From assembly GCA_947072565.1 (NCBI GenBank), contig CAMTIM010000082.1, forward strand, positions 1 through 64,000: a stretch of 64,000 nt of DNA, read 5' to 3'. Of the stretch, positions 1 to 64,000 are shown piece by piece. Both the position numbers and the translations under genes were made by a program. The DNA comes from an uncultured Peptostreptococcaceae bacterium. Its GTDB lineage: Bacteria; Bacillota; Clostridia; Peptostreptococcales; Peptostreptococcaceae. The stretch's first letter is position 1. Each line of letters begins with the position of its first letter. The notes beneath the pieces are model-generated. The model did not search any database. It had not been told where the DNA came from and saw nothing but the letters and a program-made list of their open reading frames with translations.

Positions 1-1
1 A

Positions 2-1762
2 TTATATTATTTAGAGTGCTTAGAAGATAAAAAAAATATTAATGATAAGATAGTGTTTTTAAGTGAAATTCCTTATTTGCTTAATATAAAATATAATGAT
101 TTTGATGATACTTATTTGATAAGTCTAAATGATATTGAAAATGAATTTAATATGGAAAAAGAACTTAAAGACAAAAAGGATGAATATGAAAGCATAGTAA
201 ACAATATACCATGTCCAATAATGATAAGAAATGTTGAAGAAGATTTAAATCAAGCTAAAATAAAAAGTATAAATAAAGCATTTGAAAACTTATTTGGATA
301 TAGTGCACAGGAAATAGAAAATATAAATTCAAGAGAATATTATGCAAAATTTAATATAGATTTCTTTGACGGTAAAAGGTATAAAAAATTAGATATGCCT
401 GTTGAAGAAAAAATAAGCCTTGTAGATAACAAAAGTGATAGCAACTATATTATGAACTGTATAATGACAGATAAAAACCAAAATAAACATAATTTAGAGG
501 TAAACATAGAAAATTACCAAGAAGATTCAAATTCAAATAAATTAAAATTATTAACTTTTACAGATAAGACAGAAGAAGCAAGTATATATCAACAAATACA
601 AAAGCAAAATCAAGTATATCGCAAAATATTAAACTCTATACCAGAAGGTATAATAGTAAACTCATATGATAATGATGGGATTGTATATGCTAATAAAAAA
701 TTTAAAGAAATATTTAAAATACAGGATAGAGTAAAGAAAACTTTAATACGAAAATACAATAATAGATTAGAAACTAAATATTTATATAACCTAAGTAATA
801 ATGATTTAAACAAAACTATATATATGGTAAATGAAGAAAAAGTAATAAAAGAATTAAAAGTTAGAGCTTATACATGGAAAATAGAAAATTCAAAGTTTAG
901 AGTTAAAATAATTGAAGATTTAGCACAACAAAGAAAATATGAAAAAATTAAAACCATGTTAATGGAACAAAGAAAATATGACAAGATTAAGATGGAATTT
1001 TACGCTAATATATCCCATGAACTAAAAACACCTTTAAACAACATATATAGTTCTACACAACTTATTGAGAATTTTAATAAAAATAATAAAATAAAAGATA
1101 CCAATGGGGAAGTTAGTTATCATGTAAAAATAGTAAAACAGAACATGTTTAGATTGATGAGGTTAATTGACAATATAATAAATATAGCGCAAGTTAAATC
1201 GGAAGTATATAAATTAAAATCAGTAAATTTTGATATTGTGTATTTGGTAGAAGAAATAGTTATGTCAATAAATTCTTATGCACAGTCAAGAAATTTAAAT
1301 TTAACGTTTGATACTAATGAAGAATATTTATTAGTAGGGCTAGACCCTGAGGCAATAGAGCGAATAGTACTTAACCTATTATCAAATGCCATAAAATTTA
1401 CTGAGAATAAAGGTAAGATATTGGTAGGGGTATATAAAATAAAAAATAAAGTTCAAATAAAAGTCTCAGACAATGGTGTAGGAATAGAAGAAGATAAATT
1501 AATGGACATATTTGATAGATTTAAACAAATAGAAAATGGAAAAATCAATAATGAATTTGGAAGTGGTATTGGTCTTTATTTGTCAAAGTCGTTGGTTAAA
1601 ATTCAAGATGGAACTATAGATATAAAAAGTAAAGTAAACGTAGGGACAGAGGTTACTATAGAGTTCCCTATAAAAGAAGTTATTGAAGAAGATGAAGAGA
1701 TAATAGAATATGGTGGAAATATAGAAAAATTCAAAATAGAGTTCTTTGAAATATACAAATAA
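2..1762 (+). CDS. PAS-domain sensor histidine kinase, 5'-truncated by window edge
   Basis: This is an orphan sensor kinase that would autophosphorylate on His and pass phosphate to an unlinked response regulator. The frame is open to the first base, so the GTG at 53 is an internal Val codon and the true start lies outside the window. Two PAS-like segments (VNNIPCPIMIRNVEE and LNSIPEGIIVNSYD) precede a HisKA domain with the H-box ISHELKTPLNNI (His at 1016-1018). A HATPase domain follows, with N-box NLLSNAIKF and G-boxes DNGVGI and GSGIGL. No membrane helix is visible in the part present, so sensing may be cytosolic. The C-terminal tail EKFKIEFFEIYK closely matches the tail of the kinase at 31 kb. 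No response regulator is adjacent. The kinase call is firm; the signal is unknown. Confidence 0.93.
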   Translation, partial: LYYLECLEDKKNINDKIVFLSEIPYLLNIKYNDFDDTYLISLNDIENEFNMEKELKDKKDEYESIVNNIPCPIMIRNVEEDLNQAKIKSINKAFENLFGYSAQEIENINSREYYAKFNIDFFDGKRYKKLDMPVEEKISLVDNKSDSNYIMNCIMTDKNQNKHNLEVNIENYQEDSNSNKLKLLTFTDKTEEASIYQQIQKQNQVYRKILNSIPEGIIVNSYDNDGIVYANKKFKEIFKIQDRVKKTLIRKYNNRLETKYLYNLSNNDLNKTIYMVNEEKVIKELKVRAYTWKIENSKFRVKIIEDLAQQRKYEKIKTMLMEQRKYDKIKMEFYANISHELKTPLNNIYSSTQLIENFNKNNKIKDTNGEVSYHVKIVKQNMFRLMRLIDNIINIAQVKSEVYKLKSVNFDIVYLVEEIVMSINSYAQSRNLNLTFDTNEEYLLVGLDPEAIERIVLNLLSNAIKFTENKGKILVGVYKIKNKVQIKVSDNGVGIEEDKLMDIFDRFKQIENGKINNEFGSGIGLYLSKSLVKIQDGTIDIKSKVNVGTEVTIEFPIKEVIEEDEEIIEYGGNIEKFKIEFFEIYK

Positions 1763-1767
1763 AAAAC

Positions 1768-1803
1768 TGCTATAGTAGATATTACAGACTATAGCATTTT
1801 TTT
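1768..1803 (+). terminator. Intrinsic terminator after PAS kinase
   Basis: A perfect 9-bp stem, TGCTATAGT paired with ACTATAGCA, is followed by seven T residues just after the kinase stop codon. Confidence 0.9.
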
Positions 1804-2019
1804 ATTTATATTGAAGATATTTGTAATATCTAGATGTTATATTTTATACAAATATAAATAAATGTGACTAAAAATACGACAAAATGAAATAAATATAAAA
1901 AATACTAAAAAAATTAGAAGGGTATTTAAATGATTTATAGAATTAATTAAATGAAAAAGGTAAAAATAGATTAATTTTTTAGGTGAATCAATTACAAGTG
2001 TTAAATAAGCATGATTGTA

Positions 2020-2067
2020 GACAATAAATTATCAATTAACTAATTTATACTAGCTATGTTTATTGTC
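2020..2067 (+). promoter_or_regulatory. Inverted repeat upstream of oxaloacetate decarboxylase operon
   Basis: GACAATAAA and TTTATTGTC form a perfect 9-bp inverted repeat with a 30-base spacer, ending about 40 bases before the oadA start. It could be an operator or the base of a leader-RNA hairpin. The rest of the roughly 300-base gap from the kinase terminator to oadA is AT-rich with no reading frame or known riboswitch motif that I recognise. Confidence 0.4.
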
Positions 2068-2107
2068 GAATAAGAAAAGTTAATTTCAAAAGGGGAGTGA
2101 GATTTAG

Positions 2108-3532
2108 ATGAACAAATTGAAAATAACTGAAACTGCACTAAGAGATGGTCATCAATCTTTAATTGCAACTAGGTTAACTACAGATGAAATAATACCTATA
2201 CTTAAAACTATGGATGAAGTGGGGTACTATTCATTAGAGGTATGGGGGGGAGCTACATTTGATTCGTGCATACGTTTTCTTAATGAAGATCCTTGGGAAA
2301 GATTAAGACTTATGAGAAAAAACGTCAAAAATACTAAACTTCAAATGCTTTTAAGAGGTCAAAACTTACTTGGCTATAGAAACTATGCAGATGATACTGT
2401 TGATAAATTTATAGAGTTATCTATAAAAAATGGTATTGATATAATAAGAGTATTTGACGCTTTAAATGATGTTAGAAACCTAGAAGCTTCAATGAAGGCT
2501 ATTAAGAAATATAATGGTCACTGTCAGTGTGCAATCTCATACACAACTAGTGATGTTCATACTACAGAGTATTATTTGAATTTAATAAAAACTATGGAAA
2601 GTATGGGTGCTGATTCTATATGTATAAAAGATATGGCAGGGGTTTTAACACCATACAATGCATATGACTTAGTTAAGAGTATAAAAGAAATAACAAGCTT
2701 ACCAATAGAGTTACATACTCACTGTACAAGTGGTATAGCCGATATGATATATATGAAAGCTGTAGAAGCTGGAGTTGACATAATAGATACTGCAATTTCA
2801 CCATTTAGTGGAGGGACTTCTCAACCACCAACTGAATCATTAGCTGTAACTTTTGCAGGAATGGATAGAAATCCAGGATTAAATATGGATAAACTATTAG
2901 AAGTAGCAGATTATTTTAAACCAATAAGAGATAAATATATGAATGAGGGGATATTAAATCCAAAAGTATTATTAACAGATCCACAAACATTAAAATACCT
3001 AGTCCCAGGCGGAATGCTTTCAAACTTATTATCTCAACTAAAACAACAAAATGCATCTGATAAATACGAAGAAGTTTTAAAAGAAGTGCCTAGAGTTAGA
3101 AGTGACTTAGGATATCCACCACTTGTAACACCTATGAGTCAGATGGTTGGAACACAAGCACTATTTAATGTATTAAGTGGAGAAAGATACAAATTAATAC
3201 CAAAAGAAATAAAAGACTATGTAAGAGGTAATTATGGAAAATCTCCAGCTGTAATAAGCGAGAAAATAAGAAAAAAAATAATTGGAGATGAAAAAGTAAT
3301 AACAGTTAGACCAGCAGATTTAATAGCACCTGAATTTGAAGATATGAAAAAAGAAGCAGGGAACTTAGCAAAATGTGATGAAGATGTATTAACATATGCA
3401 CTTTTCCCACAAGTAGCTCCAAAGTTTTTAGAAGAAAAATATAATAAACATAAAATTAAAGACGACGCTAAAACAAATATAATAGAAAAAAAATCAGAAA
3501 ACAAAATAAAATATATAAACGTAACTATGTAG
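2108..3532 (+). CDS. oadA: Oxaloacetate decarboxylase alpha subunit (carboxyltransferase)
   Basis: This subunit transfers the carboxyl group of oxaloacetate to biotin, releasing pyruvate, as the first step of the Na+-pumping decarboxylase. The 474-residue protein has the pyruvate carboxyltransferase TIM-barrel signature ETALRDGHQS (metal-binding Asp13), CIKDMAG with the Lys expected to be carboxylated, and the HTHCTSG metal-binding His pair. The conserved domain follows in the second half. It stops short of a biotin domain, which is encoded separately two genes downstream, so it is the PycB/OadA type with a split biotin carrier. A strong AAAGGGGAG site precedes the ATG. The neighbouring gamma-like and beta subunits argue for a membrane decarboxylase rather than pyruvate carboxylase. 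Confidence 0.9.
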   Translation: MNKLKITETALRDGHQSLIATRLTTDEIIPILKTMDEVGYYSLEVWGGATFDSCIRFLNEDPWERLRLMRKNVKNTKLQMLLRGQNLLGYRNYADDTVDKFIELSIKNGIDIIRVFDALNDVRNLEASMKAIKKYNGHCQCAISYTTSDVHTTEYYLNLIKTMESMGADSICIKDMAGVLTPYNAYDLVKSIKEITSLPIELHTHCTSGIADMIYMKAVEAGVDIIDTAISPFSGGTSQPPTESLAVTFAGMDRNPGLNMDKLLEVADYFKPIRDKYMNEGILNPKVLLTDPQTLKYLVPGGMLSNLLSQLKQQNASDKYEEVLKEVPRVRSDLGYPPLVTPMSQMVGTQALFNVLSGERYKLIPKEIKDYVRGNYGKSPAVISEKIRKKIIGDEKVITVRPADLIAPEFEDMKKEAGNLAKCDEDVLTYALFPQVAPKFLEEKYNKHKIKDDAKTNIIEKKSENKIKYINVTM

Positions 3533-3550
3533 AAAATAGGTGATAATATT

Positions 3551-3838
3551 ATGGGAAATGAAATAACAATAGGTGAAGCTTTATCTATAACTGTAATAAG
3601 TATGAGTATTGTATTTTTAACTTTATTTGCAATTTCACTTGTATTGAGTTCGTTTAAAACTATCTTTAAGGAAAAACCAGAAAATGAACTTAAAAAAAGT
3701 GGAGATAAAGAATTAGCATTAACTCATGAAGAAGATGAAGAAGAAAAAGTAGTAGTAGCACTAGCAGCATCAATAATGGCAGGGGAAGGAATACTAAATC
3801 CAAACCTTAGAATAAAAAGTATAACTAGAATAAAGTAG
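3551..3838 (+). CDS. OadG-like membrane anchor (gamma subunit)
   Basis: This 95-residue protein has one N-terminal membrane helix (about residues 10-32) followed by a charged cytosolic tail rich in Glu and Lys. That is the shape of the OadG/MmdD subunit, which holds the carboxyltransferase and biotin carrier at the membrane-bound beta subunit. It lies 18 bases after oadA and before the biotin carrier, the usual operon order. Identity rests on topology and context more than on sequence motifs. A short Ala-rich stretch (VVVALAASIMAGEG) near the C-terminus is typical of these subunits. Confidence 0.75.
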   Translation: MGNEITIGEALSITVISMSIVFLTLFAISLVLSSFKTIFKEKPENELKKSGDKELALTHEEDEEEKVVVALAASIMAGEGILNPNLRIKSITRIK

Positions 3839-3889
3839 ATATAAGTTAAAAAATATATAAAAATATAGTATATGAAAAGGGGATTTAAA

Positions 3890-4234
3890 ATGAACGCTAA
3901 AAAATACCATATAACATTAAATGGAAAAGTATATGAAGTAGAAATAGAAGAAGTATCAAATACAGATCAAGCAATAAAACAAGAAACAAAACAAGAAATA
4001 AAGCAAGCACCTAGCCAAAATAGTGAAAGCATAACAGCACCAATGCCTGGAACTATAATAAATGTATTAGTTAAAAAAGGAGAAACTGTTAAAAAAGGAC
4101 AAGTAGTTGCAATACTTGAAGCTATGAAAATGGAAAATGAGATAGTTGCACCAGTTGATGGAGTAGTTGAAGCTATAAGCGTAGATAAGGGTCAAAATGT
4201 AAATCTTGGAGATGATTTATTAGAGATAGCATAA
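3890..4234 (+). CDS. Biotin carboxyl carrier protein of the decarboxylase
   Basis: This 114-residue carrier shuttles CO2 as carboxybiotin between the alpha and beta subunits. The C-terminal biotinyl domain carries EAMKMENEI, with Lys80 the predicted biotinylation site. A Gln/Lys/Pro-rich flexible linker (about residues 26-48) separates it from an N-terminal strand region. An ATG 18 bases upstream is in frame, but the AAAAGGGG ribosome site lies inside that extension and sits 7 bases before the ATG chosen here, so the shorter start is preferred. Confidence 0.92.
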   Translation: MNAKKYHITLNGKVYEVEIEEVSNTDQAIKQETKQEIKQAPSQNSESITAPMPGTIINVLVKKGETVKKGQVVAILEAMKMENEIVAPVDGVVEAISVDKGQNVNLGDDLLEIA

Positions 4235-4270
4235 AAAATAGCCAAACGAAAGTTTTAGGGGGAATTTAAC

Positions 4271-5401
4271 ATGGGAGAAACGATAATTCAATTTATCACA
4301 GAATCAGGATTTGCAATGATGACTTATAAAGAAGCTATAATGATAGCTATAGCTTGTATATTTTTATATTTAGCTATAAAAAAAGGATACGAACCGTACT
4401 TATTAATACCAATATCAGTAGGAATGCTACTTGCAAACATGCCAGGTGCAGACTTGATGAAACCAGAAAATGGACAAGTTACTGGAGGACTTTTATATTA
4501 TTTATATCAAGGAGTTAAGCTTGGGATATTCCCACCTTTAATTTTCTTATGCATAGGAGCGAGTACTGACTTTGGACCAATGATTGCAAACCCAAAAACT
4601 ATGTTACTTGGGGCTGCTGCTCAGTTTGGAATATTCTTTGCATTCTTAGGAGCAATATTCTTAGGATTTAGCGGACCTGAAGCTGCATCAATCGGAATAA
4701 TAGGTGGAGCAGATGGACCAACAGCAATACAATTAACAGGTAAATTAGCACCGCATTTATTAGGAACTATAGCACTAGCAGCATATTCTTATATGGCGTT
4801 AGTTCCAGTTATTCAACCACCAATAATAAGATTATTAACAACTAAAGAAGAACGTAATATAAAGATGGAACAATTAAGACCAGTTTCACAAAAAGAAAAG
4901 ATAATATTCCCAATAGTTTCAATGATAATTGTTATAGGATTATTACCAACAGCAGCTCCTCTTATAGGAATGCTTATGTTTGGTAACTTATTAAAAGAAT
5001 CAAAAGCTGTTCCTAAGTTAGTAGAAACAGCACAAAATTCATTGATGTACATAATTACAATAATGTTAGGACTTACAGTAGGGGCTACAGCTAATGCAGA
5101 TACTTTCTTAACAGTACAAACTTTAGGTATAACTGCAATGGGACTTGTAGCATTCTCAGTAGGGACTGCATCAGGAGTTTTATTTGGTAAATTAATGTGT
5201 AAGTTAACTGGAGGAAAAGTAAATCCAATGATAGGTGCTGCTGGAGTATCGGCAGTTCCAATGGCAGCGAGAGTTGTCCAAAAGGTTGGTAGAGAAGAAA
5301 ACCCAAGTAACTTCTTGCTTATGCATGCAATGGGGCCAAACGTAGCAGGAGTTATAGGTTCAGCAGTAGTTGCTGGTATACTTCTTAAATTCTTTGCTTA
5401 A
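4271..5401 (+). CDS. oadB: Na+-translocating decarboxylase beta subunit
   Basis: This integral membrane subunit decarboxylates carboxybiotin and couples the reaction to Na+ export. The 376-residue protein is hydrophobic throughout with about 9-11 predicted helices. It contains the family hallmark [10 protein letters not shown] (around residues 142-151), where the Asp is the Na+-coupling residue known from OadB/GcdB/MmdB. The N-region motif [16 protein letters not shown] is also typical. It is last in the operon, 37 bases after the biotin carrier, and is followed by an intrinsic terminator. The family cannot by itself separate oxaloacetate from other biotin-dependent decarboxylases; the alpha subunit type decides for oxaloacetate. 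Confidence 0.92.
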
Positions 5402-5421
5402 AATTAATAATATTAGAATAT

Positions 5422-5457
5422 GCACTTAGTAGATAAAACTACTAGGTGCATTTTTTT
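5422..5457 (+). terminator. Intrinsic terminator of oad operon
   Basis: An 11-bp stem, GCACTTAGTAG with CTACTAGGTGC (one G-T pair), is followed by seven T residues. Confidence 0.92.
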
Positions 5458-5465
5458 ATTAAAAA

Positions 5466-5500
5466 TGCTACAATATCATTACAGATGTAAAGACACCTGT
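5466..5500 (+). promoter_or_regulatory. nadABC promoter with probable NiaR operator
   Basis: An extended -10 element, TGCTACAAT, is followed at the expected start point by ACAGATGT-AAAG-ACACCTGT, a dyad with one mismatch. This resembles the niacin-responsive NiaR (YrxA) operator known in Firmicutes, which represses nad genes when niacin is available. The assignment to NiaR is from remembered consensus and is inferred; no niaR gene is in the window. Confidence 0.6.
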
Positions 5501-5537
5501 ATAAAACAAACTTTACAATAAAGAAAGTGGTGTAATT

Positions 5538-6449
5538 ATGGATCAAAACTTAATAAACAAAATACAAAAATTAAAAAAAGAAAAAAATGCAATAATACTG
5601 GCTCATTATTATCAACCAGCAAATATACAACAAATAGCTGACTTTGTAGGGGACTCTTATTATTTAAGTGAAATAGCAAGAGATAGCAAAGAAGATGTTG
5701 TAGTAATGTGTGGAGTAAAGTTTATGGCAGAGAGTGCCAAGATATTATCTCCTCAAAAGACTATACTAATGCCAATATTAAATTCAGGATGTAAAATGGC
5801 TGATATGGTAGATGAAGAAGGAATAATAAAATTAAAAGAAAAATACAAAGATGCATACACTGTATGTTATATAAATTCAACTGCAAAAGTAAAATCGCAC
5901 TGTGATGTAGCAGTAACTTCATCAAGTGCAATAGATATATTAAAAAACATAGAAAGTAATCAAATAATATTTTTACCTGATAAGAATTTAGGAAGCTACA
6001 TATCAGAATTTTTCAAAGAAAAAGAGTTTATACTTTGGGAAGGATATTGCAAGTATCACAATGATATAAAAAAAGAAGATGTATTAAAATTAAAACAAGA
6101 ACACAAAGATGCAAAAATATTAGTACATCCAGAGTGTACTAAAGAAATAAGAAGTCTTGGTGATTACATAGGAAGTACAACTGGAATAATAAATTACGCT
6201 ACAGAAAGTGAAGATAAAGACTTTATAATATGTACAGAAGAAGGCGTATTATATGAATTAAACAAAAGAAATCCAAACAAAAACTTCTTTATACCAGGTG
6301 GCAAAATTTCTTGTACAGACATGAAAAAAACAACACTACAAAGTTTATATGATACCCTATTAAATATGGAAAATGAAGTAATAGTAGATGAAAAAGTAGC
6401 CAAAGGTGCTTTAACTTGCTTAGATAATATGCACTCTTTAGCAAAGTAG
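5538..6449 (+). CDS. nadA: Quinolinate synthase
   Basis: NadA condenses iminoaspartate with dihydroxyacetone phosphate to quinolinate, using a [4Fe-4S] cluster. The 303-residue protein has the family motifs ILAHYYQP near the N-terminus, VVMCGVKFMAE (first cluster Cys), HPECTKE (second Cys) and ISCTDMKKTTL near the C-terminus (third Cys). The length is normal for the compact NadA type. A GTGG site precedes the ATG and the gene is first in a tight nadA-nadB-nadC operon, with only 4 bases to nadB. Confidence 0.96.
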   Translation: MDQNLINKIQKLKKEKNAIILAHYYQPANIQQIADFVGDSYYLSEIARDSKEDVVVMCGVKFMAESAKILSPQKTILMPILNSGCKMADMVDEEGIIKLKEKYKDAYTVCYINSTAKVKSHCDVAVTSSSAIDILKNIESNQIIFLPDKNLGSYISEFFKEKEFILWEGYCKYHNDIKKEDVLKLKQEHKDAKILVHPECTKEIRSLGDYIGSTTGIINYATESEDKDFIICTEEGVLYELNKRNPNKNFFIPGGKISCTDMKKTTLQSLYDTLLNMENEVIVDEKVAKGALTCLDNMHSLAK

Positions 6450-6453
6450 AGAT

Positions 6454-7758
6454 ATGAACAAAATAGTAGATGTATTAATTATAGGGTCGGGGGTATCTGG
6501 TATATACACTAGCTTAAATTTAAAAGATGATATAGATGTTTTATTAATAAGTAAAGGGAAATTACATGACACTAATACAAATTTAGCTCAAGGTGGAATA
6601 GCAACAGCAAGAAATGAAGAAGATATAAAATTGTTTATAGAGGACACTTTAAAAGCAGGAAAATATAAAAATGATTTAAACGCAGTAAAAATACTAACAA
6701 AAGAATCTATAGACAATATAAAAAACCTTATAAAACTAGGCGTTAATTTTGATAAATGTGATGATGAATTAATATACACTAGAGAAGGTGCTCACAGCAT
6801 AAATAGAATAGTACATACAAAAGATAATACAGGCGAAAGTGTTCAAAAGGCACTTATCAATGAATTAAAACAAAGAAAAAATATAACTGTTTATGAAGAT
6901 ACTTATTTTGCAGATATAATAAGCGAAAATAATAAGTGCATTGGAGCAATAATTATAAAAGACAATAAGCAAATAAATGTATATGCTAAATGTGTAGTAT
7001 TAGCAAGTGGAGGGATAGGTGGAGTATTTAAAAATTCTACAAATCAAAAGATATTAAATGGAGATTCAATAGCAGTATCTTTAAAAAATAATATAAAACT
7101 AGAAAATCTAAATTACATACAAATACATCCAACAGCTTTTTATGAACAAAACTCAAACGAAAAAAGACTTCTAATATCAGAAGCTGTAAGAGGTGAAGGT
7201 GGGATACTTTTAAATTCAGATAATAAAAGATTTGTAGATGAATTATTACCAAGAGATATAGTTTCAAAAGCTATATATGAACAAATAAAAAAAAGTAAAG
7301 TGCCTTATGTAAATTTGGATATAACTTTTATGAAAAAAGACTACATAATGAAGAGATTCCCATTTATATATGAAGAATGTTTAAAAAGAGGCATTGATAT
7401 TAGCAAAGAATATATAAAAGTATCTCCTGCTCAACACTATTTTATGGGAGGAATAAAAGTAGATTTGTATTCAAAAACTTCTATGGAAAATTTATATGCA
7501 GTAGGTGAAACTAGCTGTACTGGAGTGCATGGTGAAAATAGATTGGCAAGTAATTCGCTATTAGAGGGATTAGTGTTTTCAAAGAGATGTGCAAATAACA
7601 TAAATGATTTTATTAATAATATAGATATTAAAATTATAGACACAAAGACAATAACAACAAATTTACAAACCCTAATAAATAAAAATAGAGAGATTGTTAT
7701 AAATATTATAAAAGAAAAGTGTGGGGATTATTACGATGAACTACTTGATTGTAGATAA
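6454..7758 (+). CDS. nadB: L-aspartate oxidase
   Basis: NadB oxidises L-aspartate to iminoaspartate for NadA. The 434-residue flavoprotein has an N-terminal FAD motif IIGSGVSGIYTS, the Gly-rich LAQGGIATA, the substrate-side segments HSINRIVHT and RGEGGILLNSD, and the C-terminal FAD segment TGVHGENRLASNSLLEG. It is about 70-100 residues shorter than the Escherichia coli enzyme because the C-terminal helical domain is reduced; all catalytic blocks are present. It overlaps the nadC start by 23 bases, implying translational coupling. Confidence 0.95.
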   Translation: MNKIVDVLIIGSGVSGIYTSLNLKDDIDVLLISKGKLHDTNTNLAQGGIATARNEEDIKLFIEDTLKAGKYKNDLNAVKILTKESIDNIKNLIKLGVNFDKCDDELIYTREGAHSINRIVHTKDNTGESVQKALINELKQRKNITVYEDTYFADIISENNKCIGAIIIKDNKQINVYAKCVVLASGGIGGVFKNSTNQKILNGDSIAVSLKNNIKLENLNYIQIHPTAFYEQNSNEKRLLISEAVRGEGGILLNSDNKRFVDELLPRDIVSKAIYEQIKKSKVPYVNLDITFMKKDYIMKRFPFIYEECLKRGIDISKEYIKVSPAQHYFMGGIKVDLYSKTSMENLYAVGETSCTGVHGENRLASNSLLEGLVFSKRCANNINDFINNIDIKIIDTKTITTNLQTLINKNREIVINIIKEKCGDYYDELLDCR

Positions 7759-8575
7759 AATAATAAAAGAAGCTTTAATAGAAGATGTACCAAATGAAGA
7801 TATAAGTACAAATTCTATAATAAGTGAAGATAGCTTATCTAGTATAGAGTTGTTGTGTAAAGAAGAAGGCATAATAGCTGGACTAAATGTTTTTAAAAGG
7901 GTATATGAAATACTTGGAAATGTTGAAGTGATTTTATACAAAAAAGATGGTGATAAAATATATCCAAAAGATAAAATAGCTTTCTTAAAAGGTAGCACAA
8001 GAAATATTTTATTAGGTGAGAGAGTATCCCTTAATTTAATACAAAGAATGAGTGGAATAGCTACTTTGACAAATTTGTTTGTATGTGAGTTAGAAAATAG
8101 TAATACAAAATTATTAGATACTAGAAAAACAACACCAAATTTAAGAATATTAGAAAAATATGCAGTAAAAGTAGGTGGAGGCAACAACCATAGATTTAAC
8201 TTATCTGATGGTGTAATGCTAAAAGACAATCATATAAGTGCATGTGGTACAATAGAAAAAGCAGTAGATATTGCAAGGAAAAATATATCTTTTGTTAGGA
8301 AAATTGAAGTAGAAACCGAAAATTTAGATATGGTAAAAGAAGCTATAAAAGCTAAGGTTGATATTATAATGCTTGATAATATGGACTTAGATACAGCAAG
8401 GGAAGCTGTAAAAATTATAAATAAAAAAGCTATAACAGAGTTTTCTGGAAATGTATCATTACAAAATATAAAAGAAATAGCACAAATAGGTGTAGATTAT
8501 GTTTCTGTTGGAGCGATAACTCATTCCTTTAAAGTACTAGATCTAAGCATGAAAAATTTAAATAAATTAAATTAA
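7736..8575 (+). CDS. nadC: Nicotinate-nucleotide diphosphorylase (carboxylating)
   Basis: NadC converts quinolinate and PRPP to nicotinate mononucleotide, completing the de novo branch begun by NadA and NadB. The 279-residue protein has the family motifs LDTRKTTP, the active-site block VGGGNNHRFNLSDG, LKDNHI, and EVETENLD/IMLDNMD in the PRPP-binding barrel. I choose the ATG within the nadB 3' end: a GTG 15 bases upstream is in frame, but its GTGGGG is the ribosome site for this ATG. Normal length, last gene of the operon, followed by a long terminator hairpin. Confidence 0.96.
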   Translation: MNYLIVDKIIKEALIEDVPNEDISTNSIISEDSLSSIELLCKEEGIIAGLNVFKRVYEILGNVEVILYKKDGDKIYPKDKIAFLKGSTRNILLGERVSLNLIQRMSGIATLTNLFVCELENSNTKLLDTRKTTPNLRILEKYAVKVGGGNNHRFNLSDGVMLKDNHISACGTIEKAVDIARKNISFVRKIEVETENLDMVKEAIKAKVDIIMLDNMDLDTAREAVKIINKKAITEFSGNVSLQNIKEIAQIGVDYVSVGAITHSFKVLDLSMKNLNKLN

Positions 8576-8580
8576 ATGAC

Positions 8581-8629
8581 TATAAATAAAAAGATTATGA
8601 TTGATATTATCATAGTCTTTTTATTTATA
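8581..8629 (+). terminator. Terminator hairpin after nadC
   Basis: Arms of 21 bases (starting TATAAATAAAAAGATTATGA) pair with one mismatch around a 7-base loop. The T-rich second arm should act as the release tract. Confidence 0.85.
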
Positions 8630-8734
8630 GATGAAAGTATTGTAAAAAAGGCAACATACTATAATAATAACTGGAAAACAAATGAAATTTGAGGTCAAAT
8701 ATGCTAAAATTATTATTGTAGTAAAGGAGCTAAA

Positions 8735-9865
8735 ATGTATAAAGAGATATTGCCAGTAATAGATTTAGATATTATAGTTGCTGTAATTTTAATAATAATA
8801 TTATTTATGTACAAAAGAAAATTTAATATGAATGATAAAAAGAATAAAGTATATGTTTCTATTATAATTACTACTACAATTGTTATATTATTAGAGATTT
8901 TAGACAAACTTATTTTATTAAATCATAGTAACTCAGTAATACCTATAACTAAAATTATTAACGCTTTAGGCTTTGCTATGTCACCAATAGTACCGTATTT
9001 GTGGATAAAATATTTATCTGAAGATTTTGGGATAAAACTAAATTTAAAAATACTAAAAATACCGATAATAATAAACTTAATTGTAAGCTTAATGACCTAT
9101 AAGTATGGATATATATTTTCAGTTACAGATTTTAATATATACAAACGAGGCACACTATTTTTTATGCCAATGGTTATAACATATATATTTTTTATTATAA
9201 GTTTAATTATTATATATAAAAATAGAGACAAAATTAGCAAAACAGAATATATAATTTTGATGCTGTTTGAACTAATTCCTATGATAATGGCTTTTATTGA
9301 AGTGTTTTTCGATAACCTTTTGTTAATATGGGGATCAGTTGGAATTGCTATAATAACAAATTATATATACTTACAAGAGAATTTACTTAAGTATGACGCT
9401 TTAACTGGTGCATGGAATAGAATGAGCTTTGAATCATACTTTTACAATAAATTTATGAACAAAAACAAAGAATTTTGCCTTGTATATGTTGATATTAATG
9501 ATTTTAAAATTATTAATGATACTTATGGACACAACGAAGGTGATATAGCCCTTATAAACATATCTAAAGCTTTAAGAAAGAGTTTTGAGGGAGTAGGAAA
9601 AGTTGCACGTATAGGTGGAGATGAATTTATAATAGTTGCAGATATTTGTTGCGAAACAAAACTAGAGGATAGAATAAATAATATATACTTAGAATTAGAG
9701 AAGCTAAATGAAAAAAGAGACAAATCCTATAAATTAAAAATTAGTGTAGGATGTAAAAAATTTAACGATGATTATTTGGATTTAAGTGAGTATATAAAAG
9801 AAGTTGATGAATTAATGTACTTAGATAAGATAAAGAAAAAATCAAATAATTGTGAAAAGATATAA
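8735..9865 (+). CDS. Membrane diguanylate cyclase (GGDEF)
   Basis: This enzyme probably makes cyclic di-GMP from two GTP. The N-terminal half (residues about 8-215) has roughly seven hydrophobic helices, a sensor region I cannot name. The C-terminal GGDEF domain starts near YDALTGAWNR, contains DINDFKIINDTYGH and has an intact GGDEF at residues 294-298. The RxxD inhibitory site that normally lies just before GGDEF is absent (Glu and Gly occupy the key positions), so product inhibition through that site is unlikely. It stands alone between two terminators. Confidence 0.92.
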   Translation: MYKEILPVIDLDIIVAVILIIILFMYKRKFNMNDKKNKVYVSIIITTTIVILLEILDKLILLNHSNSVIPITKIINALGFAMSPIVPYLWIKYLSEDFGIKLNLKILKIPIIINLIVSLMTYKYGYIFSVTDFNIYKRGTLFFMPMVITYIFFIISLIIIYKNRDKISKTEYIILMLFELIPMIMAFIEVFFDNLLLIWGSVGIAIITNYIYLQENLLKYDALTGAWNRMSFESYFYNKFMNKNKEFCLVYVDINDFKIINDTYGHNEGDIALINISKALRKSFEGVGKVARIGGDEFIIVADICCETKLEDRINNIYLELEKLNEKRDKSYKLKISVGCKKFNDDYLDLSEYIKEVDELMYLDKIKKKSNNCEKI

Positions 9866-9871
9866 ACTTTC

Positions 9872-9903
9872 AGACTATGATTACTAAATCATAGTCTTTT
9901 TTT
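9872..9903 (+). terminator. Intrinsic terminator after GGDEF gene
   Basis: A perfect 11-bp stem, AGACTATGATT with AATCATAGTCT, is followed by seven T residues. Confidence 0.92.
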
Positions 9904-10009
9904 AGTTTCAAAAATTAAAATTATAAAATAAAAAAGAACATATGTTTCTAAAAAGATATTGACTTATCGAACGTTAAATAATATCATTATAGTAAAAGGG
10001 GGTAGTAAT

Positions 10010-10327
10010 ATGGAAATAAAAATAGATATAAACTTAAATATACAAAATATAAATCAGATAATAGATAAGCTATCAGGCCTAATCAACAAAAACATACCAA
10101 ACACATCAATAGAGGATAAATCTGATTTTAAATCTTTAAATAATAAAAATATAGAAAATTTAAGCATTGATGATATAAGAAATAAAATATCAAGTTTATC
10201 TCAAATAGGGAAAGTATCAAAAGCAAAAGAAATACTATCAAAATACAACGCGACTAAAGTATCACAGATAAACGATCAAGACTATGAAAAAATATACAAT
10301 GAGCTAAACTACGAATTAAGCAACTAA
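10010..10327 (+). CDS. Phage Rrp5-like small protein
   Basis: This 105-residue acidic protein resembles small phage proteins, often labelled rRNA biogenesis protein Rrp5-like, that sit at the head of Firmicute phage replication modules. The shared C-terminal pattern is S-x-D-D-I-R-x-K-I-S-S-L-S-Q-x-G-K followed by a helical segment ending KIYNEL. An upstream in-frame TTG exists, but AAAGGGGG lies 7 bases before this ATG, which is preferred. Function unknown. The next gene, DUF2815, supports the phage context. Confidence 0.65.
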   Translation: MEIKIDINLNIQNINQIIDKLSGLINKNIPNTSIEDKSDFKSLNNKNIENLSIDDIRNKISSLSQIGKVSKAKEILSKYNATKVSQINDQDYEKIYNELNYELSN

Positions 10328-10353
10328 CTTAAATAAAATCAAAGGGGGAGACT

Positions 10354-10878
10354 ATGAAAGTTATAACAGGAAAAATTAGAATGAACTATACAAACTTATT
10401 TACACCAAAAAAATTAGAAGAAAGCGACGAACTAAGATACTCACTATCCATACTAATACCAAAACATGATATAGAAACAATAGAAAAGATTAATGAATCA
10501 ATATTTAATGCAAAGCAAAAAGGATTAACTATATGGAAAGAAGTATCAGATGAAATAAAAACACCTCTAAGGGATGGGGATTTAGAAAAAGGTGATAATC
10601 AAATATACAAAAATCACTACTTCTTAAATGCAACTAGCAAATACAAACCAGGAATAGTTGATAAATCATTAAATGAAGTAAAAAACCAATCAGAAATTTA
10701 TGCAGGATGTTATGGAAGAGTTAGTATAAACTTCTATCCGTTTTATAAAAATGGAATATGTGGAATAGGATGCGGTATAAACAATGTACAAAAGATAAGT
10801 GATGGGGACTTAATAATAACAAACTCAAGACCAGAAGATGATTTTAGCATAATATTAGATGAGGATATATTATCATGA
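10354..10878 (+). CDS. DUF2815 phage protein (probable ssDNA-binding)
   Basis: This 174-residue protein matches the DUF2815 family by its start (VITGKIRMNYTNLFTPKK), the phrase SLSILIPKHD and the central GDLEKGDNQIYKNHYFLNA. Family members lie next to phage family A polymerases and are thought to bind single-stranded DNA with an OB-like fold; that role is inferred. It has an AAAGGGGGAG ribosome site and its stop overlaps the polymerase start (ATGATAATG), so the two are translationally coupled. Confidence 0.8.
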   Translation: MKVITGKIRMNYTNLFTPKKLEESDELRYSLSILIPKHDIETIEKINESIFNAKQKGLTIWKEVSDEIKTPLRDGDLEKGDNQIYKNHYFLNATSKYKPGIVDKSLNEVKNQSEIYAGCYGRVSINFYPFYKNGICGIGCGINNVQKISDGDLIITNSRPEDDFSIILDEDILS

Positions 10879-12788
10879 TAATGAGTATAGATATAGAAAC
10901 TAAAAGTAGTATAGACCTTACCAAATGTGGGGTCTATGCTTATAGTGAGGACAAAGACTTTGAAATACTACTTCTGGCTTATGCGTTTGATGATGAAGAA
11001 GTAAGTGTAGTAGACTTAGCAAATAATCATCCATTACCGAGTAGAGTAAAGGACGCTATTTTAAATCCAAACATAATAAAATATGCCTTTAATGCAAACT
11101 TTGAAAGAGTATGTTTAAGTAAATATCTTAATACTAAATTAGACATAAAAAGCTTTAGATGTAGTCAAGCGATGGCACTTAGACTTGGACTAGCACATGG
11201 GCTGCAAAATGTAGGTGAAATACTAGATTTAGAAATTAAAAAAGATAAAGTAGGCAAATCATTGATAAAATATTTTAATATTAATAAGCCAAGTGATGAC
11301 TTAGTTAAATGGGAGCAATTTAAAAACTACTGCAAAACAGACGTTATAGTAGAAAGAGATATAAGAAAAAAGCTAGATAAATATGAAATAACAAACTTTG
11401 AAAAACAACTATATACACTAGACCAAAAGATAAATGATAGAGGAGTTTTTATAGATACTGATTTAATAGACAAAGCAATAGATCTAAATTTATATAACGA
11501 AAAAATATTAAAAGATAAACTAAAAGATTTAACCAATATAGATAATATAAAAAGCCCAGCTCAAGTAAAAAAGTATCTAAAAGATAAACACGATATACAA
11601 CTAAATAGCTTATCTAAAGAAAATGTAGAAAAACTCATAAAATCAAGCACAAACCAACAACTAAAAGAAATACTAATCTTAAGACAATCATTAAACAAAA
11701 CATCCATAAAAAAATATGAAGCTATGAAAAGAACTATAACAAAAGATAAAACCATAAAAGGATTGTTCCAATACTATGGAGCAAACAAAACGGGAAGATG
11801 GTCAGGTAGACTTGTTCAAGTTCAAAATCTACCACAAACAAATTTAAGTAATATTGATTTACCAAGAAATATACTAAAGCAATATAAAACAGAAGATGCA
11901 CATGAATTATTGGAAATATTATATGATAACACAGGAAATATACTTTCAAATCTTATAAGGACATCATTTGTACCAAAACAAAATAAAAAGCTAATAATAT
12001 CAGACTTTAGTGCAATAGAAGCGAGGGTACTAGCATATATTGCAAATGAAAAATGGAGAATCAATGTATTTAACTCACACGGAAAAATCTATGAAGCTAG
12101 TGCAGCTAAAATGTTTAAAGTAGATATAGATAAAATAACTAAAGATAGCCCACTAAGGCAAAAAGGTAAAATAGCAGAACTAGCACTTGGATATCAAGGA
12201 AGTGTAAATGCACTTTTGTCTATGGGTGCAGACAAGATGGGACTAAATAATACTGAAATGCAAAACTTAGTTAGAAACTTTAGAAGCTCTAATACTAATA
12301 TAGTGAACTTTTGGAAAAATATAGACATGGTAAGCATAAACGCCATAAAGCATAAAAAGAACATAAAACTAGGCTTTGTAGAATTTATATATGACCCAAA
12401 CTACTTGTTTATAAAATTGCCATCAAATAGATCTCTTGCATATTACAAACCACAAATAGAAATAGATAAAAATTTCAATAAGGAAATAATCACATGTAAA
12501 AGTATAAACCAAACAACAAAGAAATTTGAAAAAAATTACACTTACGGGGGTAAGCTCACAGAAAATATAGTACAAGCAATAGCACGGGATATATTAGCCA
12601 CAAAAATGCTAGAACTAGACGAAAAAGGCTTTGACATCATAATGCACATACACGATGAAGTTGTACTAGAAGTTGATGAAAGTATAAATATAGAGGATAT
12701 AGATGAAATAATGGAGAGGGAAATACCATACCTAAAAGGACTTAATTTAAAAGCAGATACACAAATAAGTTATTATTACAAGAAATAA
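10875..12788 (+). CDS. Phage-type family A DNA polymerase
   Basis: A replicative DNA polymerase of 637 residues. The N-terminal 3'-5' exonuclease domain starts with SIDIETKSSIDL (Exo I Asp/Glu). The polymerase part has motif A SDFSAIEARVLAYIA, the O-helix block RQKGKIAELALGYQG and motif C HIHDEVVLEV, all with catalytic residues intact. It matches the DNA polymerase I-like proteins of Firmicute phages and lacks a 5'-nuclease domain. It lies between DUF2815 and a VapE helicase in the usual phage order, although DUF2800, which usually precedes DUF2815, is missing. Confidence 0.92.
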   Translation: MIMSIDIETKSSIDLTKCGVYAYSEDKDFEILLLAYAFDDEEVSVVDLANNHPLPSRVKDAILNPNIIKYAFNANFERVCLSKYLNTKLDIKSFRCSQAMALRLGLAHGLQNVGEILDLEIKKDKVGKSLIKYFNINKPSDDLVKWEQFKNYCKTDVIVERDIRKKLDKYEITNFEKQLYTLDQKINDRGVFIDTDLIDKAIDLNLYNEKILKDKLKDLTNIDNIKSPAQVKKYLKDKHDIQLNSLSKENVEKLIKSSTNQQLKEILILRQSLNKTSIKKYEAMKRTITKDKTIKGLFQYYGANKTGRWSGRLVQVQNLPQTNLSNIDLPRNILKQYKTEDAHELLEILYDNTGNILSNLIRTSFVPKQNKKLIISDFSAIEARVLAYIANEKWRINVFNSHGKIYEASAAKMFKVDIDKITKDSPLRQKGKIAELALGYQGSVNALLSMGADKMGLNNTEMQNLVRNFRSSNTNIVNFWKNIDMVSINAIKHKKNIKLGFVEFIYDPNYLFIKLPSNRSLAYYKPQIEIDKNFNKEIITCKSINQTTKKFEKNYTYGGKLTENIVQAIARDILATKMLELDEKGFDIIMHIHDEVVLEVDESINIEDIDEIMEREIPYLKGLNLKADTQISYYYKK

Positions 12789-12864
12789 AATCAAATTCTA
12801 AAAGGTTTTCCCGGGGAATAAAACAAAATATTAAGAAAATTTAAAAATAAAACGGGGGATAAGG

Positions 12865-15270
12865 ATGCTAAATATAGCAATTTGTAAAAATAGGAAAGAT
12901 AAAGTATATAAAAATCAGGAAATATCATTTGAAAATCTTATAGAAAAACTAAAAACAACAACATATACAAAAGAAACTTATAAAGAATACTTAAATCTCC
13001 CAAAAGAACACCAAGATAATATAAAAGATGTAGGTGGATTTGTGGGGGGATACCTAATAGATGGGAAAAGAAGCAAAAAAACAGTTCAAAATAGAAGCTT
13101 ATTAACACTAGATATAGACTATGGATATAAAGGCATGATGGACTTTATAGAAATGAGTGCAGAATTTACTTGTGCTATGTATACAACTCATAAGCATAAT
13201 AGCGAAAATGAAAGATTTAGAATAGTAATACCACTAAATAGGAAAGTTGGCAGTATAGAATATGAAGCAATAGGTAGAATTGTAGCAAATCAAATTGGCA
13301 TAGACTATTTTGACGATACTACTTATGAGCCATGTAGACTTATGTATTTTCCATCAACTAGTAAAGATGGAGAGTTTAGATTTATACATATAGATGAAAA
13401 ATATCTTAAAGTCGATGAGTATTTAAATAAATATATAAACTACAAAGATAAAACTCTGTGGGCAAAATCATCAAGAATAAGAAAAATACAAAATACAGAT
13501 AATCAAAAACAACAAAACCCACTACAAAAGCAAGGAATAATAGGAGCGTTTTGTAAGACATATAACATCCATGAAGTAATAGAAAAATACCTAGGGGAAA
13601 TATATTCCCCTACAATAGATAAAAATAGATATACATATAAAGAAGGCTCATCTTATGGAGGACTTATAGTATACGAAGATTGCTTGTTTGCATACTCACA
13701 TCATAGTACTGATCCTTGTTGTAATAAATTATGTAATGCCTTTGACTTGGTTAAAAATCACAAATTTAAAGAATTAGAAGAAGAAAAAGCCTTTGAAAAT
13801 ATGGTAGAGATAGTATCAAAAGATACAAACGTAATAAAAACCTTAGGAGTAGAAAGTCTTAAAATTGCTGTATCTGAATTTAGCATACCTGAAAATGAAT
13901 CTAAAAACACTGTTACAGATGTTGATAAACAAAACGAAACGAATATATGGGTAACAAAACTTGAAGTAAATAAAAAAGGTATATATACAAGCACTATAGA
14001 TAACATAGTTTTGATAATGGAAAATGATGAAAACTTAAAAGGAAAAATAGCCTTAAATGAATTCTCTCACCAAATAGTAATAAAAAAGAACTTACCTTGG
14101 AGAATAATTAAAAACCAACAATCTGGAGATAGTTGGTGTGATAATGACGATAGTAATCTTAGACACTATATAGAAAGAGTATATAAGATAAAATCTCAAC
14201 AAGCTGTATATGATGGCATAAGTGTAGTAGCTAATAAAAATTCATATCACCCTATAAAAGAATATCTAAAATCTGTAAAATGGGACGGTATAAAAAGAGT
14301 TGATAATCTATTTGTAGATTATTTGGGAGCTAAAAAAAGTAAATACACAACAGCAGTAACTAGAAAAATTTTAGTAGCTGCTGTTAGTCGTATATTTAAT
14401 CCAGGAGTTAAATTTGATAATATGGTCGTATTTGTAGGAAAGCAAGGACTTGGAAAAAGTCACTTTCTTGATTTGATAGGTAAGGACTGGTACTCAGACT
14501 CTATAAATACCGTAGTAGGAAAAGAAGCTTATGAACAATTGCAAGAAGCGTGGATAGTTGAGATGGCAGAACTATCAGCAACTAAAAAAGCAGAAGCAGA
14601 AAGTGTCAAACACTTCATATCTAAAAGAGAAGATGTATATAGAGTTGCTTATGGAAGAAGAGTTGAAAAGTTCAAAAGACAATGTGTGTTCTTTGGTACT
14701 ACTAATGACGATGAGTTTTTAAAAGATAAAACAGGTAATAGAAGGTTTTGGCCTGTGAAAATTGGAGTAAATAAGATAGAAAAATCTATATTTAAAATGC
14801 TAAATGATTATGAAATAGATAATATATGGGCAGAAGTTGTTAAGATTTATAAAAATGGAGAAAGTTTGATACTTGATGAACAAGAAGCTAGTATGGCTAT
14901 TAGATGCCAAGAACAACATCTAGAGGTAAGTCCTAAGGAAGGTATGATTAGGGAGTACTTGGAGATGTTACTGCCAAAAAGTTGGGATAAGATGGATATT
15001 GCTGCTAGGAGGATGTATGTTCAAGGTGGAGAATTTACTTCTTTTGAAGAAGGTAGTGTAAAGAGGGAGAGAGTTTGTGCTATGGAGATTTGGGTTGAAC
15101 TGTTTAGTGGTGATGCTAAGGCACTTACTCCTTTTAGTGCTCGTGAGATTAATGATATTTTGAGAAATATTGAAGGATGGAAACCTTATGATAAGGGTAC
15201 TGGTAAGCTTAGATTTGGTAGTATTTATGGATATCAAAGGGCTTTTGTGGTAAGTGAGATTCAAGAATAG
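12865..15270 (+). CDS. VapE-family primase-helicase
   Basis: A replication initiator of 801 residues. The N-terminal half has features of an archaeo-eukaryotic-type primase or PriCT-like region: TLDIDYG with metal-binding Asp residues and YTTHKHNSENERFRIVIPL. The C-terminal half is a VirE/VapE superfamily 3-like helicase with Walker A GKQGLGKS, Walker B region WIVEMAEL and sensor FFGTTNDDEFLKD followed by GNRRFWPV. Such proteins start replication in phages and phage satellites. It is the last gene of the module; the expected VRR-NUC and SNF2 genes do not follow. Confidence 0.88.
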   Translation: MLNIAICKNRKDKVYKNQEISFENLIEKLKTTTYTKETYKEYLNLPKEHQDNIKDVGGFVGGYLIDGKRSKKTVQNRSLLTLDIDYGYKGMMDFIEMSAEFTCAMYTTHKHNSENERFRIVIPLNRKVGSIEYEAIGRIVANQIGIDYFDDTTYEPCRLMYFPSTSKDGEFRFIHIDEKYLKVDEYLNKYINYKDKTLWAKSSRIRKIQNTDNQKQQNPLQKQGIIGAFCKTYNIHEVIEKYLGEIYSPTIDKNRYTYKEGSSYGGLIVYEDCLFAYSHHSTDPCCNKLCNAFDLVKNHKFKELEEEKAFENMVEIVSKDTNVIKTLGVESLKIAVSEFSIPENESKNTVTDVDKQNETNIWVTKLEVNKKGIYTSTIDNIVLIMENDENLKGKIALNEFSHQIVIKKNLPWRIIKNQQSGDSWCDNDDSNLRHYIERVYKIKSQQAVYDGISVVANKNSYHPIKEYLKSVKWDGIKRVDNLFVDYLGAKKSKYTTAVTRKILVAAVSRIFNPGVKFDNMVVFVGKQGLGKSHFLDLIGKDWYSDSINTVVGKEAYEQLQEAWIVEMAELSATKKAEAESVKHFISKREDVYRVAYGRRVEKFKRQCVFFGTTNDDEFLKDKTGNRRFWPVKIGVNKIEKSIFKMLNDYEIDNIWAEVVKIYKNGESLILDEQEASMAIRCQEQHLEVSPKEGMIREYLEMLLPKSWDKMDIAARRMYVQGGEFTSFEEGSVKRERVCAMEIWVELFSGDAKALTPFSAREINDILRNIEGWKPYDKGTGKLRFGSIYGYQRAFVVSEIQE

Positions 15271-15314
15271 AAGACAGAATTTGTAACAGAAATACAAATA
15301 CTAGTTAAAAGATA

Positions 15315-15345
15315 TTGACCTTCCAGTAACTAGAAGGTTTATAAT
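15315..15345 (+). promoter_or_regulatory. MerR-type promoter/operator for B3/B4 gene
   Basis: A -35 TTGACC and -10 TATAAT are separated by 19 bases. The long spacer contains ACCTTCCAG-TAA-CTAGAAGGT, a 9+9 dyad with one mismatch. An over-long spacer filled by a dyad is the hallmark of promoters that MerR-family activators untwist. No merR-like gene is within the window. Confidence 0.75.
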
Positions 15346-15415
15346 AAACGTAAGTAGTAAACTCTGTGTTATATATTTTATTAAAAAATATAGCACAAAA
15401 TTTTGGAGGATGAAT

Positions 15416-16120
15416 ATGAAATTTAGTGTATCAAGAGAAGTCTTTGAAAAGTTAGATAATGTTTGTTTCGGAGTTATAGTAGCAAAAGGAATTGATAATA
15501 CCTTAGAAAAAAGCGAGATTATAGAAAAATTAAATCAAGCAATACAAGACTGTGAAGAAAAATTTAAAGATACTAAGGTTAAAGAATTAGAGGATATACT
15601 ATATTATAGAGATGCATTTAAAAAACTAGAAATTAATCCAAATAAATTTATGAGTTCTATTGAAGCAATGCTTACTAGAACATCAAAAGGTAAGGGGTTA
15701 CCTAGTATAAGTCCTATTGTAGACTTAGGAAACTCAGTATCTTTAAAATATATGGTTCCATTAGGAGCGCATGATATTGACACATTAAATGGAGATATTG
15801 AGGTTAGATTTTCTAAAGAAGGAGATACTTTTATTCCTTTAGGATCTGAGGAAATAGAAACTTTAGAAGATGGTGAATTAATTTATTCTGCGGGAGATAA
15901 TGTAAGAACAAGAAGATGGATATGGAGACAAAGTGAGCAAGGAAAGATTACTAATGAAAGTAAGAATATATTCTTACCTATAGATGGATTTACAGATAAA
16001 AATTATGAGAGTGTTATTTCTACAAGAGATGAATTAGCAAGTTTATTAAAAGATATATTCTCTTGTAATATAAAGGTAGGATTTATAGATAAAAATAATA
16101 CTGAATTTGAAATAGATTAA
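15416..16120 (+). CDS. B3/B4 tRNA-binding-domain protein
   Basis: This 234-residue protein resembles the stand-alone B3/B4 domain family, related to the editing domain of the phenylalanyl-tRNA synthetase beta subunit. Recognisable phrases are RDAFKKLEINPNKF, MLTRTSKGKGLPSISPIVDL and YSAGDNVRTRRWIWRQ. Members are thought to bind or hydrolyse mischarged aminoacyl-tRNA or related substrates, but this is not settled. I start at the second ATG because GGAGG lies 6 bases before it and directly abuts the first. It has its own MerR-type promoter and terminator, so it is probably not part of the phage module upstream. Confidence 0.8.
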   Translation: MKFSVSREVFEKLDNVCFGVIVAKGIDNTLEKSEIIEKLNQAIQDCEEKFKDTKVKELEDILYYRDAFKKLEINPNKFMSSIEAMLTRTSKGKGLPSISPIVDLGNSVSLKYMVPLGAHDIDTLNGDIEVRFSKEGDTFIPLGSEEIETLEDGELIYSAGDNVRTRRWIWRQSEQGKITNESKNIFLPIDGFTDKNYESVISTRDELASLLKDIFSCNIKVGFIDKNNTEFEID

Positions 16121-16148
16121 ATAATATAAAAATATAAATTAAGAAAAG

Positions 16149-16182
16149 GAGATGTTGGTAGAAATACTAACATCTCTTTTTT
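16149..16182 (+). terminator. Intrinsic terminator after B3/B4 gene
   Basis: A 12-bp stem, GAGATGTTGGTA with TACTAACATCTC (one G-T pair) around a GAAA loop, is followed by six T residues. Confidence 0.93.
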
Positions 16183-16996
16183 AATGTCAAAGTATAAGGA
16201 GGAAGATAGAGATGTTAAAAAGTGATGTCTATAGTTAGATAAAGTATGTCTATTTAGAGTTTAAATATGCCTTTAAAGTGTAAAGAAATGTGTTTTAAAG
16301 ATATATGTGATTGAGATGAATTAAGTTAGTTGATGTGAAAGATTAAAAAAGTATGTCTATATGTTTTTTTTAGAAGCTATTGGATATATGTATAGGCACA
16401 CCTATGGATATGCATGAAATTTAGATTTACCAATGTGTTGGTTAGTGTAATGTCTTATATGTCTTTTAAATTTATGTTAAATAGATATTTGAAAGTAGTT
16501 TATAAAAATACTGTATAGGTGTGTGGAGATATGTTATAAGGAGTGCGAGGAATCGGGCTATTAGGAGTGAGTTTGATGCAAGGTTTGGAATTAGTGAGAT
16601 GTAGGTGATGAATGTTGCAAAAAACATTCCAATTAATGGAAATTGATTACTTGTGTAGAATTAATAAGAATGCTATCATATTATGTAGAAAGGATGGATT
16701 TTATAATACGCAAGAATGAAAAAACAAAACTGTATAAATGAAATATATCAGTATGAGATAGATATGAAAGTGGATATAATTAGGAATACTTTTAGGGAGG
16801 GGTTCGGATTGATTCGTGGCCAATATATTTATATCGTGGTATTTTATGCAAAAATATAATTTGGAAATAAAAGTAAAATATGAATAGTAGAATATAAATA
16901 TGGGAAAAGTTTAATATTATCTAAGTTTAAATATTATACTTAACTTGTGTGTAGTTAAAATATATAACTACAATTAAAATAAGAGGAGATGTTTTA
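16183..16996 (+). other. 800-base non-coding or decayed stretch
   Basis: No intact gene is visible. A short open stretch at about 16507-16602 reads ARNRAIRSEFDARFGISEM before a stop, which looks like a fragment of a Mor-type phage regulator. A GGAGGAAG site at about 16200 leads into a reading frame of only eight codons. The rest is AT-rich with scattered stops. The last 150 bases presumably hold the promoter of the ATPase gene that follows, but I see no clear consensus. Confidence 0.4.
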
Positions 16997-18466
16997 ATGA
17001 AATTTTTTTTAACCGCATTTGGAGCAAGAAAAAATAAGGAAGGTATATATTTAGTTTCAGACAATTGGGATGACTTTGGATTTAACACACTATACAAGAT
17101 GTACTATGTTGATTCTCAATCAGATGAAATAGAGATAGGTTATATTAGGATTGGACAAAAAAAATTAGAGTATGGAAGGCCAGATTTAGAACATGAATTT
17201 GATAGCTTGAGTAAAGATTATTTTTCTCTAGGTAACGATATAGAGTACTATAAAAATATAAAAAAATTAGGTAGAGAAAAACGTGAGTATATACTATCAG
17301 CACTAAATGATATCGCTTATTCAGATATAGCTTATCAAATTGCAGAAGAAGAAGATGTTACTAAGAAATCTTTAATGAGGGATACTAATATAAAAGTAGT
17401 AAAAAGTCAATTTAAAAGAGTAGCAGAAGGTGGAGCTATACTAACTCCATATGATTTTTCCTATAAAATGAAAAATTCTAAGAGTGACAAAAATATATTA
17501 GAATTTTCAGTAAAACCAAACTCCTTACCCCCAACTAATATTCATGCAATAATAGGGAGTAATGGAACAGGAAAGACAACTACCTTAAAATCTATACTAA
17601 ATGAATATATTAGTGGAAGCAATAGTCTAAATGTTGAATTTTCAAATGCTATATTTGTATCTTTTAGTTTATTTGACCAAAGCAATGAACTATTTAAAAA
17701 TATCAATAGCGAAGATATTAGATTTTCTTATATAGGTTCCTGTAAGGTTGATGGTAGTAATAAGTCTCATGCTGAAATTAGAGATGAATTTAGTAGTTCT
17801 ATAGACACATTAATAAGAAATAAAAAATTAGATACTTTTTATGATGCTTTAGGTAAATTAGATGGCGATAATAATTTATCTGATTATGGGATTAAAACAA
17901 TTGTATATAAATTTATAAATAGTAGTCAATCAAAAGATAGAGCTACAGTTTTTAAGGCAAAATTATTAAAAATATTCTCACACTGCAGCTCTGGTCACCA
18001 AATAACGCTTTTAACATTGGTAAGATTAGTTGAACTTATAGTTGAAAAAACTTTAATTATTATAGATGAGCCAGAAACACACTTACATCCGCCTTTATTA
18101 TCCGCGTTTATTAGAAGTATATCTGACTTAGTTATTTATACTAATGCAGTTGCATTAATGGCAACACATTCTCCTGTAGTATTGCAAGAAATACCTAAGA
18201 GTTGTATATCAGTTTTAAGGAAAAGTGGTGAATATACGAGTATATTTAGACCCAAAATAGAAACTTTTGGAGAAAATGTAGGAGTATTAACAGAGGAAAT
18301 ATTCGGATTAGAAATAAAGAATACAGGGTTTTATACATTACTGAAAGAAAGAACAAAATGCTATAAAGAAAAAGATTATGATTATGAAGATATACTGGAT
18401 GCTTTTAATAATGAACTTAGCATTGAGGCTAAATCTATTATTAGAGTGTATTTAAATGAGTTATAA
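16997..18466 (+). CDS. Septu-like (PtuA-like) ABC-type ATPase
   Basis: A defence-type ATPase of 489 residues. Residues 1-170 form an N-terminal extension without a recognised domain. The SMC/ABC-like core has Walker A GSNGTGKT (187-194), a signature-like SSGHQ near 330, Walker B LIIIDEPETHLHP (Asp357/Glu358) and H-loop ATHSP (His391). The next gene is an HNH nuclease, the PtuA/PtuB arrangement of Septu and of the effector pair in Ec78-type retrons. No reverse transcriptase is nearby. It is larger than, and only distantly like, the second PtuA in this island. Confidence 0.75.
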   Translation: MKFFLTAFGARKNKEGIYLVSDNWDDFGFNTLYKMYYVDSQSDEIEIGYIRIGQKKLEYGRPDLEHEFDSLSKDYFSLGNDIEYYKNIKKLGREKREYILSALNDIAYSDIAYQIAEEEDVTKKSLMRDTNIKVVKSQFKRVAEGGAILTPYDFSYKMKNSKSDKNILEFSVKPNSLPPTNIHAIIGSNGTGKTTTLKSILNEYISGSNSLNVEFSNAIFVSFSLFDQSNELFKNINSEDIRFSYIGSCKVDGSNKSHAEIRDEFSSSIDTLIRNKKLDTFYDALGKLDGDNNLSDYGIKTIVYKFINSSQSKDRATVFKAKLLKIFSHCSSGHQITLLTLVRLVELIVEKTLIIIDEPETHLHPPLLSAFIRSISDLVIYTNAVALMATHSPVVLQEIPKSCISVLRKSGEYTSIFRPKIETFGENVGVLTEEIFGLEIKNTGFYTLLKERTKCYKEKDYDYEDILDAFNNELSIEAKSIIRVYLNEL

Positions 18467-18472
18467 TTTAAA

Positions 18473-18480
18473 GGGGGGGG
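18473..18480 (+). promoter_or_regulatory. G8 tract in ribosome binding site of HNH gene
   Basis: Eight consecutive G residues followed by AGA make up the ribosome site of the HNH gene, about 10 bases before its TTG start. A G run this long is unusual in such AT-rich DNA and could change length by slippage. Confidence 0.5.
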
Positions 18481-18490
18481 AGATTAATAC

Positions 18491-19399
18491 TTGGATAAAT
18501 TGACTAAACCATCAAAATCAATAAAAGATTTTTATATAGATTTAATTAAAAGTAAAAGGAATAATAAGAAAAATAATTTTTTAAAAGATCGCCTTACAGG
18601 TGTTAAAGATTTATTAGTATTAGAGGAAAAAAAGTATATTGAATCCGCTACAAATAGCACTTTATTTACGTTTAGAGAACATTCAATTATAGAAATTAAT
18701 GGAACCAGTGAAGTAGTTATAAAGGATGAAATGGAATCTTTATATGAGCAAGATTTTGTAAGTAGTCCATATTCTGGAAAAGTAGGCCGCGAAATTTATG
18801 ATTATTTAAAGTCCCTTGCTTTAGATGAAACATGCCCTTATTGCTCTGTAACAAAAGTTAACACGATAGATCATTATCTTCCTAAATCTAAATTTCCTAA
18901 ATTTGCAGTTGCTCCTGTAAACTTAGTTCCTTGTTGTAGAGACTGCAATTCGGCTAAAGGAGATAAATTTACAGGTTTACAGTCAAGGATGTTTATACAT
19001 CCATATTTTGAAGATATAGGGAACTTTATATGGTTAAAATGTACTGTTGTAGAAGAATCTTGGCCAATAAATTTTAGATATGAAATAGAAGTTTTTGATG
19101 ATAGTAATGAAATATTATATCAAAGGATTTGTAATCAACATAATATGTTAGATTTATACAATATACTCAGCAATAAAGCAAATAGATCATTCAGATATCG
19201 TATAAAGAGTATAATTAATAATTACAAAGTTGGAGGAATAAACTTGGTTAAAGAATATTTACAAGAAGCAGAGGAATCTTGTAAATATATTGATTTAAAT
19301 TCGTGGGAAGCTTGTATGTATAATGCATTATTAAACTCAACATGGTTCCTAACAGAAGCTATTGGAATGATTGAAGAAAAGTATCACCTAAATATATAA
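18491..19399 (+). CDS. Septu-like (PtuB-like) HNH nuclease
   Basis: A probable DNA nuclease effector of 302 residues paired with the ATPase upstream. The HNH/zinc core is in the middle: CPYC (115-118), then TIDHYLPKSKFP with the HNH His128, NLVPCCRDCN (144-153) and KGDKF. This Cys-x2-Cys/His/Cys-x2-Cys layout matches PtuB and related HNH nucleases. The flanking 110-residue N-terminal and 140-residue C-terminal regions are unrecognised and make it longer than classic PtuB. Translation starts at TTG behind a G8AGA ribosome site, 24 bases after the ATPase stop. Confidence 0.75.
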   Translation: MDKLTKPSKSIKDFYIDLIKSKRNNKKNNFLKDRLTGVKDLLVLEEKKYIESATNSTLFTFREHSIIEINGTSEVVIKDEMESLYEQDFVSSPYSGKVGREIYDYLKSLALDETCPYCSVTKVNTIDHYLPKSKFPKFAVAPVNLVPCCRDCNSAKGDKFTGLQSRMFIHPYFEDIGNFIWLKCTVVEESWPINFRYEIEVFDDSNEILYQRICNQHNMLDLYNILSNKANRSFRYRIKSIINNYKVGGINLVKEYLQEAEESCKYIDLNSWEACMYNALLNSTWFLTEAIGMIEEKYHLNI

Positions 19400-19509
19400 T
19401 AGTTTTATGCATATAAGTGAGTAATGAATTAATTGTGGATTTTATTCCTTAAGATCCCTATCAAACACACTAAAAGCTATAAATGTTAGCTCTGGGGAGG
19501 TAAAATAAA

Positions 19510-20839
19510 ATGAATACAGGATCATCAACTTTCTTTGATGTAAAGTGTAACTATGTACAAGATGAAAATTTAATAATCGTTATACCCAAGAATGATAACG
19601 ACATTAAGGAATTAAATAAAAACATACTAAAAAAAAATTTACTTTTAGAATATCAAGAATTTATATATAAGAAATCATATTTATTTGTTAAAGAAGTTAA
19701 GCATAGAACAGATAATAGCATAGGCCTTAATATTAAATATCAAGCGAATTTATTATCAAATGATAGATTTGATAGTTTTACTATTCAAGGTGATGAAATA
19801 GATGTATTTTTTAGTCCAATTGATTATTACTTTAATTGTAAGAAGGATAGCCAATATGTTGTTAGAGATTTATTATATAGTAAAGATATAATAGATACAT
19901 TTAAGTTTACATATTACAAAAAAAGATATTTACATTGATTTATATTTCGGAGACATACTATCAAAAGGAATTAGTAGTGATTTAATAATACATCCTAAAT
20001 TAGAAGTACGATTTGAACCAACTAACGATATTGAATTTGTATACGAAATTTATAATATTATTAAAAAATTTCTGAGATTTATATGTTATAAATCTGAACT
20101 AAATTTAATGCCGATAGATATATATATAAATGATGGTAAAAAATCTAAAATAGGAAGTTTATTTGAAAAAGAATATAAAGTTAAATACTATAGTAAAACA
20201 AGCGATATTAACTATACTAATTTTAAGCCTCATATAAATAAGATACTTCAATTAATTGCTGAGGACAAAGACTTACATTTAAGGCATTTACCCAGATATG
20301 AAAATGAATTATTTTATTATGATGTTCATCGATATTTATCTTGCTTTGCTGCTTTTGAGTATGAATGCACTTCTAAGCCAAAATTATTTAATCAAACAGA
20401 GGATGAGACGGTTGAGAATATTAGAATAGATATTTTAGATAGAATAGATAATATAGATAAAAAAATTTTAAATGGAGCTGAAAAGAGTTTTTTGAATCAA
20501 TCAAAAGACAGAATTTCCCAGTTAGGAACGCAATTTGGACAAGTGAAAAAGATAACTAATGCGTATTATAAAATGGAGAATATATTTTGTAACACACCAT
20601 ATTTAATTTATGGTAATAAAGATGTAAAGGCTATAGCTAAAGAACTAACAACTTTAAGAGTTAAAATAGCTCATAATAATTACTATGAAGAATTAACTAG
20701 TGATCAGATAGAAAATATAAGATTTTTAGAAATATTAGCATACAGTATGCTTTTAAAAAGAGCAGAAATAGATGATAGTGGAATAGAGTTGATAATAGGA
20801 TCTGTTTTTAAGTGTAATTATTTGTACACAGGATTATAA
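19510..20839 (+). pseudogene. Frameshifted HEPN-domain (ApeA-like) gene
   Basis: Two frames join into one protein of about 443 residues if one base is removed near an A7 run at 19918-19924. Frame 1 reads to FKFTYYKK and the second frame continues DIYIDLYFGDIL without a gap. The C-terminal part contains LRVKIAHNN, the R-x4-H motif of HEPN ribonucleases. The N-terminal beta-rich part with IDVFFSP is consistent with ApeA-type anti-phage proteins, though this assignment is tentative. GGGGAGG precedes the ATG. The break could be a true mutation, a phase-variable switch or a sequencing error. Confidence 0.6.
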
Positions 20840-20943
20840 GTTGAATTTTTAAAGAAGGATAAATTAAAAATATAGATTAAAACAATGTACTGTTACAATA
20901 TTAAATCTAATAATTTATAAATGAGACATTTAACTAAGGTTGT

Positions 20944-20981
20944 AATGGTGGGTATGATTGTTGTAAATCGTATCCACCATT
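20944..20981 (+). terminator. Hairpin after HEPN gene
   Basis: An 11-bp stem, AATGGTGGGTA with TATCCACCATT (one G-T pair), has a 16-base loop. The T tract is poor, so termination is possible but not certain. Confidence 0.45.
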
Positions 20982-21028
20982 TAAATCCACGAAAATGAGT
21001 ATAAAAAAGCTACTAAGTTTATTTAAAA

Positions 21029-21405
21029 TGTACCCTTTGTCAAGGACGTTTAAAAAAAAGAACTAGCTAGTAATAAGATGGTTTCTGTATTTAACAGGAG
21101 TCATCTTATTTAAATTCCATTGATATCTATAGTTATTATAATAATTCATATAATTATCTATTTCTGCCCTAACATCATGTATACTATAACAATTCTTAAA
21201 ATTAACTTCATCTTTAAAGTGACCATAGAAAGACTCCTGCAGAGCATTATTCCAACAGTTTGTACGTCTATACATAGATTGACCTAAACCTAATTTTTTC
21301 ACCTGTTTCTGAAAAGGAGGACTTGTATAGTGTGACCCTTGGTCAGAGTGTATAAAAGCTCAGCTATTAAATTCATCTGTAAATAGTTTTTTGCTAAGAT
21401 AATTT
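21029..21405 (-). mobile_element. IS3-family remnant (3' end of orfB transposase)
   Basis: On the minus strand the translation reads FIHSDQGSHYTSPPF, then LGLGQSMYRRTNCWNNALQE and ESFYGHFKDE, ending YRNHLITS. These are the C-terminal blocks of an IS3/IS150-type integrase. An in-frame stop lies just before the HSDQG block and the first two thirds of the gene are missing. The sequence beginning TGTACCCTTTGTCAAGGAC at 21029 looks like the terminal repeat of the element. No second end is found, so the copy is dead. It lies between two defence operons and may mark a past insertion. Confidence 0.8.
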
Positions 21406-21765
21406 TTTCCAAGTCTAATATATTTATTTTATATAGCTTAATAGTTTTTTTTATTGTGGAACTATATTTTTATTTTGAGATATTTATTTTATTATACAAC
21501 AAGAATTTCAGAAATAAATTGTTTATCTGGGAAGAACTAATAAATAGTATTAAGTAAGATAGTGATAATTTATAAAAAGTATGATAAATAAGTAATAACT
21601 ATTAAAAATGTTTAGATAAAGAATATATTAGAGTAATTGCAAACCAAACCAAAGGAAGTTAATATATAGCATGAAAATTTAATTAAGGTAATTTATATAG
21701 AATTATAAAATTAGTTGATTATAGAGGAATGATACTTTATAGTGTAGTGAATATTTGTTTATGCA

Positions 21766-21794
21766 TTGTATATAGGAAAAAAATAACATATAAT
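21766..21794 (+). promoter_or_regulatory. Sigma-A-type promoter of the MBL/STAND/rSAM operon
   Basis: TTGTAT and TATAAT are separated by 17 bases, about 50 bases before the first gene of the operon. The 360 bases upstream, back to the IS remnant, show no gene or obvious operator. Confidence 0.55.
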
Positions 21795-21846
21795 TGAATA
21801 TGCAAAAAATATATACCTATTAATTATAGAAATGTGGGTGAGGCAA

Positions 21847-23025
21847 ATGGATAATTGTACAGTTCATTTTATTCCAGCAGAAGCTGGAGATTGCTTAGTT
21901 TTAGAATTTGGTAATAAAGACTGCATAATAATTGATGGTGGATACCAAGCTACATATAGGAATGAACTAAAGCCTTTATTAACAACGTTAAATGAAAAAG
22001 GATGTAAAGTTATTTTATTAATTGTTACACATATAGATCAAGATCATATAGAAGGAGTTGTAGAATTAATAAGAGAAAATGGAGAATCTATTAATCCACA
22101 AATTATAGAAATACAAAACATATGGTTCAATGGATTTTTTAATACATTATTTATGAGTGATATATTTATAAATCGTAGAAAGAAGATAATAGAAGAGAAA
22201 CAAAAAGAAAAGATGAGAATAGTAAAAGCAGAATTAAATATGCAAATAACTAGTGAATCAGGAAATATATCAGCTAAGGATAGTCAGAGACTTGAGGAGT
22301 TATGTGTAGAATATGGTTATGCAGTTAATAAACAGTTTTCTAATCGTACAGTAATGCGAACTTCAGAGGCTTTAGAAGAAGTAATAGATAATAGAATAAA
22401 AATAGGGGATTGTTTTTTTAGTATATTATCTCCAAATCAAATATTACTTGATAAACTAGCTAAGGAATTTAATAAAAAGATGATAAAAACGTTTGGTAAA
22501 GATTACTCATTATCTGATAGTAAAGATTTTTCTGATATATTTGAATTGCTTATGGAGCTACATTTTGATAATGAAGATTTCTCTAGCAATATATCTGCAA
22601 ATGGAAAGAATATAGAGCGGTGGTTAGATACATCTACATTAGCTAAAATGAATGATATAAATAATGCATCTATTGTATTAGAGATTAAGTATAAAAAACT
22701 AAGGTTTTTATTTACAGGAGATTCAGATAGCGATCATTGGGAATCTTATTTAAACAATAATTATGATTTGATAAAGTTCTCTCATCATGGAACTACAAAG
22801 CCAAATATAAAACTTATAGAAAAATCAAAGTGCAATCATGCATTAGTGTCTACTAATGGTAGAAGAAACCATCCTGAAAATGACTTTTTAGCACGATTAA
22901 TTTTAAATGGAAATAAGAATTTATATTTTAATTATGATATTAGACAAAAGGAGACGATATTAGAGTGCAAAGAAAAGTATAAATTTCATAGTATATTTTG
23001 CAAACGAGAAATAGAGATAAAATGA
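21847..23025 (+). CDS. Metallo-beta-lactamase-fold protein (AVAST type 1-like)
   Basis: A 392-residue MBL-fold hydrolase of the ComEC-like branch. Motif 1 is IIIDGG, motif 2 is VTHIDQDHIEG (the second His of HxHxDH is Asp, as usual in this branch), and later blocks include LRFLFTGDSD and KFSHHGTTKPN. A long charged helical insert lies around residues 100-190. It heads an operon, 8 bases before a trypsin-like/STAND gene. An MBL protein, a trypsin-like protease and a STAND NTPase are the parts of AVAST type 1 anti-phage systems. I prefer the ATG preceded by GGGTGAGG; an in-frame ATG 15 bases upstream lacks a site. Confidence 0.82.
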   Translation: MDNCTVHFIPAEAGDCLVLEFGNKDCIIIDGGYQATYRNELKPLLTTLNEKGCKVILLIVTHIDQDHIEGVVELIRENGESINPQIIEIQNIWFNGFFNTLFMSDIFINRRKKIIEEKQKEKMRIVKAELNMQITSESGNISAKDSQRLEELCVEYGYAVNKQFSNRTVMRTSEALEEVIDNRIKIGDCFFSILSPNQILLDKLAKEFNKKMIKTFGKDYSLSDSKDFSDIFELLMELHFDNEDFSSNISANGKNIERWLDTSTLAKMNDINNASIVLEIKYKKLRFLFTGDSDSDHWESYLNNNYDLIKFSHHGTTKPNIKLIEKSKCNHALVSTNGRRNHPENDFLARLILNGNKNLYFNYDIRQKETILECKEKYKFHSIFCKREIEIK

Positions 23026-23033
23026 GGTGAATT

Positions 23034-25844
23034 ATGGAAGCGTATATTGTTAGAATAAAGTCTTATGATGAGTATAATGACTGTATTGAGAATGGGACAG
23101 GCATTTTAATAGGAAATAATAAAATTTTAACTTCTTTACATACTGTATGTGGAGATAGAAATAAAGTAGTAATAAACGATAGAGATATAGATGCTAAGAT
23201 ATCAGATGAAAATGATGCTGTAGCTATTTTAGAAATAGATGAGAAGATTGAACTTGCGTATGCAGCTAATTTCACAACTGATGAAGTACTTGACAGTGAA
23301 TCTGATTGGATTGTAAACGGTTTTATAACCAATAAATTAATAAAGCACTCAATGAGTGGATGCGGAATTACTTACTCATCTACAGAGGATGTACATTGGA
23401 ATAGTTACTTAGAGCATATTACAACTGGTAAATCTAAAGATTATGCAGGTCTATCAGGTTCACCTGTAATTTGTAATAATAGAATAATTGGAATATTGCA
23501 GATGCAATCTACGAATATTAATGGAACACTTGGGGTTAGACTATCATCTGTAAGTATGTTTAGAGAATTATTAGAAGATAAGAATATTAAGACAAATGAG
23601 TATAAATCTCTGCTAAAAGAAAAATGTCTAAACTTTACAAACAGACAGATAGAAAAAAATATTAAAAGTAAAAAATATATACCTAATGTATTTGTAGAAG
23701 AAGGAAAATATAAAGAAAATATGAGGTATTTTGCAGATCCGTATCTATTTTTAAAAAAATCAATTTCAGAAGTTAAAAAAATAAATTTTGATAAATATAA
23801 TAAATTTATTTTAGATCATAATGAAAAAATAATTGATTTTGATAAGTTCGATGAAGATTTCAATGTAGAAAAATTAGAAGAAATTTATGATGATTTTTAT
23901 AAAGAAGTAACTTATGCAGAAAAAAAAATAGAAGCACTAGAAAAAGAAGCTTATACAGAAGAAAAAAGGAGCTTATCTAGTTTTTACAGTATAAAACAAA
24001 ATAATTTTAATAATTCAATAAAAAATTATCTATATTCGATAAAAGTTGATTTAAAGTATATATCTAAATATTTTATTTTATTGACAAATGAAGCGGGTCA
24101 AGGCAAAACTAATTTTCTATGTGATTTCACTACGAATTTTTTAATTAGGAAAAATTATTTTACATTATATTTTAATGCTTATGATTTTAGAGAACCTATA
24201 TTTGAACTATTGAAGAAGAAACTTCAAATCTCAGAATTATATTCATTAAAGTATATATATAAAGTATTAAACAAAGATTGGGAAAAGACAAAAAAACCAT
24301 TTTTAATAGTTATTGATGGATTAAATGAAAATATAACTTTAAATGATTTTGGCGGATACATTAAAGATTTTTTAGAAGAGTGCGATAAGTATCCTTTTTT
24401 TAAAATTATTATGACTACTAGAAATGAATTTTTAGAGGAGAGATTTTCTATAATTAATGAGGGCGATTATCAAGAAAAATATGAACATATTAATATGAAT
24501 TATAGAAGTGATGAATTTAAAGAAAGAATATTTTGGGGATACTTAGATTTCTTTAAAGTTAAAATTAAGAAGAATACACTAACTAAAAATTCGTATGAAA
24601 AATTAACAGATGATATATTACTATTAAGATTTTTTTGTGAAGTTAATGAAGGTAAAAAACAAATATATTTATATGACGTATATAAATATGATGTTTTTAA
24701 TCAATACTTGGATAAAAAAAGTTTAGAGTACCGTAACAATTTAACTTTAACCATAAAAGATAATATTTATTCTTTGCTAGACAAAATATCTTTATATATG
24801 ATTGAAAAAGAACAGTTTTTCCAGGTACCATCATCTATTTTTAATGAGAAAGAAAATAAATCATTAACAAAAATGTTACAAAATGAGGTGATACTTAAAG
24901 ATGAACAAATTATAGAGCAAGGGATGTTAAAACGTAATTGTATGGTAATAAGTTTCACGTTTGATGAATTTAGGGATTTTTGTATAACAAACTATATTCT
25001 TGCATATTTTGAAGAAGAAGAACTACTTTTATTTTGGAAAAAGATGAATAGCAATAACTTTACAATTAGAGAGGGAGTCCAAAAATATATTTTTTACTTA
25101 TCTAGAACAATGTCAACTGATAAATTATTACCAATAATAAAAGAAGTTCCAGAATATGAAGAAATGTACTGGAAGCATATTTGGGGGTTAGAAGATAAAT
25201 ATTTAACCCAAGAAGATAAAATAAAATGGAAAAATCAACTTTTGATAGAAGGAAGATATGATAAATTAATAGTTAATGATTTATTAAGTAAGTGTGATTG
25301 TGCTTATTTTAAAAACATTAATATAAGCTTACTAATGGATGTATTAGATGAAATTTCTTTTGATATAACGAAATATAACTATTTTATAGAAAAAATGTTT
25401 GATGTGTATGAGGAAAGTTATTGTTATACAAATGATAATTTGCCAAGTGTTTGGCCCTACAATTACATGCTTAAATATTTAGAAAGATGTTTGGAGGCAG
25501 AAGAAAAAATTGAAGCAAATACTTTATTGTACCGATTAACAATATATTTATTAAAGTTAAGTTATTATGATACAAAGATATTGTGGGAAACTTTATATGA
25601 AAAATACCCCAAAATTGTAATAAATATAATTTCAGGAATAAATAATCATAAGAGTAGCCAGATAAATGGAAATGTTAAAGAGATATTATTTAATCTTGTT
25701 AACTGTAGTAGAGATGATGAGTACGATGATGAAATTAATAAATTATATAGTACAAATGAATTTTGCAAAAGTGAAGAATTAAGCGAAACGGAAGTATTAA
25801 GTTTTCAAAAAAATTTAAACCTTATTTATGGAGATAAACTATGA
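23034..25844 (+). CDS. Trypsin-like protease fused to STAND NTPase
   Basis: This 936-residue protein probably senses a trigger through its STAND part and acts by proteolysis. Residues 1-190 are a trypsin-like domain with an apparently complete triad: His36 in LTSLHTVCG, Asp61 in DENDAVAIL and Ser141 in GLSGSP. A charged helical linker (about 200-330) follows. The NTPase has Walker A NEAGQGKT (352-359), Walker B FLIVIDGLNE (about 423-432) and a sensor-like IIMTTRN. The remaining 450 residues are helical, possibly the ligand-sensing part. In described AVAST type 1 systems the protease and STAND protein are, as I recall, separate; here they are one chain. Its stop overlaps the next start (ATGA). 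Confidence 0.82.
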   Translation: MEAYIVRIKSYDEYNDCIENGTGILIGNNKILTSLHTVCGDRNKVVINDRDIDAKISDENDAVAILEIDEKIELAYAANFTTDEVLDSESDWIVNGFITNKLIKHSMSGCGITYSSTEDVHWNSYLEHITTGKSKDYAGLSGSPVICNNRIIGILQMQSTNINGTLGVRLSSVSMFRELLEDKNIKTNEYKSLLKEKCLNFTNRQIEKNIKSKKYIPNVFVEEGKYKENMRYFADPYLFLKKSISEVKKINFDKYNKFILDHNEKIIDFDKFDEDFNVEKLEEIYDDFYKEVTYAEKKIEALEKEAYTEEKRSLSSFYSIKQNNFNNSIKNYLYSIKVDLKYISKYFILLTNEAGQGKTNFLCDFTTNFLIRKNYFTLYFNAYDFREPIFELLKKKLQISELYSLKYIYKVLNKDWEKTKKPFLIVIDGLNENITLNDFGGYIKDFLEECDKYPFFKIIMTTRNEFLEERFSIINEGDYQEKYEHINMNYRSDEFKERIFWGYLDFFKVKIKKNTLTKNSYEKLTDDILLLRFFCEVNEGKKQIYLYDVYKYDVFNQYLDKKSLEYRNNLTLTIKDNIYSLLDKISLYMIEKEQFFQVPSSIFNEKENKSLTKMLQNEVILKDEQIIEQGMLKRNCMVISFTFDEFRDFCITNYILAYFEEEELLLFWKKMNSNNFTIREGVQKYIFYLSRTMSTDKLLPIIKEVPEYEEMYWKHIWGLEDKYLTQEDKIKWKNQLLIEGRYDKLIVNDLLSKCDCAYFKNINISLLMDVLDEISFDITKYNYFIEKMFDVYEESYCYTNDNLPSVWPYNYMLKYLERCLEAEEKIEANTLLYRLTIYLLKLSYYDTKILWETLYEKYPKIVINIISGINNHKSSQINGNVKEILFNLVNCSRDDEYDDEINKLYSTNEFCKSEELSETEVLSFQKNLNLIYGDKL

Positions 25845-26239
25845 AAATTATTAAAATAAATGAAGAATTTTATTGTATTACGGATGAAAAATTTAATGGT
25901 ATTTTCTATGATAATATTCCAATGAAAAAGAATTCTTTCGCATTTAAATCTACTATAAAAATACTTGAAGAATTATTTAAACACTCACTAGATTTAAAAC
26001 AAGATTATCTAAAGTACTACTATCAAGAATATGATGATTTTGAAACTTATTTATACCACAAAGAGTTATTAGAATCTGATATTATTAAAAATTTGAATAT
26101 CAAAGAATGGGAAACATTATTAAAATTGCGTGTAGATTTAAGCAATTATAATACGATAACTCTTCTAGAGTACGAAGAAGGTATAGTAGATACATTAAAT
26201 CAATTTTTGGAGGGCATTAATAATGAAACTAAGGAATGA
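25841..26239 (+). CDS. Small protein of unknown function in STAND/rSAM operon
   Basis: I do not recognise this 132-residue protein. It is acidic and probably alpha-helical, rich in Tyr, Leu and Glu (LKYYYQEYDDFETYLYHKEL), with no membrane segment, signal peptide or Cys pair. Its start overlaps the STAND stop by 4 bases and its end overlaps the next gene by 17 bases, so it should be made in step with both. Possible roles are a RiPP-recognition or adaptor protein for the radical SAM enzyme, or a regulator of the STAND protein; neither is shown by the sequence. Confidence 0.7.
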   Translation: MKIIKINEEFYCITDEKFNGIFYDNIPMKKNSFAFKSTIKILEELFKHSLDLKQDYLKYYYQEYDDFETYLYHKELLESDIIKNLNIKEWETLLKLRVDLSNYNTITLLEYEEGIVDTLNQFLEGINNETKE

Positions 26240-26639
26240 TTTTGTGACAAATAGCTCATCTACTTCTTTTATTATTTCAATGAAAGATGATTTAAATAAG
26301 AATAACTTTATGAAAAATATAGGAATAGAGGGCAAAACACCCATAAATAAAATATTTGAGGATTTATTTGAGACAATAAACAAAAAGAAGTGCGAGATAG
26401 AAGAATATATTAAAAGTTATAGTAACGACTGTAAGGATATTAGACAATTTCTAAGCAATGAAGGTTTTGATGATGAAACTATTGATATTGTTGAAAAATT
26501 AGTGGATGATGGAAGAAAAGTATATTATGGAAAATTAAGTTCTGATGGATATTCTGCAGCAGAAGCCTATTTTTGTATGGAGAGCTTTGTAGTTTGTGAA
26601 GAAGATATTTATTTTGATGGACAGATAGGAGGCTGGTAA
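26223..26639 (+). CDS. NSSS-motif small protein, candidate radical SAM substrate
   Basis: This 138-residue protein opens with MKLRNDFVTNSSSTSFIIS. From memory, an N-terminal block of the form DFVTNSSSxSF recurs at the start of otherwise unrelated bacterial and phage proteins of unknown function, so it may be a recognition or modification tag. The rest is acidic and helical and ends in Gly-Gln-Ile-Gly-Gly-Trp. The gene lies directly before a radical SAM/SPASM gene; stop and start share TAATG. This makes it the best candidate substrate in the operon. That it is modified is inference. Confidence 0.72.
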   Translation: MKLRNDFVTNSSSTSFIISMKDDLNKNNFMKNIGIEGKTPINKIFEDLFETINKKKCEIEEYIKSYSNDCKDIRQFLSNEGFDDETIDIVEKLVDDGRKVYYGKLSSDGYSAAEAYFCMESFVVCEEDIYFDGQIGGW

Positions 26640-27688
26640 TGGGCAGATGCTTAATTAGGAAGTGCGTAGAAAGTAAATATATATTATGCTTTGATAAAGA
26701 TGAAGGTACTTTTATAAGAGAGGGAATGGATGGGAAATCACCTTTTTGGAATGTTAAAGGGCCAGAACTATTAGATATTTCTATCACTAATTATTGTGAA
26801 CGTGAGTGTGAATTTTGTTACAGAGCATCTAATAAGGAAGGAAAGCATATATCGTTAGATAATTATGAAAAGATTATTTCTCAAGCTAAAGATATAGGAG
26901 TATTGCAGATAGCTTTAGGAGGGGGAAATCCTAATCAACATCCTCAATTTGAAGAAATATTAAAGATAACACGTAAGTATGGTATTATTCCTTCATATAC
27001 AACAAATGGACAAGGTATGACTGATAGTGTATATCAAGCTACTAAAAATTATTGTGGAGCTATAGCAGTTAGTTTGTATGATTCATATGATGAAGTTGAA
27101 AATGTTATAGATTGTTGTAATGAATATGGTATTAAGGTAAATATTCATTTTATGCTTAATGAAAATACAATAAAAGAAGCTAGAAATTTTTTAGAAAATG
27201 AAAAAGCTATTTTAAAGAAAATTAATGCTACTGTATTTTTAAATTATAAACCTATACATACATCTAAAGAAATAAGTTTGAAGGAGTCTCCTGAAATAAT
27301 AGAATTATTAAATTTTATAAGAAATGTAAAAGAATGTAAGATTGGCTTTGACAGTTGTATGATTTCATATTTAACATTGATTGAAAAAAATATCCTACTA
27401 GAAACAATGGAGTATTGTGAAGCTGCTAGATTTTCGGCATTTATATCAGAAGACTTAATGTTGTATCCATGCTCATTTTATAATGATACTACTGTAGAAG
27501 GAATAGATTTAAGTAAACATAGGTTGCAATATGGTTGGCAAGAAGGTAACGAATTTAAAAGTATACGAGAAAAACTAATGTTACCAGGAATACAAAGTTA
27601 TCCTATTAGTAAGTGTAATAGTTGTGATTATTATGAAATATGTCATGGTGGTTGCCCAGTATTTGATATTAATATGTGCAGAGGTTAG
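26639..27688 (+). CDS. Radical SAM/SPASM peptide-modifying enzyme
   Basis: This 349-residue enzyme binds a [4Fe-4S] cluster through CERECEFC (Cys53, 57, 60) and AdoMet through LGGGNPNQHP. The C-terminus has a SPASM-type Cys cluster (SKCNSCDYYEICHGGCP, then NMC). SPASM enzymes of this kind typically modify RiPP precursors or protein side chains. It is the last gene of an operon that starts with an MBL protein and a protease-STAND fusion, and its start overlaps the stop of the NSSS-motif protein. An N-terminal segment of about 45 residues before the cluster motif could hold a peptide-recognition element but shows no clear wHTH. Confidence 0.88.
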   Translation: MGRCLIRKCVESKYILCFDKDEGTFIREGMDGKSPFWNVKGPELLDISITNYCERECEFCYRASNKEGKHISLDNYEKIISQAKDIGVLQIALGGGNPNQHPQFEEILKITRKYGIIPSYTTNGQGMTDSVYQATKNYCGAIAVSLYDSYDEVENVIDCCNEYGIKVNIHFMLNENTIKEARNFLENEKAILKKINATVFLNYKPIHTSKEISLKESPEIIELLNFIRNVKECKIGFDSCMISYLTLIEKNILLETMEYCEAARFSAFISEDLMLYPCSFYNDTTVEGIDLSKHRLQYGWQEGNEFKSIREKLMLPGIQSYPISKCNSCDYYEICHGGCPVFDINMCRG

Positions 27689-27854
27689 GCTAGATGAGTT
27701 TATAGCAAATACTAAAGCTACATTGGATAATTAGACAGCAGTATTTAGAGATAGAGGATGGATGATATGCAGGATTTGTAGTAGGAATTGGTGGAGAAAT
27801 CCTAAGTGTGAAATTGATAAAATTGATAAGTTAATTAAGAGTATATGTAACTAG
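27681..27854 (+). pseudogene. Short Cys/Trp-containing ORF or gene remnant
   Basis: Directly after the radical SAM gene, a second frame reads RLDEFIANTKATLDN, a stop, then TAVFRDRGW and a 30-codon ORF from an ATG at 27762 containing CRICSRNWWRNPKCE. It has four Cys and a weak GAGG site. It may be a decayed gene or, less likely, a small peptide precursor. I cannot identify a family. Confidence 0.25.
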
Positions 27855-27880
27855 CTAAATAAGAATAAAATCAAAGTACA

Positions 27881-27915
27881 AAGCTCTCAATATATGAGGG
27901 CTTTTATGATATAAT
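27881..27915 (+). terminator. Terminator of the rSAM operon followed by Septu promoter -10
   Basis: AAGCTCTCA pairs with TGAGGGCTT (one G-T pair) around a 5-base loop and runs into CTTTTAT. Directly behind it a TATAAT (27910-27915) is a likely -10 for the PtuA gene. Confidence 0.7.
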
Positions 27916-27939
27916 CAAGATATAAAATGTATACAAAGG

Positions 27940-29175
27940 ATGTGTAGATTATTGAAATTAAAAAGTATAAAATTCAACAATCATAAGATTCTAGGAAATC
28001 TTGAAGTTGGTTTTTTTAATAAAGATAAACAAATTTTAAATACAGTAGTTATAATTGGTGAAAATGGAGCAGGTAAAACAACTTTATTAAGAAGTATATA
28101 TGAACAAATGGATTGGGATCTTAAAAAAAATCAAAAAATAGATCTCAAAATAGATATACAAGCAAGTAAAGAAGAAGTAAAACTAATAGCAGAAACTAAG
28201 TGTATGAGTAGCGAGTCAATGTGGAATGACACAAAAAACAAATTATATGTTAATGAATTTCTAGATGATGTTAAATGTGGAAATAGCCTTAGTTTTGAAG
28301 ATGAAAATAAATCAAAAGTTATTTATATGCCAACAGAAATAAATTTTAATAACTTAAATAGAGTAGATAGAACTTTTAAGTACGGATATAGTTTTTTAAA
28401 TGAAATAAATCAAAACATAGCAAGTGATTTACCATCAGCTATAGCCAATGCTATAAATACTGAGGTATTTAAAAATGAAGATTTACCACCAAAAGATAGT
28501 ATTAAAAAGATATGTAATGATATAAACTCTATATTTGAATGTATGAATATAGGTGTAAAATTTATTGGATTATCTAAAGATGAAGATACAAAACCTTTAT
28601 TCAAAGATAGTATAGGAAACGAATTTGATATAGAAGGTTTATCATCTGGAGAAAAACAATTATTCATAAGAGCATTATCTCTAAAATTTTTAAATGCTAG
28701 CAACTCTATAATACTTATAGACGAGCCTGAAATATCACTACATCCACAGTGGCAAAGAAAGATAATAAAAGTATATGAAAATATAGGACAAGACAATCAA
28801 CTAATAATAGCTACTCATTCTCCTCATGTTGTTGCAGATATAAAATCAGAGCAACTAAGAGTTATAAGAAAAGATGAAAATGGAGTAAGCATAGTTCCTA
28901 ATGAACAAATAGAAGAAACATATTTTCAAACATCTGAATCTATACTTAAATATACTATGGGCTTAGAAAATACGAGAAGTGATGAAGGGCAAGAAAAGTT
29001 TAATAAATTAAAAACTTTACTAAAACAAGATTTATATGATAATGAAGAATTTATAGATATATATAACTATCTAAAAAGTTACTTAGGTGAATTTGATAAA
29101 GATCTTATTGCTATAGATATGGAAAAAGCTAGAAGAAAAAGAAAGAAGGAAAGAGAAGATGCTAAAGGTAGATAA
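27940..29175 (+). CDS. ptuA: Septu ATPase PtuA
   Basis: This 411-residue ABC/SMC-like ATPase is the sensor or motor of a Septu defence system. Walker A is GENGAGKT (40-47), the signature LSSGEKQ is near 234-240, Walker B is IILIDEPEISLHP (Asp261/Glu262) and the H-loop is ATHSPH (His293). The length and the coupled HNH partner are classic for Septu. AAAGGA abuts the ATG chosen here, so a TTG four codons in, with 11-base spacing, is a possible alternative start. The C-terminus ends in a very basic tail, KARRKRKKEREDAKGR, and overlaps ptuB by 17 bases. Confidence 0.87.
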   Translation: MCRLLKLKSIKFNNHKILGNLEVGFFNKDKQILNTVVIIGENGAGKTTLLRSIYEQMDWDLKKNQKIDLKIDIQASKEEVKLIAETKCMSSESMWNDTKNKLYVNEFLDDVKCGNSLSFEDENKSKVIYMPTEINFNNLNRVDRTFKYGYSFLNEINQNIASDLPSAIANAINTEVFKNEDLPPKDSIKKICNDINSIFECMNIGVKFIGLSKDEDTKPLFKDSIGNEFDIEGLSSGEKQLFIRALSLKFLNASNSIILIDEPEISLHPQWQRKIIKVYENIGQDNQLIIATHSPHVVADIKSEQLRVIRKDENGVSIVPNEQIEETYFQTSESILKYTMGLENTRSDEGQEKFNKLKTLLKQDLYDNEEFIDIYNYLKSYLGEFDKDLIAIDMEKARRKRKKEREDAKGR

Positions 29176-29749
29176 GAAATCAGAGCCATCTTTTCTTACT
29201 GATTTTAAGAAAAGGAATAAGCCAAGTGCCTGGGATGATTATAATCAAGCTGATATTAAGCCAAAGTTAAAGGAGTTTATGCTTGAGAATGAACAAGATA
29301 GATACTGTCCTTATTGTGAGGTTTATATAAAAGATGATAAAAGTCATATAGAGCATATAAGACCAAAGGACATATTTCCTAAAGTATTTGATAATCATGA
29401 TAACTTAATGGCTTGTTGTATGAGTCCTAATACATGTGGAGGGTCAAAGGCAAATAAGTATGATGAGAATTTTATAAATCCCGTTATCAAAAATCCTAAA
29501 GAGTATTTAGAATATGATTTATCAAGTGGAGATATAGTTCCTATTCATAGTGAAGGAGAGTACTATGAAATGGCTATGTATACTATAGATTTACTTAATT
29601 TAAATTATAGAAAATTGAGCGATGCAAGAAGATCACTTTCAATAGAACTTAATTATCTTTATGAAGAAAGTGACTTTGATTATTATAAAGATGAATTAAA
29701 GAAATTTCCGAGTTTGATAGATTTTATAAAGGAAGATATATTTGGATAA
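29159..29749 (+). CDS. ptuB: Septu HNH nuclease PtuB
   Basis: This 196-residue HNH nuclease is the Septu effector. The zinc/HNH core is CPYC (50-53), HIEHIRPKDIFP with His66, NLMACCMSPNTCGGSKAN and FINPV. This is the family's usual layout and length. The start codon overlaps the end of ptuA, giving translational coupling. A structured repeat and terminator follow. Identity as the partner of PtuA is strong; the target (phage or plasmid DNA) is known only from other Septu systems. Confidence 0.87.
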   Translation: MLKVDKKSEPSFLTDFKKRNKPSAWDDYNQADIKPKLKEFMLENEQDRYCPYCEVYIKDDKSHIEHIRPKDIFPKVFDNHDNLMACCMSPNTCGGSKANKYDENFINPVIKNPKEYLEYDLSSGDIVPIHSEGEYYEMAMYTIDLLNLNYRKLSDARRSLSIELNYLYEESDFDYYKDELKKFPSLIDFIKEDIFG

Positions 29750-29800
29750 AATAAATAGCTTATGATTTGAAATATTTGTTTTATTAGAAAAATTAATGTG

Positions 29801-29900
29801 ATTTTAATAATTAGCGCATCTAGTGAAGATTAGATGCTCTTTTTAGTATTCAAAAAACTATACAACTTTAAAGAATCGTATTTACTCAACCTATTAAATA
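29801..29900 (+). repeat. Terminator-bearing repeat, copy A
   Basis: GCATCTA pairs with TAGATGC around an 8-base loop, followed by CTCTTTTT, and acts as terminator of the Septu operon. The segment from ATTTTAATAA through AGTATTCAAAAAA to CTTTAAAGAATC is repeated, with changes, at about 34026-34125. Confidence 0.7.
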
Positions 29901-29978
29901 TAAATTTTATGATATAATTACAATGGAAATTTTTACATATTGGTTATAAAGCATTACTAAAAGTTAAAGGGGAATATT

Positions 29979-30126
29979 ATGAAAAATAAAAAAGGGATAT
30001 TATGTACATGCCTATTATTAGGATTAACTGAATCTTAATAGATATTGTATCTAGGAGATGCAAAATTTAACTGGTTTATTATATGTCTTTTAAATTTTGT
30101 TTATTATAGTTTCTTTGGACAAATAT
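29979..30126 (+). pseudogene. Decayed small membrane protein gene
   Basis: A good AAAGGGG site leads to an ATG and the peptide MKNKKGILCTCLLLGLTES, then two adjacent stop codons. The same frame continues ILYLGDAKFNWFIICLL and ends SFFGQI. Joined, it would be a protein of about 48 residues with two hydrophobic segments. Family unknown. Confidence 0.4.
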
Positions 30127-30146
30127 AACTTGGGGAAAATAAAAAA

Positions 30147-30386
30147 ATGGAGTTTATAAATATGAAAAATAAGGAGCAAGATATCATAATAGATATTGAT
30201 TTTTGTGAAGTATGTTTAGATGATAAATATTATCTTGTTAAAGAAGAAGAAAAAACAGATTATGCGAGAGGTAAAGAAATAAAATATACTCGCAAACAGG
30301 CATATTGTACTGAGTGTAATAGCCCTATGTATATATCTAAAATTAATGATGAAAACTTAGATACTTTATATTCTGAAATTAGATAA
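30147..30386 (+). CDS. YgiT/MqsA-type zinc-finger protein, short
   Basis: This 79-residue protein has two Cys pairs, CEVC and CTEC, separated by a strand-rich segment (YARGKEIKYTRKQAY). This is the zinc-binding N-terminal domain seen in MqsA-like antitoxins and their relatives. The C-terminal XRE helix-turn-helix normally fused to it is missing, and no toxin gene is adjacent, so it is probably a remnant or a stand-alone finger. TTGGGGAA precedes the ATG. Confidence 0.6.
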   Translation: MEFINMKNKEQDIIIDIDFCEVCLDDKYYLVKEEEKTDYARGKEIKYTRKQAYCTECNSPMYISKINDENLDTLYSEIR

Positions 30387-30457
30387 ATAGATAAAATAGA
30401 AAATATAGTTAAGTGTTTAGAAGTACATATATTAAATAGTTATACTATCACAAATAA

Positions 30458-30486
30458 AAAGCTAGCCAACATGACTAGCTTTAATT
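30458..30486 (+). terminator. Hairpin after zinc-finger gene
   Basis: A perfect 8-bp stem, AAAGCTAG with CTAGCTTT, has a 9-base loop and is followed by AATTTTA. Confidence 0.7.
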
Positions 30487-31067
30487 TTATGCCACGAAAT
30501 TAGATTTTAAATAATAATATATATTTAAATATAAGCAATACCAACATATATAAGTATTATAAAAATAAAAGTTTTGATTGTCATAAGTGCTAATAATGAA
30601 ATAAAATTAATAAAAAGATATTAAAAGTAGGTGCAATTATGAAAAACAAACTTACAAAACGAGAACAAAGCAATATGTAGGAGCTGTTTCAAATGATAAT
30701 AAAGAAGAACAAAGATTTATACTAAATGTTTTACTTGATACTTCTATAAAGAGTGATAGCTTAAGAAGAGATCATGATAGTGATTTTGAAGCAGAAGTTT
30801 ATGATGAGTTAGCCATTCAACCAGACTCATGCCATTTTCAATTTGTATACGATTACAACAGATCTTCATTTTTTTTACTATTTTTACTAATTTTAAAATA
30901 TAATATAACAAATCCTTAATTTTTCTATTATAATATAATATAACATATTTTTACATAAAAACTTATTTTGTATATAGAAAAAAGGTTTTCTGTTTTCGTG
31001 TCTAATTTATGTATCTATTAAAATATATAAGTATTATGATTTGTATGTTGAAGGAAGGAATAAATAA
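30487..31067 (+). other. Gap with one decayed coding fragment
   Basis: An ATG at 30639 opens MKNKLTKREQSNM and then stops. One base shift later an open frame reads TKQYVGAVSNDNKEEQ and continues to about 30870 through NVLLDTSIKSDS and EVYDELAIQPDSC, then turns into low-complexity Phe/Leu codons. It looks like a frameshifted, truncated gene of unknown family. The last 190 bases are AT-rich and presumably carry the promoter of the kinase downstream; I see no clear operator. Confidence 0.4.
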
Positions 31068-32933
31068 ATGAAAAGCTTAAAGAAAAAAATAATGATACCT
31101 GTATCTTTATTATCCATAATAGGTACTTTGATATTGTCTTTTTTCGTATATAATAAATCTAAAGATATAATAATTAATTACGTTGAACAGTTAACTCAAA
31201 GTAAGGCTGAAAAATTAGCATCTCATGTTGAAGATAATCTAGAAAAATGGAAGTCAAAAGTAAATATGCTTGCTTCACTGGACGCAGCAAAAAATATGGA
31301 TTATGAAGGATTTAAAGAATATCTTTATAATTATGAAGAATTGTATGATAAACAATGTGAGTTGTTTTTTATCAATGATATAAAAGGTGACTATGTATCT
31401 CTTAATGGGGCTAAAGGTAATGTTGCAGATAGAAAATATTTCCATGAAGCTATAGATAGTGGAAATACAATTGTTTCAGAACCTATAATATCAAGAATTA
31501 CCGGAAATCGTATTATTGTTATTGCTTCACCTATTAAAGATGATAATGGAAAGATTATAGGTTTGGTTGGAGTAGATGTAAATCTATCTGCTATTACAGA
31601 TATGATTAATGAGGAAAAACTAGGAACTAGTGGTTATGCATACATGATTAGCAAAGATGGTTTAATAATTTCTCATCCAAATAAGAATTTTATATATAAA
31701 CATAATATATTAAATGATAAAAATAAAGATGTTGTTGATGTGGGTAAAAAAATGATAAATGGAGAAGTAGGAATAAAATATTATGAAGATAATGGTATAA
31801 AAAAAATAGATTCTTATATGCCTATAAAATCCACAGGATGGTCTATAGGAATGAGTGCTAATTATGATGATGAAACTAACAGTATATTGATATTAAGAAA
31901 TTATATGTTATTAATAGGAATTGGTACTATGATTTTAATTTTAGTATTATTAAATTATCTTACGGATAACTTAGTTAAACCTATTAATAAGCTAAAAAGA
32001 CATATGGAAATAGCTACTAAAGGAGATTTATCAGTTGAATGTGATATACATAACGAAGATGAAATAGGTATACTTTCACAAAGTTTTAATAAATTGATAA
32101 AAGAAAATAAAAAACTATTAGAAGAAACAATTGAATATGATAGGTTAAAGACTGAATTTTTCTCTAATATATCTCATGAGTTAAAAACACCACTAAATAT
32201 AATTTTTTCTACAACACAATTATTACCTTTATATACTAAAAATGACAATGAAAACTTTGAAGTTACAAAAATTAATAAACACATAAATATAATGAAGCAA
32301 AATTGTTATAGACTATTAAGATTAGTTAATAATTTAATTGACATTACCAAAATAGATTCTGGATTTACAGAACTGAATTTGAAAAATAAAAATATTGTAG
32401 AAATTATTGAAAATATAACTTTATCTACTGTTGAATATGCAAAAAGTAAGTCAAGAACAATTATATTTGATACAGATGTAGAAGAAAAAATTATAGCTTT
32501 CGATCCAGAACAAATGGAAAGGGTTATTTTAAATCTTATTTCGAATGCTATTAAATTTACAAAACCTAATGATGAAATACAAGTTAAAATTTGTGATGGA
32601 TTAGATAATATTATAATTTCTGTACAAGATACAGGTATAGGAATACCAAAGGAAAAACAGAAAATGATTTTTGAAAGATTTAGGCAAGTTGACTATTTAT
32701 TACATAGAAGACATGAGGGAAGTGGAATAGGTTTGTCTCTTGTTAAATCTTTAATTGAAATGCATGATGGTAAAATTTCTGTTAAGAGTGAATATAAAAA
32801 AGGAACAGCGTTTATTATTGAATTACCTATTAGAACTATTGTTGAAGAAGATGATGTATATATAGTAAATGATTTTTCTGAAAAAAGTAATATAGAAAAA
32901 ATTAACATTGAATTTTCAGATATATATGAATAA
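31068..32933 (+). CDS. Cache-domain sensor histidine kinase (orphan)
   Basis: A membrane sensor kinase of 621 residues. TM1 is near residues 8-27, an extracellular dCache-like domain spans about 35-270 (containing ISRITGNRIIVIASPI, the typical small-ligand pocket segment), and TM2 lies near 278-298. HAMP, HisKA (ISHELKTPLNII) and HATPase (NLISNAIKF, DTGIGI, GSGIGLSL) follow. The C-terminal tail EKINIEFSDIYE matches that of the PAS kinase at the window start. No response regulator is beside it. dCache domains usually bind amino acids or carboxylates; the ligand is not predictable here. AAGGAAGGAA precedes the ATG. Confidence 0.93.
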   Translation: MKSLKKKIMIPVSLLSIIGTLILSFFVYNKSKDIIINYVEQLTQSKAEKLASHVEDNLEKWKSKVNMLASLDAAKNMDYEGFKEYLYNYEELYDKQCELFFINDIKGDYVSLNGAKGNVADRKYFHEAIDSGNTIVSEPIISRITGNRIIVIASPIKDDNGKIIGLVGVDVNLSAITDMINEEKLGTSGYAYMISKDGLIISHPNKNFIYKHNILNDKNKDVVDVGKKMINGEVGIKYYEDNGIKKIDSYMPIKSTGWSIGMSANYDDETNSILILRNYMLLIGIGTMILILVLLNYLTDNLVKPINKLKRHMEIATKGDLSVECDIHNEDEIGILSQSFNKLIKENKKLLEETIEYDRLKTEFFSNISHELKTPLNIIFSTTQLLPLYTKNDNENFEVTKINKHINIMKQNCYRLLRLVNNLIDITKIDSGFTELNLKNKNIVEIIENITLSTVEYAKSKSRTIIFDTDVEEKIIAFDPEQMERVILNLISNAIKFTKPNDEIQVKICDGLDNIIISVQDTGIGIPKEKQKMIFERFRQVDYLLHRRHEGSGIGLSLVKSLIEMHDGKISVKSEYKKGTAFIIELPIRTIVEEDDVYIVNDFSEKSNIEKINIEFSDIYE

Positions 32934-33042
32934 CAATATTAAAGAAATAGGAAGAGATGATATATTTAATTATAGCTATGTTTTAAACAATCTTATTAAG
33001 TAGCTAAATATTGTTCTTAGGGAAGAATTGGAGGGGGTAAAC

Positions 33043-33924
33043 ATGAAAATAACTGAAGGATATATGCCTTTTGAAGGTTTTAAGACCTATTACCGCATAG
33101 TAGGTGAAGCAACAGAAGGAAAGAAACCGTTAGTATTACTTCACGGAGGACCAGGCTCTACACATAATTATTTTGAGGTATTAGACAAGATAGCCGAAAG
33201 TGGTAGACAAGTAATAATGTATGATCAAATTGGCTGTGGAAATTCATTTGTGGAAGGTCATCCTGAGTTATTTAATGCTGATACGTGGATAAAAGAGCTT
33301 ATTGAACTAAGAAGGCATCTAGGACTTGAAGAAATTCATCTACTAGGTCAGTCTTGGGGAGGTATGCAGGCTATTTGGTACGCTATTGAGTATAAGCCAA
33401 AGGGGATTAAGTCATATATTCTTTCATCTACTCTTTCTTCTGCAAAGCTTTGGGAAAAAGAGCAAAAAAGAAGAATATCATATATGAGCGAAGAAAATCA
33501 AAAGGCTTTACTTGATGCAGTAAATACTGGAGATTATTCTAGTAAAGAGTATAATGATGCGTTAGAAAAGTTTATGGAAATGCACTGTGCGGGTAAGGTG
33601 ACTGAAGATTCTGCACAATGCTTAAGAAGACCTAAAAAAGTAGGTTCTGAAGCATATATTGTAGGATGGGGACAGAATGAATTTTCTCCTACAGGTACTC
33701 TTGCTGGATATGAGTTTACAGACAGGCTACATGAAATACAGGAACCTTGTTTAATAACTAGTGGAGCGAGAGATTTATGCTCGCCATATATTGCAAAAAC
33801 TATGTATGACAGAATTTCTAATAGTAAATGGGAACTATTTGAATATTCAAGACATATGCCATTTGTTGAAGAAAATGATAAATATATAGAAGTTCTAACT
33901 AAATGGTTAGATGAGAATGATTAA
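33043..33924 (+). CDS. Proline iminopeptidase-like alpha/beta hydrolase
   Basis: A cytosolic serine hydrolase of 293 residues that probably removes N-terminal Pro or other residues from small peptides. It has the oxyanion motif LLHGGPGSTHNYF, the nucleophile elbow GQSWGG (Ser), an ARDLCSP segment with the Asp, and SRHMPFVE with the His. These match the PIP/tricorn-interacting F1 family. TTG 15 bases upstream is in frame, but GGAGGGGG falls inside that extension and serves the ATG chosen. It stands alone. Confidence 0.9.
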   Translation: MKITEGYMPFEGFKTYYRIVGEATEGKKPLVLLHGGPGSTHNYFEVLDKIAESGRQVIMYDQIGCGNSFVEGHPELFNADTWIKELIELRRHLGLEEIHLLGQSWGGMQAIWYAIEYKPKGIKSYILSSTLSSAKLWEKEQKRRISYMSEENQKALLDAVNTGDYSSKEYNDALEKFMEMHCAGKVTEDSAQCLRRPKKVGSEAYIVGWGQNEFSPTGTLAGYEFTDRLHEIQEPCLITSGARDLCSPYIAKTMYDRISNSKWELFEYSRHMPFVEENDKYIEVLTKWLDEND

Positions 33925-34025
33925 AATTATATAAATTCACCAAAAGGTATTGATTAAAAAGTCAATATATTCACAATTATTAATAAGAGAAGGATTAGCA
34001 ATGCACTTTGATAAACAGCATTGTG

Positions 34026-34125
34026 ATTTTAATAAGTAGGGTATCTAGTGAAAGATTAGATACCCTTTTTTAGTATTCAAAAAATATCCGTTTTAGTGTA
34101 CACCTTTAAAGAATCATATTAGCAA
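34026..34125 (+). repeat. Terminator-bearing repeat, copy B
   Basis: GGGTATCTA pairs perfectly with TAGATACCC and runs into six T residues. The surrounding sequence matches copy A at about 29801-29900, with a paired C-G to T-A change in the stem, so the hairpin is conserved. The rest of the 367-base gap before the nitroreductase is AT-rich without a gene. Confidence 0.7.
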
Positions 34126-34291
34126 CTAAATATAGTTGTACAAATGATAAACAATCTATATATGTTGAATTAACCAAAGGTGCATTATATTAGAAAAGTT
34201 TATGGTTAAAATAACTGTAATAAATTTTATAATATAATAATTAATTGAGAGATTACTAGATAATAAAATTATATTTATGGAGGAATCAAAA

Positions 34292-34858
34292 ATGAATGAA
34301 ACTATGAAAATAATATTAAACAGAAGAAGTACAAGAGTATTTGAAAAAGGAAAGTTAAATGAAGAGGATATAAAAACAATAGTACAAGCAGGCATATATT
34401 CACCAAGTTCAATGAACCAACAACCATGGCATTTTTCAGTTATACAAAATACAGAATTACTTGATGAATTAAGTTTTGAATCAAAAGAAACAGCAAAAAA
34501 ATCTGACAATGAATACATTAACAAATTAGCACATAATGAAAAATTTCACATATTCTACAATGCCCCAGTAGCGATAGTAGTCTCAGTAAAAGAAGATGCA
34601 TTTGAAGGAAAAGTAGACTGTGCAGCAGCTATTCAAAATATGTTATTAGCAGCTGAATCATTAGATATAGGTTCATGTTGGATAGGATTTATATCATTAT
34701 TATTTAGCATGGATCCCAAAAAATCTATAGAATATGAAAAAAGATTAGGAATACCACAAGGATATAAACCATTACATGCAGTTGCTTTAGGTAAAAAGAA
34801 AAACAACAATATAAAAGCACCAGCAAGAAAAGAAAATACAGTTAATTATGTAAAATAA
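34292..34858 (+). CDS. Nitroreductase-family flavoprotein
   Basis: A 188-residue FMN-dependent oxidoreductase. The N-terminus has NRRSTRVFEKGKL and SPSSMNQQPWHF, the FMN-binding signature. DCAAAIQNMLLAAESLDIGS with CWIGF forms the dimer/flavin core, and the C-terminal ALGKKK is typical. The substrate is not predictable; relatives reduce nitroaromatics, quinones or NAD(P)H-linked acceptors. The upstream in-frame ATG overlaps the GGAGG ribosome site, so the second ATG is used. Confidence 0.92.
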   Translation: MNETMKIILNRRSTRVFEKGKLNEEDIKTIVQAGIYSPSSMNQQPWHFSVIQNTELLDELSFESKETAKKSDNEYINKLAHNEKFHIFYNAPVAIVVSVKEDAFEGKVDCAAAIQNMLLAAESLDIGSCWIGFISLLFSMDPKKSIEYEKRLGIPQGYKPLHAVALGKKKNNNIKAPARKENTVNYVK

Positions 34859-34950
34859 ATATAAACGTTTAAGCAAATATTAACATTCTTAAAATACATA
34901 TCATAATATATATAGCAATATGTACCTATTAAAATATAAGGAGGAACATT

Positions 34951-35454
34951 ATGGCTAATTCTTGTCCACAGTATGATGTTAAAACAATATTTGCTGGATA
35001 CAACCAATCCGTACCAGATGCTCGTGCAAGATTAAGAGGAGGTCCACTAGCACCTTGTATAAAAGGATCTATATATCTATATCAACTAAACGGTGGGGTA
35101 TATGTAACGGCAGTTATAACAGGAATTCCTAACATAAATAACCAAGCTAGCTCATTTCATGGACTACATATTCATGAAGTTGGGGACTGTTCTGTAGGAG
35201 ATGAAAAGGATCCATTTACTTCTGCAAAATCTCATTATAATCCTACTAATACTAAACATCCTATGCATGCAGGTGATTTACCACCGATATTGTCTGCTAA
35301 TGGAGTAGCTATGCTCACTACATTTACTAATAGATTTACGGTAGATGAGGTTATTGGTAAAGCTTTTATACTTCATGAAGGGTATGATGATTTTACTTCA
35401 CAGCCTTCAGGAAATGCAGGTCATAGATGGGCTTGTGGAGTTATTACAAAATAA
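34951..35454 (+). CDS. Cu/Zn superoxide dismutase-like protein
   Basis: A 167-residue protein of the Cu/Zn SOD fold, which converts superoxide to peroxide and oxygen. The metal-site pattern is present: HGLHIHEVGDC (two Cu His), SHYNPTNTKHP (bridging His region), MHAGDLPPI (Zn His and nearby Asp), ILHEGYDDF (Cu His) and GNAGHRWACGVI (active-site Arg and disulfide Cys). No signal peptide or lipobox is seen, unlike most bacterial periplasmic SodC. GGAGG precedes the ATG. The family is unusual for an anaerobe; related proteins occur in spore-formers. Confidence 0.87.
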   Translation: MANSCPQYDVKTIFAGYNQSVPDARARLRGGPLAPCIKGSIYLYQLNGGVYVTAVITGIPNINNQASSFHGLHIHEVGDCSVGDEKDPFTSAKSHYNPTNTKHPMHAGDLPPILSANGVAMLTTFTNRFTVDEVIGKAFILHEGYDDFTSQPSGNAGHRWACGVITK

Positions 35455-35511
35455 TTGAATAAAGTAAATAGTTTTAGATATATAAAGTGTAGCAACTATT
35501 ATTTAATGGTT

Positions 35512-35586
35512 AAATTATTTCAAGAGAAATCTAGTAAAATAGCAAGTGCTATTCTACTAGATTTCTCTTGAAATAATTTTTTTATT
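35512..35586. terminator. 25-bp perfect hairpin overlapping the DUF2812 3' end
   Basis: Arms of 25 bases (beginning AAATTATTTCAAGAGAAATC) pair perfectly. An inner AATAGCA/TGCTATT extends the stem almost to the loop. On the plus strand it ends in a seven-T tract and would terminate the SOD transcript. It also covers the last 20 codons of the DUF2812 gene on the minus strand. Confidence 0.85.
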
Positions 35587-36083
35587 TGAATAGCATATTT
35601 AGTGCAAGTAACAATACAAGCAAGGATTGCTAAAGGATTACATATAAGTGGAAATGACAAATTAAAAATATATGGACCTCTAGAGCCAGGTGGCGAAGTA
35701 AGACAATTTGTTATCATGACAGTACTAAAAATAGATATTATGATTAAAGCACCTATAAGTTTTTTATATTGTTTAATTTTTGAAGATGGGTCAGTAAAAA
35801 TCTCGAATTTTTTACCATCATTATCTTTTTCAAAATAAAACCATCCAAATTGAGAATTAATTAATCTAATATTAAGGTTATTTAAAAAATCTATGTAATC
35901 TTCATCTTCTGCTTTTGAAATAAAACTTCTTTTTTCTACCTGATAAATATACTTATTAGGTTCACATACCTCAAATACATATGAAAAACAGTTTTTATTT
36001 GTTAGCCTGTATCCATTAGATGACATTTCATTTAACCATTTTATTTCTTTTTCAATATTAAAAAAAATTCTGCTTTTAGTCAA
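35520..36083 (-). CDS. DUF2812 membrane protein (PadR partner)
   Basis: A 187-residue protein. Residues 1-115 are the DUF2812 domain (EIKWLNEMSSNGYRL, YIYQVEKRSF, FGWFYFEKDNDGKKFEIF), followed by two hydrophobic segments at about 127-148 and 158-178. DUF2812 proteins are commonly coded beside a PadR regulator and may sense or regulate membrane stress; the mechanism is unknown. It lies 5 bases after the PadR gene, in one operon. The final codons are formed by the arm of a long terminator hairpin, so the C-terminus may not be ancestral. Confidence 0.87.
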   Translation of the reverse strand: MTKSRIFFNIEKEIKWLNEMSSNGYRLTNKNCFSYVFEVCEPNKYIYQVEKRSFISKAEDEDYIDFLNNLNIRLINSQFGWFYFEKDNDGKKFEIFTDPSSKIKQYKKLIGALIIISIFSTVMITNCLTSPPGSRGPYIFNLSFPLICNPLAILACIVTCTKYAIQIKKLFQEKSSRIALAILLDFS

Positions 36084-36088
36084 AGTTA

Positions 36089-36412
36089 TTACCCCATTTC
36101 AATTATTTTATTAGCAGTACTTAATACATCGTTTAGACGTTTTAATTCACTTTCAACTACTGATTTGCCTAAATCGGTTATAAGATAAATCTTCTTTTTT
36201 TTGTTACCTTCTTCTTTGATAAGTTCTATCCAACCTTTTTTGCTTAATGTAGTTATAGCTCCGTATAGGGTTCCTGCTCCTAAAGATAGTCGACCATTGG
36301 TTTCTTCCTCAACAAATTGCATTACCCCATAGCCATGGTTAGGAGTGTATAGTGATAATAATATATATAATGTTACTTCTGTTAGAGCTATATTCTTTAC
36401 ATTCTCTTTCAA
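36089..36412 (-). CDS. PadR-family transcriptional regulator
   Basis: A 107-residue repressor with the PadR winged-helix pattern: LTEVTLYILLSLYTPNHGYGVMQFV is split here as the recognition region (LTEVTLYILLSL, then HGYGVMQFVEEE), followed by LGAGTLYGAITTLSKKGWI and a C-terminal dimerisation helix. It lies upstream of the DUF2812 gene on the same transcript and has a long dyad across its own promoter, implying autorepression. A GGAGG site precedes the start. Confidence 0.93.
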   Translation of the reverse strand: MKENVKNIALTEVTLYILLSLYTPNHGYGVMQFVEEETNGRLSLGAGTLYGAITTLSKKGWIELIKEEGNKKKKIYLITDLGKSVVESELKRLNDVLSTANKIIEMG

Positions 36413-36433
36413 AAATTTAACCTCCTTTATGTT

Positions 36434-36497
36434 ATTACGGTAAGCGATATATCGTTAACCGTAATAATATTGTAATGAAAAAAAGTATTTAAGTCAA
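36434..36497 (-). promoter_or_regulatory. PadR promoter with 32-bp dyad operator
   Basis: On the minus strand TTGACT and TACAAT are separated by 17 bases. At and beyond the start point lies a dyad at 36434-36465 with outer blocks ATTACGGT/ACCGTAAT and core CGATATATCG, 14 of 16 positions matching. Its position fits autorepression by the adjacent PadR. Confidence 0.78.
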
Positions 36498-36523
36498 TAT
36501 ATATATTATTAGATTAAAAAAAT

Positions 36524-36890
36524 TTAAAATCATATGCATATTCTTTTTTAGAATGGTTAATATATAATCAGATAGTTAATGCAAATTAATTATCAGCCAG
36601 CACTTACTACTATAAAGTTAGAAGCTATTTTACCTTTTGGTAGTATCTTTGGAAGTGAAGGTGGCTAGATATTTGAGAAAATATCATATTAAATATAATG
36701 AATTTACTAAATCTCCTCGGTTTAATATAGTAATTAGCCTTAGTCTAATACCCAAAGGTTAGAGTTGTAGCTAATTTACAAGTTATATTTAATAAAGGTC
36801 AAAGAGGATAAGGATGTAATTAACGTTACTCCTTGAAAAAGCACTGAATTTGAAAGCTTAGGCTATCAAGTCAGTGCTTTTTTTATATTT
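36524..36890 (+). ncRNA. Putative structured RNA gene, tandem copy 1
   Basis: A unit of about 367 bases repeated at 36971-37340. It carries its own TATAAT (36563-36568) and ends in an intrinsic terminator (AAGCACTGA pairing with TCAGTGCTT, then T7). Between them are several stems: GATATTT/AAATATC, TTAGC/GCTAA enclosing CTAATACC/GGTTAG, TACTAC/GTAGTA and AAGGA-x-GTAA/TTAC-TCCTT. A frame open in this copy is broken in the other by a one-base indel, so coding is unlikely. I do not recognise it as 6S, tmRNA, RNase P or a known riboswitch. Confidence 0.6.
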
Positions 36891-36970
36891 CCTAAACTAT
36901 AAATTTATAGAGGTGCAATTCAAGATATGGTTTAAATTATAAACTTATATTTGAAAAAGAAATTAAGTAA

Positions 36971-37340
36971 TTAAAAATCAGATGCATATTCTTTTTTAGA
37001 ATGGTTAATATATAATCAGATAGTTAATGCAAATTAATTATCAGCCAGCACTTACTACTATAAAAGTTAGAAGCTATTTTACCTTTTGGTAGTATCTTTG
37101 GAAGTGAAGGTGGCTAGATATTTGAGAAAATATCATATTTAAATATAATGAATCTACTAGATTTCCTCGCTCTACTAGAGTGCAATTAGCCTTAGTCTAA
37201 TACCCAAAGGTTAGAGTTGTAGCTAACTTGCAAACTATATTTAATAAAGGTCAAAGAGGATAAGGATGTAATTAACGTTACTCCTTGAAAAAGCACTGAA
37301 TTTGAAGGCTTAGGCTATCAAATCAGTGCTTTTTTATATT
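36971..37340 (+). ncRNA. Putative structured RNA gene, tandem copy 2
   Basis: The second copy of the unit, about 80 bases after the first, with TATAAT at 37011-37016 and the same terminator. It is nearly identical except for a variable block (about 37150-37185, around TTTCCTCGCTCTACTAGAG) where copy 1 differs strongly, although both versions can form a small stem. The 140 bases between this copy and the L,D-transpeptidase gene hold nothing else recognisable. Confidence 0.6.
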
Positions 37341-37478
37341 TACCCAAATTATAACTTTATCTTACACATTTAAACCTAGCATAATATCAATGATATTTTT
37401 GATATATATTGAGTACAAGGGTGCTAAATAAAAAAGAATATCATAAGATACTATAAAAAGTAAATTTAGAGGTGAAGG

Positions 37479-38321
37479 ATGAAAAAATATAAAAGACAGC
37501 AACAAAATTCATATAAATACACATTAGCTAATACTAATCTAAGAAAAGAAAAATCTACTTCTTCAAATGTACTCACTGTAATACCGGTAGGGTCGAAGGT
37601 TCAAGTTATCGAAGCTGAAGAAGATTGGTATGAAGTATTATACAATGGACAAAGAGGGTACGTATATAGTGATTATCTATCTAAAACAAAATATACATGG
37701 ACAGATGTTACTTTAAGGTCTTATCCATCTAGTGAGTCAAATCCAGTAACTATAATTCCTCCCAAATCTACAGTACAAGTGTTATCTACAAATGGAGACT
37801 GGAGTCATGCTATGTATGATAATCAAGAAGGATATATATTTAATTATTTCCTTTCTGATGATGGAAATCCACCTAAAGAATATGATTTTAAATATTTTTA
37901 TACAGATATGACAAAGTTTATATATGATAATAAAATCAAAAGCCCAACTATAAATTTAATTACAACAGATTTAGTAAATAAGATTACTTATATATATGAA
38001 AAAAATTATGATAATTCATGGAAATTACTGCATAAGTGGTCATGCACAATAGGTAAACCAAGTACACCGACTATTAAAGGAACTTTTTATGTTAACGGTA
38101 GAAAGCCTTACTTTGGCTCTGATAGTTATAGAGTAAAATATGCTACTAGAATTCGAGGTAGCTACTATTATCATTCAATTTTATTTAACGCAGAAGGAAC
38201 TGAGATAATTGATGATAGACTTGGAATGGCCTTGAGCCATGGATGTATTCGATTAGCTGTAAAAAATGCTCAATGGATTTATGATAATATATTAGATAAA
38301 ACTACTATAATTATAAACTAA
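37479..38321 (+). CDS. SH3b-SH3b-L,D-transpeptidase (YkuD)
   Basis: A 280-residue cell-wall enzyme that would form 3-3 peptidoglycan cross-links or attach proteins. Two bacterial SH3 domains (about residues 16-68 and 74-127; ANTNLRKEKSTSSNVLTVIP, GYVYSDYLS) precede a YkuD domain with the catalytic SHGCIRL (His254, Cys256). The N-terminus, MKKYKRQQQNSYKYT, has no signal peptide or membrane helix, which is odd for a wall enzyme; no better upstream start is apparent. Both flanks carry copies of the repeat RNA unit, as if the gene lies inside a repeated cassette. Confidence 0.88.
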   Translation: MKKYKRQQQNSYKYTLANTNLRKEKSTSSNVLTVIPVGSKVQVIEAEEDWYEVLYNGQRGYVYSDYLSKTKYTWTDVTLRSYPSSESNPVTIIPPKSTVQVLSTNGDWSHAMYDNQEGYIFNYFLSDDGNPPKEYDFKYFYTDMTKFIYDNKIKSPTINLITTDLVNKITYIYEKNYDNSWKLLHKWSCTIGKPSTPTIKGTFYVNGRKPYFGSDSYRVKYATRIRGSYYYHSILFNAEGTEIIDDRLGMALSHGCIRLAVKNAQWIYDNILDKTTIIIN

Positions 38322-38425
38322 TTTAATAAAAGTTAAAGAGGATAAGGATATAATTAACGTTACTCCTTGAAAAAGCACTGAATTTGAAAGCTTAGGCTAT
38401 CAAGTCAGTGCTTTTTTTATATTTC
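38321..38425 (+). repeat. Partial third copy of the RNA unit (3' end)
   Basis: The last 105 bases of the 370-base unit, from ATTTAATAAAAGTTAAAGAG through the AAGGA/TCCTT hairpin to the AAGCACTGA terminator with T7, directly follow the transpeptidase stop codon. Here it serves as that gene's terminator. Confidence 0.8.
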
Positions 38426-38509
38426 AAAAGATTTAAGGTTAATTTAAGTTTGTATACAACTCCAGTTAAGTTATGAATGTTAAATTAAATATAACGAGGA
38501 GGGGTTTAC

Positions 38510-39307
38510 ATGAAATTATCATTAAAGAATGGAATAACAAGTTTTGAATTAAAGATTTTAGGTATTATACTTATGACATTTGATCATTTAGGTGCGTTTT
38601 TAGTATTACAAACACCAGTATGGTTTGGGTGGCTTGGAAGACCTGTTGCCACTATATTTTTATTTACCAGTGCACAAGGGTATCATTATACTAAAAATAA
38701 AAAGAAGTATTTATTAAGACTATTAATAGGTTTTTGGATAATGAATTTATTTAACTTTATGTTTTCTAAATTTTTACCTGTAGAAGGTGTTGAATTATAT
38801 GCCAATATATTCGGGTCAATCTTTTTAGGTGTTTTAGCTATGTATCTATATGATATAGTTAAAAACAGTATAAATAACAAGACATATAAAAATATAATAT
38901 TAGTAATATTATTTGTAGTAGGTTTATTTGCGCTAAGTTTTATGATACCAACATTAATGAGTGTTAATTTAACTTTAGGAGCATTAATTTTCAATATAAT
39001 ACCAACACCATTATTTGTAGAAGGTGGGGTTGTATATATAGTAATGGCTTTATTATTTTACATATTTATAGACAATAAGAAGGCTCAAATGCTTGTAATA
39101 TTATTGTTCTGTACACTATTTTTAGTGTCAGGTTTATCAACAGGAAATATATTTACATCAAATTATCAATGGATGGCTGTATCTTCTATAATACCTATAT
39201 ATTTATACAATGGAGAAAAAGGTAAATCACTTAAATACTTCTTCTATGTATATTATATATCTCACATAATGGCTATATATTTAGCAAGTTATTTTATATC
39301 TAAATAA
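38510..39307 (+). CDS. TraX-family membrane protein
   Basis: A 265-residue membrane protein with about 8 hydrophobic helices. The opening GITSFELKILGIILMTFDHL, the phrase GRPVATIFLFTSAQGYHYT and the closing YYISHIMAIYLA match the TraX family, named for F-pilin acetylation in conjugative plasmids. In Firmicutes the family is widespread on chromosomes and probably acylates a surface molecule; the substrate is unknown. GAGGAGGGG precedes the ATG. No conjugation genes are nearby. Confidence 0.85.
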   Translation: MKLSLKNGITSFELKILGIILMTFDHLGAFLVLQTPVWFGWLGRPVATIFLFTSAQGYHYTKNKKKYLLRLLIGFWIMNLFNFMFSKFLPVEGVELYANIFGSIFLGVLAMYLYDIVKNSINNKTYKNIILVILFVVGLFALSFMIPTLMSVNLTLGALIFNIIPTPLFVEGGVVYIVMALLFYIFIDNKKAQMLVILLFCTLFLVSGLSTGNIFTSNYQWMAVSSIIPIYLYNGEKGKSLKYFFYVYYISHIMAIYLASYFISK

Positions 39308-39419
39308 ATGTTAAGTTTGGTTGACAGATTTCCAATTCTACTTTATAGAAAATAATTTATACTTTATGTATACTATAGATATAAATCAACTTAAAATAAA
39401 TGAAAGGCTGGGGATTATT

Positions 39420-39866
39420 ATGTCATTAGGAGAAAAATTATTAGATTTGCGTAAAAAAGCTGGCTTATCTCAAGAAGATGTTGCATATAAATTAGGGGTA
39501 TCTAGACAAAGTGTAAGTAAGTGGGAAGCTAACCAAACAGTTCCTGAGTTAAATAAAGTGAAACTTCTAAGTCAATTATATAGTGTAAGTTATGATTATC
39601 TTATAAGTGGGTGTAGCACAAGCGGTGATGTTACTAGTATAGAGATGATAGTTGATGAAATTGACTGGACTAGTGCATGGAGTAAGAAATATCCGATTTT
39701 AGCTTCATATAAAGGCATAGAAGGAATAAATACTTATTGTGAAAAGATATCGAAGTTATATGATGAATGTATGGATGAACTTAATTTAGATGATCAGGAT
39801 ACAGTATTGATTTTAAAGGATATTCTTTACCAAAAATACAAAGTATCAAAGAAGAAAAACAAGTAA
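39420..39866 (+). CDS. XRE-family transcriptional regulator
   Basis: A 148-residue DNA-binding protein. Residues 3-60 are an XRE/HTH_3 domain (SQEDVAYKLGVSRQSVSKWE is the helix-turn-helix core) followed by a C-terminal acidic region without a known sensor fold. The frame is open upstream to about 39321, but GGCTGGGG lies 6 bases before this ATG and the HTH starts right after it. It has its own terminator. Its target is unknown; the TraX gene upstream is a possible partner. Confidence 0.9.
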   Translation: MSLGEKLLDLRKKAGLSQEDVAYKLGVSRQSVSKWEANQTVPELNKVKLLSQLYSVSYDYLISGCSTSGDVTSIEMIVDEIDWTSAWSKKYPILASYKGIEGINTYCEKISKLYDECMDELNLDDQDTVLILKDILYQKYKVSKKKNK

Positions 39867-39906
39867 GTTAAGAGTGATACTATTTTAATATAATTAAAAC
39901 TTTAAG

Positions 39907-39933
39907 GTAGGAGCGAATGTTCCTACTTTTTTT
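39907..39933 (+). terminator. Intrinsic terminator after XRE gene
   Basis: GTAGGA pairs with TCCTAC around an 8-base loop and is followed by seven T residues. Confidence 0.88.
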
Positions 39934-40035
39934 GTTGTTAAAATATTTTATAAAATCGACATTATATTAAAACGTAGCTTTATATTTAAATACAATGAAG
40001 GTAAATTTGCCTTAACTTTTAATTAACATTGGGTA

Positions 40036-40044
40036 TGATATAAT
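40036..40044 (+). promoter_or_regulatory. Extended -10 promoter of the first exporter/TCS operon
   Basis: TGATATAAT forms a consensus extended -10 about 30 bases before the response-regulator start. No strong -35 is seen. Confidence 0.55.
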
Positions 40045-40075
40045 TTATAGAATGTTTTAGATAGAGAGGTGCATT

Positions 40076-40738
40076 ATGAGAATTCTAATTATAGAAGATG
40101 ATATAGAGCTTGGTGAAAGTTTAAAAAAGTTTTTAACTAACAATAAATTTTATGTTGATTTATCTACATTAGGTGAAGATGGACAGGAAAAAGCACAAAT
40201 CAATAAATATGATTGTATTTTACTTGACCTTAATTTACCTGATAAGGATGGAATAGATGTATTAAAACATCTTAGAGAAGAAGATATTTTAGTACCAATA
40301 ATAATTATAACAGCAAGGGATGAAATAAAGGAAAGAGCATTAGGTCTTGATTTAGGAGCTGATGATTATTTAGTCAAGCCCTTTGATTTGATTGAATTAA
40401 GAGCAAGAGTTAATGCTACAATACGTAGGTTTTATGGAAGAGTAAATCCAGAGATTAAAGTTAATAAATTGATTATAAATCCTAAAACAAGGATAGTTAG
40501 TTATGAGTCAAATGAGATATCACTATCAGCAAAGGAATTTGACATATTAGAGTATATAGCAAATAGACATCCGGAAGTTGTGTCTAGTGAAGATATTGCT
40601 GAACATGTTTATGATGAATTCTTTGATCCGTTTTCTTCAGTTCTTAGGGTACATATATCTAATTTAAAGAAAAAGCTTAAGCTATCATCAGGTGAAGAAC
40701 TTTTAATAACCTTAAAAGGAAAGGGGTATAAGCTATGA
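40076..40738 (+). CDS. OmpR-family response regulator
   Basis: A 220-residue DNA-binding regulator. The receiver domain has LIIEDD (acidic pocket), LLDLNLPD with the phosphoacceptor Asp and VKPFD with the conserved Lys. The C-terminal winged helix ends VHISNLKKKLKLS and LKGKGYKL. It overlaps the kinase gene by 4 bases. The partner exporter genes follow, so it likely controls the FtsX/ATPase operon. Confidence 0.95.
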   Translation: MRILIIEDDIELGESLKKFLTNNKFYVDLSTLGEDGQEKAQINKYDCILLDLNLPDKDGIDVLKHLREEDILVPIIIITARDEIKERALGLDLGADDYLVKPFDLIELRARVNATIRRFYGRVNPEIKVNKLIINPKTRIVSYESNEISLSAKEFDILEYIANRHPEVVSSEDIAEHVYDEFFDPFSSVLRVHISNLKKKLKLSSGEELLITLKGKGYKL

Positions 40739-41865
40739 AGATAAAGCTTAGCTATAAAAATAAGATAAATATTTTAATTCTTAGCTATTCAGCAGTAATA
40801 ACATTAGTAGTGTTAATATTGGGTTTTTCACTATTAAATAGGGTTGAGAAAAATCAAGTAGAATACGCTCAAAGTTATGTTATACCTTATTCAAATCAAG
40901 AGATAAACAAAGGTATAACTTCAGGCATTAGTATAAAAGCCTCGGATATTACACGGAGGGTTATTTCAGTTAATGATTTTAGAGTTGCTCATAGCAATGA
41001 CATTTTAAAACAAGCAATTACTGTAATGTCAGGGGTGTTTTTATTTGTTATGGTTATTTCTTTTATTATTTCTAAAATTATAAGTAAAAAAATTTTAAGA
41101 CCTATAGAAGAAATTGCAGCTAATTTACCGCAGATTATAAATAATGAAAATATAGAAATAGATGATAAGAATATATTAAGTGGAGAGTTAGAAGGATTTA
41201 AGGTTGCTTTAGATGAGTCTACAAAAAAGATAAAGAATTTATTAAAAGAAGCAAACAATATAAATTCATATATAACCCATGAACAAAAAAATTCATTAGC
41301 AGTATTAAGATCAAAAATTCAAATGGGAGAAAGAGAAGATCTTTTTAAAATAATAGATAAGATGAGTTCTAGTTTAGACGATATATTAGCAATAAATGCT
41401 ACTGAAGATGTTAAATATTTTGAAGCTGTAGATTTAACATTGATTTGTGCAGAGGCAGTAGATACTTATAAAAAAGAATACAATAATATTTATTTAGATA
41501 TAGATGAAGAAAATATAGTGCAAATAAAAGGACGAAGCCTTTGGATTTATAGAGCGGTTTGCAACTTAATAGAAAATGCTATTAAGTATAGTAATGGAAG
41601 TGATATTTTAGTTAAGACTTATAATAAAAATGGCAGTTCTATTATATCAGTACAAGATTATGGGACAGGTATCAAAAAAGAAATTTTAGATAATATATTT
41701 AATCATAAGTATAGAGGCGAAAACCTAAAAAAAGATGGGTATGGAATAGGATTAAGTTTAGTTCATCATATAACTAGTCTTTGTGATGGAATAACCTTTG
41801 TAGAAAGTGAAGAAGGAAAAGGAACAAAATTTTATATGGCATTTAATGAATTAACATTAGATTAA
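40735..41865 (+). CDS. Sensor histidine kinase
   Basis: A 376-residue membrane kinase with TM1 at about 13-33, a short extracellular loop of about 70 residues and TM2 at about 99-118. A linker resembling a minimal HAMP precedes an atypical H-box, THEQKNSLAVL, in which Glu-Gln-Lys-Asn replaces the usual ELRTP. The ATPase domain has NLIENAIKYS, DYGTGI and GYGIGLSLV. It is the partner of the response regulator it overlaps and is coded with an FtsX/ATPase exporter. Confidence 0.93.
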   Translation: MKIKLSYKNKINILILSYSAVITLVVLILGFSLLNRVEKNQVEYAQSYVIPYSNQEINKGITSGISIKASDITRRVISVNDFRVAHSNDILKQAITVMSGVFLFVMVISFIISKIISKKILRPIEEIAANLPQIINNENIEIDDKNILSGELEGFKVALDESTKKIKNLLKEANNINSYITHEQKNSLAVLRSKIQMGEREDLFKIIDKMSSSLDDILAINATEDVKYFEAVDLTLICAEAVDTYKKEYNNIYLDIDEENIVQIKGRSLWIYRAVCNLIENAIKYSNGSDILVKTYNKNGSSIISVQDYGTGIKKEILDNIFNHKYRGENLKKDGYGIGLSLVHHITSLCDGITFVESEEGKGTKFYMAFNELTLD

Positions 41866-41912
41866 CATAGCCTTTGATAATATAGTCACATAACACAAGA
41901 GGAGGTTTTGAA

Positions 41913-43316
41913 ATGTATATTTTGAAAAATGCTATGAAAAATATATGGCGAAACAAAGGTAGAAATATCACCATAGGTATAATAACGCTAGGAATAATAG
42001 TTTCAACTGTGGTTGCTTTTAGTATTAACACAACAACAGATGAAATTATAAACAATTACAAAAATAGGTTTGGAAGTGAAGTTACAATAGCCCCAGACAT
42101 GGAAAAGATGATGAGTCAAACCAAAGAGCAAAGGAAAGGTGAAAAACCTATAACGCCTAATCAGTATTTTGATTTTGCAAAATCAAAATATTTAAAAGAA
42201 AGTATTTTCTCATCTCAAATGGGAGCTATATCAAAAACATTAAAGGCAATTGATGAAGATGCTAATGATAGCCAAAATGGTATGATGACAGTTGGATCAA
42301 TTGGAGAAGATGGTAAGCCAGTACAGGTAGAAAATCCTAATTTCACAATAATAGGTAATTCAACTTTAGAATCTCTACAAGAATTTAAAGATGGTAAAAG
42401 AAAAATAATAGATGGAAAAATGTATAAAGAAAAAAATGAATGTATTGTAAGTGAAGAACTTGCTAAGTTAAATAATATTAAGGTTGGAGACTTTATAGAA
42501 ATTAATAGAGTTGGTAATAAAGATGGTAAGCCATACAAACTAAAGGTATCGGGTATATATTTTGACTCTGTAGATGAATATGGTGGAATGCCTTTTAAGC
42601 AAGCGTCTATGAATAAGAGAAATGAAATATTAACTGATTTAGAAACATCACAATCAATAGTAGGTAATGAAGACTTATACCTTCAAGCTAAGTACTACTT
42701 AAAAAATCCAGAGATGATTAAGGATTTTGAAAAAGAAATAAGAGATAAAGGACTATCAGACAATTATATCGTATCTACTGACGAAGCTAGCTATAACAAA
42801 ATAGTTGGACCAGTAGAAGGGTTAGGGTCTACAACAACAATGTTTATATTAGTAGTGTTAGGATTAGGTTCTGTAATACTAATATTATTAAACACTTTAT
42901 CAATAAGAGAGAGAAAATATGAAATTGGTGTATTGCGTGCAATAGGTATGAAAAAAGGTAAAGTAGCATTAGGATTAATAACAGAATCTTTAATGATAAC
43001 GGTAATATGTTTGGGAATTGGTATAGGTGTTGGTAGTGTAGTATCACAACCCGTGTCAAATTCACTACTACAAAAACAAATTGAATCTCAAAAACAAGTA
43101 CAAAGCAATAAAGATCAAGGATTTAGTGTAATAGCAGGAAATATAGCAGGTGCAACCGATGAGGATGCAATATCTGAAATTGATGTAAGTTTAAACAAAA
43201 AGGCACTACTAGAGGTAACAGGGGTCGCACTATTAATAGTTTTAGTAAGTAGCGGTGTTGGTGTAAGATACATAACAAAGTATGAACCAAGAAAAATACT
43301 TACAGAGAGAGGATAA
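41913..43316 (+). CDS. FtsX/MacB-type ABC permease
   Basis: A 467-residue permease of the type VII ABC (MacB) kind. TM1 is near 21-41, a large extracellular domain spans about 42-300 and a bundle of three helices follows (about 308-330, 355-380, 433-455) with the FtsX phrase IRERKYEIGVLRAIGMKKG. Such pairs use mechanotransmission to move or release substrates outside the membrane. The ATPase gene follows after 6 bases. The substrate is unknown; antimicrobial peptide or lipoprotein handling is possible. Confidence 0.92.
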   Translation: MYILKNAMKNIWRNKGRNITIGIITLGIIVSTVVAFSINTTTDEIINNYKNRFGSEVTIAPDMEKMMSQTKEQRKGEKPITPNQYFDFAKSKYLKESIFSSQMGAISKTLKAIDEDANDSQNGMMTVGSIGEDGKPVQVENPNFTIIGNSTLESLQEFKDGKRKIIDGKMYKEKNECIVSEELAKLNNIKVGDFIEINRVGNKDGKPYKLKVSGIYFDSVDEYGGMPFKQASMNKRNEILTDLETSQSIVGNEDLYLQAKYYLKNPEMIKDFEKEIRDKGLSDNYIVSTDEASYNKIVGPVEGLGSTTTMFILVVLGLGSVILILLNTLSIRERKYEIGVLRAIGMKKGKVALGLITESLMITVICLGIGIGVGSVVSQPVSNSLLQKQIESQKQVQSNKDQGFSVIAGNIAGATDEDAISEIDVSLNKKALLEVTGVALLIVLVSSGVGVRYITKYEPRKILTERG

Positions 43317-43322
43317 AAAATC

Positions 43323-44006
43323 ATGTCAATATTAAGTGTAGCAAATGTTTCGTATTCATATGAAGGTACAAAAAAATTAATTTTTGAAAATGTAAATGTA
43401 GATTTTGAAAAAGGTAAAATTTATTCGATAATAGGAAAATCTGGTGCAGGAAAAACTAGTTTATTATCGTTAATAGCAGGCTTAGACAATTGTAAGGAGG
43501 GGAATATATTATATAATGATAAATCGTTAAATAGTATAGATAAGGATAATTATAGAGCAAAAGATATTGGAGTTATATTTCAAGGATATAACCTTTTAAC
43601 TAACACATCAGCACTTGAAAATATATTACTATCAATGAATATTAGTGGAGTAGCAGTTGATGATAAAAAGGCCTATGCACTTGAGTTATTAAACAAAGTT
43701 GGAATAGATAATGAAACTGCAAAGAGAAAGGTTTTAAAGTTATCAGGGGGAGAACAACAACGTGTGGCAATTGCTAGAGCTATATCACATAATCCGGATA
43801 TAATTATAGCAGATGAACCAACAGGTAATCTAGATAATGAAACTGAAAGTGAAATACTTACTATATTAGAGCAATTAGCACACAAAGAAGACAAATGCAT
43901 AATTATAGTAACTCATTCTACAAAAGTAGCTCAGTTTGCAGATGAGACTTGGGGACTTACAAAGGGACAACTTATATTTATAAAGGAACACAAAGAGACT
44001 AATTAG
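43323..44006 (+). CDS. ABC transporter ATPase (MacB/LolD type)
   Basis: A 227-residue ATPase with Walker A GKSGAGKT, Q-loop GVIFQGYNLL, signature LSGGEQQRVAIARA, Walker B IIIADEPTGNLD and H-loop VTHS. This is the type that drives FtsX/MacB permeases, and it is coded directly after one. Normal length. Confidence 0.96.
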   Translation: MSILSVANVSYSYEGTKKLIFENVNVDFEKGKIYSIIGKSGAGKTSLLSLIAGLDNCKEGNILYNDKSLNSIDKDNYRAKDIGVIFQGYNLLTNTSALENILLSMNISGVAVDDKKAYALELLNKVGIDNETAKRKVLKLSGGEQQRVAIARAISHNPDIIIADEPTGNLDNETESEILTILEQLAHKEDKCIIIVTHSTKVAQFADETWGLTKGQLIFIKEHKETN

Positions 44007-44031
44007 ATTCTTGAAAAAATAGGAGTGTATT

Positions 44032-44415
44032 ATGAAATTAAAAAAGATGGAAAAAGTTCAAAAGGTTACGCTTTTATTAAATATAATAGCAATAGTTATG
44101 GGTATCTTTGCACTATTTAATATATATACATCACATATGTATATATTAAGCTTAGTTGAAAAGGGATTTAATCCAAGTACCCAAGTAACTGAAGTTATAA
44201 ATTATTATTTAACTGCTGTAACTCCATATGTATTTTATGGAATATGCTTAGCTGCACTAAGTTACATTATTAAAAATAATGTTTGTTTAGTTGATGCTAA
44301 AAGTACAACAAAAATAGATAGCGAATCTTTAGAAACAGTATCAGTAGATTTAGAAAAAGTATCAGTAGAATCAAATGAAGATGATGAAATAGAGATGTTT
44401 TTTAAAGGCGTATAA
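44032..44415 (+). CDS. Small membrane protein of the exporter operon
   Basis: A 127-residue protein with two membrane helices (about residues 12-32 and 62-82) and a C-terminal acidic tail rich in Ser, Val and Glu. I do not recognise a family. It lies 25 bases after the ATPase and before the operon terminator, so it is probably an accessory subunit or regulator of the exporter. Confidence 0.75.
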   Translation: MKLKKMEKVQKVTLLLNIIAIVMGIFALFNIYTSHMYILSLVEKGFNPSTQVTEVINYYLTAVTPYVFYGICLAALSYIIKNNVCLVDAKSTTKIDSESLETVSVDLEKVSVESNEDDEIEMFFKGV

Positions 44416-44447
44416 GTAAAATAAAAAATATTATATTAATATAAAAG

Positions 44448-44483
44448 TCTGGATAATATACAAATGTATTGTCCAGATTTTTT
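44448..44483 (+). terminator. Intrinsic terminator of first exporter operon
   Basis: TCTGGATAATA pairs with TATTGTCCAGA (one mismatch-like G-T pair) and is followed by six T residues. Confidence 0.9.
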
Positions 44484-44505
44484 AATTAATATCTTGTAAA
44501 TCTTT

Positions 44506-44527
44506 AATCTTACTAATTAGTAAGATT
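44506..44527. promoter_or_regulatory. Perfect 22-bp palindrome upstream of second exporter operon
   Basis: AATCTTACTAA is followed at once by its exact reverse complement, about 90 bases before the first gene. It has no T tract or loop, so it is more like an operator than a terminator. The binding protein is unknown. Confidence 0.55.
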
Positions 44528-44617
44528 AGTTTATATATTGTAAGCTTGGCGTTATGGTTTTAAAACTTCATTTAAAGTAAAGTATATATAAGAAATATAA
44601 AAAAGGAGATTTTATTT

Positions 44618-45319
44618 ATGAAAAAAATAAGCAAAATAATTTTAGGAGTTGTAGCAGTATCATTAGTAGTTGTAGGTGCACAAATAGCTATAAAAAATTA
44701 CTTACAGGGACCTGCTAGACCATTTAATTCAATTTTAGTAAGTGGAAATAAAGAAAGTTCAAATAAAGCAAAAGAAATTTACAAAGATAACACAGAATAT
44801 ACAAAAGACTATAAATATAAAACAGTTACAAATATAGAAAAAACAGTAGATGAAAATAAAAAAGAGCAAACATATGAAAACAAACATTTAATAATTACAA
44901 AAAGTACAGCAAAAGAAATGCTAAAAGATAAAGTACTTCGTAAAAAGAAAGATAAAGACGCATCAAATGGAAGCTTAGAGACAGTATTGCTTGAGAGCAT
45001 ACCAAATATTAATACAGAGAAGAGTATATACTTTGGGTATCCAAATGAAGATGAAAAATTAGAGATAAACAATAAAAATATACCTCTAGAATACGGAAGT
45101 TATTCATGGATAGGATATTATCCATCAAATGAAGGTTCATTAATAATAACTGATGATAACACTTATAAATCTATAGAAAATGAAGAAAAAGTTATTAGTT
45201 TAATTAAATTCAAAAAAGGAACTAAAGATTTAAGAGATTCTAAAGACAAAATAGAAGTTAATAAAAATTTAGCAAAAATACAAAATATAGAGATAAACTA
45301 CGCAAATATAAAAAACTAA
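44618..45319 (+). CDS. Membrane-anchored extracellular protein of exporter operon
   Basis: A 233-residue protein with an N-terminal membrane segment (about residues 5-25, IILGVVAVSLVVVGAQ) preceded by Lys residues. There is no lipobox Cys, so it is an uncleaved anchor or a signal peptide. The rest is charged and probably extracellular. I do not recognise the family. It is first in an operon with an ATPase (12 bases downstream) and a two-domain FtsX permease, so it may be a substrate-binding or membrane-fusion-like partner. Confidence 0.75.
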   Translation: MKKISKIILGVVAVSLVVVGAQIAIKNYLQGPARPFNSILVSGNKESSNKAKEIYKDNTEYTKDYKYKTVTNIEKTVDENKKEQTYENKHLIITKSTAKEMLKDKVLRKKKDKDASNGSLETVLLESIPNINTEKSIYFGYPNEDEKLEINNKNIPLEYGSYSWIGYYPSNEGSLIITDDNTYKSIENEEKVISLIKFKKGTKDLRDSKDKIEVNKNLAKIQNIEINYANIKN

Positions 45320-45331
45320 AGGAGATAAGTT

Positions 45332-46015
45332 ATGGAGATTCTAAGAGTTGAAAATTTAACAAAAACTTATGGTGAGGGTGAAAATAAAGTTGAAGCATTA
45401 AAAAATATAAATTTATCAATAAACAAAGGAGAATTTGTAGCGATAATAGGTGCGTCAGGTTCGGGGAAAAGTACATTATTGCACTTACTTGGGGGATTAG
45501 ATAGACCTAGTACAGGAAAAGTTATTATTGATGAAAAAAGTATATATGATTATAACGATAATGAACTATCTATATTTAGAAGAAGAAAGGTTGGATTTAT
45601 ATTTCAATTTTTCAATCTAATACCTGTACTAGATGTAGAAGAAAATATTGAACTACCAGTTATATTAGACAATGAAAAAGTAGACAAAAATTACTTAGAT
45701 GAAATAATAAATATTCTTAATCTTAATGAAAGAAGAAATCATCTACCATCTGAACTATCAGGAGGACAACAACAAAGAGTATCAATTGGACGAGCACTTG
45801 TAAATAAACCAAGTATTGTGCTTGCTGATGAACCAACAGGGAATTTGGATTCAAAAAACACAAGAGATGTTATTGAATTACTTAAAATTACTGCAAAGAA
45901 GTTTAATCAAACACTTATACTAATAACACATGATACAAATATAGCTACTATGGCAGATAGAGTTATTACTATAGAAGATGGTCAAATAATAAAAGACACA
46001 AAGATAGACAACTAA
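45332..46015 (+). CDS. ABC transporter ATPase (MacB/LolD/Bce type)
   Basis: A 227-residue ATPase with Walker A GASGSGKS, Q-loop GFIFQFFNLIP, signature LSGGQQQRVSIGRA, Walker B VLADEPTGNLD and H-loop ITHD. The sequence is close to LolD/BceA-type ATPases that drive FtsX permeases, and such a permease follows after 21 bases. Confidence 0.96.
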   Translation: MEILRVENLTKTYGEGENKVEALKNINLSINKGEFVAIIGASGSGKSTLLHLLGGLDRPSTGKVIIDEKSIYDYNDNELSIFRRRKVGFIFQFFNLIPVLDVEENIELPVILDNEKVDKNYLDEIINILNLNERRNHLPSELSGGQQQRVSIGRALVNKPSIVLADEPTGNLDSKNTRDVIELLKITAKKFNQTLILITHDTNIATMADRVITIEDGQIIKDTKIDN

Positions 46016-46036
46016 GACACAGGGAGGTGAATCTAA

Positions 46037-48475
46037 TTGATAAAAAGTTATAAAACGCTAAGTAATAGATATATTAAACAAAACAAAAAACGTACTATTA
46101 TGACTCTTATAGGTATTGTTTTATCATTAGCACTTATTTCAACTATTGGGCTATTTATGAAAGGGACTGAACAATCTCAAATTGAGCAAACTAAGCAAAG
46201 TGGAGGTATGTCATTTCATATAATGTATGAAACTTATACAGATGATATATTAAGCAAAGTATCAAATAATCCTAATATAGCACGCTATGGAATTATGTCT
46301 AGAGGCGAGGAAATTAAATATAATGATATTACTTTCCAAAAATATTACGCTGATAATGGATCAAATGAAATATTAAAATACAGTCTTAAAGATGGTAGGA
46401 TGCCTACTAAAAATAACGAAATATGTATAGACGAATGGACAAAAGCACACATCAATTCTAATTTAACAATTGGAGACAACATAACTTTTGATAAAAAAGA
46501 ATATAAGGTTGTAGGTTTTTTAAAAACACAGGATTCTATGCAACGTCAAAAAACTAGTAGAGCAATTATATTTGATAAAGCTCCTAAAGATGGTCAATTG
46601 ATGGTAGAAATAAATCCAAAAGGAGAATTTGACCAAACCCTTGAAACATTAAAATCTTTAAGTAGCAAAGATAATATAGTAGAGAACTATTCATTAACAC
46701 GCCTACATCAAATGGGTTCAGATAAATCAATGCTTACTATTGTTGCTATTGTAATTGCAATTGTAATAAGTTCAACAATTATTGTTATATATAATTCTTT
46801 CCAAATTAATGTAGCAGAGAGAATGAAGCAGTTTGGATTACTTAGAAGTATAGGAGCAACAAAGAAGCAGATAAAATATATTGTTTTTAGAGAAGCAACT
46901 ATACTACTAATGATAGCCATTCCTATTGGTTTGTTAATAAGTGTAGGTACGATATATGCCCTACAAGGAGTTTTAAATTCACTATTAAATGAAAATACAC
47001 CACTTTCAATTGTAAATATTGATATAAATATATTATTAATAAGTTCTGCAATAACAACATTAGCTGTTTATGTATCTAGTTTATTGCCTGCTAATTATGT
47101 AGGTAATATATCACCTTTAGTTGCAATTAGTAGCAGGGTAGCTATAAAAAAAGAATCTATTAAGAAAAGAAAAAATGTATTATTAAAAAAAGTATTTAAT
47201 TTTAAAGCTTTAATGGCTATTAAAAATATAGGACGTAATCCTAAAAGATGTCGTGTTATGATATTATCTATTGTTGTAAGTTCGACTTTATTTATTACAT
47301 TTACTACATTAGTAAAAGAAGCTATAATGCTAAAAGGCACAAATGCAGAATATCAAAATATTGATTTAGAAGTTAATACAGCCTCTCAAGATAATGATAC
47401 AAATGATAATAATACAAATGATTCTAATCTATTAGATAAAATTAAAAGCTTAGACAATGTTGAAAAAGTATATCTTAAATATCCATTAATTGGGGGTAAT
47501 TCTGAAATTGCACCAAACAAAAAAGTAGATGAAGCAGGAGATATATACGAAAGAGAAGACATTAATGGACAAACTAAAGAATTCATATATACTCAAATTA
47601 ATGTATACGATAAAACTGCATTAGATGAAGCTAAAAAATATGTGATTAGTGGAGACATTAATATTGATAAAATAAATTCTCAAAACGGTGTAATTTTAGT
47701 TTCTAATTCAAAAGCAAGAGATAACAATACTAAAAAGAGATATATGGGTAAATTAACCAATTACAAAGTAAATGATGAGATTAGTTTAATTGATGATTCT
47801 GGCAAAGATTATAAAGTAAAGATAATGGCGATTATAGAAAATAATATCTTTGAAAGAGAAACGCAAAATAACACTATGTCTTTAATAACAACAGATAAAG
47901 TAAAAGAAAATTTAACTAAGATAAATTCAGATATAGCAAGTATTGGAGTTGATTTAAAAGACTCATCACTACACTTAAATACTTATGAAAAAATAAATAA
48001 CATTCTACAAGATTATCCATCTTATAGTATAGTAGATTATGTTGATGCAAATGATATGGAAAAAAGTTATATTATATTAATTAAAGTATTAGTATATGGA
48101 TTTATATTTGTAATCACATTAATAAGTAGTATAAATATTATAAACACAATTACAATGAATATAACTTTAAGAAGAAAAGAACTATCTGTACTAAAATCTA
48201 TAGGTATGTCACAAAAAGACTTAAAGAAAATGATAATGTATGAAGGTTTATTTTATGGTTTAGTTGGAGGAGTGATAGGATCTATAGCTGGATGTGGTTT
48301 TACTTATGCTATATATGATGTTTTATCAGATATTGTAGGGATTACATGGAAATTACCTTGGATGTTATGTATAATTACTATTTTAGTATCAATAGTAATT
48401 AGTTTCTTATCAACATTAATACCGATGAGAAAAATTGAAAAGGATAATGTAATAGAGGCTATTAGAGAGGGGTAG
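46037..48475 (+). CDS. Large two-domain FtsX ABC permease
   Basis: An 812-residue permease with two FtsX units. The first has TM1 near 20-40, an extracellular region to about 225 and three helices near 230-355; its phrase is RMKQFGLLRSIGATKKQ. The second starts near 410 and ends with helices at about 685-805, with LRRKELSVLKSIGMSQKD. This is the ten-helix layout of BceB/YknZ-like peptide-sensing exporters. It starts at TTG behind GGGAGGTGA. The response regulator and kinase that follow suggest a resistance module against antimicrobial peptides or wall antibiotics. Confidence 0.92.
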   Translation: MIKSYKTLSNRYIKQNKKRTIMTLIGIVLSLALISTIGLFMKGTEQSQIEQTKQSGGMSFHIMYETYTDDILSKVSNNPNIARYGIMSRGEEIKYNDITFQKYYADNGSNEILKYSLKDGRMPTKNNEICIDEWTKAHINSNLTIGDNITFDKKEYKVVGFLKTQDSMQRQKTSRAIIFDKAPKDGQLMVEINPKGEFDQTLETLKSLSSKDNIVENYSLTRLHQMGSDKSMLTIVAIVIAIVISSTIIVIYNSFQINVAERMKQFGLLRSIGATKKQIKYIVFREATILLMIAIPIGLLISVGTIYALQGVLNSLLNENTPLSIVNIDINILLISSAITTLAVYVSSLLPANYVGNISPLVAISSRVAIKKESIKKRKNVLLKKVFNFKALMAIKNIGRNPKRCRVMILSIVVSSTLFITFTTLVKEAIMLKGTNAEYQNIDLEVNTASQDNDTNDNNTNDSNLLDKIKSLDNVEKVYLKYPLIGGNSEIAPNKKVDEAGDIYEREDINGQTKEFIYTQINVYDKTALDEAKKYVISGDINIDKINSQNGVILVSNSKARDNNTKKRYMGKLTNYKVNDEISLIDDSGKDYKVKIMAIIENNIFERETQNNTMSLITTDKVKENLTKINSDIASIGVDLKDSSLHLNTYEKINNILQDYPSYSIVDYVDANDMEKSYIILIKVLVYGFIFVITLISSINIINTITMNITLRRKELSVLKSIGMSQKDLKKMIMYEGLFYGLVGGVIGSIAGCGFTYAIYDVLSDIVGITWKLPWMLCIITILVSIVISFLSTLIPMRKIEKDNVIEAIREG

Positions 48476-48495
48476 AAGTATTAAGGAGGTTATTT

Positions 48496-49188
48496 ATGAA
48501 AAAAATATTATTTGTTGAAGATGATGATGCTTTAGGTTATGCTTTAGAATTTTCTTTAATTGATGAAGGATACAACATAATAAGAACGTGTACTATTGAG
48601 GATGCTAAAAATTGCTTTAATAATGATGAATTTAAGTTAATATTATTAGATGTAAATTTACCAGATGGAAATGGATATGATTTTTGCAAATATATTAGAG
48701 AAAAATCAAGTGTACCAATAATATTTCTAACAGCACTAGATGATGAAGTCAATGTTGTTATGGGGTTAGAAATAGGTGCAAATGATTATTTAACTAAACC
48801 ATTTGGAGTTAGAGAATTATTAGCAAGAATTAAGGTACAGTTACGTTCAAACAAATCAAATGAAATAAAAGATAAATTAATAAGTAAAGACATAACTATT
48901 GATATATCTACAAGTCATGTATATAAAAAGAATGAACTTTTAAATTTAACAGCATTAGAATATAAACTATTAATATTATTTATGAATAATCCTAATAAGA
49001 TAATAAAACGAGAGAGTATTCTTGAAAGTATTACAGGTGAAGATGATACTTTCTTTGATGAGAATACATTATCTGTATATATAAAGCGACTTAGAGAAAA
49101 AATTGAAGATGATTATAAAAATCCAAAATATATTATAACTAAGCGTGGGTTAGGTTATAAGTGGGATATTGAAGTAGGGAGTGAGTAA
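48496..49188 (+). CDS. OmpR-family response regulator
   Basis: A 230-residue regulator with receiver motifs LFVEDDD, LLDVNLPDG (phosphoacceptor Asp) and LTKPFG, and a C-terminal winged helix ending VYIKRLREKIEDD and RGLGYKWD. AAGGAGG precedes the ATG, 20 bases after the permease. It is expected to control its own operon in response to the kinase that follows. Confidence 0.95.
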   Translation: MKKILFVEDDDALGYALEFSLIDEGYNIIRTCTIEDAKNCFNNDEFKLILLDVNLPDGNGYDFCKYIREKSSVPIIFLTALDDEVNVVMGLEIGANDYLTKPFGVRELLARIKVQLRSNKSNEIKDKLISKDITIDISTSHVYKKNELLNLTALEYKLLILFMNNPNKIIKRESILESITGEDDTFFDENTLSVYIKRLREKIEDDYKNPKYIITKRGLGYKWDIEVGSE

Positions 49189-49190
49189 AG

Positions 49191-50417
49191 TTGAATAAGG
49201 TTTTTATTAACAACGAAGTAAAAAGAAGTACTCTTATATTAACATCACTTCTTACTATTTTTATAATGATTCAAGGATTACTGTATGTAGCATATACTAA
49301 CAATCAAAAGCAAGATTATATAGATATAGTTGGAAGTATGGTATCAAAAGCAATAACGCTTAATCCAGAATTAGAAAAAGAATTAATACCACTAATAACT
49401 AAAGATATTAGCCAAAAAGACAAAGAAGCTGGGCGCATCATTGCAAAAGAATACGGAATAACAAGTAAGCTTAATAATAGCTTATTTCCAAATTTTAAAA
49501 ATAACAATAAAATATTTATTGTGAGCATAGTTTTTTCATTGTTATTATTAATACTAAACTATATACAGTATAAATACTTTTTCTTAAAAGTAAGAAATGT
49601 GACTTTAGCAGCTAATAAGATATTAGATGATGATTATAGTACTTTAGTTAATGAAGATAAAGAAGGGGATTTTTCTAAGTTAGCTTTAGCATTTTCTAAT
49701 ATTAGAAGTATTATTAAAAATAATGTAAGCACCACACAAAAGGAAAAACAGTATTTAGTAGAGCTTCTACAAAATATGTCACATCAGATAAAAACAAAGA
49801 TAGCTACTATGATATTATACAATGATATATTACTAAATAGAAAACTGACAGAAGAACAAAGAGTAAAATTTCTTGAGAGTAATAGTATTCAGCTTAATAA
49901 GATGAATTTGATGGTACAAAATATATTGAAATTGGCAAGGTTAGATGCAAATGCAATTGAGTTTTATAAAAAAGAAGATAATTTAAATAAAACTATAGAA
50001 GAAGTAGTACATAGCCTCGAAGAATTTGCACATGATGCTAATGTTAATTTGAGTATCTGCTATAAAGAGCAGATTAACTTATTGCATGATAAATTTTGGG
50101 TACAAGAGGCGTTTAGCAATATTATAAAAAACTGCATTGAACATACCCCTAAAAATAAAAATGTGAAAGTTTATTTGTCTGATAATCCTGCATATTCAAG
50201 AATAACTATTGAAGACAGTGGAGAAGGTATAGTACAAGAAGATATAGCAAATATTTTTAAGCGATTTTATAAGTCTAAAAATTCAACTAAAAAAGATTCG
50301 GTTGGTATAGGATTAGCTATTTCAAAATCAATTATCGAATCTCATAATGGATATATTGATGTAAAAAGTGTCTCTGGGCAAGGAAGTAGATTTTTTATAA
50401 CTTTTATGAAATATTAA
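49191..50417 (+). CDS. Sensor histidine kinase
   Basis: A 408-residue kinase with TM1 at about 14-34, a 70-residue extracellular segment and TM2 at about 107-127. A HAMP-like linker precedes the H-box MSHQIKTKIATM, a variant seen in kinases tied to Vex/Bce-like exporters. The ATPase domain has NIIKNCIEHT, DSGEGI and SVGIGLAIS. It starts at TTG two bases after the response-regulator stop. Last gene of the operon. Confidence 0.93.
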   Translation: MNKVFINNEVKRSTLILTSLLTIFIMIQGLLYVAYTNNQKQDYIDIVGSMVSKAITLNPELEKELIPLITKDISQKDKEAGRIIAKEYGITSKLNNSLFPNFKNNNKIFIVSIVFSLLLLILNYIQYKYFFLKVRNVTLAANKILDDDYSTLVNEDKEGDFSKLALAFSNIRSIIKNNVSTTQKEKQYLVELLQNMSHQIKTKIATMILYNDILLNRKLTEEQRVKFLESNSIQLNKMNLMVQNILKLARLDANAIEFYKKEDNLNKTIEEVVHSLEEFAHDANVNLSICYKEQINLLHDKFWVQEAFSNIIKNCIEHTPKNKNVKVYLSDNPAYSRITIEDSGEGIVQEDIANIFKRFYKSKNSTKKDSVGIGLAISKSIIESHNGYIDVKSVSGQGSRFFITFMKY

Positions 50418-50420
50418 TAA

Positions 50421-50470
50421 AAAGTGTCTCATTTAATGAATTTTAAAAATCATTTTGAGACACTTTTTTT
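50421..50470 (+). terminator. Intrinsic terminator of second exporter operon
   Basis: AAAGTGTCTCA pairs perfectly with TGAGACACTTT, with further pairing inside, and the arm runs into a T tract. Confidence 0.94.
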
Positions 50471-50495
50471 ATAAAAATTACTATCCTAGAATTTA

Positions 50496-50560
50496 ATGTA
50501 TTTTTAGTTATGTAGTAGTGTAAGTTACACTACTACATAACTAAAAATACATATTATAAT
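50496..50560 (+). promoter_or_regulatory. 57-bp perfect palindrome and -10 element before hpdBCA
   Basis: Two perfect 28-base arms (left arm starts ATGTATTTTTAGTTATGTAG) flank a single G. The core reads GTGTAA-G-TTACAC. A TATAAT at 50555-50560 follows with no recognisable -35. The palindrome centre is about 43 bases upstream of the predicted start point, where class II activators of the Crp/Fnr family bind. A Crp/Fnr-type gene lies just downstream of the operon. Confidence 0.8.
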
Positions 50561-50622
50561 ATACTTAGATGAAAGAAATATTAATGTACCAACACATTAT
50601 ATAAGGGGAGAGGGTATTTTAA

Positions 50623-53316
50623 ATGAATTCAAATGGAACTAAACTTGAAGATGTCTTAAAAATGCATGGTATTGAAATGTCAGATGTAGTTGATGCTAAT
50701 GAGTATGAAATTCCAGAGGCAAAAGATAGTACTAAAAGGCTTATGGAAATCTACTATAACTTAAAAGTTACTGCTGATATGGAAGCTCCATATTGGTATA
50801 ACAGAACTTGGTGGGAAAATGATGGGGATGTAACTATAGTAAGAAGAGCAAAAGCTATGGCTTCGTGCTTATCTCACATTACACCTACTATCCTACCTTA
50901 TGAAAAACTTGTTATGAACAAGACAAAAAATGTTAGAGGGGCATTTCCATTTCCTTGGGTTTGTGCAAGCTTCTTTAATGCTCAAGCAGAAGCTTTAATG
51001 AATGAAGTTGATGCTCCTTGTGAGAGTGAAGCTGATTCAGTTAGTGTAGTTGGTGCTGGGGGCGGTAATGTTACACAAAGTTACGGAGATGTTATAAGTC
51101 TTGCTAAGAAATTTGGTATGAGAAAAGAAGAAATTCCGGTTTTAGTTAAAACATCTAAGCCTTGGGATGGAATTTCAATTGAAGATTTAAGTGATAAGTA
51201 TGCAAAATATACTCCAGGCTATGACCAAGAACAACGTATTATGGATTCTGTAATATCTATGTTTGACTCTTGGGCAATTCCTCAAGGGCGTGAAGTAATA
51301 AACTATTACATGCCTTTAGAGTATGGTTTTGATAGAATTATAGAATTATGTGATGAAAAAATTGCTGAGTTTATGGGTGAAGCAGGCGATGATGGAATAC
51401 TTGGTATGAGTAGGGGTTATTATTATATAGCAATGAAAGAAATCACTAAAGGGTTAAGTACTTGGTGTGAGAACTATTCAAAACAAGCAAAATATTTAGC
51501 TTCAATTGAGACAGATAAAGAATTAAAAGCCAATTATGAAAAAATCGAAGAAGTTATGGGAAATATTGCTCACAAAAAGCCTGCAAACTTCTGGGAAGCA
51601 ATTCAAATGACAATTTGTTGTCACTTAGGTGTTGTTAATGAAGATCCACAGTCTGGTATGTCAATTGGTAGACTTGGTCAAGTATTACAACCATTTTATG
51701 AAAAAGATATAAAAGATGGGACAATGACAGAGGAAGATGTAATTGAACTTCTTGAATTACATAGAATTAAAATTACTTGTATAGAATGTTTTGCATCAGC
51801 TGGAGTATCTGGGGGAGTTCTTTCTGGTAATACATTTAACAACCTTTCTTTAGGTGGACAAAATTATGATGGTCTATCAGCTGTTACTGATTTAGAATAC
51901 TTAATTATTGAAGCAGGTATGAGAAATCAAACTCCTCAACCTACACTAAGTATATTATATGATGAAAAAACACCTGAAGACTTCCTTATGAAAGCTGCTT
52001 CTTGTACAAAACTTGGACTTGGATATCCTGCATGGATGAACAATCAAACAGGTATGAACTTTATGCTAAGACATTACGGTCCAGAGGGTATGGATATTAT
52101 TGATGCAAGGGCATGGTGCCTTGGAGGATGTCTTGAATCTTCACCAGGATGTTTTATGCCGCTTAATTACAATGGGAAGATAACAATGATTCCAGGTGGT
52201 GCATCACCTACATGCGGTACAGGTGTTCACTTTGTAGCACTACCTAAAATACTTGAACTTGTTTTATCAAATGGACTAGATAAGAGAACTGGAAAACAAA
52301 TATATCCACCTCATAATAGGAAAATTGATTCTTATGAGACTATGATAAATCAGTGGGAGAAATATATAGAACTTACTACAGATGTTCTTAACAAGGTTAA
52401 TAATATTCAAATGGACCTTTGGAGAAAGAAGAATATGCCAGTTGTAAATTCACTTCTTAAACCAGATTGCTTCACAAAAGGTAGAGACCTTGGTGTTATG
52501 GGAGCAAGATATAATGCAACTATTAACTTTGAATCTTGTGGTACAATTACATTTGTAAATTCATTAGCTTCAATTAAGAAAAATGTATTTGATGATAAGA
52601 AGTTTACAATTGAAGAGATGGCAGATGCAATGATTAATAACTTTGGATTTGAGACTGCATACCAAACTGGAGTATTTTCACCGGATTCAAGAGTTAGCAC
52701 TGAAAATAGTGAAAAATACGAAGAAATATTCGCAGCATGCATAAATGCACCAAAGTATGGAAATGCAGATATGTATGTAGATAGTATTTTAAGAGATTAT
52801 CAATATTATATGCATGATATGACTAGCAAGTTTAAATCATATTATGGTAAGCCTGAATATTTATGTCAAATATCAGTTTCAACACATGGCCCTCAAGGAT
52901 TTATAACATTAGCTTCAGCTGATGGAAGACTTGCAGGTACAACTTATTCAGATGGATCTTTATCTGCAGAATCTGGAACTGACAAGAATGGTATTTATGC
53001 TATATTTGAATCTGCAACTGTTTATGATCATTCAATGCATCAAAATTCACAAATGAACTTAAAACTTCATCCAACAGCTGTAAAAGGTTTAAATGGAACA
53101 AGAAAACTTCTTGATATTGTGCGTGCTTATATGAGAAAAGGTGGATTCCACGTTCAGTTTAACGTTGTAAATTCAGAAGTTCTAAGAGATGCACAAGCAA
53201 AACCAGATAACTATAGAGACCTTATGGTTCGTGTTGCTGGGTTTACACAATATTGGTGTGAAATTGGTAAACCTATTCAAGATGAAGTTATATATAGAAC
53301 GGAATATGAAGTATAG
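50623..53316 (+). CDS. hpdB: 4-hydroxyphenylacetate decarboxylase, glycyl radical subunit
   Basis: This enzyme decarboxylates 4-hydroxyphenylacetate (from tyrosine) to p-cresol. The 897-residue protein belongs to the pyruvate formate-lyase family, with the glycyl radical loop RVAGFTQYW (Gly873). The residues known as catalytic in the Clostridioides difficile enzyme fall at identical positions: Cys503 and Glu505 in GGCLES, His536 and Glu637. This separates it from choline, glycerol and other glycyl radical enzymes. GGGGAGAGGG precedes the ATG. It is first in an operon with the small and activating subunits. Confidence 0.95.
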   Translation: MNSNGTKLEDVLKMHGIEMSDVVDANEYEIPEAKDSTKRLMEIYYNLKVTADMEAPYWYNRTWWENDGDVTIVRRAKAMASCLSHITPTILPYEKLVMNKTKNVRGAFPFPWVCASFFNAQAEALMNEVDAPCESEADSVSVVGAGGGNVTQSYGDVISLAKKFGMRKEEIPVLVKTSKPWDGISIEDLSDKYAKYTPGYDQEQRIMDSVISMFDSWAIPQGREVINYYMPLEYGFDRIIELCDEKIAEFMGEAGDDGILGMSRGYYYIAMKEITKGLSTWCENYSKQAKYLASIETDKELKANYEKIEEVMGNIAHKKPANFWEAIQMTICCHLGVVNEDPQSGMSIGRLGQVLQPFYEKDIKDGTMTEEDVIELLELHRIKITCIECFASAGVSGGVLSGNTFNNLSLGGQNYDGLSAVTDLEYLIIEAGMRNQTPQPTLSILYDEKTPEDFLMKAASCTKLGLGYPAWMNNQTGMNFMLRHYGPEGMDIIDARAWCLGGCLESSPGCFMPLNYNGKITMIPGGASPTCGTGVHFVALPKILELVLSNGLDKRTGKQIYPPHNRKIDSYETMINQWEKYIELTTDVLNKVNNIQMDLWRKKNMPVVNSLLKPDCFTKGRDLGVMGARYNATINFESCGTITFVNSLASIKKNVFDDKKFTIEEMADAMINNFGFETAYQTGVFSPDSRVSTENSEKYEEIFAACINAPKYGNADMYVDSILRDYQYYMHDMTSKFKSYYGKPEYLCQISVSTHGPQGFITLASADGRLAGTTYSDGSLSAESGTDKNGIYAIFESATVYDHSMHQNSQMNLKLHPTAVKGLNGTRKLLDIVRAYMRKGGFHVQFNVVNSEVLRDAQAKPDNYRDLMVRVAGFTQYWCEIGKPIQDEVIYRTEYEV

Positions 53317-53348
53317 AGCATAATTAAAAAATGAATGGGGGTAACTAT

Positions 53349-53609
53349 ATGAGACATTACGATTGTAAAAATTATATTAATTTAGATTGTGAAAAAGGAC
53401 TATGTGCACTATGTAAGGCAGTTGTACCTATTAGTGGACAAAACAGTGAAGCGTGTGCTAATTTTAAGGCTGCTGATAAATGTGGTAACTGTAAAAACTT
53501 TTCTAATCCAGATAATCACGGAATTGGAACATGCACAGGTTTAGAAAAAGAGAACTGGTCATATTCTACTATGAATGCCTGCACATGTTCAGGTTATGAA
53601 GCAAGATAG
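53349..53609 (+). CDS. hpdC: 4-hydroxyphenylacetate decarboxylase small subunit
   Basis: An 86-residue iron-sulfur subunit found only in hydroxyarylacetate decarboxylases, where it regulates assembly and activity. Ligands for two [4Fe-4S] clusters are visible: His3, Cys6, Cys19, Cys36, and Cys45, Cys48, Cys62 with Cys78 or Cys80. An in-frame ATG 18 bases upstream is rejected because its extension contains the ribosome site TGGGGGT and His3 should lie next to the N-terminus. Additional Cys residues at 14 and 22 are not needed for the clusters. Confidence 0.93.
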   Translation: MRHYDCKNYINLDCEKGLCALCKAVVPISGQNSEACANFKAADKCGNCKNFSNPDNHGIGTCTGLEKENWSYSTMNACTCSGYEAR

Positions 53610-53618
53610 GATAATATT

Positions 53619-54557
53619 ATGAATGAAAAAGGCTTAATATTTGATATACAGAGTTTTTCTGTACATGATGGACCGGGATGCAGAACAAACATATTTTTTA
53701 CAGGCTGTCCACTAAAGTGCAAATGGTGTGCCAATCCAGAAAGTTGGATTAAGAAAAAACATCTTATGCTCTCAGAAAATTTATGTAAATATGATAAGGG
53801 TTGTAGAGCGTGTAAAAATATATGTCCTTATGGCTCAATTAAATTTTATGAAAATAAAAAGCCAAGCATAACAAGGGATATATGTAAGAGGTGTGAGACT
53901 TTTGAGTGTGTTAGCATATGTCCAAATAATTCACTAAAACAGTGTGTTAAGGAATATAGTGTTGATGAAATTATAAAAATTCTTAGACGTGATTTTAATA
54001 ACTGGGGTCCTGAGGGCGGAGTAACATTCTCAGGAGGAGAGCCTTTGATGCATCATGAGTTTTTAATTGAAGTTTTAAAAAAATGTCATAAGTGGCAGAT
54101 TCATAATGCAATTGAAACTAGTGCATATGCAAAATCAGAAATTTTCCTTGAAGTATTTAAATACATTCAATTTGCATTTATTGATGTTAAGAATATGGAT
54201 AATGAAAAACATAAAGATGGAACTGGAGTTTATAATGATTTGATACTTTCAAATATTGAATTACTTAAAAAATCTGGTTGGCAGGGAAGACTTGTTCTAA
54301 GACAGCCAACTATAGGTGGATATAATGACAGTGATGAAAATGCATACAAATTAATTGAATTTATGAAAAAAAACTCACTATATGAAATTAACCTTTTGAA
54401 ATTTCACAGGCTAGGTGAAACAAAATGGAATCAATTAGGAAAAGTATATGAGTATCATGATCATGGCGATATTACATATGAAAAAATGCAACATCTTCAA
54501 AAGCTTTATTTAGACAACAATATAGCTTGTTATATAGGAGACAATACTCCTTTTTAA
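53619..54557 (+). CDS. hpdA: 4-hydroxyphenylacetate decarboxylase activating enzyme
   Basis: This radical SAM enzyme of 312 residues generates the glycyl radical on HpdB. The AdoMet cluster motif is CPLKCKWC, preceded by the family segment VHDGPGCRTNIFF. A ferredoxin-like insert with two Cys clusters (CKYDKGCRACKNICP and CKRCETFECVSICP) is typical of activators of non-PFL glycyl radical enzymes. TFSGGEPLMH is the AdoMet-binding segment. It lies 9 bases after hpdC. Confidence 0.95.
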   Translation: MNEKGLIFDIQSFSVHDGPGCRTNIFFTGCPLKCKWCANPESWIKKKHLMLSENLCKYDKGCRACKNICPYGSIKFYENKKPSITRDICKRCETFECVSICPNNSLKQCVKEYSVDEIIKILRRDFNNWGPEGGVTFSGGEPLMHHEFLIEVLKKCHKWQIHNAIETSAYAKSEIFLEVFKYIQFAFIDVKNMDNEKHKDGTGVYNDLILSNIELLKKSGWQGRLVLRQPTIGGYNDSDENAYKLIEFMKKNSLYEINLLKFHRLGETKWNQLGKVYEYHDHGDITYEKMQHLQKLYLDNNIACYIGDNTPF

Positions 54558-54616
54558 ATTTAGCTTTTTCATTATAGATTGTTGTATGTAATTAAAAACT
54601 TTATGTGTGAATTAAA

Positions 54617-54651
54617 AAAGCTAGTAATTCTACTTTAGAATTACTAGCTTT
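54617..54651 (+). terminator. 16-bp hairpin between hpdA and the Crp/Fnr gene
   Basis: AAAGCTAGTAATTCTA pairs perfectly with TAGAATTACTAGCTTT around a 3-base loop. The T tract is weak (TTTCAGTTTA). It may terminate hpdBCA; as DNA it could also be an operator, because a TATAAT at 54657-54662 follows directly. Confidence 0.65.
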
Positions 54652-54696
54652 CAGTTTATAATAGAAATATATATTATAAAAAAGGATGATTTGCAT

Positions 54697-55380
54697 ATGG
54701 ACATAAATGAAATAAAGGACATTCTTATATATGACTATATAAAGGATTACTTGAATGAAATATCTATTTTAAATGTAAAAAAGGGGCAATACATAACTCG
54801 TTCTAGTGAAAAGCTTGAAGAAATCTTTTATGTAGTGGATGGAAATGCTAAAGTAGAATGCATAACTAAGTCTGGGAAGAGTTTTTTAGTAGATGAACTT
54901 TGTGAAAATGAGTTTGTAGGTAAAATTAGTTATATGTATGAGCAAAATCTATTTTGTGATATTGTTGCTACAAGTGATTCTACAATACTAAGGATAAGTA
55001 AAAGTACTTTTAAGAAATTGGAAAAGAATCCAGAGTTTTTGAAACTGTTTTTATTCAAAACTAGTAAGAGAATATATTATATGTACAAGAAGTTAATGAT
55101 GAAGGATTTGTTTAGACTTGAAGAAACATTTGCTTTTCATATCTTAGAAAACTCTGAAAACGATGTTTTTAAATTTGTAAGTATGTATAATCTTTGCAAA
55201 GTAATGTCTGTTAGTAGAAAACAGCTATATAATGTGATAAATAGTTTTATAGAAAAGGATTATATAAGAAAAGACAAAACATCACTTATTATTTTAAATA
55301 GGGATTGTTTATATGAATTGTCTACAGCTGTAAGAGAAATTAATGAAGTAAATGATTGTGATTTTAAATTTGATATATAA
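54697..55380 (+). CDS. Crp/Fnr-family regulator next to hpdBCA
   Basis: A 227-residue regulator. The N-terminal cyclic-nucleotide-binding-like barrel (about 20-120; FYVVDGNAKVECITKSGKSF) precedes a long dimer helix and a C-terminal helix-turn-helix around YNLCKVMSVSRKQLYNVINS. No Fnr-type Cys cluster is present. A TTG two codons upstream is in frame, but AAAGGATG is better spaced for this ATG. The position just after hpdA and the class II-like palindrome before hpdB suggest it activates hpdBCA, possibly with an aromatic acid as ligand; this is inference. Confidence 0.85.
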   Translation: MDINEIKDILIYDYIKDYLNEISILNVKKGQYITRSSEKLEEIFYVVDGNAKVECITKSGKSFLVDELCENEFVGKISYMYEQNLFCDIVATSDSTILRISKSTFKKLEKNPEFLKLFLFKTSKRIYYMYKKLMMKDLFRLEETFAFHILENSENDVFKFVSMYNLCKVMSVSRKQLYNVINSFIEKDYIRKDKTSLIILNRDCLYELSTAVREINEVNDCDFKFDI

Positions 55381-55400
55381 ATTAATATATTAAATTTATA

Positions 55401-55448
55401 AAAGCACTGAATTTGAAGGCCTAGGCTATCAAATCAGTGCTTTTTTTA
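55401..55448 (+). terminator. Terminator, fourth copy of the repeat-RNA terminator
   Basis: AAAGCACTGA pairs with TCAGTGCTTT, followed by T7. The hairpin, including the inner TTTGAAGGCCTAGGCTATCA region, is almost identical to the terminators of the RNA units at 36.5-38.4 kb. Confidence 0.92.
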
Positions 55449-55536
55449 TAATTATAATAAATTTGGAATATATACAAGCATAAAAACATATAGATATATA
55501 TAAGTTTTAAAGCAAATTTACGAAGGGGATGAGTGT

Positions 55537-58245
55537 GTGGGGTATTACAGTAAAACTACTAATGAAACCTTAAAATATCTAAAAGTAAATCCTGAAGTTG
55601 GATTAAGTACTAGTGATGTAGAAAAAAGAAGACAAGAATATGGTTACAATGAATTTGAAATCAAGAAAGGAAAACCGTTAATAGAATCAATAAGTGACAG
55701 TGTTATGGAACCTATGATATTAATTTTATTAGGTGCAGCAGTGATAAGTGCATTTGTAGGTGAAGTTCATGACGCTTTTGGAATTTTAGGAGCGGTAATT
55801 TTAGGACTATCTATAGGTGCTGCAACAGAAAGTAAATCCAAAAAAGCAGCCCAGGCCTTATCAAAATTAACAGATAATATAGAAGTAAAAGTATTGAGAA
55901 ATGGAAAAATACATCAAATATCCAAAAGAGATTTAGTACCTGGCGATATTGTTTATATAGAAAGTGGGAATATGATACCTTCAGATGGTAGACTTATTCA
56001 GTCTATTAACTTGAAGCTAAGAGAGGACATGCTTACAGGTGAATCTGCGGATGTTTTAAAAAATGCAGACAAGGTAATAAAACAAGAACATATACCAGCA
56101 GAACAAATTAATATGGTATTTGGAGGAACTCTTGTAGCTTACGGAAGAGGAATTATGGTTGTAACAAGCACTGGAGATAAAACAGAAATGGGGCAAATAG
56201 CACAACATATAGGAGACAATGATATTCAAACTCCTCTTCAATTAAAGCTTGGTAAATTAGGAGCAAAGATAGCTATTATTTCAGGAATTATAGCATTTTT
56301 ACTTTGTGTCCATATGATTGTAAAAATGAATTTAAATGGAACTATAAAGTTAAATACTTCAGGGATAATACCATTTTTAAAATCACTAGAACCAGCAAAA
56401 GATGCGTATATGGTTTGTATAGCATTAATTGTAGCAACTGTACCAGAAGGTTTGCCAACTATGGTAAACATAACATTAGCTATAACTATGCAAAAGATGG
56501 CTAAGATAAATGCTTTAGTAACTAAAAAAGAAGCTTGCGAAACTATAGGGTGCGTATCAGTAATTTGTTCTGATAAAACTGGAACATTAACTCAAAATAA
56601 AATGATGGTAGAAGTTGCTTATATAGATGGAGAATATGTTGATAGTAGTAAGTATAATAGTAGTAGTTACTTTGAAGAAAACTGTATAGTCAACTCAACA
56701 GCTGACATTGAAAAAGAGGACAAAGACTATAAATACATAGGTAGTGCAACTGAATGTGCATTGCTTTTATATCATAGAAATAGAGATTATAACAAATTTA
56801 GAAAAGAAATTAACTTAGTATCACAAGTTCCTTTTAGTTCAGACAAAAAGAGAATGTCATCTTTGATAGATACAGATGAAAATGGAGTATTTTTAAGTAA
56901 AGGAGCTCCAGAAGTTTTACTAGATAAATGTGTATATATGCAAAAGGGTAAAACTGTAGTACCTATGACACCTCAGATTAAAAGAGAAATACTTAGTGAA
57001 ATTAGAAAACTTCAAGTTAAGTCCATGAGAACTTTAGGATTTGCTTATAAAAAAATAGATAAATCATCAATGCAAGTTGCGGCAACTTATGAAGGAGAAA
57101 TTTCTAGTAGTTTTAATTTAGACACTTATGAAAGATATAAAGATTTAGTATTTTCGGGCTTTGTTGGTATAGTAGACCCTCTAAGAGAAGGTGTAAAAGA
57201 ATCTATCCAAGTGGCTTACGATGCAGGTGTAAAAGTTAAGATGCTTACAGGAGATAATATAAACACAGCAAAGGCTATAGGAGAAGAAATAGGTCTTTTA
57301 TATGATGGTAAAAAAGCAGTAGAAGCAACTTATATAGATTTATTGTCAGATGAAGAATTAAGAAAAGAAATAAATGATATCTCTATTGTAGCAAGATCTA
57401 AGCCAGATACGAAAATGAGGATAGTACAAGCACTCCAAGCTAACTCAGAGGTAGTAGCAGTTACTGGAGATGGTATAAATGATGCCCCAGCTTTAAGTAA
57501 AGCAGATGTTGGAATTTCAATGGGAATATCAGGAACTGAGGTTTCAAAAAATGCATCAGATATAATACTTACAGATGATAGTTTTAGTACTATAGTTGAC
57601 GGTATAAAGTGGGGAAGGGGTATATATGAGAACTTCCAACGATTTATACAATTTCAACTTACTGTTAATATAGTAGCTTTTATGATAGCTGTAATGTCTC
57701 AAGTTATGGGTAGGGAGATGCCATTTACTACAATACAACTATTATGGGTAAATATAATAATGGATGGACCACCTGCATTAGCTTTAGGGTTAGAACCTGT
57801 TAGAGATTATGTTCTTAAAAGAAAACCAATTAAAAGAAAAGCAGGTATTATAGCAAGAAGTATGTTAGTAAATATAATTATAAATGCAGCGCTTATAATA
57901 TCAATAGTAAATCTTCAATCATTTTTTAATGTGTTAGATGCTACTTCAAAAGAACAAGGAACTGTAGTATTTTCAGTTTTCGCTTTTAGTGCATTGTTCA
58001 ATGCTTTGAGTTGTAGGGAGTTTGGACTTAATAGTATAATACCAAATTTCTTTAAAAATAAACTAGCTTTATATGTCATTTTTATAACTGGTATAGTACA
58101 AGTTGTATTTACACAAGTTTTTAAAAGCTTCTTTAACTCAGTAGCTTTAAGTGGATTTATGTGGATGAAGATAATACTACTTTCATCAATGGTACTTATA
58201 TTAAATGAAACGCTTAAATTTATTCTTAGAAAAGTAAAAAAATAA
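55537..58245 (+). CDS. P-type Ca2+-transporting ATPase
   Basis: A 902-residue P2-type pump that probably exports Ca2+. Seen in order are the N-terminal cation ATPase segment (about 1-70), LTGESADV in the actuator domain, M4 VATVPEGLPT (ion-binding Glu), phosphorylation motif SDKTGTLTQ, KGAPEVLL in the nucleotide domain, MLTGDN and VTGDGINDAPALSKADVG, then six C-terminal helices with NIIMDGPPALALG. These match the SERCA/PMR1 group. It starts at GTG behind GAAGGGGA. It stands alone. Confidence 0.93.
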   Translation: MGYYSKTTNETLKYLKVNPEVGLSTSDVEKRRQEYGYNEFEIKKGKPLIESISDSVMEPMILILLGAAVISAFVGEVHDAFGILGAVILGLSIGAATESKSKKAAQALSKLTDNIEVKVLRNGKIHQISKRDLVPGDIVYIESGNMIPSDGRLIQSINLKLREDMLTGESADVLKNADKVIKQEHIPAEQINMVFGGTLVAYGRGIMVVTSTGDKTEMGQIAQHIGDNDIQTPLQLKLGKLGAKIAIISGIIAFLLCVHMIVKMNLNGTIKLNTSGIIPFLKSLEPAKDAYMVCIALIVATVPEGLPTMVNITLAITMQKMAKINALVTKKEACETIGCVSVICSDKTGTLTQNKMMVEVAYIDGEYVDSSKYNSSSYFEENCIVNSTADIEKEDKDYKYIGSATECALLLYHRNRDYNKFRKEINLVSQVPFSSDKKRMSSLIDTDENGVFLSKGAPEVLLDKCVYMQKGKTVVPMTPQIKREILSEIRKLQVKSMRTLGFAYKKIDKSSMQVAATYEGEISSSFNLDTYERYKDLVFSGFVGIVDPLREGVKESIQVAYDAGVKVKMLTGDNINTAKAIGEEIGLLYDGKKAVEATYIDLLSDEELRKEINDISIVARSKPDTKMRIVQALQANSEVVAVTGDGINDAPALSKADVGISMGISGTEVSKNASDIILTDDSFSTIVDGIKWGRGIYENFQRFIQFQLTVNIVAFMIAVMSQVMGREMPFTTIQLLWVNIIMDGPPALALGLEPVRDYVLKRKPIKRKAGIIARSMLVNIIINAALIISIVNLQSFFNVLDATSKEQGTVVFSVFAFSALFNALSCREFGLNSIIPNFFKNKLALYVIFITGIVQVVFTQVFKSFFNSVALSGFMWMKIILLSSMVLILNETLKFILRKVKK

Positions 58246-58266
58246 ATAAGAATTAAAATAATTAGT

Positions 58267-58313
58267 TATTCAAAGGTCAAGTTTAATACATAATTATTTA
58301 TGACCTTTGAATA
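58267..58313 (+). terminator. 13-bp hairpin after the Ca2+ ATPase
   Basis: TATTCAAAGGTCA pairs perfectly with TGACCTTTGAATA across a 21-base loop. There is no T tract, so its role as a terminator is uncertain. Confidence 0.45.
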
Positions 58314-58390
58314 CTACAGCTATAGATGATATAATTTATGTGATATATTCTATATAATAATATAAATTATTAAAATAAGGGGTGTTATTT

Positions 58391-58444
58391 ATGCAAAATA
58401 AATTAGTACTAGTTATTGTTCCAGGCTCTAAGCAAAGACTGTAA
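58391..58444 (+). CDS. Possible 17-residue leader peptide
   Basis: AAGGGGTG is well spaced before an ATG encoding MQNKLVLVIVPGSKQRL, then a stop. The last codons form the first arm of two competing hairpins, the arrangement of a leader peptide in translation-controlled attenuation. It could also be a gene remnant. Confidence 0.4.
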   Translation: MQNKLVLVIVPGSKQRL

Positions 58445-58518
58445 TACACATACAGAACTAAACTTTGTTTGGAGCCAAAACTAAACTTTGGTTAAGTGGT
58501 TTTGTGCAGTCTTTGCTT
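58424..58518 (+). promoter_or_regulatory. Mutually exclusive hairpins (possible attenuator)
   Basis: GGCTCTAAGCAAAG can pair with CTTTGTTTGGAGCC (58463-58476, G-T pairs allowed). The overlapping AAGCAAAGACTG pairs perfectly with CAGTCTTTGCTT (58507-58518). The two cannot form together. A direct repeat, ACTAAACTTTG, also occurs twice inside. The CD3324-type gene starts 40 bases on. Confidence 0.45.
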
Positions 58519-58557
58519 CATTATTTACGAACAAAAAAGTAGATAGGAGCGAGAGTC

Positions 58558-58833
58558 ATGAAATATGAAAAAGCACAAAATATATTACCACAAGATGTTG
58601 TTGAATTAATTCAAGAATATATAGATGGTGGATATTTATATATACCTAGAAAGTCTAGTAATAAAAAATCTTGGGGCGAGGATAGTGGAACTAAGCACGA
58701 TTTAAAGAAAAGAAATGTAGAGATTTTTAACAAATACAAAAACGGGATATCTGTTAAAGAACTTACTAACTACTACTACCTTACTGAAAATAGTATTAGA
58801 AGAATTATTAGACAAGAAAAACAAATAGTATAA
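58558..58833 (+). CDS. CD3324-family small HTH protein
   Basis: A 91-residue protein of the family named after C. difficile CD3324. The N-terminus, AQNILPQDVVELIQEYIDGG with YLYIP, is characteristic, followed by a basic Lys/Ser-rich stretch. A C-terminal Mor-like helix-turn-helix (GISVKELTNYYYLTENSIRRII) suggests DNA or RNA binding. Function unknown. TAGGAG precedes the ATG and a strong terminator follows. Confidence 0.82.
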   Translation: MKYEKAQNILPQDVVELIQEYIDGGYLYIPRKSSNKKSWGEDSGTKHDLKKRNVEIFNKYKNGISVKELTNYYYLTENSIRRIIRQEKQIV

Positions 58834-58880
58834 ACAAAGTGCCTTAGATAATTATAATTATTTAAGGCACTTTGTTTATA
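58832..58880 (+). terminator. Terminator after CD3324-type gene
   Basis: AAACAAAGTGCCTTA pairs perfectly over 15 bases with TAAGGCACTTTGTTT. Confidence 0.85.
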
Positions 58881-58985
58881 TTAGTTAAAATCCACATTAC
58901 TACAGAAACATTTGTAAACTTGGTTATTGTATTTTTAAATGCTATGATTTTAATATGAAATTAAAGCAAGAAAAGAGGAATTAAA

Positions 58986-60533
58986 ATGAGCATTTTAACA
59001 GTTGAAAATATGAGCCACGGGTTTGGAGATAGAGATATATTTAAAAATATATCATTTAGATTATTAAAAGGAGAACATGTAGGACTTGTGGGAGCAAATG
59101 GTGAAGGTAAATCAACTTTTATGAATTTAATCACAGATAAAATAATACCTGACAGTGGAAATATAAATTGGAACAGTAAAATAAGTGTTGGATATTTAGA
59201 CCAACACACCAATCTTAAAGAAGGAAAAACTATAAGAGATACTTTAAAAGAAGCATTTAAGAGTCTATTTGATATGGAAAGTGAACTTAATAATATATAT
59301 AATAAAATGTCTTCAATGGATATAGAAGAAATTACAAAAGCCATTGAAAAAACTACTGACTTACAAGAAATTTTAATTAATAATGAATTTTATATCATAG
59401 ATTCCAAAGTAGAATCAGTAGCACTTGGTTTAGGTCTTAGAGATATTGGATTAGATAAAGATGTTTCAAAATTAAGTGGAGGTCAAAGAACTAAAGTATT
59501 ATTAGCAAAACTACTTTTAGAGACGCCAGATGTATTACTATTAGATGAGCCTACTAACTATTTAGATGAAGAACATATACAATGGTTAAAAAAATATTTA
59601 CAAACTTATGAAGAAGCATTTATATTAATATCTCATGATTTAGATTTTCTAAATAGTGTTGTAGATATAGTATGCCATCTTGAAAATAAATCACTAACTA
59701 GATATGTCGGGAATTATGAAAATTTCACAAAGGTATATGAAGCCAACAAGCTTCAATTAAGAGCGGATTATAATAGACAGCAAGTAGAAATTTCTAAGTT
59801 AGAAGACTATATTGCAAAAAATAAATCGAGAGCATCAACAAGTGGTATGGCAAAATCGAGACAGAAAAAACTAGATAAAATTGATAGAATAGAAATATCA
59901 AAACATAAGCCAAAACCAAAATTTAAATTTATGGAGTCTAAACAATCAGGCAGGATTATATTTGAGACAAAAGACTTAATTATAGGATATGATAAGCCTT
60001 TAACTAAACCTATTAATATAAAAATGGAAAAGGGAGCAAAGATAGCTATAATTGGTTCAAATGGAATAGGAAAGACGACCCTTTTAAAAAGCTTAATAGG
60101 AATTAATAAACCTATAAGTGGAACTATAAAACTTGGAGAACATCAAGAAATTCAATATTTTGAACAAGAAATAAAAATGGAAAATGATAATACTGCTTTA
60201 GAAGAAATCTGGAGTGAATTTTATAAATGTAATAGATATGAAATTAGAAGCATGCTAGCTAGATGTGGGCTAACTAATGAGCATATAGATAGCAAAGTGA
60301 GTATGCTAAGTGGTGGAGAACAATCAAAGATTAGGTTATGCAAGGTTATGAATATACCTAGTAATATATTGATTTTAGATGAACCAACAAATCACTTAGA
60401 TATAGATGCAAAAAATGAATTGAAAAGAGCATTAAAAGAATATAGCGGAAGTTTAATTTTAGTATGCCATGAACGTGATTTTTATAAGGATATTGTAAGT
60501 GATGTATTAAACTGTGAAAAATTTAAAATATAA
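58986..60533 (+). CDS. ABC-F family ATPase
   Basis: A 515-residue soluble protein with two ABC ATPase domains and no membrane segment. Domain 1 has GANGEGKST, LSGGQRTKV and LLLDEPTNYLD. The interdomain linker (about 245-310) contains basic KSRASTSGMAKSRQKKLDKI. Domain 2 has GSNGIGKTT, LSGGEQSKI and LILDEPTNHLD. ABC-F proteins act on the ribosome; some rescue stalled complexes and others protect from antibiotics. The sequence alone does not separate housekeeping from resistance members. Confidence 0.93.
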   Translation: MSILTVENMSHGFGDRDIFKNISFRLLKGEHVGLVGANGEGKSTFMNLITDKIIPDSGNINWNSKISVGYLDQHTNLKEGKTIRDTLKEAFKSLFDMESELNNIYNKMSSMDIEEITKAIEKTTDLQEILINNEFYIIDSKVESVALGLGLRDIGLDKDVSKLSGGQRTKVLLAKLLLETPDVLLLDEPTNYLDEEHIQWLKKYLQTYEEAFILISHDLDFLNSVVDIVCHLENKSLTRYVGNYENFTKVYEANKLQLRADYNRQQVEISKLEDYIAKNKSRASTSGMAKSRQKKLDKIDRIEISKHKPKPKFKFMESKQSGRIIFETKDLIIGYDKPLTKPINIKMEKGAKIAIIGSNGIGKTTLLKSLIGINKPISGTIKLGEHQEIQYFEQEIKMENDNTALEEIWSEFYKCNRYEIRSMLARCGLTNEHIDSKVSMLSGGEQSKIRLCKVMNIPSNILILDEPTNHLDIDAKNELKRALKEYSGSLILVCHERDFYKDIVSDVLNCEKFKI

Positions 60534-60645
60534 AAATTAAGTACCGTTTATGAAATTTTATAGAATTTCTAAGAGCTGTTCTAGATATAGATAAAAATTT
60601 AATACGGTTATTAATTCAATAAATTCTTGAGGTTGACTTAGTATG

Positions 60646-60675
60646 CTAGTTGTCGGCAAAAACATACTAGTTGTC
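60646..60675 (+). promoter_or_regulatory. LytTR-type direct repeat
   Basis: CTAGTTGTC occurs twice with a 21-base period (12-base spacer), the geometry of LytTR-family binding sites such as those of AgrA and VirR. A response regulator of that type is coded 3 kb downstream, after the permease gene. Confidence 0.65.
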
Positions 60676-60701
60676 TTACTTATATTGAACAAAAACTTCT
60701 A

Positions 60702-60739
60702 AAATGCTACTTTTTATAATAATAAGGTAGCATTTTTTT
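60702..60739 (+). terminator. Terminator-like hairpin inside the permease leader
   Basis: AAATGCTAC pairs with GTAGCATTT, followed by a T tract. A TATAAT (60715-60720) lies in the loop, so it may be the -10 for the permease, in which case only half of the hairpin would be in that transcript. Confidence 0.6.
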
Positions 60740-60763
60740 ATACAAGAAGGGGGAGGCAAAGTT

Positions 60764-63331
60764 TTGACTACATTTAAACTAGCAATATCGTATATGAAAA
60801 AACAAAGAGGAAAAACACTAGCACTATTATCGTGTATTGTACTTTCGGTGATGCTTATTTTTTCTATGATTGTAATTAGGGATTCTGGATATGATTGCCA
60901 AATAAAAGAGGCTAAAGATGTACATGGCGACTATCATGTAGAGTTTGGGGGTATTGATAAGGATAAAGTACAAGGTCTTACAGATGAAAAAGATATATCA
61001 AAGTTAAACACTTCAAAAGAACTATGTGAAACAGTCGACAAAAAAAGTGGTGTTAGGCTTGATTTAAATTCATTTGACAAAGGGTTTATAAGTTCTTTTG
61101 GATACAAGACAGAGGGAAGAGAACCAATAAAGAACGGAGAAATAGTAATAGAAAAAGAAGCTGCAAGTCAGATGGGAATATCTAACCCGTTAAATAAAAA
61201 TATAGACTTGATGCTTTTAAATCAGTATCTTGATAACAATGGAATTAACCAGATAGATAGTGCTAATAAAACATTCAAAATAGTTGGTTTAATAGAAAAA
61301 CCAGATAAGTATTATGATACATCGGGCTTTGGTAAGATACTTAGAGCTTTTGTTCATAAGGATTCTAAGTTGCCGATAAAAGTAAAAGATACATATACGG
61401 GAACAATATACCTTAAGTCAGAGGAAAATGTGTCTCAATTTATAACTAAAATGATAAAAAAATTAGATACTAATTCAATAAATCTACAGGAAAATATTGA
61501 GGTTTACTCAGCAAAGCGATTCAAACAAGCTTCAACATTAAGCAAAGAAAATATTATAAGATTAGTGCTTTTAGTCGTTGTATCAACTATTGTAATATAC
61601 AACATCTTCAATATTATTTTTCAAGATATGATTAGGCAAATAGGTCTTATGAGATCTATTGGGATGTCAAATAAAAAAATAAATAGCATATTTATTATTA
61701 TGAGCTTTATTTATATAATTTTAGGAACCCTAATAGGGATAGTATTTGGAATTATTTTTTCATATGTTGGTTTAAGGGTAGTGTATGGATATAGTTCTGT
61801 GTTAACTATACAAAAACTTAGTATAATATGCTCTTTTTTAGTTTCAATTATATCAGTATCTCTTTCTAACTTTATAATAATTAAAAAATCTACTAAAATA
61901 CCTATAATCGAGGCTATAAGTGAAAGCGATAAGTATGAGAGAAAATCAAAGAACAACAATAAAAAGAAAGATGAGATAAGTAAAAATTTACTTATAAATA
62001 TAGCAACTAGAAATCTATGGAGAAATAAACCTAGAACAATATTGACAATAGTAGCAATTACTTTGGTTGGGACAATGTTTATATTAAATTTAGGTAGAAA
62101 TAGTTTGGTAAAAAATAATATGGCAGAAGGAATAATGAGTGGTTCAGCATCGATGTCATATGGAAGTGTAGATAAAACTGTTGAGGGTGATATTGTAAGT
62201 TCAGAACCTTTGTTTTATAATCTGCACAATAATTTAATACAAAAAGTTAAGAACATAGAAGGAGTAAGGTATATAGAACCACATTTTTATAATCCTAATG
62301 CTAATATTTTACTTTCTAAAGATAAGTTGTCAAAAGCTTATCAAGATGAATTAGATAGAATGGAGTCACTTTATCAAGTTAAATATAACAATGAGTATCC
62401 ACTTTTAATAAGAGGATATAGTGACGATATGTTGAAGCAAAGAAAAGGATTTATTGAAAAAGGGGAAAAAATACTAAGCCCTACATCTAATGAGCACAAG
62501 AAAATAATCTTAGTTAACAATACATACTCGAAAGTTACAAATTCTTTTGATACAAAGGTAATTAACGATGCGAAAATAGGAGATATTGTAGAAATAAAAC
62601 TCCCTGTATATAGAGATAGCGTTGAAAAATATGAAAACTTCAAAGTAGAGGTTGGAGCTATAATGAAAGAATCATACGCAGCAGGTCAGGATGGTAATAC
62701 ACAAGCTAGAGGAGTTCAAGTAATATTTAGGGAAAATGACTATAAAGAATTAACAGGTCAAAAAGAGTATAATAAGCTTTTCGTCATAGCTGAAAAAGGA
62801 CAGTTATATTCTGTAGAAAAAGAATTAAAAGAATTAACTAAGAATTATGGTTCTACAGAGATTAATGGAAAAGGAGAAGAACTAAAATTTATGGGAGCGC
62901 AACAAAGTTTAGAAGAGAAGCTTTCTGTAATATATCAGTTTTTGACTATATTAATACTTTCAGTGAATATTGTTTTTATTATGAGAAGTAATATTATTAC
63001 AAGAAGAAAAGAATTGGCAACATTAAGAGCAATTGGAATGAGCACGAAAAGTATAAAAAAAATCCTAATTATTGAAAGTCAACTATATGGAATGGTAGCT
63101 TCCATAATAGGGTCTGTGATTGCAACAGCTGATTATAATTACAACATAGTAAAGCTTAACAAACTTGTTTTTGCAGCTGGATATACTAGGACGGTAGACT
63201 ACAGTATTCCTTTGACTCAAATACTTATACTATTTGCAATTTTTATTGTTATGGGATTTATTTCTGTATATGTATCTAAAGATAAAATTGAAGGAACATC
63301 GATAACAGGGGTAATTTCACAAAATTACTAA
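60764..63331 (+). CDS. Large FtsX-type ABC permease
   Basis: An 855-residue permease with two FtsX units. TM1 is near 20-40, an extracellular domain spans about 42-265 and three helices lie near 268-375 with DMIRQIGLMRSIGMSNKK. A second unit starts near 430, with an extracellular part to about 720 and closing helices with ITRRKELATLRAIGMSTKS. It starts at TTG behind GGGGGAGG. No partner ATPase gene is adjacent upstream; it may lie past the window or act in trans. The LytTR-type regulator downstream suggests a peptide-responsive export module. Confidence 0.9.
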   Translation: MTTFKLAISYMKKQRGKTLALLSCIVLSVMLIFSMIVIRDSGYDCQIKEAKDVHGDYHVEFGGIDKDKVQGLTDEKDISKLNTSKELCETVDKKSGVRLDLNSFDKGFISSFGYKTEGREPIKNGEIVIEKEAASQMGISNPLNKNIDLMLLNQYLDNNGINQIDSANKTFKIVGLIEKPDKYYDTSGFGKILRAFVHKDSKLPIKVKDTYTGTIYLKSEENVSQFITKMIKKLDTNSINLQENIEVYSAKRFKQASTLSKENIIRLVLLVVVSTIVIYNIFNIIFQDMIRQIGLMRSIGMSNKKINSIFIIMSFIYIILGTLIGIVFGIIFSYVGLRVVYGYSSVLTIQKLSIICSFLVSIISVSLSNFIIIKKSTKIPIIEAISESDKYERKSKNNNKKKDEISKNLLINIATRNLWRNKPRTILTIVAITLVGTMFILNLGRNSLVKNNMAEGIMSGSASMSYGSVDKTVEGDIVSSEPLFYNLHNNLIQKVKNIEGVRYIEPHFYNPNANILLSKDKLSKAYQDELDRMESLYQVKYNNEYPLLIRGYSDDMLKQRKGFIEKGEKILSPTSNEHKKIILVNNTYSKVTNSFDTKVINDAKIGDIVEIKLPVYRDSVEKYENFKVEVGAIMKESYAAGQDGNTQARGVQVIFRENDYKELTGQKEYNKLFVIAEKGQLYSVEKELKELTKNYGSTEINGKGEELKFMGAQQSLEEKLSVIYQFLTILILSVNIVFIMRSNIITRRKELATLRAIGMSTKSIKKILIIESQLYGMVASIIGSVIATADYNYNIVKLNKLVFAAGYTRTVDYSIPLTQILILFAIFIVMGFISVYVSKDKIEGTSITGVISQNY

Positions 63332-63379
63332 TACATTTTGGGCAACAACTAAAAATTAATCTAATATCAGTATATGATA

Positions 63380-63408
63380 AAGAGATAGCAGTTAAGCTAT
63401 CTCTTATT
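63380..63408 (+). terminator. Intrinsic terminator after permease
   Basis: AAGAGATAGC pairs perfectly with GCTATCTCTT around a 6-base loop, followed by ATTTAT. Confidence 0.75.
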
Positions 63409-63569
63409 TATGTGTAAAAGATAATATGGCAGTAATAAGTATTTATTTTGAAGTATATTCTTTTTTTATGAAACTCACTTAAATTCAAATATGGTATAAT
63501 AATGTTTGAATTTATCAATAAAATAAATTTTAATAAGGCATAAGAAAAGACACTACATAAGGGGGGCTT

Positions 63570-64000
63570 ATGATTAAAATAGCAATCTGTGAGGATGAAA
63601 AAGAGCAACAAGAGTTGTTAAAAGATTACATTGAGCAGATATTTAAAGGGATATCTGTTGAATATAGTTTATATGTATTTAACTCAGGGGAAGAATTATT
63701 TGAAAATTATCCTAAAGACATTGATATATTTTTATTAGATATACAATTAAATGAAATTAATGGAATGGATACAGCTAGAAAGATTAGGATTTTAGATAAT
63801 AAAGTGGAAATCATTTTTATTACATCACTAATAGAATATGCACTAGAAGGTTATGAAGTAAGGGCTTATAGATATTTAATAAAACCAGTAAAATATGATG
63901 ATTTAAAAGAAAATATTATCAACTGCATAAAAGAAGTAGATATAAAAAATAAATACATTATTGTAAAAGCACAAGGCAATCAAATTAAATTGGATATAAA
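63570..64000 (+). CDS. LytTR-type response regulator, 3'-truncated by window edge
   Basis: The frame runs from an ATG behind GGGGGG to the end of the window (143 codons visible, no stop). The receiver domain has AICEDEKEQQ, FLLDIQLNEINGMD with the phosphoacceptor Asp, and YLIKPVKYDDL. This wording (EINGMDTARKIR, YEVRAYRYLIKP) is typical of AgrA/VirR-like regulators. The last visible residues, YIIVKAQGNQIKLDI, look like the first strands of a LytTR DNA-binding domain. Direct repeats that fit such a domain lie upstream of the preceding permease gene. Confidence 0.9.
   Translation, partial: MIKIAICEDEKEQQELLKDYIEQIFKGISVEYSLYVFNSGEELFENYPKDIDIFLLDIQLNEINGMDTARKIRILDNKVEIIFITSLIEYALEGYEVRAYRYLIKPVKYDDLKENIINCIKEVDIKNKYIIVKAQGNQIKLDI

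Follow-up and report, generated by a model that had tools for sequence, protein, structure and literature searches.

The operon at positions 21847 to 27688 of a 64,000-nucleotide stretch of DNA from an uncultured Peptostreptococcaceae bacterium (the whole stretch is called the window here) belongs to a family whose conserved core is a STAND NTPase, two small proteins (s3 and s4) and a radical SAM/SPASM enzyme (rSAM), in this order; the MBL-fold protein and the trypsin-like protease encoded ahead of them are one exchangeable effector among several. On balance, we favor the interpretation that the operon encodes an NLR-like STAND immune system in which this fixed core is combined with an exchangeable N-terminal effector, and in which s4, matured by the rSAM enzyme, would act with s3 as a detachable sensor or switch. 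The initial annotation of this DNA had described AVAST type 1 with an added SPASM cassette; its functional unit is retained here, but the framing gives way to that of an rSAM-linked STAND system carrying an MBL/trypsin effector.

Checking of the ORFs confirmed one tightly coupled operon of five genes on the + strand, with gaps of 8 bases or less or overlaps, as had been annotated. The first gene (21847..23025) encodes a 392-aa MBL-fold protein, which is a predicted gated pro-nuclease effector, and is followed after a gap of 8 bp by the gene for a 936-aa protein, with its trypsin-like N-terminal domain (residues 1–200) encoded at 23034..23633 and its STAND/NACHT NTPase (approximately residues 345–660) plus a short C-terminal part of approximately 270 aa at 23634..25844. 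The genes for s3 (132 aa, 25841..26239), s4 (138 aa, 26223..26639) and rSAM (349 aa, 26639..27688) follow with overlaps of 4 bp (STAND/s3), 17 bp (s3/s4) and 1 bp (s4/rSAM). Two defense pairs on the + strand flank the operon and lie outside the system. Both had been read as Septu-like, which holds for the downstream pair (27940..29749; PtuA 1e-114 and PtuB 2e-45 in PADLOC), but the upstream pair (16997..19399) best matched the PADLOC candidate PDC-M01A/B, with PtuA second. A 243-aa ORF (20108-20839) lying after the upstream pair and ahead of the operon had no significant family match, and a 79-aa ORF on the - strand (21063-21302), also 5' of the operon, resembles a fragment from the C-terminus of an IS3-type transposase. 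An Rfam search of the window gave no match.

The MBL fold of the first gene product was borne out by matches to Pfam Lactamase_B above the cutoff and to Avs1a (7e-62), and the metal ligands are 96-100% conserved in its relatives. Its score against the Avs1a equivalog model (209 bits, with a cutoff of 420) marks it as homologous but not as an equivalog, and the alignment revealed two inserts, at about residues 100-150 and 205-270. The trypsin-like N-terminus of the second protein was matched by Pfam only below threshold (0.006), by Avs1b at 2.9e-7 over residues 19-195 (28 bits against a cutoff of 1500), and by HtrA structures in a profile search. The complete His36/Asp61/Ser141 triad that had been annotated is only partly supported: His36 and Ser141 occur without exception in the 23/23 sequences that cover the region, but only about half of these have Asp at residue 61, where the others have Asn, Ser, His, Gln, Glu or Lys. 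Since residue 61 varies, the protease may possibly use a catalytic dyad or a different third residue.

The MBL gene was found in 22 loci, every one with a trypsin-type STAND protein, and its position immediately upstream of the trypsin-STAND gene is kept in the 22 relatives. An MBL protein encoded just 5' of a trypsin domain fused to a defense enzyme has been described as a pro-nuclease that is opened by the protease (Tuck et al., 2025, PMC12799240); such pairs were named for Hachiman, AVAST, Lamassu and DRT, and the mechanism was demonstrated for Hachiman and AVAST (PMC12799240). The window has the same gene arrangement, with the trypsin domain at the N-terminus of a defense enzyme, and likewise has inserts in its MBL protein, whereas its host, the STAND-s3-s4-rSAM core, is not among the four in the main text of that study (PMC12799240). 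Because MBL and trypsin correspond to a known pair of pro-nuclease and activating protease, the window protease most likely cuts the MBL protein rather than the rSAM product. In one relative from Tissierella praeacuta (L066:9536-12474), the trypsin and STAND parts are separate overlapping ORFs of 249 and 730 aa. An optional sixth gene of approximately 313 aa lies directly 3' of rSAM in L049 (14653-15594) and 14 other trypsin-type loci, and ends in an integron cassette domain (Pfam M1E1E6-like); a search of the window for a remnant of this gene found no trace.

The STAND NTPase identity was upheld by matches to Avs2 (2e-21) and to the Avs2 structure PDB 9o4e (7e-9) and by the Walker A Lys358, which, like the AGQGKTN motif, is 100% conserved among the relatives. 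The NTPase region is nearest to Avs2, with which it aligns over approximately 400 residues (E 1e-17 to 1e-35; PDB 9o4e). However, the part after the NTPase comprises only approximately 220-270 residues in the window and SMEK types, compared to a C-terminal sensor of approximately 830 residues in Avs2 (9o4e); the window STAND, which has s3 and s4 beside it, lacks the long repeats of the Avs sensor, and, unlike in Avs2, rSAM is obligate. Features shared with Avs and bacterial NLR-like STAND proteins in general are the Walker A/B motifs, the Avs-like NTPase region and an exchangeable N-terminal effector. AVAST type 1 (Avs1a MBL, Avs1b protease and Avs1c STAND) likewise unites an MBL protein, a trypsin-like protease and a STAND NTPase, but it has a long Avs1b and a separate STAND gene, whereas the window fusion matches only the N-terminus of Avs1b, joins it to a shorter STAND nearer to Avs2, and is accompanied by s3, s4 and rSAM.

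The last gene product is a radical SAM/SPASM enzyme, as annotated: it matched Pfam Radical_SAM (6e-15) and, above the cutoff, the SPASM model TIGR04085, and C53, C57 and C60 are 100% conserved in 66 relatives, in which cysteines 240, 260, 278, 326, 329, 335, 339 and 347 are 98-100% conserved and a GGGNPNxHP motif is also kept. The closest solved relative is the radical SAM entry 5v1q, which we take to be SuiB, an enzyme that cross-links Lys and Trp. Peptide-modifying SPASM enzymes (5v1q; SynChlorMet ScmE, mycofactocin and KxxxW) have the radical SAM core and SPASM cysteines in common with it, but the GGGNPNxHP motif is distinct and no NCBIfam equivalog model passed its own cutoff. Weak PADLOC matches to pVip (viperin) were also obtained; against the viperin equivalog model, the enzyme scored 50 bits with a cutoff of 180.

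The two small proteins matched no curated model in Pfam, NCBIfam or PADLOC. They are nevertheless homologous to each other (HHalign 97.8%, E 8.8e-13), and s3 differs from s4 in that it has no tag. The s4 tag, D-F-V-T-N-S-S-S-T-S-F (residues 6-16, 26238..26270, + strand), is part of a strongly conserved protein: among 72 sequences, N10, S11, S12, T14 and G34 are invariant and S13 is 97% conserved, and C118 and the last residue, Trp138 (codon 26634..26636, + strand), are conserved as strongly as the tag, at 97% each. AF2 predicted confident folds for both s3 (pLDDT 90) and s4 (pLDDT 84); the s4 model is disordered over residues 1-9, with the tag continuing into the first strand. A PDB fold search with both models found no match at E <= 0.001, and a PDB sequence search with s4 returned chance matches only. 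In two related loci (L117 and L119), s3 is fused to the STAND C-terminus, which suggests that s3 contacts this part of the STAND protein. The tagged s4 is a candidate substrate of rSAM.

The five-gene order recurs in distant Bacillota. Among 399 genomes surveyed in the phylum, two besides its own (G152 and G343) contained a relative of the 936-aa protein, and a survey of the order with the rSAM protein added a third genome (G417). All three have the identical five-gene order, with identities of 25-53% for MBL and STAND, 33-41% for s3, 36-61% for s4 and 47-58% for rSAM. A scan with a STAND alignment over 84,980 named species then returned 79 loci, and since the scan patterns were drawn from five-gene members, these are a census of one STAND clade and not of all STAND proteins. 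Four of the 79 could not be judged (in L067, L077 and L121 the contig ends just after STAND, and in L096 STAND is truncated); the remaining 75/75 have STAND, s3, s4 and rSAM in order. Absence of the small genes and rSAM beside nearly all homologs had been named beforehand as the sign of a chance neighborhood, and their presence in every judgeable locus rules this out. The last three genes do look like a modification cassette, as annotated. The loci span 15 named phyla, one of which is represented by an archaeal bin, and include Bacillota, Pseudomonadota, Bacteroidota, Thermodesulfobacteriota, Chloroflexota, Acidobacteriota, Campylobacterota, Cyanobacteriota and Planctomycetota; the rarer phyla contribute one locus each, and some loci come from bins in which contamination is possible. 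Furthermore, the pairwise distances of the four core proteins correlate (Mantel rho 0.58-0.70, with a null maximum of approximately 0.12). A search of E. coli genomes for DNA that matches the Vibrio version was negative.

The N-terminus of the STAND protein varies across these loci. It is a nuclease-like SMEK domain in some (PADLOC Aga_REase, 3e-51), while others carry a weak CAP12 TIR-like match, a PNP_UDP_1 phosphorylase, an alpha/beta hydrolase or an NNH5 helical domain; some N-termini have membrane segments predicted by our own reading of the sequence, and some have no family assignment. Two candidate readings, a Cap4 nuclease for FSTGGGG-type N-termini and a transglutaminase for L081, had no support from Pfam, and both were left unassigned. 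On a tree of 76 rSAM proteins, the effector labels change at least 13 times, and a branch with a support of 94 has the STAND-linked enzymes together on one side. The AVAST type 1-like MBL and protease that had been annotated form the variable part, and STAND with the cassette the constant part. The same comparison bears on the annotation's model that the STAND-controlled protease cuts the rSAM-modified s4, releasing or destroying it. Protease and s4 do belong to one operon and the tag lies in the disordered N-terminus of the s4 model; however, s4 and rSAM are equally conserved with the protease-free SMEK, TIR-like, phosphorylase, hydrolase and membrane effectors, so release or destruction by the protease does not hold as a general mechanism, and the documented substrate of such proteases is MBL (PMC12799240). 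We regard cleavage of s4 as highly improbable.

The s4 tag also accompanies this rSAM subfamily outside STAND operons. When 250 genomes were compared, those with an rSAM relative (E<=1e-15) and those with the tag pattern DFVTNSSSxSF were the same 6/249 besides the window's own, an identity with a chance of approximately 3e-12 by our own arithmetic under independence of the genomes, which does not fully hold. In two further genomes with the pattern (G287 and G290), an rSAM gene also lies beside the tag, and a tagged gene adjoins rSAM in 13/13 genomes with rSAM that were drawn from the surveys of the phylum and the order. Tagged proteins outside STAND operons range from 138 to 717 residues, and in all but one the s4 profile covers only the first 17-40 residues. 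A related rSAM gene is also present in T4-like phages (Slopekvirus and Pseudotevenvirus), which encode, far from the rSAM gene and not adjacent to it, two unrelated tagged proteins starting MKIRSGFVSNSSSSSF. A search for the s4 body in phages gave no significant match, and scans of viral contigs with the window rSAM and STAND proteins found no relatives. Taken together, these results point to recognition of the tag by the rSAM subfamily, which probably also modifies it. More tentatively, we propose that NSSS may be the site of a new protein modification by one dedicated SPASM rSAM subfamily, which would license or silence the sensor of cross-phylum STAND receptors and would be used separately in T4-like phages (one rSAM and two tagged proteins) and in several operons of Bacillota.

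Further contexts of the tag were noted. The rSAM homolog of the phage loci (L126, L127, L128 and L130-L137; KP15, phi5 and GAP161) is phrog_7293, with 167 phage records matched, and in KP15 a protein with an annotated MIDAS site lies between the two tagged ones. At three loci (L022:9292-10760, L024:9294-10762 and L025:9280-10808), a tagged protein of 138-147 aa, with Cys in its C-terminus, and rSAM are encoded among apparent transporter genes that resemble iron/B12-type substrate-binding and permease genes. At six others (L023, L026, L028, L042, L043 and L044), a tagged protein of approximately 470-500 aa lies beside rSAM and away from STAND genes, together with two more conserved genes (approximately 290 and 313 aa); for the one tested, no Pfam or NCBIfam match was obtained.

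Another possibility is that s4 is a RiPP-like precursor, with the tag as leader, a modified C-terminus (Cys118...Trp138) and a released peptide acting as toxin or signal, as proposed for the FxSxx peptides of VMAP systems. In actinobacteria, these systems couple an FxSxx peptide, a radical SAM/SPASM enzyme and an AP-ATPase (Kaur et al., 2020, PMC7159879). They are the closest printed concept, with the idea in common and the parts different, and they provide a precedent for the combination of STAND with SPASM (PMC7159879); the initial annotation had known no defense system that joins STAND-controlled proteolysis to a SPASM enzyme. Both types have a linked set of STAND-class ATPase, SPASM enzyme and small substrate protein; however, FxSxx-VMAP systems have a C-terminal FxSxx, a zincin-like peptidase, an AP-ATPase clade and vWA/MoxR partners, whereas the window type has an N-terminal NSSS tag, a folded s3/s4 pair and a NACHT-like STAND. 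The C-termini of s4 end in Trp and have no FxSxx motif. The FxSxx precedent, the strong conservation of C118 and W138 and the position of 5v1q as closest solved relative of the enzyme would suit a RiPP-like s4. Nevertheless, s4 is a conserved domain with a confident fold prediction and homology to s3, and not of the classical precursor type, which is short and mostly unstructured with a variable, diverging core; the conserved gene set includes no zincin-like peptidase gene; the systems already own separate effectors; and the tagged proteins of non-STAND loci have only the N-terminus in common. This reading therefore appears unlikely to us. The tag might instead be only a docking site, with rSAM acting on the STAND protein, the effector, a nucleotide or phage material. 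The weak pVip matches and the separation of the phage tagged genes from the enzyme gene speak for such a role, but the SPASM cysteines, the peptide-modifying relatives, the viperin score far from its cutoff and the persistence of the tag where STAND is absent make it quite unlikely.

The reading that we favor, with s4 as the matured partner of s3, suggests the following sequence of events. The rSAM/SPASM enzyme would recognize the N-terminal NSSS tag of s4 and modify s4, most likely within the tag. At the short STAND C-terminus, s4 and s3 would make up a small module that replaces the long Avs sensor repeats, as suggested by the s3-STAND fusions, the s3/s4 homology, the co-variation of the core proteins and the shortness of this C-terminus. 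Infection could, more speculatively, alter this module through binding of a phage product or through halted synthesis or modification of s4, and an altered s4 would be what sets off the receptor. STAND receptors oligomerise, and from what is known of AVAST, oligomerization would activate the trypsin domain. The protease would then open the gated MBL nuclease, leading to DNA degradation, by analogy with the published pairs (PMC12799240).

The surroundings of the family suggest that a defense role for the operon is likely. The neighbors of STAND loci matched 165 PADLOC families (114 neighbors) compared to 18 for the neighbors of non-STAND tag loci (82 neighbors), counts that include overlapping models and rest on a small control. 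The system is also found on conjugative plasmids. Conjugative pAt plasmids of Agrobacterium carry SMEK-type versions close to a site-specific integrase (L125, NZ_CP011248.1; L124, NZ_CP048524.1); the existing annotation of these versions lists only a SMEK domain protein and a radical SAM protein along with hypothetical proteins. A regulatory or stress-response NTPase system residing in variable genome regions would agree with the transporter or housekeeping genes that adjoin non-STAND tag/rSAM cassettes, but we consider it very unlikely in view of the Avs-like NTPase, the swapping of classical immune effector domains, the defense neighbors, the plasmid carriage and the patchy cross-phylum spread.

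The literature search for the NSSS motif or the system found no match in a library that covers few subscription papers and preprints. With no paper found for the core and no Pfam, NCBIfam or PADLOC model for s3 and s4, a family of at least 15 named phyla has probably been missed by present defense annotation. Because the NSSS tag is shared, the pairing of enzyme and substrate can be tested directly, and with T4-like phages also carrying it, mimicry or counter-defense comes into question. The portable MBL/trypsin effector gains a new host system, and sensor maturation by radical SAM chemistry would enter bacterial innate immunity.
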